Shown here: in pieces, positions 1-36,642 of the stretch
Numbering within the stretch: position 1 is the first letter of the stretch
Layout: each line of letters begins with the position of its first letter
From: Clostridiales bacterium
Lineage (GTDB): Bacteria > Bacillota > Clostridia > DUOD01
Length of the DNA: 36,642 bases
NCBI GenBank assembly: GCA_012838995.1
Contig: DUOD01000004.1
Coordinates: 1-36,642 of the forward strand
Reading direction: 5' to 3'
Notes under the pieces: generated by a model
Databases searched by the model: none
What the model was told of the DNA's origin: nothing
The model's input: the letters and a program-made list of their open reading frames with translations, nothing else
Position numbers and translations under genes: made by a program

Positions 1-207
1 AATAACTGACGAGAGATTATTGAGTTTGAAGCTATTGCATCAGAGTTTCAATTCCTTATAGGTAGGCTAATAACTTTATCCGAACCATTACTGCGCCGTT
101 GCCGACCGGGTTTCAATTCCTTATAGGTAGGCTAATAACGCTCACCAGGGCCGGTTCGGCGAAGATGTTTCTATCTAGTTTCAATTCCTTATAGGTAGGC
201 TAATAAC
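1..207 (-). CRISPR. End of a CRISPR array, three full repeats plus a partial one
   Basis: Three identical 30-nt repeats lie at 45-74, 110-139 and 178-207; positions 1-6 are the last bases of a fourth cut by the window edge. On the plus strand the repeat begins GTTTCAATTC and ends GGCTAATAAC. Spacers are 7-44 (38 nt), 75-109 (35 nt) and 140-177 (38 nt) and are unrelated to one another. On the minus strand the repeat ends in ATTGAAAC, the usual 3' end (crRNA handle) of type I-B and related Clostridia repeats, so the array is probably transcribed right to left with its newest spacers near 207. No cas genes are visible; they may lie left of the window. Confidence 0.95.
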
Positions 208-314
208 ACCAAAAAACCTTGAAATTATACAATTCTTCTCTTTGCTTTTTACTATAACACATTTTCCCTATTTGTACAAATCCTTATATAATAAGCTTTG
301 TTAGGGTTGAAAAT
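208..314 (-). promoter_or_regulatory. Probable CRISPR leader
   Basis: AT-rich sequence without an ORF directly after the last intact repeat, on the side where a leader belongs if transcription runs toward position 1. Poly-A/T tracts are typical of leaders. The end points and promoter are inferred. Confidence 0.5.
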
Positions 315-358
315 GTCGTCGATGTCCCATAGTTTTTACCATATCTAACATCGACGAC
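315..358. repeat. Perfect 11-bp inverted repeat beside the CRISPR leader
   Basis: GTCGTCGATGT at 315-325 is matched by ACATCGACGAC at 348-358 with a 22-nt loop. No T-run follows on either strand, so it does not look like an ordinary terminator. It could be an operator, an RNA hairpin or a mobile-element end. Confidence 0.6.
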
Positions 359-417
359 TGCAATAAAGAATCTCATTTACAGCTTAAATTAGATATTAAA
401 CGGTGGATTTTATGTCT

Positions 418-567
418 TCATGTAAAGTGTCGGATAAACTGCTCGAACTCTTCGTAATTGTATTTGGCCAATCCTGCAACCGGATCACAGTCATCTATAT
501 TAAGTAAAATAGGAATCCTATTTCGTTTTGATTTAAATCCCTTTTTAGATAGACCGGCAAACCGGGC
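418..567 (-). pseudogene. C-terminal gene fragment, unrecognised
   Basis: A 49-codon open stretch ends in TGA at 418-420 and is preceded in frame by TAA at 568-570, with no start codon or RBS near its beginning. The translation looks protein-like: a basic start, then RIPILLNIDDCDPV, then KYNYEEFEQFIRHFT. I do not recognise the family. The pattern is compatible with the C-terminal strand and helix of a Rossmann-like or TIR-like domain, but that is only an impression. It sits between the CRISPR leader and an isolated degenerate repeat. Confidence 0.35.
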
Positions 568-597
568 TTACATCAATGTTATATGCAAACAATAGAT

Positions 598-628
598 ATT
601 TCAATTCTTTATAGCATAGGCCAATAAC
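598..628 (-). repeat. Isolated degenerate CRISPR repeat
   Basis: ATTTCAATTC at 598-607 and AGGCCAATAAC at 618-628 bracket a 31-nt copy of the array repeat, with one inserted base and a few substitutions. It lies 390 bp beyond the last intact repeat in the same orientation. No second repeat follows. Confidence 0.75.
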
Positions 629-688
629 GATAACCGCAATATAGATCGTATGATGGGGCGGATGTAACTAGATATGCCTGGATGGCTT

Positions 689-858
689 TTATAATGCTAC
701 GTTTTTTTCAGAATTTACATATATAATGCCTTTTTCGGTGATATACACCGTGGACGTAGAATGATCCATGGCAACAAAAGCCGGTTCCTGCATCATGGCC
801 CTGCCAGGGCATCCTTTTGGTACTCACCGCCGCTGAGTTGGTGGGAGTATCCGCCGTT
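689..858 (-). pseudogene. Frameshifted fragment of an ABC-transporter ATPase (tentative)
   Basis: Reading leftward from 858, one frame gives NGGYSHQLSGGEYQKDALAG, which resembles the ABC signature region (YPHQLSGGxxQR). It stops at TGA. The next frame, starting at 796, continues with MMQEPAFVAMDHSTS, resembling the Walker B/D-loop segment (LxxEPxLLxxDEPTSAL), and runs to TAA at 689. The Walker B glutamate is replaced, so the fragment would be inactive as well as frameshifted. It begins one base past the stop of the next gene, suggesting a rearrangement junction. Walker A and the rest of the domain are absent. Confidence 0.4.
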
Positions 859-859
859 C

Positions 860-1447
860 CTAATTTTCAAAAGTTTTTCCCTTATTCTTATTGTGATCTA
901 TGGTGATTAATATTGCTAAGGCAACAGCTGTTACGATTATTACCACCCGCCGCTCCCTTTCATTTCTTTTAACGGCCGCGTCCTCGGCCTCGTCATTTAC
1001 ATCCTTACCGGCAGACATTTGATCCGTACCTGTAAACTGCCAGCCGTCATGATGTCCATCGACGTTGCTCCCTGCCTGCCCCTTGCCGGGCGTAAAGGAC
1101 AATTCATTGATAACATCCACTCCGCCTACCGGTACCCACTCATCATAGGCATTTTTATCATAGACCTCAACAGCCTGGGGATGATATGGCGGCGCTACCG
1201 GCATCCCGTCGGTTCTTTCCGCATCTTTGTGTATATGCTCGGGTATTACGGGGAAATCAGCCAAGCCCTCTTGTAAAAAGCTTGGATGGAATTGGCTTTG
1301 TGATAAGGTGTTTTCGTCCCTATGCATGGCAATTATCAACTTATCAGTTTGCTGACCGGCCATGGCCGCGACGGGAAACAACAATATCATTACGGCGGCC
1401 GCCAGTACCGCCATTATCATACATCTTTTAAAGGCTGTTTTTATCAT
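860..1447 (-). CDS. Small exported membrane-anchored protein, unknown function
   Basis: 195 aa. A basic start (KTAFKR) and a hydrophobic stretch ending PVAAMAGQ form a convincing signal peptide with probable cleavage after AMA (about residue 30). The middle is hydrophilic, rich in His, Pro, Gly and Asp, with no motif I recognise. A second hydrophobic helix (about residues 168-184) is preceded by RNERERR and followed by DHNKNKGK, so the protein is probably anchored by its C terminus with the middle outside the cell. An AGGTG-like RBS precedes the ATG. A strong hairpin lies upstream at 1597-1636. It is not clearly part of an operon. Confidence 0.6.
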   Translation of the reverse strand: MIKTAFKRCMIMAVLAAAVMILLFPVAAMAGQQTDKLIIAMHRDENTLSQSQFHPSFLQEGLADFPVIPEHIHKDAERTDGMPVAPPYHPQAVEVYDKNAYDEWVPVGGVDVINELSFTPGKGQAGSNVDGHHDGWQFTGTDQMSAGKDVNDEAEDAAVKRNERERRVVIIVTAVALAILITIDHNKNKGKTFEN

Positions 1448-1596
1448 AATGACACCTCTTCCTTCATGAGTACCGATTGGCAGGCTTGTAATTTATCATC
1501 TGCTTTACAGGCCCATCTCCCCGTGTGTCTGTTATCAATCTGTCTAGACCGTCTTTTTTGCCACTGTAAACAAAAAAGTTTACCAATACCAGCACA

Positions 1597-1636
1597 AAAG
1601 CCATAAAGGTGCCTTTTTGCATACCTTTATGGCTTT
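1597..1636. terminator. Strong 14-bp hairpin, possible terminator
   Basis: The arms 1597-1610 and 1623-1636 are perfectly complementary, with a 12-nt loop. It lies between two minus-strand genes. The T-tract after the stem is short on both strands, so terminator function is likely but not certain. Confidence 0.5.
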
Positions 1637-1728
1637 ACTAAAGTCCTTGTTAATTCGACACCCAGCAGACAAATCAGCCGCTATCCAAAGTATGTGATGA
1701 TAGGATCAAACCCCATCTAAAGCAGACA

Positions 1729-1758
1729 GCTGCCTAACCACTGTCCAAGGTTAGCAGC
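1729..1758 (-). terminator. Hairpin just after the HAD gene
   Basis: GCTG plus CTAACC (1729-1739, with one bulged base at 1733) pairs with GGTTAG plus CAGC (1749-1758). It lies 17 bases past the HAD stop, but no clear T-run follows. Confidence 0.35.
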
Positions 1759-1774
1759 GGACGGATCACATCCC

Positions 1775-2437
1775 TTAGTCCACACTCTTCTTGAGGATGG
1801 AGGCAATCTCTACCGTATTATCAACAACAAGATCGGCGCCTTCCTTTTCAAGGGTCTCCCTGTCAAAGGAGGAGCTCACCGCTATGCACTGCATACCGGC
1901 CGCCTTGGCAGCCTTGATACCGCTTATGGCATCTTCCACCACCAGGCAGTTTTCAGGCGGCACCCCGATCTGACGGGCTGCATATAAATAAATATCCGGG
2001 AAGGGTTTCTTCTTTTCCACATCCTCGCCGCAAATTATGGTAGAAAACAAGGAAACAGGTATACCGGTCACCTTTAAGTTGGCCTCTACCTTGATCTTAT
2101 CGGCACTGCTGGCCAACGCCAGCACATAACCCCTTTCCTTCATTTCCGACAAAAATTCTTGTATGCCCTCGTATATGCCAAGCTCATCGGCAACAATGTC
2201 CACATATATTTCATAAACCCTTTTTTTCATCTCCGGCCTGTAAGGCACACCGTGCTTTTCGGCCACACCGCCTATGAATCTGTCTTCACCCATGCCCACA
2301 AAGGGTTCGAAATCCTCAATTTTTGCATTCACCCCAAACTCCTTTAAACCGGCAATGGCAGCCGCTTTTATCACCGGTTCAGAATCCATTAGCACACCGT
2401 CCATATCAAAAATCAGAGCCCTTACCTTTTCAAACAT
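1775..2437 (-). CDS. HAD-superfamily hydrolase, beta-phosphoglucomutase-like subfamily
   Basis: 220 aa, the usual length for this subfamily. Motif I is FDMDGVLMDSE near residues 10-20, with the nucleophile and acid/base aspartates. Motif II is the Ser in LALASSADK (about 107-115). Motif III is the Lys in the VEKKKPFPDIY region (about 140-150). Motif IV is VVEDAISGIKAA (about 166-177). A helical cap lies between motifs I and II. Such enzymes dephosphorylate or isomerise sugar phosphates in the cytosol; the substrate cannot be read from sequence. AGGGG precedes the ATG. The next minus-strand gene upstream is the patatin-like lipase about 195 bp away, so it may have its own promoter. Confidence 0.9.
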   Translation of the reverse strand: MFEKVRALIFDMDGVLMDSEPVIKAAAIAGLKEFGVNAKIEDFEPFVGMGEDRFIGGVAEKHGVPYRPEMKKRVYEIYVDIVADELGIYEGIQEFLSEMKERGYVLALASSADKIKVEANLKVTGIPVSLFSTIICGEDVEKKKPFPDIYLYAARQIGVPPENCLVVEDAISGIKAAKAAGMQCIAVSSSFDRETLEKEGADLVVDNTVEIASILKKSVD

Positions 2438-2632
2438 AATGATCCCCTTATCTCTATTATTTTTGTTTTAGGTTGCATAGTAATAATTATACCGTAAAAC
2501 TCCAACTTTGTGTATAGCCGCCTGCCAATCCGCTCCCGTCCACGGCCACAAAGGGTGGTAACCTTCAACTTTTGCATCCTCTTTAAATTTTTATCCAGCA
2601 AAGGCAAAAAGCCCATTAAACCTTTTATTGAT

Positions 2633-3526
2633 CTATGCTTTTTCTGCCCTCCTGGCACCGCTTGTTCTTTTTATCCACTCCTTAAGATCCTTCATCCTTT
2701 CCATAGCTTCACTGTATCCCTGCCTATAAAGCTTTTCGATCTTGTCTACGTTTCTATCCGTCATGGAAACCTCGATCTTGGCCTGGGGTCTGAATACAAA
2801 CACCCTGCCCTCGGCCTCCAGTTCCAAAATCTTATTTAAGCACCGATTGTACATTATATGCCTGTTTTTCATGGCCTGTACAAACTTTGGATACCTGGCC
2901 AGCACCATGGTAGCTAAGGGAATCGATCGGGTAGGTTTTTTCACATATCCCTTGTTTCGGGTGAGAACAACGACGTTAAAGGCATTTCCATCGGCCATTG
3001 ATTTTTCCAAGGGTATGGAATCGGATACGCCGCCGTCCAGGTACATCCTACCGTCTATTTCCACCGGCTTACAAATAATGGGTACGCTGCTGGATGCCCT
3101 AAGTATTTTCTCCATAAAAAAACGGGGATCGTAATCCTTTTGCCTGAAATATGTCGCCCGGCCGGTGACGCAATCGGTGGCACAGGCATAAAAGATTGTA
3201 GGCGTTTCATAGAAAGTTTGATAATCAAAGGGCGCCAAACGATTGGGTAAATCATCAAACAAAAAATCCATACCGAAGTACATACCCTTTTTGAATAGAT
3301 TGCCCCAGCCGGAATACCTCTTGTCCCCCACAAAATCCACAAAAACCCTTTTGTTCCTCTCCCTCTGCCGTGCCACAAAATTAGCGCCGTTGTTGGCACC
3401 GGCCGAAACCCCTATAACATACGGAAATTCAATACCTTCATCCATTAATGCATCTAAAACACCGGAGGTGTAGGACCCCCTCATGCCGCCCCCTTCAAGT
3501 ACGAGGCCAGTATTTTCTAAAAGCAC
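2633..3526 (-). CDS. Patatin-like phospholipase family protein
   Basis: 297 aa. The N terminus has the oxyanion-hole motif LEGGGMRGSYTSGVLD (about residues 10-25), then the nucleophile elbow GVSAG (about 39-43), then the second catalytic residue in YLDGGVSDSIPL (about 169-180). Together these form the Ser-Asp dyad of patatin-type acyl hydrolases. It is likely a cytosolic or membrane-associated lipase; there is no signal peptide. The start is GTG at 3524-3526, with GAGGTGA seven bases upstream. The C terminus is strongly basic (KRTSGARRAEKA). It matches the bacterial YjjU/RssA-like group in length. Confidence 0.92.
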   Translation of the reverse strand: MLLENTGLVLEGGGMRGSYTSGVLDALMDEGIEFPYVIGVSAGANNGANFVARQRERNKRVFVDFVGDKRYSGWGNLFKKGMYFGMDFLFDDLPNRLAPFDYQTFYETPTIFYACATDCVTGRATYFRQKDYDPRFFMEKILRASSSVPIICKPVEIDGRMYLDGGVSDSIPLEKSMADGNAFNVVVLTRNKGYVKKPTRSIPLATMVLARYPKFVQAMKNRHIMYNRCLNKILELEAEGRVFVFRPQAKIEVSMTDRNVDKIEKLYRQGYSEAMERMKDLKEWIKRTSGARRAEKA

Positions 3527-3844
3527 TGCTGTATCACCTCAAATATATAAGTTTAATAAAAAATTAACACCTCTTGAGCCTATCTTCTAACACTCCGGCA
3601 GATATTTAATTTTTTGTTTTATTTGGACCCAGAAATCAACAAATTTTATACCTTTCCATTAAGGATAAACCCTACCGTTTGGATTTGTCAAATGCCGGAC
3701 CGTTTATCTCGGGTAGCGCATCATAGAATAACATTTGCAGACAGACCGGGTCGGTCCTGCCTGTGGCAAAGTATTCCTCGGTATTTCCATTTAAAAAGAT
3801 CCCCGTCTTGTACACCGAGCATATATTTTTAACTAAACACCGCC
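3527..3844. other. Intergenic region without a supported gene
   Basis: Between the patatin gene and the terminator of the DUF4956 operon. Short open stretches occur on both strands but have no RBS or recognisable motif. It presumably holds the promoter of the patatin gene. Confidence 0.5.
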
Positions 3845-3891
3845 TTAAAATAAATTTGCCACGGCGGTTATAATCAGTTGCCGGCCGTGGC
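3845..3891 (-). terminator. Terminator of the CotH/VTC/DUF4956 cluster
   Basis: GCCACGGC at 3858-3865 pairs with GCCGTGGC at 3884-3891. On the minus strand the hairpin is followed by AAATTTATTTT (3847-3857). It is placed about 150 bp after the DUF4956 stop. Confidence 0.65.
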
Positions 3892-4038
3892 TTTAAACCA
3901 TTCGTTTTGCACTATTCTTTTAAACGAATAATCTATAAGGATATCCAGCGTATCGTTTTTATAAAGACCGATGTATCCATATAAACTACTTCTTTTAATA
4001 ACATTGCTACCGTTACGGTTTTTAAGCAAACATGGCAA
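3874..4038 (-). CDS. Possible small protein or gene remnant, 54 codons
   Basis: An open frame beginning with TTG at 4036-4038, right after an in-frame TAG, and ending TGA at 3874-3876. There is no ATG or GTG and no convincing RBS. The translation is protein-like (VIKRSSLYGYIGLYKNDTLD, then ILIDYSFKRIVQNEWFK) but unrecognised. Its last codons form part of the terminator stem, which argues that it is either a remnant or chance. Confidence 0.25.
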   Translation of the reverse strand: MPCLLKNRNGSNVIKRSSLYGYIGLYKNDTLDILIDYSFKRIVQNEWFKATAGN

Positions 4039-4042
4039 CTAT

Positions 4043-4726
4043 CTATGAAACATAATCACCGTTGTAGCAAATGAGGGATGCGTCTTTAACCCCCTCCAGC
4101 CTCAATATATTATTAAGGAAGGAAGTATTATTCCTCGAAACCCTGACTTCCAAGGTAAGTTCCACACCGTCTTTGGTTACGGTTTTGGATTTCACCTTAT
4201 GTTTGGGTAGCACACGGTTGATAATAGCGTCCATGCCCGGCCGGTAGTGGATGACCAGTAGATAAGGTTCCGTGCCCCTAAACTTTATTCCGGAAAGGAT
4301 GATAAGTATAAGTCCGATTATTATGCTTCCGCTTATGGTTAAAACATAAAACCCTGCACCGCTGGTCAGCCCTGCGGAAATAGCCCAAAACATAAAGCCT
4401 ATGTCCATGGGATCCTTTATCGCCGTCCTGAAACGTACTATACTCAGTGCACCCACCATACCAAGGGACAATACCAGGTTGCTGGTAATGGGCATAATGA
4501 TCATTGAGGTTACCAGGGCCACCAGAATAAGGGCCACATTAAAACTTCTGGTATATAAAACACCTTTATAGGTTTTCTTGTACACAAAAAATATAAACAA
4601 CCCTATGATGAAGGTTATCAATAATGTAATTACCATACGATTTAGGGTAAGGGGCTGGTTGGAATAGGTGAATTCCTCCAGTATGCTCTTTTTGATTATG
4701 TCTCTGAAGCTTAACGTTTCTCCCAT
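4043..4726 (-). CDS. DUF4956 domain membrane protein
   Basis: 227 aa. After a short amphipathic N terminus come membrane segments at about residues 31-49, 63-80, 84-96, 108-127 and 130-146. The conserved family stretch VGALSIVRFRTAIKDPMDIG (about 90-109) is present. A soluble C-terminal domain of about 75 residues follows, with a ferredoxin-like alternation of strands. The molecular function of DUF4956 is not established. The family is commonly found beside VTC-domain and CotH proteins, as here. Its ATG follows the VTC stop directly, so the two are almost certainly translated together. Confidence 0.85.
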   Translation of the reverse strand: MGETLSFRDIIKKSILEEFTYSNQPLTLNRMVITLLITFIIGLFIFFVYKKTYKGVLYTRSFNVALILVALVTSMIIMPITSNLVLSLGMVGALSIVRFRTAIKDPMDIGFMFWAISAGLTSGAGFYVLTISGSIIIGLILIILSGIKFRGTEPYLLVIHYRPGMDAIINRVLPKHKVKSKTVTKDGVELTLEVRVSRNNTSFLNNILRLEGVKDASLICYNGDYVS

Positions 4727-5554
4727 TTAATGATCCTCCCAATTATTTGTTTTAAAAAACTTCCTGCAAATGACGTATTTGGATGCCGCCGTCCTCATGC
4801 CTACCGATATCTGCATCATATTCCTTATAAAGTCGGGAAAAAAGTTGTTATACTTTATTTCCATGATCATCAGCGGCTCATCCAGCGCCCGAAGGGTAAA
4901 AATATCCTTGTTAAAAATATCCGTCGAGGTAATGCTTGTCCTCAAGTTCTTGTCAAAGGTAATCCGGATATTGTTGGCAGGGTGGATATAAGCCTCCCTT
5001 GTATAATCCACAAGGAGAAGCGGCCTTAGTAAATTGGTTGTAAGCTCTATATAAAATTCCCTTAAAAGCCTTTTGTCGGAATAGTACAGAAAGTCTATAT
5101 CATTGTCCATAATCCTATAAAACTCCTCTTTGGTTATGGACACGCTCTGTTTGTTTATAAACTGACCCACCTTGGTCTTTTTCTCCAACTTGATCAATCC
5201 GTCATCGTAATTGTATATCCTTATCCTGAATTTCTTTCTGTCGTTGACCCCCGCCTGTTTGTCGAAAAGTCCGGTATTATATATATCGTCAAAATACAGG
5301 CTCCTAATATGGTATTCATTGTCGCCGTCGGCATGGGGATCTCCCCTTAGTATATAGGACAGCCTATTCCTTAAGGTGATATACTGGTGGTGGTTTATAT
5401 AATATTTTAGCTCATGCCGAAACCTTTGGTCTTGTTTTGTTTTAAGCCCATGCCTGTACCTTCGGCCATATCCTATATCATGATCGTGGCCGTATCTTTG
5501 GCTGTATCCTGTTTTATAGTCGTGCCCGTACCTTTGGCTGCGTTTTATCTCCAT
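4727..5554 (-). CDS. VTC-domain protein (polyphosphate polymerase-like) with a repeated N terminus
   Basis: 275 aa from the preferred ATG at 5552-5554, which has AAGGA nine bases upstream; an ATG three codons earlier abuts the RBS. The VTC tunnel domain runs from QRFRHELKYYI (about residues 42-52) to ICRKFF near the end. Tunnel residues typical of the family are visible: RHELKYY, IRSLYFDD, RKKFRIRIYNY, KLEKKTK, LLVDYTREAY, and the late MEIKY. In eukaryotic VTC4 this fold makes polyphosphate from ATP; bacterial relatives next to CotH and DUF4956 are less well defined. The N-terminal 48 residues after MEIKR are four 12-residue units of which the fourth is the canonical domain start. Confidence 0.88.
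   Translation of the reverse strand: MEIKRSQRYGHDYKTGYSQRYGHDHDIGYGRRYRHGLKTKQDQRFRHELKYYINHHQYITLRNRLSYILRGDPHADGDNEYHIRSLYFDDIYNTGLFDKQAGVNDRKKFRIRIYNYDDGLIKLEKKTKVGQFINKQSVSITKEEFYRIMDNDIDFLYYSDKRLLREFYIELTTNLLRPLLLVDYTREAYIHPANNIRITFDKNLRTSITSTDIFNKDIFTLRALDEPLMIMEIKYNNFFPDFIRNMMQISVGMRTAASKYVICRKFFKTNNWEDH
5396..5539 (-). repeat. Four tandem 36-nt units at the start of the VTC gene
   Basis: Units at 5504-5539, 5468-5503, 5432-5467 and 5396-5431 encode SQRYGHDYKTGY, SQRYGHDHDIGY, GRRYRHGLKTKQ and DQRFRHELKYYI. The first two units match at 28 of 36 bases; later ones are more diverged. The reading frame is preserved. Confidence 0.8.
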
Positions 5555-5678
5555 GGTTATCATTCCTTAACTTCTATCTTCTTCATATATTAATGTTAAA
5601 CTTCTATACCTCTGACGTCCTTGTTAATTTGTCCTCTCGGTATTTACCGTTAATTCACCATACAACGTCTTTTGTACA

Positions 5679-5777
5679 TTAAAACCTTTTTACATCAATA
5701 ATACCGTCCGCATCAGGCGCTTCTCTTTCAATAAATTCTCCATCCGCGTCTTTTTTCCTGTCCAAACCCTTTTCCAT
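5679..5777 (-). CDS. Possible 32-residue ORF between the CotH and VTC genes
   Basis: ATG at 5775-5777 to TAA at 5679-5681 encodes an acidic/basic peptide (MEKGLDRKKDADGEFIEREA, then PDADGIIDVKRF). No good RBS is seen. The rest of the 5564-5878 gap shows nothing else. It may be a remnant or chance. Confidence 0.15.
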   Translation of the reverse strand: MEKGLDRKKDADGEFIEREAPDADGIIDVKRF

Positions 5778-5878
5778 TGAAGACTTTAATCCATAAAACG
5801 CTTTTCTTTTTTTCTATTTAAAGCATCTTTACGCTTAAAACCCCACCCGCGTCATTCTCCTTTACTGCTTTTTTTCAG

Positions 5879-8860
5879 TTAAATTCCGTCGAAAATCTTC
5901 ATCTCTTCATTGCTCAGGCCCAGTTCCTGCTGTATATATTTCTTTATGATGGCCGGCCGCTTGGCTGCAAAATCCCTCAGGCTTTGGACATATACCTTCC
6001 ATCCGTTAAAGGTACCGCCCCATCTTTCGCAATCGGCGGATACCTCCGACTCTATCCTGGCGGCGAACTCGTCTATGAGGGCGATTACATCTTCGGGCTT
6101 AAAGGTGTTTTTCAGGTGGTAGGCAAACCTGGCTACAAACTCCTCCTTAAATTCCTTATTTTTCATCAGGTTATGCATAAGGGCATTGGAAAACATCTGT
6201 CCGATGCCGTGGCCCTTGGGGTTTGTCAGATACCACACGGTGTTGTGATTAACATCGAAAAATGCCCAGTCCTGATCATACACTATCCAACGCCACCTGC
6301 CCTCCGGACCCCGCTCCCGCCAAAAGCGTATATTGCCCGAATCGGTATTGGCAAAATACATGATGGCAATCTCATAGTCTATAAAGTTTTGGATGTCTAC
6401 CTGGCTTTTTACATATTCGTAGTTTTCGGACCGGCTTAAGTCGTTGTTTTTTACAAAATCTATCAGCCGGTCATAGTCCTCCCTTTGGCCGAACTTCACC
6501 CTGCCGTTGGCCTCCAGCAGATCTATGTTCTCAATATCCACTCCATGGTTGCTTGCAATGAAGTGTTCGTTAATCTTTTCCCTTAAATTGTAAAGACCCC
6601 AGTACTCACCGTTTATATAAAGCACCGCCGGCCGGTATGCCTGGGCGTCCAGGCCCATCCGCCTGGCCAGGGTGGTTATAAAACCGTCCCGTATTTTGGA
6701 CATGGTAGCGTCCTGGCCGGAGGTCCTAAGGACAATGCTTTTAAAGTCCAGTATATCCTTATCATGGAAGAAAGGGTACCTTATGCTGTCGGTACCGTAA
6801 ATATTTCGGGCATGTACGGCAAGGGACTTTTTGTCCATAGCCCTTCCATAGGCACCGAAAACCTTCATCCCGGCATCCATGGACAGGCCCAGCCTGCCCT
6901 CCTCGTCAAACAGCTCCATGTGTATTTCCTTCTCCATGTCCTTCCAGAAATTCGCACCCACATAGGGAAATTCCTCCGCCGCCCCCGGACCCTTGACAAA
7001 TATGCCTTGGTTATAGTCCCATAGATTGTCGGGGTTGGTGCATATGGACACGACCGGCAGGTCATGATGGGCGTTTATAAAGAAGGTATGGGTTTGAATA
7101 TCGCTGGGCAGCAACCCATCGCCGAAGGCCCTGGCCCTAACCACCGCAGTCTTATTTATATCAATGGGCCCGGTATACACCGCCGACTGCTCGTCCGGCT
7201 CGCTGCCGTCCAAAGTGTACCGTATTTCCGCCGAAGCGTCCATAGCCTTTAGGGACAGGGAAAGGGGCTCGTCGTAAAACCCGCCATTTTTCGAAAACTC
7301 CGGCGGAAGGGCATAGGCAGTATAAGCCTTCCCACTGTTTGCAGCACCGGGAGTGGGTTGGTTAAAAAAAAAGCGCTGCAGAGTATCCTGCCGCCTACCG
7401 CTGGATGTATCGGCAGTCAGCTTGCCCGTGGCAAAACTGTCCGACACAATACCGTCCGGCCGGGTTAGGAACAGCCTGTCCCCCGAAGCACCTATATGAA
7501 AATTGGTATGAAGATGCCCTCCCCCTCGTACATCCCTGCGGTCTTTGTCGGAAGCGAATACTACCAAATAAGACTTGGGCCCGATTTCCATATCGGGAAA
7601 CCGCCATTTAAACAGGTCCCGGTTGTCTTCGGACAGTCCGTAATCCTTAAGATTAACCGGGGTATCCTTGGGATTGTACAGCTCGATCCAATCGGGATAG
7701 TCACCGTCCTCGTCAGGAAGCGTGCTCCGGTTAAGGGCACACACTTCACTGATTATGACATGATTGCGTTCATTACGGGATATTCCTCCGGGCAAAGAAG
7801 TAAAGCCCTGGGTATAATTGTCATCCCCCGGCGTGGGGCTGGTGTAAAACAGCCAGGTTTCACCGTCCTCTTTGCTCCTCCCCACCGATATATCCGAGGG
7901 CACCGCCTTGGCCCCCAACTTGTCCATTATGCCCCCCTCTTTATTGCACAGCAAAAGAACTTCTCCATTGGCATCCAGTCTGAAATTGGTGTGAAGATAC
8001 GGCCCTTGGGGATCACGCCTGTCCTTGCCCGATGCAAATACCACCACATACTGACCGGCTTCAAGGGTGATATTGGGAAAACACCATTTGAAAACCGTGC
8101 CCTCTTCATCGCTCAAACCGTAGCCTTCGAGGCTTACGGCTGTGCTGCCGCGGTTGTATATTTCTATCCAGTCGGAAAAGTCGCCGTCCTCGTCCACCAT
8201 GGTAACATTATTGGACACCATATATTCGTTTATTACCACCTGGGGGTTTTCCACCTGCCCGCCCTGGGCAGGCAGTGCCTCATCCCCCGATTGCGGATTT
8301 TCCATGGCCGGGGTGGGCGAGGTGAAATAATGCCAGGCATCGCTGTCCGAGGACAATCTTCCGTAGGATACATCGGAATCCATGTCCCTAACCTCAATAC
8401 TGTCGATAAATTGTCCGTCTCTGGCGGAGAGGAATACAAAATCCCGACTTGCATTTATCTTAAAATTTGTATGAAGATAAGAGCCGTTGGGATCCCTTTT
8501 GTCCTTGCCGGATGCAAATACCAAAAGGTATTCCTTGGGCTGGACGGTTACTTTAGGAAACACCCATTTCAGCGGGTTATTGCTGTTATCCGACAGGCCG
8601 CACCCTTCCAAATCCACAGCCTCATCCCCGGGATTGTATATCTCTATCCAGTCGGGGTAATCGCCGTCCTCGTCGGCGATGACAGAGCTGTTGGAAGCCA
8701 TCACCTCATTAATTATCAAGGGGTAATTTCCCGTGGCCACGGGGTTCTGCCGGCTCTCAAACAAAAAGACCCCCAGCAGTGCTATAACGGCTATACAAAT
8801 TATTAATATATCCCAGCCCGTCCGTCTTCTCGGTCTGGGAGCAGGTTGCAAACTCGGCAT
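5879..8860 (-). CDS. CotH-kinase family protein with three lamin-tail domains
   Basis: 993 aa. A positively charged N terminus (RPRRR) and one membrane helix (about residues 16-38) anchor it with the rest outside the membrane. Three lamin-tail domain repeats follow (about 45-190, 205-350, 365-505), each with INEV/ISEV, the DEDGDYPDWIEIYN-type strand and FASGKD/FASDKD. A chitobiase C-terminal-like beta-sandwich (about 515-595; RYTLDGSEP) precedes the CotH kinase-like domain (about 600-960), with SIVLRTSGQD, YINGEYWGLYNLREK and the late WIVYDQDWAF motif. CotH of Bacillus is an atypical kinase phosphorylating spore-coat proteins; large anchored relatives with LTDs are probably cell-surface proteins. 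It lies 325 bp upstream of the VTC and DUF4956 genes on the same strand. A GGGAGAGA RBS precedes the ATG. Confidence 0.92.
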   Translation of the reverse strand: MPSLQPAPRPRRRTGWDILIICIAVIALLGVFLFESRQNPVATGNYPLIINEVMASNSSVIADEDGDYPDWIEIYNPGDEAVDLEGCGLSDNSNNPLKWVFPKVTVQPKEYLLVFASGKDKRDPNGSYLHTNFKINASRDFVFLSARDGQFIDSIEVRDMDSDVSYGRLSSDSDAWHYFTSPTPAMENPQSGDEALPAQGGQVENPQVVINEYMVSNNVTMVDEDGDFSDWIEIYNRGSTAVSLEGYGLSDEEGTVFKWCFPNITLEAGQYVVVFASGKDRRDPQGPYLHTNFRLDANGEVLLLCNKEGGIMDKLGAKAVPSDISVGRSKEDGETWLFYTSPTPGDDNYTQGFTSLPGGISRNERNHVIISEVCALNRSTLPDEDGDYPDWIELYNPKDTPVNLKDYGLSEDNRDLFKWRFPDMEIGPKSYLVVFASDKDRRDVRGGGHLHTNFHIGASGDRLFLTRPDGIVSDSFATGKLTADTSSGRRQDTLQRFFFNQPTPGAANSGKAYTAYALPPEFSKNGGFYDEPLSLSLKAMDASAEIRYTLDGSEPDEQSAVYTGPIDINKTAVVRARAFGDGLLPSDIQTHTFFINAHHDLPVVSICTNPDNLWDYNQGIFVKGPGAAEEFPYVGANFWKDMEKEIHMELFDEEGRLGLSMDAGMKVFGAYGRAMDKKSLAVHARNIYGTDSIRYPFFHDKDILDFKSIVLRTSGQDATMSKIRDGFITTLARRMGLDAQAYRPAVLYINGEYWGLYNLREKINEHFIASNHGVDIENIDLLEANGRVKFGQREDYDRLIDFVKNNDLSRSENYEYVKSQVDIQNFIDYEIAIMYFANTDSGNIRFWRERGPEGRWRWIVYDQDWAFFDVNHNTVWYLTNPKGHGIGQMFSNALMHNLMKNKEFKEEFVARFAYHLKNTFKPEDVIALIDEFAARIESEVSADCERWGGTFNGWKVYVQSLRDFAAKRPAIIKKYIQQELGLSNEEMKIFDGI

Positions 8861-9044
8861 CTATTGTCTCTCCCTCGCAAAACGTATATCCCCCGGCATT
8901 AAGCCGTGCTAAAAAATCTGTCAAAAAGCATTCCATCGCCAAAAATTCCCGGTATGCCATTAATTGGTTTATCATTAATCCCAAGTATTCTACATCATTA
9001 GTAAGAAGTCCTTTTAATATGAAAATTTTTTTTACATGTTTTTA

Positions 9045-9097
9045 TATTTTTTATATAAAAATTACGTCCATATTAGCCCCATATTAATATGGACGTA
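9045..9097 (-). terminator. Terminator after ksgA
   Basis: A perfect 13-bp stem (9063-9075 with 9085-9097, 9-nt loop) lies 18 bases after the ksgA stop. On the minus strand it is followed by an AT-rich tract with T-runs. Confidence 0.8.
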
Positions 9098-9114
9098 TAG
9101 ATGCCTAAAAAGTT

Positions 9115-9999
9115 TCAAGGTAATTTTTGTAATCCATAAATATTGTCGGCTATTTTGCAGTATTGTTCCAGGGTTAGTTGTTCGCCCCGACTTTCCGGGC
9201 CGATATCTAAACCCTTAAGTACCTGCCTTATCCTTTCCTTATCCCCGCCCAGGATGCCGCCATGGGCCAGGGCATTCACCAATGTCTTTCGCCTTTGTTC
9301 AAAGGCCGCCCTAATGATCCTAAACATTAGCCTTTCATCCTTGGGCTTAAGGTTTTTTTGGGCCTTGGGGGTTAGTCTTATCACTATGGAGTCCACCTTG
9401 GGCCGGGGTATGAACACCGTATTGGGTACCTTAAACAGCACCTCACAGTCGGTATAGTAGCCCACCGCCAGGGTAAGGGCGCCGTATTCCTTGGTGGACG
9501 GCCGGGCGGACAGCCTTTGCCCCACTTCCTTTTGTATCATGAAAACCATGGTGGTTATGGGCAGTTGCTGCTCCAGCAGCTTCATTATTATAGGCGTCGT
9601 CAGATAATAGGGCAGGTTGCCCACCACCTTAAAGGGCCGGCCGCCAAAGCGGGTTCTGACCACATCCTTCAAATCCATCTTCATAATATCCATGTTTATT
9701 ATCTCCACATTGTCAAAACCCTGTAGGTTGTCCTGCAGCACGGGTATAAACCCCTTGTCTATCTCCACTGCAACAACCCTGCCGGCCGCTACGGCCATGC
9801 CCGCCGTAAGGGCGCCCAGTCCGGGGCCTATTTCCAATACATTGTCATCCTCCTGCAGCCGGCATCCCTTAACGATGGCCTGTGCTATGTTGCCATCCAC
9901 CAGAAAGTTTTGCCCCAGTCCCTTATTGGGCGCAATACCGTATTTCTTCATTATTTCCATCACCCTCCTGGGCGACGTCAGGTTGTTCAAGAACTCCAC
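9115..9999 (-). CDS. rsmA: 16S rRNA adenine(1518/1519)-N6 dimethyltransferase
   Basis: 294 aa, the normal length. The start has KKYGIAPNKGLGQNFLVD (about residues 18-35), typical of KsgA/RsmA. SAM-binding motif I is VLEIGPGLGALT, motif II includes VAVEID, and the catalytic motif IV is NLPYYLTTPI. The C-terminal domain has FIPRPKVDSIVIRL and the helical FEQRRKTLVNAL. It dimethylates two adjacent adenines in helix 45 of 16S rRNA during 30S maturation. The start is GTG within a G-rich RBS; a TTG three codons later is an alternative. It follows yabE after a terminator, so it may have its own promoter. Also known as ksgA. Confidence 0.97.
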   Translation of the reverse strand: MEFLNNLTSPRRVMEIMKKYGIAPNKGLGQNFLVDGNIAQAIVKGCRLQEDDNVLEIGPGLGALTAGMAVAAGRVVAVEIDKGFIPVLQDNLQGFDNVEIINMDIMKMDLKDVVRTRFGGRPFKVVGNLPYYLTTPIIMKLLEQQLPITTMVFMIQKEVGQRLSARPSTKEYGALTLAVGYYTDCEVLFKVPNTVFIPRPKVDSIVIRLTPKAQKNLKPKDERLMFRIIRAAFEQRRKTLVNALAHGGILGGDKERIRQVLKGLDIGPESRGEQLTLEQYCKIADNIYGLQKLP

Positions 10000-10041
10000 C
10001 CCCCGTATAACGATCGAAATTTCATACTACGAATTAAATAG

Positions 10042-10073
10042 GCAAAAGGCAGGGGGTCAACCCTGCCTTTTGC
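10042..10073 (-). terminator. Terminator after yabE
   Basis: A perfect 13-bp stem (10042-10054 with 10061-10073) with a 6-nt loop, starting nine bases past the yabE stop. The T-tract on the minus strand is modest. Confidence 0.8.
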
Positions 10074-10081
10074 ACCTTTTG

Positions 10082-11113
10082 TTACCTCAGGATATAAACC
10101 TTAACCCTACGTCTCCCCCAGGCATAAGCCTCTTTAGTTGAATCCATGTAAAGATCGATTCTGTTACCCTTTATGGCGCCTCCTACATCGGCAGCCACGG
10201 CATAACCGTAACCTTGTACATACAGCTTGGTACCCAGGGGTATTACTCTTGGATCCACCGCTACAATGCCGCGCTTAACCTTGGCCCCGGTGGCCGTCCT
10301 TCCGTAATTTTTGTCTCCAGGTCTCTTGCCTGTGCTTTCGTAGCCCGCTGTATAAGCTGTGGCAATCATATTCAGTGCCTTTCTATATTTAACTCTCTCG
10401 CCCCTTGAAGTGGTAAAGTACTTGGCCGTACCCTTTTCAACTATGGCATTCACCGGTTGTGATACCACTTCTTCCTTAACCACTTGTCTGGAAACCTCAC
10501 GGCCGTCTTCGTATACCACCACAATCTTACGTTCAAGTTGTCCTTCCTGTCCTTGCTGTACTACCCTTTCAACTCCCAATTCCAGGTTATCATTCTTTTT
10601 TACTACGACCTCATAGGGCAAAGTTTCCCTTTCAAGGATCTCTTCCTGCGTTACTCTGGTGATAGTAATGTTTAAGCCGGGTCGAACCTTTTGCCCGACC
10701 CCGGGATTTATTTTATCCCGTTGACCCAATGAAATTTTCTGTTCCTGAAGTACATCCAGCACGGTATCCTGGGTCGTGAATACCGTTTTGTCCTTACCGT
10801 CAGCTATAATCCTTACTGCTGTCGCTCGTTTTATGGATATCTCATCCCCGTCAGCAATCGGTTCATCCAGTGCGGGCACCACCTTATCCTCGGGTCTTAA
10901 CTCTACTTCGTATTGATTAAGCACATCCTCCACAGTGGATAGCATGGTTACTACCTCTACCCGTTGCCGACCGTCGTCGTTTATAACAACGGTTTTGTAC
11001 ATACTGTTTAGGGCAAAGGCTATACCCAGGAGTACCAATCCACTGACAATTAGGGTGAGCACCAGTGCAAATAACGGCTTGCGTTGGTGCGCACCCTCAC
11101 CACTTGATTCCAT
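10082..11113 (-). CDS. yabE: YabE-type cell-wall protein with DUF348, G5 and 3D domains
   Basis: 343 aa. A membrane helix or uncleaved signal (about residues 14-37) is followed by two DUF348 units (about 40-90 and 95-145), a G5 domain (about 160-235; ETLPYEVVVKKN to VEKGTAKYF) and a C-terminal 3D domain (about 250-343). The 3D domain shows the double-psi-barrel aspartates in VDPRVIPLGT, AVAADVGG and RIDLYMDS. Such proteins resemble resuscitation-promoting factors, with 3D acting as a lytic transglycosylase on peptidoglycan; the exact activity here is inferred. In Bacillus yabE lies between tatD and rnmV-ksgA. Here two other genes separate it from tatD. An AGGAGG RBS precedes the ATG. Confidence 0.9.
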   Translation of the reverse strand: MESSGEGAHQRKPLFALVLTLIVSGLVLLGIAFALNSMYKTVVINDDGRQRVEVVTMLSTVEDVLNQYEVELRPEDKVVPALDEPIADGDEISIKRATAVRIIADGKDKTVFTTQDTVLDVLQEQKISLGQRDKINPGVGQKVRPGLNITITRVTQEEILERETLPYEVVVKKNDNLELGVERVVQQGQEGQLERKIVVVYEDGREVSRQVVKEEVVSQPVNAIVEKGTAKYFTTSRGERVKYRKALNMIATAYTAGYESTGKRPGDKNYGRTATGAKVKRGIVAVDPRVIPLGTKLYVQGYGYAVAADVGGAIKGNRIDLYMDSTKEAYAWGRRRVKVYILR

Positions 11114-11162
11114 TTTTCAAACCTCCTATTTCCAGTTTAACCCATTGGGAGTTGCCCGGAAT

Positions 11163-11232
11163 ATTCTATTACATTTATTTATAGTTGTCAAATTATTTCC
11201 ATAAATTGTTATAAAAATGCATTTGACAACTA
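11163..11232 (-). promoter_or_regulatory. yabE promoter overlapped by an inverted repeat
   Basis: On the minus strand TTGACA (11186-11191) and TAGAAT (11163-11168) are separated by 17 bp, an excellent sigma-A-type promoter 50 bp before the yabE start. A perfect 12-bp inverted repeat (11182-11193 and 11221-11232) covers the -35 box and could bind a regulator. Confidence 0.7.
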
Positions 11233-11327
11233 ACTATAATTATTAACGCTACCGAGTATTTTATTCATTCATCTGACAGTTCATTATTAAAACTTATTAT
11301 ATATCACATAAACATGAATAAGTAAAT

Positions 11328-11357
11328 AAAAAATTCACCAATAACGGTGAATTTTTT
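11328..11357 (-). terminator. Terminator after the small Cys/Trp-rich gene
   Basis: A perfect 12-bp stem (11328-11339 with 11346-11357) with a 6-nt loop, ending in a T-run on the minus strand, 13 bases past the stop codon. Confidence 0.9.
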
Positions 11358-11370
11358 ATTTTTAACCATA

Positions 11371-11595
11371 CTATTCCATGGGATATCTATTTGCGTTGGG
11401 ATACATTGCCCCCATCGCCGGCCGGTCCATAAAGGGCCAGCAGGGACAGGTATACCCCATCGGGGGAGGGCATATGGGCCACATGGGGGGACACGTCGGC
11501 ATTCTGTTATCATAACCGCAATCGGGCATCACGGGCCACTGATCCCAACAGGGCATACGCCAATTATTATTCATAGGACTTTGGTACCAATCCAT
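11371..11595 (-). CDS. Small Cys/Pro/Trp/Met-rich protein
   Basis: 74 aa with six cysteines, six tryptophans, nine methionines and many prolines, in motifs such as MPCWDQW, TCPPMWPICPPPMG and TCPCWPF. There is no hydrophobic signal. The gene has a clean GGAGG RBS before the ATG and a strong terminator directly after it, so it is a real transcription unit despite its odd composition. The composition resembles small spore-coat or exosporium-associated proteins, but this is inference; metal binding through CPC and CPP motifs is another possibility. I recognise no named family. Confidence 0.75.
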   Translation of the reverse strand: MDWYQSPMNNNWRMPCWDQWPVMPDCGYDNRMPTCPPMWPICPPPMGYTCPCWPFMDRPAMGAMYPNANRYPME

Positions 11596-11687
11596 TATCC
11601 ATTCCTCCTTGTATTAATAACAACAACATCCGTCCGCCTTATATTATATTATGTTGGGGAAGGAACAATGGTGACAGGTTGCGTTCA

Positions 11688-12278
11688 TTATCGGTAATAA
11701 TACCTTATTCTAAACTCCACACCCAAATCATCGGCTATTTGCCGGCACCTTTTGATGGACTCATGGGGCAGTACGTTTACCACCGAGACCACAACCCTCT
11801 TGATGTATTTTTTGCACTCCTTGATAAAATCCACTACCCCTTTATATGCTTCCAATCCAAAATCGGAATCGCATATCCTGTGGTATTCCTCCGCACTGCA
11901 AGCATTTAGGCTGACGGATATTACGTCCACCAGCCCGGCCAGCCGAGGCACCACATTATATCCATGGATGAGGTTGGCCTGACCGTTGGTGTTTACTCTG
12001 ACCTTGGCGCCCCTGTCCTTTAAATATTTGCTTATTTCCAAAAGCTCCTCCAGCCTTGTCATGGGCTCGCCGTAACCGCAAAACACCACCTGGTCATAGG
12101 CGGTGGGATCACCTATGGCCTCTATAACCTCCTTTACGGTGGGCTCCCTGTCCAGCCACAGATTGTATCCACCCACCCCGTCACTTATATCCCTAATACA
12201 AAAACAGCATTTGTTGGTACACCTATTGGTAAGGTTTATATACAAACTTTTGTCCAATCTATAAACTATGTTGTTCAT
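11688..12278 (-). CDS. TatD-linked radical SAM protein
   Basis: About 196 aa from the preferred ATG at 12276-12278, which has GGATGG upstream; a GTG at 12320 and an ATG at 12311 give longer forms without a clear RBS. The start SLYINLTNRCTNKCCFC carries the CxxxCxxC cluster that binds the SAM-cleaving [4Fe-4S] centre. FCGYGEPMTR is the GEP-type SAM-binding motif, and KVRVNTNGQAN and VISVSLNACS are later barrel strands. The protein is short for a full TIM barrel, matching the family described as TatD-associated radical SAM proteins. The substrate is unknown. tatD lies just upstream on the same strand, 230 bp away. Confidence 0.88.
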   Translation of the reverse strand: MNNIVYRLDKSLYINLTNRCTNKCCFCIRDISDGVGGYNLWLDREPTVKEVIEAIGDPTAYDQVVFCGYGEPMTRLEELLEISKYLKDRGAKVRVNTNGQANLIHGYNVVPRLAGLVDVISVSLNACSAEEYHRICDSDFGLEAYKGVVDFIKECKKYIKRVVVSVVNVLPHESIKRCRQIADDLGVEFRIRYYYR

Positions 12279-12507
12279 TAATTTTCCATCCAACCTTTCG
12301 CAGTCAAACATGGTAAGCACTTTACATAAATTCAGAAAGTTTTACTATGTCCCCGTTGATACCAAAAAACGTAAGGACTTAGTACTCGACAAAATATCCA
12401 ACAAACAAAATTTTAAGATTGTCAGGTCCCTATTTAAGCTTATTTATCTCCGTTAAATGTCTGTAACAGGAATTAGGCTATGGCACCGTTATGTGGAGTA
12501 TCTATAC

Positions 12508-13284
12508 TTATTCACCCCCGTCAATGCCGAACAAATCCAGGGCATTTTTTGCAGTGGCATCAGCCACCTCCTCAAATTCCATACCCTTTATCCTGGCTAT
12601 CCTGTCAATAACCAGCTTTACATAGCCAGGGTAGTTCCTCTTGCCTCGATGGGGCTGGGGCGTCAGGTAAGGGCAGTCGGTTTCCACCAATATTTTGTCG
12701 AGGGGAACGCCGTAGGCCGCGTCCACCAGCTTCCTGGCATTGGTGAAGGTGACCGGCCCTGCAAAGGAAATATAAAAACCCAACTTTATACATTCCTTAG
12801 CCATTTCAAGGCTGCCGGAGAAACAATGCATGACACCGGCCTTTATATAGTCCCTATGGGATTTTAGTATGTCCATGGTATCGCCATGGGCGTCCCTGTC
12901 ATGAACTATGATGGGCATGTCCAGTTCATGAGCCAGTTTTATCTGCTCAATAAATCTTTTTCTCTGCACGTCCCGGGGGGATAGGTCCCGGTAATAGTCA
13001 AGGCCTATCTCACCTATGGCCACCACCTTGGGATGCCGGGCCCAAAGGGCCAAGGTGTCCAGGTAGTCATTTCCCACCCTGCCGGCATCGTGGGGATGGA
13101 TACCTACCGAAGCATATATTATATCATTATTATCTGCAAGTTCCACCGCCTTCTTGGACGAGGCCATGTCGGCACCGGCGTTTATAATATGGGTTATACC
13201 GTCTTCGATACACTTTTCTATAACCCGGTCCCGGTCGTCGTCAAACCTCTTATCATCAAGATGGGCATGGCTGTCGATAATCAT
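12508..13284 (-). CDS. tatD: TatD-family metal-dependent DNase
   Basis: 258 aa. Metal ligands typical of the TatD amidohydrolase-fold family are visible: DSHAHLD at the start, GEIGLDYY (about residue 92), PIIVHDRDAH (about 125-134), GVMHCFSG (about 151-158) and LVETDCPYLTP (about 200-210). These enzymes are 3'-5' exonucleases or deoxyribonucleases with roles in DNA quality control and D-Tyr-tRNA-like activities reported for relatives. It lies 32 bp downstream of metG, likely in one transcript controlled by the metG T-box. GGAG lies upstream of the ATG. Confidence 0.95.
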   Translation of the reverse strand: MIIDSHAHLDDKRFDDDRDRVIEKCIEDGITHIINAGADMASSKKAVELADNNDIIYASVGIHPHDAGRVGNDYLDTLALWARHPKVVAIGEIGLDYYRDLSPRDVQRKRFIEQIKLAHELDMPIIVHDRDAHGDTMDILKSHRDYIKAGVMHCFSGSLEMAKECIKLGFYISFAGPVTFTNARKLVDAAYGVPLDKILVETDCPYLTPQPHRGKRNYPGYVKLVIDRIARIKGMEFEEVADATAKNALDLFGIDGGE

Positions 13285-13316
13285 AACTATCCAATATCTC
13301 CTTTTTCCTTAGTTTA

Positions 13317-15254
<1,938 letters not shown>

Positions 15255-15289
15255 TTAAACTGCATCCTTTCTAAAAAAATTTTATATTT

Positions 15290-15570
15290 ATATAAGAAGA
15301 ACCCCCATCCTTGTTAGGGACGAGGGCTACTTCGCGGTACCACCCTAATTCCCCGATATTTCGCAATACCGGGCTTGGCAGGTAAAGCTTACCTAATACC
15401 TTAACGGATACTCCGTCCCGACCTACCGGATACTATTTGGGCCGGGCGATTCCAGGACCATCTTCGGTTAATACCACGCCGCCGGCTCCCACCATCCCGG
15501 CTCTCTTTGGGCTGGAGCTTATTAACCTACTCTTCCCTTCATCATCTCTTTAACAATATTCCATATCTTA
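15290..15570 (-). promoter_or_regulatory. T-box riboswitch controlling metG
   Basis: On the minus strand the T-box core AGGGTGGTACCGCG lies at 15333-15346. It is followed by the terminator stem 15302-15310 with 15318-15326 and a pyrimidine-rich tail. Stem I has the expected GAAGGGAAGAGTAG start near 15530-15545. A Met codon ATG at 15459-15461, after CCGAAG, sits where the specifier loop should be, matching the downstream methionyl-tRNA synthetase. Uncharged tRNA-Met would stabilise the antiterminator. Confidence 0.95.
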
Positions 15571-15576
15571 TTGTTT

Positions 15577-15605
15577 AATATACAAAACCTGGGCCTAAAA
15601 GTCAA
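15577..15605 (-). promoter_or_regulatory. metG promoter
   Basis: TTGACT (15600-15605) and TATATT (15577-15582) with a 17-bp spacer, placing the transcript start just before the T-box leader. Confidence 0.8.
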
Positions 15606-15680
15606 GAAAAAAACAATATCCCCGATCCGCTTGACAGCGGATGGGGACAGCATCCTTTGTACGTCTAAGTATTGCTTCCC

Positions 15681-15900
15681 TGCAAGAAATGACCGGTTTT
15701 CCCACATGGTTTCGCTGCATGTCCGTTTGAAAACCTTATGTCTTTCTGCAAAGAACAACCGCTTTACCCAGCCGATCTTGCCGCAAATCCCTCTTTGAGA
15801 ACTTTGTGGCCTTATACAAGGGACAACCGGTTTACCAGGTCGGTCCCTTTCTCCGTCAAGTTCTACGGTTGCTGTGCGGAACGGCTAGTTTACCTCCGCT
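15681..15900. repeat. Imperfect tandem repeats of about 65 bp after the dapB-like gene
   Basis: Four related blocks share a core like CAAGGGACAACCGGTTTACC, aligned at 15698, 15763, 15831 and 15889 (spacing 65, 68 and 58 bp). The last block overlaps the end of the reductase gene including its stop codon. Matches are partial. No gene is supported in 15606-15884. Confidence 0.4.
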
Positions 15901-16739
15901 TGTCTTAAGACGTAACTTTCCAGGGCGGTTTTGAAATCGAGCACATCGTCCATGTCATAAACGCCCTTCTTGCCTATGATAAAGTTTATTGCCTTTTCCA
16001 CTCCCTTGGCAAAGATAGATCTGTTGAAGGATTCATGGGTAATCTCCAGTTTATCCTCTTCGCTTACGAACAATACCTTATGGATGCCTACGATGCCCCC
16101 GGCTCTTACGGCATGGACGCCTATTTCCTTATCCCGACGCATACCCGTAATGTTTCTGTCCAACACCACCAAGTTTTTTTTGCCTTCCAGTCTCTGGCCC
16201 TTTAATATGCTATCGGCTATCTTCAAAGCGGTAGCCGACGGGGAATCCTTTTTATGCCTATGGTGGGACTCGATTATCTCTACGTCGTAGTCGTCCAGTA
16301 TTCCGGATATGATTTCACAAACAAATCTTAGGACATTTACACCGACGGTTATATTGGGAGCGATTACCGTTCCTACCTTATTTGCAAGGGTAATTGCCCT
16401 TATCCTTTGTATTTGTAACTCGGTAAATCCGGTAGTGCATATTACGGTATTTACCTTGTGTTTTGCCAATACTTCCAGGTTTTTAACCGAAGCCTTCGGG
16501 TCGGTAAAATCAACTGCTACATCCGGTTTGAAAAGCTTTAGGTTGTCTGCAAGGCTGTCCCCACCGGTGACCTTGATGCCGGTATCCCGCGTGTTCAACA
16601 ATTCACCAAGGTCTTTCCCCAGTTTGGAACTTCCAGGACTGGCAACAGCCATCACCAAATCCAGCTTATCGCTGTTTACCATATACCGGGCTATTTCCAA
16701 ACCTGTCTTGCCTAAGCCAATCATGCAAACCTTTGCCAT
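15885..16739 (-). CDS. DapB-family reductase (4-hydroxy-tetrahydrodipicolinate reductase-like)
   Basis: 284 aa, slightly longer than classical DapB. The N-terminal Rossmann fold has CMIGLGKTGLEIARYM. VAVDFTDPKAS and ICTTGFTELQ follow the DapB pattern, and ESHHRHKKDSPSATALKIAD (about residues 158-177) matches the catalytic HHxxKxDAPSGTA motif with Ala in place of Gly. If it is DapB it reduces dihydrodipicolinate with NAD(P)H for lysine, meso-diaminopimelate and spore dipicolinate. No other lysine gene is near, and the substituted motif and GLGKTG loop leave room for a related reductase. A G-rich RBS precedes the ATG. Confidence 0.75.
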   Translation of the reverse strand: MAKVCMIGLGKTGLEIARYMVNSDKLDLVMAVASPGSSKLGKDLGELLNTRDTGIKVTGGDSLADNLKLFKPDVAVDFTDPKASVKNLEVLAKHKVNTVICTTGFTELQIQRIRAITLANKVGTVIAPNITVGVNVLRFVCEIISGILDDYDVEIIESHHRHKKDSPSATALKIADSILKGQRLEGKKNLVVLDRNITGMRRDKEIGVHAVRAGGIVGIHKVLFVSEEDKLEITHESFNRSIFAKGVEKAINFIIGKKGVYDMDDVLDFKTALESYVLRQAEVN

Positions 16740-16854
16740 TGACCATACCCCCCCTTTTATATTAATTTATATACAAAAATACCATTTTGTAACTGACAAC
16801 CTTATTCTACCATGCAGGTTGTTTGTTTGTCAACGAATTTGAAGTTTTTTACAA

Positions 16855-16885
16855 AAAAATTTCAGCCCGTATATACGGGCTGAAA
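16855..16885 (-). terminator. Terminator after the BusR-like gene
   Basis: A perfect 26-base palindrome (16860-16885) directly follows the stop codon. On the minus strand it runs into a seven-base T-tract. Confidence 0.9.
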
Positions 16886-16889
16886 AAAC

Positions 16890-17516
16890 CTATTTTGCAT
16901 TCAAAAATTTATTGACATTTTCCAGTACATTCCCATCGCCTACCACGACCAATACATCGTTGCTTAAGATCTCGGCATAGGGCCCGGGGGATATTATAAT
17001 GTTGTCATCCCGCCTTATGGCGAGAATGGTACCTCCGGTATTTTGCCAAAATTCCAGTTCGGCGATGGTCTTGCCAATGTATTTGGATGTTTCTTCCACC
17101 TTTATTTCCACGAGATTGTAAGGGGTAACATTTTTCAACCGATCGGAATAGTCTATTATCTGAGAAAGGATGCCTTCCAACTGCTTGTCTATCTCCCTTT
17201 TTTCTTGGATGAGCTTCTCCAGCTTTATCTTTAAAGACTCCACCGATTCCATGTAATTGAACCGTTCCAAAAACCTATAGGCCATTTCTTTGGAATGGAT
17301 TTGGGTACCGCTGCCCTGGGATGTACGGACCACGTCCATATTCTGCAGCAGCCCCACCGCTTTCCTGATGGTTTCGGGGGATACATTATAGGTCCCAGCC
17401 AGAATGGAACGTCCCAACAGCCTCTCTCCCGGCTTGAACTCGTTGTTCACTATACGCTGGGCGATATCTAAGGCAATTTGTACGTACCTGGCCCTAGGCG
17501 GTTTTTCGTTGGTCAT
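16890..17516 (-). CDS. GntR-type regulator with RCK_C (TrkA-C) domain, BusR-like
   Basis: 208 aa from the ATG at 17514-17516, chosen because GGAGG lies ten bases upstream; a longer frame would start inside comB. The N-terminal winged helix has NEFKPGERLLGRSILAGTYN and SPETIRKAVGLL. A coiled coil (about residues 90-125; KLIQEKREIDKQLEGILSQI) follows, then an RCK_C domain (about 135-205; KYIGKTIAELEFWQNTGG, ILAIRRDD, ILSNDVLVVVGDG). This architecture is that of BusR, a repressor of glycine-betaine uptake that binds c-di-AMP through RCK_C. The ligand and targets here are inferred; no potassium or betaine transporter is in the window. It probably shares a transcript with comB. Confidence 0.85.
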   Translation of the reverse strand: MTNEKPPRARYVQIALDIAQRIVNNEFKPGERLLGRSILAGTYNVSPETIRKAVGLLQNMDVVRTSQGSGTQIHSKEMAYRFLERFNYMESVESLKIKLEKLIQEKREIDKQLEGILSQIIDYSDRLKNVTPYNLVEIKVEETSKYIGKTIAELEFWQNTGGTILAIRRDDNIIISPGPYAEILSNDVLVVVGDGNVLENVNKFLNAK

Positions 17517-17559
17517 TCTTTTTAAACCTCCATATACAGTAAAGATAAGGGTTGTCGGT

Positions 17560-18276
17560 CTATAGCTTGATGACACCGTCTATGTAACGGGGCACCTTGT
17601 CAATGATGTTTTTCCTCAAACAGTAGTCTATATCCTCTTTAAACCCTGCCTCTAATAACTGGTTGTAGTGATAGGTATCCTTTAATATATCATGGACGTT
17701 ATCACCGTAGACAGAGTATAATTCCCTGCACACAAGTCCCAAGTCATTCAATTCCACATCGGCGCCGCCGTTGATAACTTCATGGATTATCAACCCCGAT
17801 GCCACTATATCGTCCAAGGAAAACCTGCCTTCGGTACCGGCGCAGATAATGGTCACGTCCTCACCGGATTTTGTTATGGCCTCGGCCACGGCCCGTGCGT
17901 TAAGCATACTGCCTATAAATATATCCTTGGCATCGCTGCAATTTTTTATTGCCCGTGTGCCGTTGGTAGTGGTCAGTATTATGGTCTTGCCCTCGATTAC
18001 GTCTTGGGTATATTCCAAAGGTGAATTGGACAAATCAAAACCGTCGATTTTTTTCGCATTCCTCTCTCCCGCCAGCAGTACGGCTTCCCTGTCGTAGTTC
18101 TTGGACATATTAACGGCCTCTTCGATCTCGATGACCGGTATTATGTCCCTACAGCGGTTGTTTATGGCGGTAACCACCACGCTGGTAGCCCTGAGAACGT
18201 CCACAACCACAACTACCCTGTCTTTAATCTCCCTATCTGCAACGCCGCACTGGGTTGCATATACATCTATTCTCAT
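17560..18276 (-). CDS. comB: 2-phosphosulfolactate phosphatase family protein
   Basis: 238 aa. Family motifs are clear: VVVDVLRATSVVVTA near residue 25-40, LLAGERNAKKIDGFDLSNSP (about 67-86), LTTTNGTRAI (about 100-109) and VTIICAGTEGRFSLDD. In methanogens ComB dephosphorylates 2-phosphosulfolactate for coenzyme M; in spore-forming bacteria sulfolactate is a known spore component in some species, which may explain it here (inference). The ATG has an AGGAGG RBS. The BusR-like gene follows 43 bp later on the same strand. Confidence 0.92.
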   Translation of the reverse strand: MRIDVYATQCGVADREIKDRVVVVVDVLRATSVVVTAINNRCRDIIPVIEIEEAVNMSKNYDREAVLLAGERNAKKIDGFDLSNSPLEYTQDVIEGKTIILTTTNGTRAIKNCSDAKDIFIGSMLNARAVAEAITKSGEDVTIICAGTEGRFSLDDIVASGLIIHEVINGGADVELNDLGLVCRELYSVYGDNVHDILKDTYHYNQLLEAGFKEDIDYCLRKNIIDKVPRYIDGVIKL

Positions 18277-18316
18277 GCTATCCTCCTAAAATTTATGCCA
18301 ATTAACCTGTAAATTA

Positions 18317-18344
18317 ATTATACACCATTGTCAAAATTAATCAA
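18317..18344 (-). promoter_or_regulatory. Probable comB promoter
   Basis: TTGATT (18339-18344) and TATAAT (18317-18322) with a 16-bp spacer, 40 bp before the comB start. Confidence 0.6.
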
Positions 18345-18729
18345 GATTGGGAGTATTAAGAGGATTGGCGGTTATCCGGTATATAGGCGGTTATCTATTA
18401 TAAACGGTCATAGAATAAATGGCGGTTTCATGGTAAATAAGCACTATCCGGCAAGTGAGCGTTGTCCGATATATATTAATTATATTTCTGTTTGTAATAA
18501 ACTTTTTTGTTGTTTTTTGTCTAATTAAAATAAAGAAATTTGTCTTTTTGGTCAAAGTATTTTACGGTGCCTTTGCGTAATATAACATCCTTATTATAAT
18601 TATATAGTAGTATAACCTTCAGCATAATATGGTGACTTGTGTAATGCACCATGGATTCCCCGGCCTTCTACCCGACAAAATCCAACATTTTCTACAATTT
18701 TATACAACTTTTCAAGCCCGTTCGCCCTA
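18345..18729. other. Intergenic region between divergent comB and PBP genes
   Basis: No supported gene. A short stretch (about 18360-18470) repeats GGCGGTTATC-like words three to four times. The rest is AT-rich. Confidence 0.5.
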
Positions 18730-18738
18730 TGTTATAAT
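18730..18738 (+). promoter_or_regulatory. Extended -10 promoter element for the PBP gene
   Basis: TGTTATAAT, a perfect extended -10, lies 24 bp before the GTG start, with only a weak -35 (TTTCAA near 18710). Confidence 0.55.
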
Positions 18739-18761
18739 ACAAAAAATAGGAGGGATTGCCT

Positions 18762-20780
18762 GTGGGTAGACATCTAAATAGGCCGTTGATAGCGGTTTTG
18801 ATCGTAACGATTTTATTATCCTTTGTCGGGTGTTCATCGGGACCGACGGCAGAGGATAAGGCAAAGGAATTTCTGGATCATATGGTGGCTCAACAATATG
18901 AAACCATGTATGATATGTTAACCCAGACTTCTAAGGAGTCAATATCTAAACAAGACTTTATAGACCGATATTCAAATATATTAAACGGTATAGGAACGGG
19001 AAAGATACAATACACCCTGCTGACCGACCAAAAGGAAGAGTATCAGGACTACGAGGTTATCCCCTATAAGATTGTAATAACCACCAATACGGTGGGTGAT
19101 TTGGAATTCCGAAATACCATCACCGTGGCGGAGCAGGAAGATGAATGGAAAATCCATTGGGATCATTATTATATATTCCCCGAACTGACCAAGGACGACA
19201 CCGTCAGGGTGTCCCGAATAGCGCCCGAGAGGGGTAATATCCTGGACCGAAACGGTCTTCCCCTGGCGACCAAGGACAGCACACTGGAAGTAGGCGTGGT
19301 AACCGGTCAGATAGAAGATGAAGAAGCATTGCTTGAACAGTTAAGCCAACTCCTTGAAATGGATGCCGACTCCATTAAAAGCAAATATACTGCCGACTGG
19401 GTGAAGCCCGACTGGTTCGTACCCATCAAGGCGCTGTCGGATGCAAGCGTGGAGCTTGTCGATCAGCTAAAGTCCATACCCGGCGTGGTCTTGAAGGAAA
19501 CGGAGCTTAGGGTTTATCCCCTGGGCTATGCCTTCGGACAGGTTGTGGGGCATTTGGGCGAGATAACCGCCGAGGAATTGGAAAGTAAAAAATCCGAAGG
19601 GTACAGGGCGGGCGACCTAATAGGCCGCTCAGGCCTGGAAGCCCGGTTCGAAGATATATTATCCGGTAAGCCGGGATACGAGATCGTCATAATGGACGGC
19701 TCCGGCGAGAAAAAACAGGTGATAGCCAAGGTGGACAAGGAAGACGGCAAGGATATTCGCCTGACCGTCGATTCAGCCATCCAGCGGACGGCCGCTCAGG
19801 CCCTGGAGGGCCATGTGGGCTCCACCCTGGTACTGGATCCCAACACCGGTGAGATACTGGCCATGGCCAGCAGCCCATCCTACGACCCCAACCTGTTCTC
19901 CCACGGTATCACCCCCGACCAATGGCAGGCACTGCAGGAGGATGAGGACAAGCCCATGCTCAACAGGAATATCCATGGCCTGTACCCTCCGGCATCCTCC
20001 ATCAAGCCCCTGGTGGCCGCCATGGCGCTGGATGCCGGTGTTATAGACAAAAACACCACCGTGGATTCCCCCGACGGTAGGTGGCAACTGTCCGACCGAT
20101 GGGGTAACTACTACGTGGACAGGATACAAAGACCCGAAGGGCCGGTGGACTTGTCGGGCGCCATGACATGGTCGGATAACATATATTTTGCCCAGGCGGC
20201 CATTAAGATGGGTGCCCAGAAGTTCGTGGGATACATGGAAAAACTGGGTTTCGGTCGCGATCTGCCCTTTGACCTTAACGTAGCCAAGTCTTCCATATCC
20301 CAAAATACCATCACCGACGGCAGCATACTGCTGGCCGATTCGGGCTATGGCCAGGGCGAGATTTTAACCACACCACTCCATATGGCACTGACCTATACCG
20401 CATTAATTAATGACGGAGATATGCTAAAGCCCATTTTGGTGCTGGATGACCGGGATGAAGGTCCGGCGGCCCAGGTGCTACAAGAGGACATCTTTACACC
20501 CCAGGCCGCAGGCTTAGTAAGGGACGCATTGGTGGACGCCGTCAACCGTCCCAAGGCTTTTGGACAGGGCGCTCAACTGGAAAATGTACTGGTGGCAGGC
20601 AAAACGGGTACCGGTCAAGTGGGTAAAAAGGGTAATATAGGCTGGTTCATAGGATATGCCCCGGCCGATGATCCTAAATACCTTGTATGTACCGTCATAG
20701 AAAATACGCAAAGCGGCAGTACTTCCGCCGTACCCGTTACAAAAACCATTATGCAGCAATTGTTTAAAGAAAATAATTAA
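18762..20780 (+). CDS. Penicillin-binding protein, transpeptidase with MecA-N-type domain
   Basis: 672 aa from GTG at 18762, seven bases after AGGAGGG; a TTG two codons earlier touches the RBS. A hydrophobic start and LSFVGC (Cys 24) suggest a lipoprotein or membrane anchor. An NTF2-like MecA-N domain (about residues 30-140) is followed by a PBP dimer domain (about 150-320) and the transpeptidase. Catalytic motifs are SSIK (412-415), SDN (471-473) and KTG (614-616). It crosslinks peptidoglycan outside the membrane. The architecture matches the PBP3/PBP2a class B group; MecA itself is a horizontally acquired member, but nothing here shows resistance. It is the only long plus-strand gene. Confidence 0.95.
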   Translation: MGRHLNRPLIAVLIVTILLSFVGCSSGPTAEDKAKEFLDHMVAQQYETMYDMLTQTSKESISKQDFIDRYSNILNGIGTGKIQYTLLTDQKEEYQDYEVIPYKIVITTNTVGDLEFRNTITVAEQEDEWKIHWDHYYIFPELTKDDTVRVSRIAPERGNILDRNGLPLATKDSTLEVGVVTGQIEDEEALLEQLSQLLEMDADSIKSKYTADWVKPDWFVPIKALSDASVELVDQLKSIPGVVLKETELRVYPLGYAFGQVVGHLGEITAEELESKKSEGYRAGDLIGRSGLEARFEDILSGKPGYEIVIMDGSGEKKQVIAKVDKEDGKDIRLTVDSAIQRTAAQALEGHVGSTLVLDPNTGEILAMASSPSYDPNLFSHGITPDQWQALQEDEDKPMLNRNIHGLYPPASSIKPLVAAMALDAGVIDKNTTVDSPDGRWQLSDRWGNYYVDRIQRPEGPVDLSGAMTWSDNIYFAQAAIKMGAQKFVGYMEKLGFGRDLPFDLNVAKSSISQNTITDGSILLADSGYGQGEILTTPLHMALTYTALINDGDMLKPILVLDDRDEGPAAQVLQEDIFTPQAAGLVRDALVDAVNRPKAFGQGAQLENVLVAGKTGTGQVGKKGNIGWFIGYAPADDPKYLVCTVIENTQSGSTSAVPVTKTIMQQLFKENN

Positions 20781-20818
20781 TAACTTTAAATATGTAGCCA
20801 TGGTTTAAATTTGGGTTG

Positions 20819-20895
20819 ACCATAGCTCTTTGATTTACCGCAATCTATTATTCCGGTAAAAATAGGGTTTATTGAGCTATGGTTTAATCTTTTTA
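20819..20895 (+). terminator. Terminator after the PBP gene
   Basis: ACCATAGCTC-type arm at 20819-20828 pairs with GAGCTATGGT at 20874-20883, enclosing a second hairpin (20834-20840 with 20854-20860). A T-rich tail follows to 20895. Confidence 0.65.
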
Positions 20896-20988
20896 TTCAT
20901 CGCAGCTTATTAATCAATATAGAAATGTTTTTAGCTTTAAATAAATACTTAACGTAAACACTTTAAGTAATTACTTGAAATAAAGATA

Positions 20989-21522
20989 TTAAACAAATAC
21001 CAGTTTGCAAATGATAAGAGAAGCCATAATCCCGGCCAAATCGGCACACAGGGCGGCTAACAGTGTGTGGCGTGTATTGGTTATACCCACGGAACCGAAG
21101 TACACCGACAGGGTGTAAAATATGGTTTCGGTGGAACCCATCATGGTGGCCGACAACCTGCCCGCAAAGGAATCCGGCCCTACCCTGGTCACCAGGTCGG
21201 TAAACATTCCTAGGGCAGCAACGCCCGACATGGGCCTTATAAGGATGATGGGCAGCACCTCAGACGGCACTCCCAGCCTGGACATAACGGGCGCCAGGGC
21301 ATGGGTTATCAGTTCCATGGCCCCTGAAGAGCGGAATATACCTATAGCCACAAACATGGCCACAAGATACGGTATTATCCTGAGGGAGGTTAAGATGCCT
21401 TCCTTGGCCCCTTCCACGAATACTTCATATACCTTAACGCCTTTACTGTAACCGTAAACTAAAATACCCGATATAAAGAGAGGAATGGCCAAGACGGACA
21501 AAAGGTTTATTATCTTTATCAT
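20989..21522 (-). CDS. spmB: Spore maturation protein B
   Basis: 177 aa hydrophobic protein with a nucleoside-recognition (Gate) domain. Family motifs: YLVAMFVAIGIFRSSGAMEL, VLPIILIRPMSGVAALGMFT and SATMMGSTETIFYTLSVYFG. About five membrane segments. In Bacillus SpmA and SpmB act in spore core dehydration and heat resistance. The gene follows spmA by 12 bp with its own GGAGG RBS. Confidence 0.96.
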   Translation of the reverse strand: MIKIINLLSVLAIPLFISGILVYGYSKGVKVYEVFVEGAKEGILTSLRIIPYLVAMFVAIGIFRSSGAMELITHALAPVMSRLGVPSEVLPIILIRPMSGVAALGMFTDLVTRVGPDSFAGRLSATMMGSTETIFYTLSVYFGSVGITNTRHTLLAALCADLAGIMASLIICKLVFV

Positions 21523-21534
21523 GCCGGCCTCCGA

Positions 21535-22110
21535 TTAAAAGATCCTTTCCAGGGATTTTACCGCCATTATTCCCACTAAGGTAGAACATATCGTGGCTAT
21601 CAACGCGGTGCCTATTATCTCGGTGGGGTTGCCCGACCCTGCCGCACTTCGTATGGCTATAATGGTGGTAGGGATTAGCTGTACCGATGAGGTATTGATA
21701 ACCAAAAAAGTGCACATGGCATTGGTGGCGGTTTTTTTGTCCTTGTTAAGCTGCTGCAGCTCCTTCATGGCCCTAAGGCCAAAGGGAGTTGCTGCATTGC
21801 CCATCCCCAGCATGTTGGCGATAATGTTCATGGTGATGGAGCCCAGGGCTCCGTGGTTCGGGGGCACGTCTTTAAACAATACCCTGGTTATGGGTTTCAT
21901 CAACCTGGATATCCGCGCTATCAGACCGGACTTCCGGGCTATATTCATAAGCCCCAGCCACAACGCATAAATACCGATCAAGCTAAGGGCGAGCTCCACC
22001 GCGCTCTTGGCACTGGACAGGGCGGAATCGGTAACCTCCTGCAGCCGGCCGGTGAATACCGCCACAATAATGCCCATTATTATTAAAAATACCCAAAGGC
22101 TGTTGACCAT
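21535..22110 (-). CDS. spmA: Spore maturation protein A
   Basis: 191 aa, Gate-domain membrane protein paired with SpmB. Recognisable segments: SAVELALSLIGIYALWLGLM, LFKDVPPNHGALGSITMNII, ANMLGMGNAATPFGLRAMKE and NTSSVQLIPTTIIAIR. In Bacillus the operon is dacB-spmA-spmB; dacB is not present upstream here. Strong G-rich RBS. Expression is presumably in the mother cell during sporulation, from family knowledge. Confidence 0.96.
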   Translation of the reverse strand: MVNSLWVFLIIMGIIVAVFTGRLQEVTDSALSSAKSAVELALSLIGIYALWLGLMNIARKSGLIARISRLMKPITRVLFKDVPPNHGALGSITMNIIANMLGMGNAATPFGLRAMKELQQLNKDKKTATNAMCTFLVINTSSVQLIPTTIIAIRSAAGSGNPTEIIGTALIATICSTLVGIMAVKSLERIF

Positions 22111-22638
22111 GGTACCCCTCCCCCAAGGGCCTTGGCGGTGCGGCGGGCTCTGCTTTCACCCTTGACTGCTAATCAGGCTATACTGCCCCTATGCTGCCCT
22201 ACAGACCATATACCCACACCTTTGGGCAGTCCGGTTATCCCGTCAGATAGCCTCTTCAACTGTCCCATAAACAATATGCCCATGCCTTCCGGTTATGTAG
22301 CCCAACCGGCTCTTTGGTGCAGCATCACCCAGTCCATGTATTCAACGTACTTATAACAGTGGCCGACACCGGTACATAAACATCAACATCATAACCCGGT
22401 CCGTTTTTTATCCGTATCCCATTCTGCCCATGATATCACCAATAGACTGGATATGCCATTGCACAGGCTACATCTATCCCCTACCGCCACAGCGTAAGTT
22501 ATAGGGCTACATCGTCTGTTAACCATAAGACCGTGCTGACGATGTGCAGTATTAATAATCCCTAATAGATGATATATAAAAAAGGGAAATTTTAGAACCA
22601 CAGGCGTCAAACTTGCCGGATATCCACCTACCTTTTGT
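22111..22638. other. Intergenic region, one tiny uncertain ORF
   Basis: No convincing gene. A 36-codon minus-strand ORF (22173-22283; MGILFMGQLKRLSDG...) has a GGAAGG just upstream and could be a remnant or small peptide; I do not recognise it. The rest shows nothing. Confidence 0.35.
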
Positions 22639-22992
22639 CTACCGAACCTTTTGCAGAATTTTTACTATCTCTTCAGTCTTTAACACCTTGCCATATGCCA
22701 CAACTTTCCCGTCTACCACCAACGCCGGGGTGGACATGACGCCATAGGACGCAATTTGGGCAAAGTCGGTAACATGTTCAATAGCGGTATCCATACCCAG
22801 CTGGGAAAGGGCTGCCTTTGTGTTTACTTCCAGTTGGTTGCACTTGGCACATCCAGAACCCAGTACCTTAACCGATACACCGGTTTTCCGGGCCGCCTTT
22901 GCTTCTTCCATGGTCTTTGAATCCCGCGCCCCGCAACAAAAGCAGTTGTTTTCTTTTTGACCTTTATTTTTTCCTAAGCCGAATAATCCCAT
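22639..22992 (-). CDS. Thioredoxin-fold redox protein with Cys-rich N terminus
   Basis: 117 aa from the ATG at 22990-22992, with GGAGG eight bases upstream. The C-terminal domain (about residues 40-117) is a thioredoxin fold of the small redox-active disulfide type: GSGCAKC with C48 and C51, cis-proline in MSTPALVVDG (P89). The N-terminal extension has C17, C19 and C20 (NCFCCG). Such proteins are common next to arsenic and metal permeases. It is the last gene of the arsR-permease-ferredoxin set, 103 bp after the ferredoxin gene. A role delivering electrons or metal-bound thiols to the system is inferred. Confidence 0.88.
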   Translation of the reverse strand: MGLFGLGKNKGQKENNCFCCGARDSKTMEEAKAARKTGVSVKVLGSGCAKCNQLEVNTKAALSQLGMDTAIEHVTDFAQIASYGVMSTPALVVDGKVVAYGKVLKTEEIVKILQKVR

Positions 22993-23095
22993 AAACAAAA
23001 CCTCCTAAGCATTTTACTTTCAATATCTTTTGTATTAAAAACCTAAATAAACACAAAAGAATTCAATAAGGGAGATTACACTGCCGCAATAATTT

Positions 23096-23929
23096 TTATC
23101 GCTTGGATGAGCCGTCCATATGTTGCGTTAATGAACAGCTACACATATCTTCACAGCAGTTGCCCTGCCTTCCTTCGAAAAAGGTTTCCAGGTTTTTGGG
23201 CAGACCCTGTGCCTGGGCCGTGGGCATTTCGGACAGTGACTGCGGGCTGTAAATGGCCTTCAGGATACCGTCAATGATCATGGCCTTGGGCGGCTGTTCA
23301 TATTCTCTCCCCTCATAGACAAACACCCGACAGTCTACATCACTACCGCATAGATCACCGCAATCCCCGCAGGCATTTTCCTTAACTTCGGTGCAAATAT
23401 CCCTTCCATTTATACGAATGGTGGGAGAACTGACGAAACGGTACTTCTCTGCCATTTGACGGGATACAATATTAATTTTATTAACTATAATTTTATAGCC
23501 AAGGGTATGCAAAACACCCTCCATTTCTTTAACTGCCTCGTCCAAGATGGAAGCGGTAGCTATACACCGCTGACAGGTATTTAGGTCAAGATAGAGAAAA
23601 TCTATTGTAAGTTGTTTATCGGCTGCAGCAGCTGTAGTTGCAACTGTTGCATCGGCTATATCGGACCGGCAGCAGCGCTCGGGCAGCTGAACAGTCATGC
23701 CCTTTCCCTTTGGCGGTGTCCAGCCGGTGTCATCGCCCGCGTATGTGATAGCGCCTTGAGGGCAGATATTCCCGCAGCCATGGCAGTAATCGATACAGCT
23801 CCCAGGACTTACTACCACCGGCGTAGGAGCCTTTGCCTTGTCATAGACGCCATGGATGCATTTTTTGATGCAGGTGCCACATTCTATACATTGCTGATAA
23901 TCAATAACAGGATACCATGTCTTCGCCAT
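23096..23929 (-). CDS. Ferredoxin fused to a DUF2703 domain
   Basis: 277 aa. The N terminus binds two 4Fe-4S clusters: C14, C17, C20, C24 and C45, C49, C52, C56. After a short linker comes a DUF2703 domain (about residues 105-230): LTIDFLYLDLNTCQRC with C119 and C122, a thioredoxin-like core with VSSPTIRINGRDI, and the Cys-rich ENACGDCGDLCGSDVDCR. The tail has CCEDMCSC. No signal peptide; cytosolic. DUF2703 proteins occur near arsenic and mercury genes but their reaction is not established. The fusion suggests electrons flow from the ferredoxin to a dithiol that handles a metal or metalloid (inference). It starts 14 bp after the permease gene. Confidence 0.88.
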   Translation of the reverse strand: MAKTWYPVIDYQQCIECGTCIKKCIHGVYDKAKAPTPVVVSPGSCIDYCHGCGNICPQGAITYAGDDTGWTPPKGKGMTVQLPERCCRSDIADATVATTAAAADKQLTIDFLYLDLNTCQRCIATASILDEAVKEMEGVLHTLGYKIIVNKINIVSRQMAEKYRFVSSPTIRINGRDICTEVKENACGDCGDLCGSDVDCRVFVYEGREYEQPPKAMIIDGILKAIYSPQSLSEMPTAQAQGLPKNLETFFEGRQGNCCEDMCSCSLTQHMDGSSKR

Positions 23930-23943
23930 TAATAATTCCTCCT

Positions 23944-24957
23944 TTATACAAACAGAAACTGAAATGCGTTAAATATATAGCCAATGATAATAATACCCAC
24001 AGTGACAATGCCTACGAACACACCCAACAGTTTTAGCTTTACCGCCTTACGGAGCATAATCATTGACGGTAGACTTAAAGCCGTCACCCCCATCATGAAG
24101 GATAGGACGGTTCCAAGACCCGCACCTTTGGCAAACAAGCTCTCGGCCACAGGAATGGTACCGAATATATCCGCATACATAGGTACGCCCACGACAGTGG
24201 CCAAGATAACCGAGAAGGGGTTATCGCTGCCTAAAATGGATTGAATAAACTCCTCCGGTATGACGTTATGGATAACCGCACCAATCCCCACCCCTATAAA
24301 AACATAAGGCGCCACCTTTCTTATGGTATGCTTAACCTGATCTTTGGCAAAACTGATACGATCTGCCCGGGTCAATTCCGGTGCTTCAATATCTACGCTG
24401 TCGGCGTTTTTCACAAAGCTTTCCACATACTCCTCCATGCCTAACCTCTCAATTAAGGTACCGCCGACAACCGCAAGAATTAAACCCACAACCACATAGA
24501 TAACGGCAACCTTGCTTCCAAAAATACTCATCAAAAGTATCAGGGAACCCAAGTCAACCAACGGGGAAGAGATTAGGAAGGAAAAGGTAACACCCACCGG
24601 CAATCCGGCACTGGAAAAACCGATAAATAACGGAATGGACGAACAGGAGCAAAAGGGTGTAACAGTACCCAGCAATGCCGCCAGGGAATTGGCCACAACC
24701 CCACGAAACCGCCCTAATATCTTCTTTGTCCGCTCCGGCGGAAAATAACTTTGTATATAAGATATAATAAAAATCAGTACAGATAATAATATAAATATTT
24801 TTATGGTGTCATAAACAAAAAACTGGATACCGCCGCCCAATCGGCCGTTTATATCCAGGCCTGCAGCACAAACCGCCTTTGCTACTAATCTATCCAGCCA
24901 TCTCATCCCCAATATCTCGTTTTGGAAGAACAGCCAGGTGTTTTCTATTGTTTCCAT
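23944..24957 (-). CDS. ArsP/DUF318-family permease
   Basis: 337 aa with about eight to ten membrane helices. The hallmark TPFCSCSSIPLFIGFSSAGL (about residues 99-118) holds the Cys pair of the family; SSPLVDLGSLILL and VPMYADIFGTIPVAESLFAKG are further signatures. Members export organoarsenicals (ArsP) or other thiophilic compounds and metals; the substrate here is unknown. An operator-like site lies 36 bp upstream, so it may be transcribed from a second regulated promoter in addition to reading from arsR. Confidence 0.9.
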   Translation of the reverse strand: METIENTWLFFQNEILGMRWLDRLVAKAVCAAGLDINGRLGGGIQFFVYDTIKIFILLSVLIFIISYIQSYFPPERTKKILGRFRGVVANSLAALLGTVTPFCSCSSIPLFIGFSSAGLPVGVTFSFLISSPLVDLGSLILLMSIFGSKVAVIYVVVGLILAVVGGTLIERLGMEEYVESFVKNADSVDIEAPELTRADRISFAKDQVKHTIRKVAPYVFIGVGIGAVIHNVIPEEFIQSILGSDNPFSVILATVVGVPMYADIFGTIPVAESLFAKGAGLGTVLSFMMGVTALSLPSMIMLRKAVKLKLLGVFVGIVTVGIIIIGYIFNAFQFLFV

Positions 24958-24992
24958 ATGTTACACCCCACTTCCTAACACCGGGACATTAC

Positions 24993-25014
24993 ATCTAAAT
25001 ATTTCGATATATAC
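24993..25014 (-). promoter_or_regulatory. ArsR-operator-like site before the permease gene
   Basis: This 22-bp site matches the site at 25379-25400 at 17 of 22 positions, including ATCTAAA and CGATATATA. The same regulator probably binds both. Confidence 0.6.
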
Positions 25015-25088
25015 TCCTTATATAGAGCCATCCTTCCGATGGCCTTGTAATCATACCTATTACAGTAAATTGTAACATACATATTCAT

Positions 25089-25373
25089 TTATTTGCCAAG
25101 CATATCTAAGAGTTCCTTTGCATGTTCTATTCCCTCTTGGCTGATGGAATAATGCATCCATTTGCCTTCCCTGCGCCCGGTAACAATACCCGATTCACAT
25201 AAAATCTTCATATGATGGGATAAGGTGGACTGGCCGATATCCAGTTCCTCCAAAATCATGCAGGCACATTTTTCACCGCCCTGGAGCATATTAAGAATCC
25301 GAAGGCGGTTTTCATCGCAAAGGGCCTTAAACACACTGACATATTCACGATGATTTATTCCCATAGTTGCCAC
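25089..25373 (-). CDS. arsR: ArsR/SmtB-family repressor
   Basis: 94 aa winged-helix protein. C36 and C38 (EKCACMILEEL) sit at the alpha-3 metalloid site of ArsR proteins (ELCVCDL type), and the recognition helix is QSTLSHHMKIL (48-58). GRREGKWMHYSI forms the wing. Binding of As(III)/Sb(III) or a soft metal to the cysteines would release DNA. It lies at the head of the permease operon with GAGGTGG before the ATG, and an operator-like site overlaps its own promoter, indicating autoregulation. Confidence 0.93.
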   Translation of the reverse strand: MATMGINHREYVSVFKALCDENRLRILNMLQGGEKCACMILEELDIGQSTLSHHMKILCESGIVTGRREGKWMHYSISQEGIEHAKELLDMLGK

Positions 25374-25378
25374 CTCAT

Positions 25379-25431
25379 ATCTAAAATCATCGATATATAA
25401 TCATTATATGCAGTGGGGCTAATTTTGTCAA
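25379..25431 (-). promoter_or_regulatory. arsR promoter and operator
   Basis: TTGACA (25426-25431) and TATAAT (25403-25408) with a 17-bp spacer form a near-consensus promoter. The operator-like site 25379-25400 begins three bases past the -10 box and covers the start point, an ideal place for repression. Confidence 0.8.
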
Positions 25432-25453
25432 TAAACATAAATCCTTTGGAATT

Positions 25454-26245
25454 TTATATCGGTATTGATCTGGCTGCTTTGCGGGTGAGTATTACCATAT
25501 AAAAGGAAATTATAAGCAGCGGCAGATGTAAAACACCCATCCACCGCATATCAGTGTTAACAGCAAACCAAGTAATTGCATTTATAATACCAAATAATGT
25601 ACCCACTATTCCTGTAAATTTAATTGTCGCAATGCTTATATATTCACACATCAGTACGGCTACGACGGATATAACCGGTACTATCATGCAAAAAGTAACC
25701 ATTGATTCGTTGACTATCAAGCCTAAAGGTGAAAAATCAGGGTTTATGCCGGCTGCATCGACGGGAAACCAGAAGGCAAGCAATGCCAATGGAATCATCC
25801 AGTACCTGGCCTTATCGATATGCTCTTTAAGCCTGTTTTTCTTTGCACCGATCCCCTGGAATATCCACATACAGGCAACCATAAGCATGAGTACAAAATT
25901 CCCTATCAAAAACACAAAGCCATAGGAATGTGTAAATGCTGCATTCTGGAATACCGCAGTAATTATTAATACAACAGCACAGAAATAATTAAAAATTTTA
26001 CTGAATAGGGTCCTTCGGAAAAAAAGCATGACGGTTATAAAAATAAAGACGATTTTGATCAAACCATAAAAAATGCTATTGGAATAAATCAGTGGATTGC
26101 TGAGAACTTGCTTTACCACATTCATCGACTCTTCCGGTGGTAACTTCATTTCAGAATATGAAGGAATAAAAAATATTATCAGTATAATTAAGAATAAACC
26201 ACCATCTACCGACTGTCTTTTCCATCTTGGCATCAAATAATTCAA
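25454..26245 (-). CDS. Polytopic membrane protein, unknown function
   Basis: 263 aa with about seven to eight membrane helices and few motifs. I do not recognise the family. Its start is unclear: the frame opens with TTG at 26245 without an RBS, whereas a GAGGT RBS serves an ATG at 26259-26261 in another frame (36 codons, ending TGA at 26151), encoding MSINKFELFDAKMEKTVGRW and more. Either this gene uses the inferior TTG (or the ATG four codons later), or a frameshift near 26190 separates it from its true start. It lies just upstream of the arsR promoter but is read as a separate unit. Confidence 0.6.
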   Translation of the reverse strand: MNYLMPRWKRQSVDGGLFLIILIIFFIPSYSEMKLPPEESMNVVKQVLSNPLIYSNSIFYGLIKIVFIFITVMLFFRRTLFSKIFNYFCAVVLIITAVFQNAAFTHSYGFVFLIGNFVLMLMVACMWIFQGIGAKKNRLKEHIDKARYWMIPLALLAFWFPVDAAGINPDFSPLGLIVNESMVTFCMIVPVISVVAVLMCEYISIATIKFTGIVGTLFGIINAITWFAVNTDMRWMGVLHLPLLIISFYMVILTRKAARSIPI

Positions 26246-26380
26246 ACTTGTTAATGCTCATATTTTCTACCTCACAAATTATTTTTTTATCCGAATACAT
26301 TGCAGCCAGATTTTATTCCCATTGTCCCCGCTATTTCTTTATTGCGCATTTTCCATTTTATGTAAATATATGCTAGATTT

Positions 26381-26416
26381 TGATGCTGAAAATAGCATCA
26401 GCTGTTAGTCAACAGC
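26381..26416. repeat. Two adjacent small hairpins
   Basis: TGATGCT (26381-26387) pairs with AGCATCA (26394-26400), and GCTGTT (26401-26406) with AACAGC (26411-26416). They follow a decayed reading frame on the minus strand and could end its transcript. Confidence 0.4.
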
Positions 26417-26424
26417 CAATATTT

Positions 26425-26550
26425 TCACAAACCCTTTGTCGCCACCGGACGCTTTGAAAGTCTAACAAGAAATACCGATATGTAAGATAAAAAATAGATT
26501 ACTGCAAAAAATATACCCAAAAATTAATCTCTTTTGTGCCATATATCCAT
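26425..26550 (-). pseudogene. Remnant or very small membrane protein
   Basis: From ATG at 26548-26550 the frame reads MDIWHKRD, then TAA at 26524, then continues open as FLGIFFAVIYFLSYISVFL and VRLSKRPVATKGL to TGA at 26425. The hydrophobic stretch is a good membrane helix with a basic end. It could be the last helix of a membrane protein interrupted by a stop, or a 31-residue peptide starting at TTG 26518-26520. The remainder of the 26246-26596 gap shows no gene. Confidence 0.3.
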
Positions 26551-26596
26551 ACCGCTTTGAGCTAGGTATAATACTGATGACGGGATAATAATTATT

Positions 26597-27124
26597 TCAC
26601 ACTTTCGACTTTTTCTTTTTATAAATATAACCTAAAATTGAGGCTATTGCTAAGGCTATTATAACCGGTATGAAAATTGCAACCATTATATATTGTCGAA
26701 ATATTGCATTAACAAGAAATACCGTTAATCCACAGACAACTATTAATGTACTGACAAAACCGACAATTCGGCCCATTTTTTCTAAAAATAATCCTAGTAT
26801 CACCGACAGTATAAATACACATCCCCATATTATCCAGGCATTATTGGTTGTCCCCCCGCCCGGATGGGGGACGGCGGTGTTAAATATCATGGCAAGGACA
26901 AACCCGCCCATGTAGCCTGCAATGGTTGCTACCGAAAGTTTTGGTTTTCCGGCGATGGATGCGACAACCGTTATAATCAGGCCGACCAAGGCCAATACAT
27001 TGGGCCACTGTTTCATGCCATGGAGCCCAAAAAATGCGAATCTGCATATCCAATAGCAAATACCAAGACAACCAATCGAACAAATTCCCCATAGGATTTT
27101 ATGTTTTTTATCCCTTGTTTTCAA
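26597..27124 (-). CDS. Small polytopic membrane protein, unknown function
   Basis: 175 aa with five probable membrane helices (about residues 10-30, 40-58, 65-83, 95-112 and 118-165 as two), a PHPGGGTTNN loop in the middle and a very basic tail (YIYKKKKSKV). Start is TTG at 27122-27124 with GAGGGTGA five bases upstream. No recognised family. It is separated from herA by 138 bp. Confidence 0.65.
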   Translation of the reverse strand: MKTRDKKHKILWGICSIGCLGICYWICRFAFFGLHGMKQWPNVLALVGLIITVVASIAGKPKLSVATIAGYMGGFVLAMIFNTAVPHPGGGTTNNAWIIWGCVFILSVILGLFLEKMGRIVGFVSTLIVVCGLTVFLVNAIFRQYIMVAIFIPVIIALAIASILGYIYKKKKSKV

Positions 27125-27262
27125 GAATTCACCCTCTATATATAAAAATATGTTGTGTAACCTCCAAATAAAACGGTGCGCAATATTAAAATAATGTATT
27201 ATACCATATAATAGGTATACAACGCTTTCTTGCTACACATCCTAATTCCCGGTCCGTCCTCT

Positions 27263-29110
27263 TCAAGCTTCTTTATATATATTGCCAAAGGGCGACTGTT
27301 CCACCTTCAACTTGCCCTGGTCGCACAGCCTGTCCAAAAGTTCCTTGAGCTTTCTCACATCGATGACCGTCTTACCGCCGCTGTTTTTCTCTATATTCAA
27401 TGCCAGAGCGGTGAGTTTATGTTCAAAAACGGGCAGTTCTTCCTTTATATAGCACAGCAGCTGACTTTGATCTTTATCCCGACGTTCCTTTAGCTCGTCA
27501 AAGGGGTTAACGGTGTGAGGACTGGCGGTCTTGGCCAGTCTTATCCTGATGGCCATGGTCCTGCCCATTATGGCCGAAGATATAAAGGCATCACCGGACC
27601 TTAGGTAAGGCAGGCGACGGGCCTCCTCGGGCGCCAGGTCGGTTTCTTCCTTAATGGTAGCAATATCCGAACTCCTGACCGTCCTGAATACCAATTTAGT
27701 ATTAAGCTGGGCGGTAATTGTCTCATCCAAAAGGGTGGGTCTTTGGGTAGCGAGTATGAGAAAGACACCATACTTTCTGCCCTCCTGGGATATCTCCTGT
27801 AGTATACTTTTGGAAGGTTTGTCCCAGCCCTTGGGGGCAAAGGTATGGGCCTCATCGGCAGCCACCACAAAGGGTGGGAAAAATTCACAGGGGATATTTT
27901 TATACAGCGCATCCCTGTAATCCCTTCTCCTACGGTACAGATTATTGAGAATATATGTGGCAAATACGTTGAGCAGCCTGCTGGGCCCCTGAATAACGGT
28001 GAGCTTGCCCAGCCTTATGTTATCCACCAAGGGCTGTATATTGTGGTTAAACAACCCATCGCTGTGCAGCCGTCTCAGACGCCATATCAAACCCTTAACC
28101 GAGGGCAGGGGTACCGAGTTGCGGTGTTCGGCCAAAATGTCCAGGCACTTTTTATACATTTCCCGATCGTACTGCTGCTGTGCCTCATTAAGCTTGGCCC
28201 TGATGGCGTTTTCGCCTTCCTCCAAACCTTGGGCCAAAAGGTCCAGCCGCTGGGAAAAGCTGTGGTATGTATCGTTCCTTTTATGGAGTACTTCTATCCC
28301 GTTTTCCATGGCCTCCGTCAATTGACCGGAGGCCGACAGTAGATTCTTAAGGTCATTGGTGGAAAGATCGGAAAAATTTACGCCAATACCCTCCCCTATC
28401 TGCATACACTCAAAGCGGTCGCTAAAGTCCGCCCCGTAGGATGGGTCTATGTTAGCAGCACGGGTGGAAAAGTCCATTTCATAATGGGGATCCAGCACCA
28501 CCGCAGGTATATTAAGTTTCATAATCTCTTCCAACAACACCCTCATACCAAAGGACTTACCGGAACCCGAACCGCCGAATATGCCTATATGGGGATATTG
28601 CTGCATTGCCTTTATGTCGAATATAAAGGGCACACCGCCGTTCTTCTTTACCTCCCCGTCTTCATATATATGGGCAATGCCCTTTAAATCATCGTCCATA
28701 CCCTGGCACATGGTCTCGGTACTCTTTATTATGCCCATAACCAGCCCCTCCCCGGGCCGTGCATGGATCATCAAATCCTTTACTTCATCAAAGAAAGGCA
28801 CCCTCACCCGGGCACCTGTCTGGACCGGGTATTGGGCTTCCACCAGCAGCCGTATCTTGGCAAGGTGTATGGTGTCCTCGCCTATGTCATATCCCAAACG
28901 CTCCAAAGAAGTCAGTACATCCTTATCCACCATGGCGCTGCCGGTCATATCAAGGGGTATGAACCTATTAAAGGAATTGGTCTCCACCACCTCTCCCCGC
29001 AGAGCCCCTTGGTATTCATCTTCTATTATCAGCATCTGGTTTATCCTGAACCTGAAATCCCGGGATGCTGCCCATACTTCCTGTTGTGTGGTAATACCTA
29101 CTATATTCAT
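27263..29110 (-). CDS. herA: HerA-type hexameric DNA translocase
   Basis: 615 aa. An N-terminal HAS-barrel-like region (about residues 1-110) precedes the RecA-like ATPase. Walker A is GGSGSGKS (179-186), Walker B ends at D419-E420 (VVAADEAHTF), and the sensor region is ATQRPTLLDE (about 454-463). An inserted helical segment (about 270-335) and a C-terminal helical part follow the family plan. HerA forms a hexamer that drives DNA through the NurA nuclease in end resection; bacterial pairs are also seen in phage defence. nurA lies 91 bp upstream on the same strand. Confidence 0.92.
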   Translation of the reverse strand: MNIVGITTQQEVWAASRDFRFRINQMLIIEDEYQGALRGEVVETNSFNRFIPLDMTGSAMVDKDVLTSLERLGYDIGEDTIHLAKIRLLVEAQYPVQTGARVRVPFFDEVKDLMIHARPGEGLVMGIIKSTETMCQGMDDDLKGIAHIYEDGEVKKNGGVPFIFDIKAMQQYPHIGIFGGSGSGKSFGMRVLLEEIMKLNIPAVVLDPHYEMDFSTRAANIDPSYGADFSDRFECMQIGEGIGVNFSDLSTNDLKNLLSASGQLTEAMENGIEVLHKRNDTYHSFSQRLDLLAQGLEEGENAIRAKLNEAQQQYDREMYKKCLDILAEHRNSVPLPSVKGLIWRLRRLHSDGLFNHNIQPLVDNIRLGKLTVIQGPSRLLNVFATYILNNLYRRRRDYRDALYKNIPCEFFPPFVVAADEAHTFAPKGWDKPSKSILQEISQEGRKYGVFLILATQRPTLLDETITAQLNTKLVFRTVRSSDIATIKEETDLAPEEARRLPYLRSGDAFISSAIMGRTMAIRIRLAKTASPHTVNPFDELKERRDKDQSQLLCYIKEELPVFEHKLTALALNIEKNSGGKTVIDVRKLKELLDRLCDQGKLKVEQSPFGNIYKEA

Positions 29111-29201
29111 CTGCCCTTCACCTTCCTAAAGATGACATTTTATATATTATATATCAATTGTTGTATGCCCATCCACCGCTAATATCGTCGGACCGGAAAA
29201 G

Positions 29202-30572
29202 CTAATACCCCCTATTTTCCCTCTTAGCCCTCAGCAACCTGTACCTTAGATCTTCATCAATATAGCAATCCACCAGGGATTCCATCATTCTGTCGGTAAT
29301 CCTTACCTCCCGGTCAACAATGTCCAGCCACAAGGGAATGCCCCGTCCGTCCTTGGACGTCAGGCTGTAGAGCAGGCAGGCGGTGTCGTAAAGATGCTCC
29401 TGCTGCTCCTTAAGCATGTCCAAGGCTATGGGATGTGGATCCCTGGATAAACGCACAAAACAGGTGACCAGTCCTTCCTTGGAAGGCTGTACAACCCTCT
29501 CGTCCACCACCAGCATTTCCCCCACATCCAACAAACCAAAGAGCAGTTCCCGGTCGTACAGACCGTCGGCATCCCATTCCACATCCTCCCTTATAACCGG
29601 GTACAGAAAATCCGTCTTTATCTCTTCGATTACTCCTACCACCAGCACGCCCTTTTTCAGCACCAGATCATAAAACTCCTCCCAGGCCTGCTTGCATTTT
29701 ATCCTGTACTGTACCAGGGAACCGTCCAGCATTATTAAAAAAGGATCCATGGCCTCAAGGCTTTGGATAGCGGTCTCGATCTCCAGCTGGGCCATCTTGG
29801 CCGAACGGCGGTTTTCATCGGCAGCCGCTCCGGATATGCCCCTACCCTCCCATATACCGTGGGTACCGGTAAAAGATCCGTCCTCCGGCACCGTCCCGGG
29901 GGGAACCGCCGGAAAGACCGTTGAAGGAGAATTAGACGAAGACCGGGGAGAAGGCTGGGAAAGGTCCTCCAAGGAAGCTGTGGACTCGTCCCTCGGAGAC
30001 GACTCAGCTTCCGAGAAATCTGTGGACCCAGCTTTCGGAGATGACCCAGCCTCCGGGAAAGATCCAGGCTCCAGGGAAGACCCAGTCTCCGAAAAAACCG
30101 TGGATCCGGTCTTGGGAAAAGTCCCAGTCTCCGAGGAAGCTGCGTCCCTAGCTTCCGGGAAAGGCCCAGCCTCCGGGGAAGATTGTGAAGAAATTTCCCC
30201 TGCCGCCTTGGGATAAATTCTTGAAGGAGCCGCGGCAAAACCCGGATAGTGAACATCTACCAGCACAATATCCTCATGATCCCTACGGGTACTCTTGGCC
30301 ATTGCCCTTATCAGGGCCAGGTAATGGGGATAGGACGATCCCACCATGTTGATGGAACCGTCCACCCCCACCAACGGCCTATCCCCGGCCAGCCTCTTTA
30401 TAGCATCCGGCATACTTCGAGACAGCTTCATAGACCTAACAGCCCTTCTTAGAAGTATATCTTTCAGTTTTTTATCCCTGTCACGACTGAGACCATAGTA
30501 CCTTTTTTTTAATTGCCGATTGACATAGTCCATTTTCTCGGATATAATCCTGTCTATATTGAAAACTCCCAT
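29202..30572 (-). CDS. nurA: NurA-domain nuclease with a large repetitive insert
   Basis: 456 aa, longer than usual for NurA. The nuclease core is split: the first part has VGVDGSINMVGSSYP with the metal-binding D71; the second part resumes with AKMAQLEIETAIQSLEA and MLDGSLVQYR (D283), then LVVGVIEE, LLFGLLDVGEML and VTCFVRLSRDPHPIALDM. Between them (about residues 123-255, positions 29808-30206) lies a Ser/Pro/Glu/Gly-rich linker made of short repeats. NurA degrades DNA ends as a dimer docked on HerA. An AGGAGG lies 13 bases before the ATG. Confidence 0.88.
   Translation of the reverse strand: MGVFNIDRIISEKMDYVNRQLKKRYYGLSRDRDKKLKDILLRRAVRSMKLSRSMPDAIKRLAGDRPLVGVDGSINMVGSSYPHYLALIRAMAKSTRRDHEDIVLVDVHYPGFAAAPSRIYPKAAGEISSQSSPEAGPFPEARDAASSETGTFPKTGSTVFSETGSSLEPGSFPEAGSSPKAGSTDFSEAESSPRDESTASLEDLSQPSPRSSSNSPSTVFPAVPPGTVPEDGSFTGTHGIWEGRGISGAAADENRRSAKMAQLEIETAIQSLEAMDPFLIMLDGSLVQYRIKCKQAWEEFYDLVLKKGVLVVGVIEEIKTDFLYPVIREDVEWDADGLYDRELLFGLLDVGEMLVVDERVVQPSKEGLVTCFVRLSRDPHPIALDMLKEQQEHLYDTACLLYSLTSKDGRGIPLWLDIVDREVRITDRMMESLVDCYIDEDLRYRLLRAKRENRGY
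29965..30190 (-). repeat. Minisatellite of 18- and 24-bp units inside nurA
   Basis: Reading the plus strand, blocks of 18 bp (like TCCGGGAAAGGCCCAGCC) and 24 bp (starting TCCGAGGAAGCTG or TCCGAGAAATCTG) alternate across about 225 bp, giving at least ten related units. All unit lengths are multiples of three, so the NurA frame is kept. They encode runs such as SSETGTFPKTG and SFPEAGSSPKAG. Confidence 0.75.
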
Positions 30573-30601
30573 CTTATGGTTTAATCCTCCTTATAAGAAC
30601 A

Positions 30602-30676
30602 ATTATACAATAAATTAACAAAATAAAAAATTTTTCCAAAATTTTTGTTGACTTTAATTAACATTACTGTTAATAT
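30602..30676. promoter_or_regulatory. Divergent promoters of nurA-herA and abrB
   Basis: Plus strand: TTGACT (30648-30653), 17-bp spacer, TAATAT (30671-30676) for abrB. A dyad TTAAC (30658-30662) / GTTAA (30669-30673) lies in the spacer and could be an autoregulatory site. Minus strand: TATAAT (30602-30607) for nurA, with a weak T-rich -35. Confidence 0.6.
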
Positions 30677-30723
30677 ATATTGTAATGTATTTTGTCGATT
30701 TTTGTAAAGCTAGGAGGAAAGTT

Positions 30724-30969
30724 ATGAAGTCAACAGGGATTGTCAGAAAAGTGGATGAATTAGGCAGAGTAGTTATTCCCATCGAGCTAAGACGTACATT
30801 AAACATTGCAGAAAAAGACGCACTGGAAATCTACGTTGACGGCGAACATATCATACTCAAGAAATACGAACCGGCCTGCATTTTCTGCGGCAACGCCAAA
30901 GACGTAGAAAACTACATGGGAAAGAACATCTGCCGAGACTGTCTTGCAGAAGTAACAAAAAAGTTTTAA
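30724..30969 (+). CDS. abrB: AbrB/SpoVT-family transition-state regulator
   Basis: 81 aa. The swapped-hairpin DNA-binding domain is KSTGIVRKVDELGRVVIPIE and LRRTLNIAEKDALEIYVDGE (residues 2-41), nearly canonical for AbrB. The C-terminal half has four cysteines (CIFCG near 53-57 and CRDC near 70-73) that may bind zinc, as in many Clostridia AbrB proteins. ATG follows AGGAGG. In Bacillus abrB lies next to yabC (rsmI) and metS; here it points the opposite way from both. Confidence 0.95.
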   Translation: MKSTGIVRKVDELGRVVIPIELRRTLNIAEKDALEIYVDGEHIILKKYEPACIFCGNAKDVENYMGKNICRDCLAEVTKKF

Positions 30970-30981
30970 CCGTTGATCCAC

Positions 30982-31065
30982 CGGTCCAAGGTACAGTGCC
31001 TAAACATGATTTGTCGCGGGCACATACCTGAGTCTATGGCTTCCATACCAATGGAAGCAAGACCG
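30982..31065 (+). ncRNA. Candidate structured RNA, three-way junction
   Basis: Thirteen bases after abrB the sequence can fold into a closed three-way junction. P1: CGGTC (30982-30986) with GACCG (31061-31065). P2: AGGTA-CA-GTGCC (30989-31000) with GGCAC-A-TACCT (31019-31029). P3: GCTTCCAT (31039-31046) with ATGGAAGC (31051-31058), a four-base loop. There is no ORF, and a strong terminator follows at 31171. I do not recognise a known class. Confidence 0.45.
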
Positions 31066-31170
31066 ACTAAAGATCAAAAGGGTTAAGGGAAAAAACTAAT
31101 TAGCCAAAGGGATTAATAACCCAAATGCAAAAATGAAAAGGCTAAAAAATAGTTAAAGGGTTACAAGGAT

Positions 31171-31209
31171 AATAGGGTATTGCTTTTTAGCAATACCCTA
31201 TTAATTTTT
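31171..31209 (+). terminator. Terminator of the abrB transcript
   Basis: A perfect 14-bp stem (31171-31184 with 31189-31202), a four-T loop, then AATTTTT. It leaves a 200-nt untranslated 3' region after abrB. The stretch 31066-31170 has no gene. Confidence 0.9.
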
Positions 31210-31291
31210 CACTAATATGTTTATATTGTAGCGTTTTACTTATACAGCACTCTTATATTATACTTGCCAATTAAGCATTAATATACCTCGC

Positions 31292-32503
31292 TTAGATATC
31301 GTCCAGTATGTGATTGAAAACATAGTCAAGACCCAGGGCAAAACCGCCGTAGACAACCGCCTTACTGCCCAGGGAAGCATACACCACCGAAATGCTCAGG
31401 GGACTTAAACGGTCAATGGTTTGCCGCAAGGGCCTAATGAAATGCTGTCCCAGTTCTATTACCCTTCCCCCTATGATAACCAGGTCTACATCCAGTACCA
31501 CATTGATGTTGGCGATAACCCATCCCAGCATCCTTGCGCTGTCGTGGATTATGTTTAAAACGTATCCATCCCCCATCATGGCGGCCTTCCTAACGATGCC
31601 CAGGTTAATGCCCTGTATATTTCCCCCCGCCAGCTCCAAAGCCTTGCTCCGGCAGCCCTTTGCTATACCGTCCTTTATCCGCTTGATGATGGCGGGCACC
31701 GCCAGCCTGGATTCCAGCGGCCCGAACTGATCGACCCTGCAGCCCCCTTCATCATAGGAAGAAATAAAATGGCCGATCTCCCCGGCAGCATTCCTACTGC
31801 CTTCATACAACTTTCCGTCGATTATTATACCGGCGCCTATGCCCGTTTCCACACCTACATAAACCATATTATTATACCGCTTCCCGGCACCGTACCTGCA
31901 CTCGCCAAGGGCGGCCATGTTAACATCATTTTTAACAATGACCCTGGCATTAAAGTTCTTTTCCAGCTTATCTTTTATGTTGATTCCGTCCCAGCCCTGG
32001 AACTGGGGCGCTAGCAGCAACCGGCCGGTTTCGTCATTGATAACGGCCGGAAGGCCCACCACTATGGCCTTTAGCTTATCGGGATGTACGTTGTTATCCT
32101 TTAAAAGAACATGGAGGGACCGGATTATATCCTCCAGAATAGGCCCGCCTATCTTAAGCTCCGGCAGCACAATCTCCCTAAATGCCACTATATTACCCTG
32201 AAGATCGCCCAATACCACCCTTACCACATCGCTGCTCAGATCAACAACACCGATGAACCTGTATCGGTAATTAAACTTCAGCAGTATGGGCCGCCTACCG
32301 CCGATGGAATCGCCCTCCCCCACTTCCCTTAGCATACCGGCCCTTAGCAGCTGATCTATGTTACTCGACACACTGGGCGCACTGAGGTTAAGGAGCTTTG
32401 CCAGCTCGGCCCTGGATATCATGCCCCTTTGCCTAAAGGCGTCTATAATCAATTTTTGATTGGTTTCCCGTACCAGTCTTTGGTTCCCTGCCACCCTTTT
32501 CAC
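31292..32503 (-). CDS. ROK-family transcriptional regulator
   Basis: 403 aa. An N-terminal helix-turn-helix (about residues 15-75; RGMISRAELAKLLNLSAPSV) is joined to a ROK sugar-kinase-like domain. ATP/sugar motifs: VGVETGIGAGIIIDGKLYEG (about 216-235) and AAGEIGHF, with the conserved zinc-type loop reduced to DEGGCRVDQFG, so the usual CxCGxxGC motif is incomplete. It probably represses sugar genes and responds to a sugar or sugar phosphate. Its GTG start overlaps the stop of the PIG-L gene by four bases, so translation is coupled. Confidence 0.92.
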   Translation of the reverse strand: MKRVAGNQRLVRETNQKLIIDAFRQRGMISRAELAKLLNLSAPSVSSNIDQLLRAGMLREVGEGDSIGGRRPILLKFNYRYRFIGVVDLSSDVVRVVLGDLQGNIVAFREIVLPELKIGGPILEDIIRSLHVLLKDNNVHPDKLKAIVVGLPAVINDETGRLLLAPQFQGWDGINIKDKLEKNFNARVIVKNDVNMAALGECRYGAGKRYNNMVYVGVETGIGAGIIIDGKLYEGSRNAAGEIGHFISSYDEGGCRVDQFGPLESRLAVPAIIKRIKDGIAKGCRSKALELAGGNIQGINLGIVRKAAMMGDGYVLNIIHDSARMLGWVIANINVVLDVDLVIIGGRVIELGQHFIRPLRQTIDRLSPLSISVVYASLGSKAVVYGGFALGLDYVFNHILDDI

Positions 32504-33342
32504 TTGTCGATTTCCTTTATCATTTGTATGTAGGGTTGATACCTGAGTTTGGGCCGGGGGCTTACATCCAAATAAAGTTCTATATAACAGTCATCGCACG
32601 CCCGCTCTTCCCTCCGGGTCACCAGGTCCTTTATTATCTCGCCCTGGGATTCCCACTGCCTTATTGCCCTACGGATCCTGTCCTCCATATCCTTGGGATA
32701 CTTTATGGCCCTGTTTGCCCTTATATTGAAATCGGTTTTGTTTAATACCGAATCCTCGGGGGTAAAATCCGACCACACCGAATATACCATGGTGGTCTTA
32801 ATAACACTGGGAAGTCCCCAATCCATCAGTATGGGATCCCCGGCCTGGGGAGAATCATAAAACCCTATATAGTGCACCGCCTCGTGATCGGTGTGTTCCC
32901 TATAGCCATTGGGTATAAGCATCCGGGTTATCCTAAGCTCCCTGAGCTTTTTGATGTGGTAGTAATTTATACCTGCCCTGCCCCAGGGCATCTTCCAGCC
33001 TATATAGGGCTTCACGCTAAAGTCCGAAAGATCAAACCTTACTATATGGTCCTCGGGCAGGCCCAGGGCCTTATATGCCTTGACCGTCTCCTTGGCCCTT
33101 ATATCCACTATGGTGTCCTTCAGCTTTGCATCACTGTAACCGCCGTCACCGTTGCAGAATATGAAAATATACACCTGGGCGCCGTTTTCCATGGCGGTAC
33201 ATATAAGACCGCCGGCACCGATTACCGCATCATCGTCATGGGGGCTTAACACAGCCACCCGTTCGTTGCCCTCTTCCCAGTCGGGGAAAAGGTGGCCAAT
33301 GTGGCGGCTAACGGTTTTATCCCTCAGGTTATAGTACTGCAT
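32500..33342 (-). CDS. PIG-L family deacetylase
   Basis: 280 aa. The zinc motif VAVLSPHDDDAVIGAGG (about residues 30-46) gives His, Asp, Asp, and YREHTDHEAVHY (about 147-158) supplies the second histidine pair. Family members remove acetyl groups from N-acetylglucosamine-type sugars on lipids, mycothiol/bacillithiol precursors or small glycans; the substrate is unknown here. No signal peptide. It lies between a Gfo/Idh oxidoreductase and a ROK regulator, which points to an amino-sugar pathway. GGAGG RBS. Confidence 0.93.
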   Translation of the reverse strand: MQYYNLRDKTVSRHIGHLFPDWEEGNERVAVLSPHDDDAVIGAGGLICTAMENGAQVYIFIFCNGDGGYSDAKLKDTIVDIRAKETVKAYKALGLPEDHIVRFDLSDFSVKPYIGWKMPWGRAGINYYHIKKLRELRITRMLIPNGYREHTDHEAVHYIGFYDSPQAGDPILMDWGLPSVIKTTMVYSVWSDFTPEDSVLNKTDFNIRANRAIKYPKDMEDRIRRAIRQWESQGEIIKDLVTRREERACDDCYIELYLDVSPRPKLRYQPYIQMIKEIDK

Positions 33343-33416
33343 ATTATACCTCCTTATACTGATTGCACTTTAACAGTTAAAGCAATGGGATTGTCCGGTG
33401 TTGGGATTTGAGCGGA

Positions 33417-34418
33417 TTACAGCCTAATTATCTTGCCTTCTTCCAGGGATTGCTTTATAGCCAGTACTATACCCAATACATCCCTGCTGTCCTGGGGGGT
33501 AACAACTTCGGGATATTCATCCCTTTCCACGCATCCCACGAAGTACTCCACCTGGTTGGCATAGGCATCCTTCCTGTCGGTAACTACCTCCTCCGGGGTG
33601 CCGTCCTGCTTGTATAATATCAAACGATTTATGGCGCTTTCCCTATCTTCCAGGTTAAAACCCGCCCTTAGGGCGAAATCCGCGGTGCCCTTGGTACCCA
33701 CCGCCCTGAAACCCATGGTAAAGGGAAAACCCTGGGTCATTTCATAGGCACCCTCTACACAGGCCTTGGAACCGTTGGCGAAGTTCAACACCGACATCAC
33801 ATGGTTCCAGGCACCGTTGGAGCTTTTTTTGCCGGTAGCGTAAACGCTTTCCACAGGACCCAGTAAATACCTTACATAATCGATATCGTGGATATGGAGG
33901 TCAAATAACCCGCCTCCGCTCTTTTGGGGATCAAAGAACCATTCACCCCAGTCGGGATGCTGGGCCAGACGACAAGCGTATACCATCGTAACATCGCCCA
34001 ACTGACCGTTGTCGTAGAATTCCTTGATTTTCATATATTCCGGCCAGAACCTTAATACCTGAGCTACCATAAACTTAACCCCGGCTTTTTCCACCGCCGC
34101 CAGTATGTTGTCGGCCGCTCCCATGGTCAGGGTAAAGGGTTTTTCCAGCAGAATGTGCTTGCCATAGGACGCCGCCATCACCGCGTACTTTTCATGCAGA
34201 AAGGTGGGTAAGCATATATCGATAATATCTATGTCTTCCCTTTTGATAAGCTCCTCGGCATCCTTGTAATACTGACAGCCGTAGTCCCGGGCAAACTCAC
34301 CGCCTGCCTGTTCATCGACATCGGCAACGCCCTCCACCCTTGCATTGCTTAAAAGTTTGTACCCGTCGGCATGGGTCCTCCCCATAAAACCTGCCCCCAC
34401 AATACCTACCTTTATCAT
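33417..34418 (-). CDS. Gfo/Idh/MocA-family oxidoreductase
   Basis: 333 aa. N-terminal Rossmann fold with VGIVGAGFMGRTHADGY (NAD(P) binding), DIIDICLPTFLHE and the catalytic-lysine motif LLEKPFTLTM (about residues 93-102). The C-terminal domain includes GGGLFDLHIHDIDYVRYLLG, the conserved DxxHxxD-type segment. Typical substrates are sugars or inositols oxidised at a hydroxyl. It is the first gene of a three-gene operon with PIG-L and ROK (75-bp gap to PIG-L). AGGAGG RBS. Confidence 0.95.
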   Translation of the reverse strand: MIKVGIVGAGFMGRTHADGYKLLSNARVEGVADVDEQAGGEFARDYGCQYYKDAEELIKREDIDIIDICLPTFLHEKYAVMAASYGKHILLEKPFTLTMGAADNILAAVEKAGVKFMVAQVLRFWPEYMKIKEFYDNGQLGDVTMVYACRLAQHPDWGEWFFDPQKSGGGLFDLHIHDIDYVRYLLGPVESVYATGKKSSNGAWNHVMSVLNFANGSKACVEGAYEMTQGFPFTMGFRAVGTKGTADFALRAGFNLEDRESAINRLILYKQDGTPEEVVTDRKDAYANQVEYFVGCVERDEYPEVVTPQDSRDVLGIVLAIKQSLEEGKIIRL

Positions 34419-34702
34419 ACTCTTACCTCCTCACAATTTTTTTTATAATAACAAGGTTAGGTTGGCCTTGAGTCTAAGTCGGGTTTAACCTATAATGCCC
34501 CATGGTTTTTTCTTCAGTGGAAAGCATTGGATGTGGAAAAGTATATTAAATATAGCGTTATATAACGTTTGAGGGTTGATTCATTAATTTGGTTACTTCG
34601 TTAAGTTAATTAAGTAAGTATATATGAAGTTATATCCGTTGAGCAATTATGTACATAGTTGATGCTTAAGCAACATAAAGCAACGAGACCTATTGAAGCA
34701 GT
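34419..34702. other. Intergenic, nothing recognised
   Basis: AT-rich, with no supported gene. It presumably includes the promoter of the Gfo/Idh operon. Confidence 0.5.
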
Positions 34703-35070
34703 TAAAGCGCGTTTACCGGCACTTATAAAACCAGAACGCTGGGGTTGTTATGTAGCTAAAACGGGATTGTTGAATGATTAAAGCAATATTGTTAACACTT
34801 CCACAACTTAAAGTAATAGTACTGTTTAATGGCTAAAGCTAGATTGCTGGCACCTCCACAGCTTAAAGCAGAATAATTATTGAGTAACAAAGCAAGGTTC
34901 TTAACACTTGAACAGCTAAAGCGGCGAAACTATTAAAGTGACTAAAACGGAATTTGATACTTCTAAAGCCAAATCAATGAAATTGTTTGCTACTAAAACG
35001 GGATTGCTGACACTTGCACAGCTAAAGCGATAAAAACGTTGAGTGATTAAGCAGAATTGTTAAGTGAATG
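34703..35070. repeat. Imperfect tandem repeat of about 54 bp
   Basis: About seven diverged copies. One landmark (TAAAGC or TAAAACGG) occurs near 34703, 34757, 34834, 34888, 34943, 34994 and 35048; a second (CAGCTAAAGC type) near 34809, 34864, 34917, 34964 and 35023. Most spacings are 51-55 bp. The typical unit reads CTAAAACGGGATTGCTGACA followed by CTTGCACAGCTAAAGC. No ORF spans the array. 35071-35408 holds nothing recognisable. Confidence 0.7.
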
Positions 35071-35408
35071 AAGAAAAGTCTATTTCTAGTATCCTGATAT
35101 GATCTAAACTAAAGATATGCCATTACTTTTCCCGAAACAATATATATAAGTATCACGAACTAATATTCCAAAGTCGATATTCCAAGCCTAGTACCCATGC
35201 TTAGTATCCTAAGCTGTTGGTGCAGAACATATACTCAGCATACCCTACTGATGGGCTATTGACTGCTTCCGGGCTATTGCCGTATATAAAAGTAACTATC
35301 GTTTCAACCATGTGTCTTATAGCCACAACCACAGCAATTATAGTTAATAATAAATATTCGCCATGAAACGGGAAATCCCTTCCTTAAAATAGAAATATTT
35401 TATAAAAA

Positions 35409-36251
35409 TTACCGAACATGGATGACCTTATAGACATCCCCCTTGGGCAGGCCCCTATCCCGGGCGGTTTGTTTTATGGCCTCCATGGTGGACATGCCCT
35501 TTTGGGTATAGGCCTCTACATGGTCTTCTATGGACAGGCTATGCCACCATTCTTCTTTCGAAGCGGTGCCCTTAAAACCTTCAACAAGCAGCACCATCTC
35601 ACCCCTGGGCGGCTTTTGCCTGGCCCATTCATATATCCCCTCTAAGGTATCCCTCACCACTTCTTCATGAAGCTTGGTCAGCTCCCGGGCCAGGGCGGCC
35701 TTCCGGCCGGAAAAAACGGTCAGCATGTCCTTTAGGACGGAAAGGATCCGGTGGGGCGCTTCGTAAAACACCATGGTCCGTCTCTCTTCCTTTAACTCCG
35801 ACAGCCTTTTCATCCGTTCCCCTTTATCCCTGGGCAAAAAACCTTCGAAGGCAAATCGGCTTATGTCAAGGCCGGACAATACCAGGGCGGTAACAACAGC
35901 GCTGGGGCCGGGTATGTGGGTTACGGGCAGGCTATGATCTATGGCGGCGGCTATAACCTTGGCCCCGGGATCGGATATACCCGGGGTACCGGCGTCGCAC
36001 ACCAGTGCCACCCTCTTGCCCTCTTTAAGCAAAGTTATGACCTGCCCTACCCTGGCCTGTTCGTTGTGTTCATGACAGCTCACCAGCGGCTTCTTTATGT
36101 TAAAGTGATTTAATAGCTTTAAGGTATGGCGAGTATCCTCGGCGACTACAACATCGGCCTCTTCTAGCACTTCCAGCAGCCTTAAAGTAACGTCCTTAAG
36201 GTTGCCCATCGGTGTGGAACATATATACAACATGCCCTGACGGTTATCCAT
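35409..36251 (-). CDS. rsmI: 16S rRNA (cytidine(1402)-2'-O)-methyltransferase
   Basis: 280 aa, the usual length. Tetrapyrrole-methylase fold: LYICSTPMGNLKDVTLRLLE at the start, VVAEDTRHTLKLL (about residues 35-47), LVCDAGTPGISDPG (about 84-97), HIPGPSAVVTALVLSG and FEGFLPRDKGER. It methylates the ribose of C1402 in 16S rRNA. ATG follows GGGAGG and overlaps the upstream trmN6-like gene by eight bases. In Bacillus this gene is yabC, between yabB/yazA and abrB. No yazA is present here. Confidence 0.97.
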   Translation of the reverse strand: MDNRQGMLYICSTPMGNLKDVTLRLLEVLEEADVVVAEDTRHTLKLLNHFNIKKPLVSCHEHNEQARVGQVITLLKEGKRVALVCDAGTPGISDPGAKVIAAAIDHSLPVTHIPGPSAVVTALVLSGLDISRFAFEGFLPRDKGERMKRLSELKEERRTMVFYEAPHRILSVLKDMLTVFSGRKAALARELTKLHEEVVRDTLEGIYEWARQKPPRGEMVLLVEGFKGTASKEEWWHSLSIEDHVEAYTQKGMSTMEAIKQTARDRGLPKGDVYKVIHVR

Positions 36252-36642
36252 GGCTGTCCTCCCTATGGTATATTCGGTTTATTTCATCGGTATAGCTTCC
36301 GTCCAGATTATACACGTACAGGGGCTCCTGCACCTTCAAAAAGGGACGGCCCCCAAGGGTGCCCGATATCAGTATGATGTTGGCTTTTTTATATATAGAC
36401 GGATGGACCATCCTCAGTACCTTAGGCTCTATGCCCTTTTGCTTCATAAGATATATTATCTCGGCCAGCCGTTCGGGACGGTGGATCATATAAAACCTTC
36501 CCCCGGGCTTGAGCAGATAGGCGGCAGCGTCTATCACTCCGTCTATGGTACAATGTACCTCATGGCGTGATATGGCCTTGGGCTCGTCGGGGTTGACTAT
36601 GCCGCTACCTGTACGTTTGTAGGGCGGGTTGGTGACCACCAC
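36244..36642 (-). CDS. tRNA1(Val) adenine-N6 methyltransferase-like protein, 3' part
   Basis: The visible 132 residues are the C-terminal half; the 5' part is beyond the window edge. VVVTNPPYKRTGSG carries the NPPY motif of N6-adenine methyltransferases, followed by LLKPGGRFYMIHRPERLAEI and ANIILISGTLGG, the pattern of the YfiC/TrmN6 (Bacillus YabB) family. It is translationally coupled to rsmI. Confidence 0.9.
   Translation of the reverse strand: MVVTNPPYKRTGSGIVNPDEPKAISRHEVHCTIDGVIDAAAYLLKPGGRFYMIHRPERLAEIIYLMKQKGIEPKVLRMVHPSIYKKANIILISGTLGGRPFLKVQEPLYVYNLDGSYTDEINRIYHREDSHG

Follow-up and report, generated by a model that had tools for sequence, protein, structure and literature searches.

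The sequence that follows abrB in this genome (positions 30970-31209) is, in our assessment, probably an extended 3' UTR of the abrB mRNA that is specific to this lineage. Positions refer to the window, the whole stretch of 36,642 nucleotides of Clostridiales bacterium DNA that was analyzed. This reading builds on the sequence itself, its calculated folding, the terminator, the gene order and the absence of homologs from what was searched. The tail is unusually long and partly folded. As no relatives turned up in the genomes and RNA libraries that were searched, it probably represents an ordinary message 3' end that changes fast, most likely a cis-acting or inert one. The region is made up of the following features:

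30724 to 30969, + strand: abrB, an open reading frame for an AbrB/SpoVT-type regulator of 81 aa (PF04014 MazE_antitoxin/AbrB fold, 5e-13)
30973 to 30979, + strand: 5' arm of the outer helix, UUGAUCC, with favored partner 31080-31086 and an alternative in which UUGAUC pairs with 31072-31077
30982 to 30986, + strand: 5' arm of helix P1, CGGUC, which competes with the pairing 30983-30986/31072-31075
30989 to 31029, + strand: P2 hairpin, with a small apical stem and two runs of 5-6 bp that flank a 2x1 internal loop
31039 to 31058, + strand: P3 hairpin, GCUUCCAU-ACCA-AUGGAAGC, 8 bp, pair probability 0.87-1.0
31061 to 31065, + strand: 3' arm of P1, GACCG, which pairs with 30982-30986
31066 to 31168, + strand: linker, A/G-rich and largely unstructured (z = -1.0; equaled by 34/200 shuffles)
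31170 to 31209, + strand: intrinsic terminator with a 15-bp stem, a 4-nt loop and a T tract (z = -7.4)

The encoded protein is a normal AbrB, with identity of up to 89% to AbrB of other Bacillota, and the abrB stop lies at 30969. A promoter of perfect 12/12 consensus (TTGACA-17-TATAAT) is located at 30520-30548 on the + strand, approximately 175 nt 5' of the abrB start, and a second, weaker promoter-like site, with a TG before the -10 element, is located at 30648-30676. The consensus promoter sits in the antisense of the NurA gene, whose NurA-like product (29202-30572) carries an E-, G-, S-, P- and T-rich low-complexity insert; diverged 18-nt repeats (TRF 30025-30091) encode this insert. Immediately 5' of the abrB ribosome-binding site is a Spo0A-box-like sequence, TTTTGTCGAT (approximately 30690-30699; with flank TTTTGTCGATTTT, 30690-30702). 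In B. subtilis, abrB is under Spo0A control; given this site and the presence of a Spo0A gene in the same genome, similar regulation of abrB is plausible here.

Between the abrB start codon and 31160, no promoter-like site scored at least 8 of 12, so the simplest reading is that the region belongs to the abrB transcript. The same result weighs against a second interpretation, in which a trans-acting small RNA would be cut from the abrB 3' UTR (approximately 30970-31209), end in the terminator and regulate other messages by base-pairing with them; we consider this somewhat unlikely. The architecture of the tail would suit such an RNA, with a folded head, an unpaired linker and a strong terminator, and without a long ORF. 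On inspection, however, the unpaired linker was A/G-rich and ribosome-binding-site-like and lacked the C/U-rich stretch that sRNAs blocking ribosome-binding sites typically carry.

The tail ends in a strong terminator, a perfect 15-bp hairpin (31170-31203) followed by a T tract, which bears out the initial annotation, where a strong terminator had been placed approximately 100 nt beyond the helices. In keeping with a structured 3' UTR, the element is bounded by the abrB stop and by a same-strand intrinsic terminator, and the earlier description of a structured, non-coding abrB 3' region ending in a terminator was supported. The accompanying statement that the region has no ORF does not hold strictly: frames of 37 aa (from TTG, 30973) and 26 aa (from ATG, 31007) exist. 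Either frame could represent a short protein-coding gene, and the open frame does run across the folded head. Two stretches tested against Pfam, however, matched no family, one of them being the 38-aa stop-to-stop frame in which both short frames lie; inspection revealed no well-placed ribosome-binding site for either, and no DNA-level homolog was found. We regard a coding function as highly improbable.

The initial annotation had drawn three helices with fully complementary arms, closing as a three-way junction, and all three were found where they had been drawn. The arms of P1 (CGGTC, 30982-30986/GACCG, 31061-31065) and P3 (GCTTCCAT, 31039-31046/ATGGAAGC, 31051-31058) are perfectly complementary, but the description is wrong for P2 because its arms (AGGTA-CA-GTGCC/GGCAC-A-TACCT) form two 5-bp runs, with one additional G-U pair in the fold, flanking a 2x1 internal loop. 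In isolation, the 84 nt fold exactly into the drawn junction, with a free energy of -31.7 kcal/mol. In its natural context, however, this junction is predicted to be a minor state, since P1 is out-competed by a longer helix that takes the same strand. The favored structure of 30970-31091 (-42.5 kcal/mol) keeps P2 and P3 and loses P1, which is replaced by UUGAUCC (30973-30979)/GGGUUAA (31080-31086) together with GGUC (30983-30986)/GAUC (31072-31075). The best tested variant of this stretch that retains P1, with the outer helix UUGAUC/GAUCAA, reached -36.7 kcal/mol.

Pair probabilities followed the same pattern. Within these 122 nt (30970-31091), values for P2 were mostly 0.9-1.0, with 0.8 for its closing pair, and those for the 5' arm of the outer helix (30973-30979) were 0.97-0.99; for the latter arm, two models of the full mRNA gave 0.21 and 0.56. 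For P1, the pair probability was 0.03-0.04 in 30970-31091, 0.04-0.05 in a transcript from the abrB start codon, and approximately 0.10 (one pair read) in a transcript starting after the consensus promoter. P2 and P3 thus stay near 1 in context whereas P1 remains at 0.03-0.10, and closure of the junction by P1 fails in these calculations.

Comparison with shuffled sequence showed that the 84-nt stretch is stably folded, with z = -3.9 and 0/200 shuffles folding as well. Because the frame had been picked to fit, the test was redone with the frame free, and 3/1000 dinucleotide shuffles of 30970-31110 held an equally stable 84-nt stretch; by both measures, the head folds better than shuffled sequence. 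Across the whole window (2612 windows of 84 nt, both strands), approximately 1.1% reached z <= -3.9, several of these being terminators or coding sequence. The fold of the head therefore exceeds chance and is unusual, yet not exceptional.

These results bear on a third interpretation, that the tail is a neutral spacer left by the abrB-rsmI rearrangement and folded by chance, which we judge unlikely. The share of all scanned windows that fold as stably, and the minor role of the drawn junction in context, are consistent with a spacer; the scarcity of local shuffles that fold equally well when the frame is free argues against it. Most of the window is less stable than the head, and such stability is not required of a neutral spacer, a point that counts against the extended 3' UTR reading. 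At a separate site, 20785-20900, a long-range stem, ACCATAGCTC...GAGCTATGGT (- strand reading), surrounds a second hairpin (z ~ -3.7) just past a penicillin-binding-protein-like gene.

Gene order was compared across 80 abrB loci of other Bacillota, in 68 of which a terminator was detected. The terminator starts 0-84 nt after the abrB stop in 63 of these 68 (median 22), compared with 200 nt here. RsmI is encoded near abrB in 63/80 relatives, mostly immediately downstream and convergent, and NurA/HerA are found upstream of abrB in a few of the 80 loci. The window retains NurA and HerA upstream of abrB, as well as rsmI (beginning at 35409) and its methyltransferase neighbor downstream. The abrB-rsmI neighborhood is broken here by approximately 4.1 kb (31292-35408), consisting of genes for a ROK regulator, a PIG-L deacetylase and a Gfo/Idh oxidoreductase (31292-34418) and a noncoding stretch. 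Since the long 3' region adjoins this rearranged interval, it may have arisen or been exposed there. The broken synteny also speaks for a neutral spacer, as does the confinement of the element to this genome. In the noncoding part of this interval, which separates the Gfo/Idh gene from rsmI, 34755-35075 contains several diverged copies of a ~54-nt repeat, 60-78% alike (for example, CTAAAACGGGATTG...ACACTT.CACAGCTAAAG); neither another copy elsewhere in the genome nor an Rfam match was found for this repeat.

Rfam searches of the tail at gathering and permissive thresholds returned no family at gathering score. The best sub-threshold matches, Arrc11 (22.7 bits against 52) and RAGATH-6 (22.3 against 170), owe their scores largely to the terminator. 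A self-cleaving ribozyme or a riboswitch was rejected on the lack of an Rfam match and, for the riboswitch, also on the lack of a same-strand downstream gene to control; a tRNA-like element was likewise rejected, as an ARAGORN scan of the window detected neither a tRNA nor a tmRNA. At the opposite end of the window, 45-207 carries CRISPR repeats that match Rfam CRISPR-DR2, and a strong hairpin, folded on the - strand, comes next at approximately 280-400.

Sequence searches with the 3' region gave a similar picture. Against the abrB loci, blastn returned AT-rich chance matches only, and 391 class genomes, searched at the DNA level, gave matches of 17-36 nt (best E 7.5e-4), about what chance would yield over so many genomes. 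The covariance model R1 was built from a single sequence and would overlook distant homologs. Run against the 391 genomes of the class, 398 of the phylum and the 80 abrB loci, it recovered only itself and a few matches of ~21 bits or less, consistent with chance, and none of the 80 loci matched the model. No second copy of the element was present in its own genome, phages and plasmids gave no match or chance matches only, and a 16-base pattern occurred at five places in viral contigs, 0 of which matched R1. This genome is the only one of its order in the collection searched, with near relatives missing, so the failure to find homologs is weak evidence against conservation in near kin. A new conserved RNA family is unsupported.

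The searches also bear on the small RNA interpretation, since without a homolog there is no conserved seed to support it. That sRNAs can derive from the 3' ends of mRNAs is well established (PMC9438474, PMC7821165). A small RNA released from the abrB tail is possible but unsupported. Its fuller version, an abrB-derived small RNA confined to a deep-branching, spore-former-type Bacillota lineage, freed from the 3' UTR and tying AbrB/Spo0A control to other messages, appears distinctly unlikely.

For the extended 3' UTR that we favor, transcription from the abrB promoter would pass abrB, the folded head (P2 and P3 within the closing stem) and then the A/G-rich linker, and the transcript would end at the intrinsic terminator (31170-31203). 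Its origin probably lies in a rearrangement of the abrB-rsmI interval in the lineage. If the tail is functional, a cis role would be likeliest: the stable hairpins and the terminator stem may delay 3'-to-5' decay of the abrB message or determine its lifetime in some other way. An effect on abrB message stability would make this a further case of a conserved regulator gaining a lineage-specific 3' UTR, a modest gain in knowledge since such acquisition is a documented general pattern. The analysis serves mainly to caution against taking the drawn three-way junction for an RNA family.

Among known systems, 3'-UTR-derived small RNAs (PMC9438474) share with the abrB tail its position, its length and a terminator as possible 3' end; the tail differs from them in having no conserved seed and an unpaired segment that is A/G-rich and not C/U-rich. 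Set against long, structured, cis-acting 3' UTRs (PMC7821165), the tail has no recognized known motif or ribonuclease site, but it shares with them an extended stop-to-intrinsic-terminator region, stable secondary structure and a lack of conservation among orthologs. A review of bacterial 3' UTRs reports that those of orthologous genes mostly differ in sequence and length, partly via gene rearrangements, and that the functional 3' UTRs known so far, such as that of B. subtilis hbs, are likewise not conserved (PMC7821165). This pattern fits the abrB tail well.
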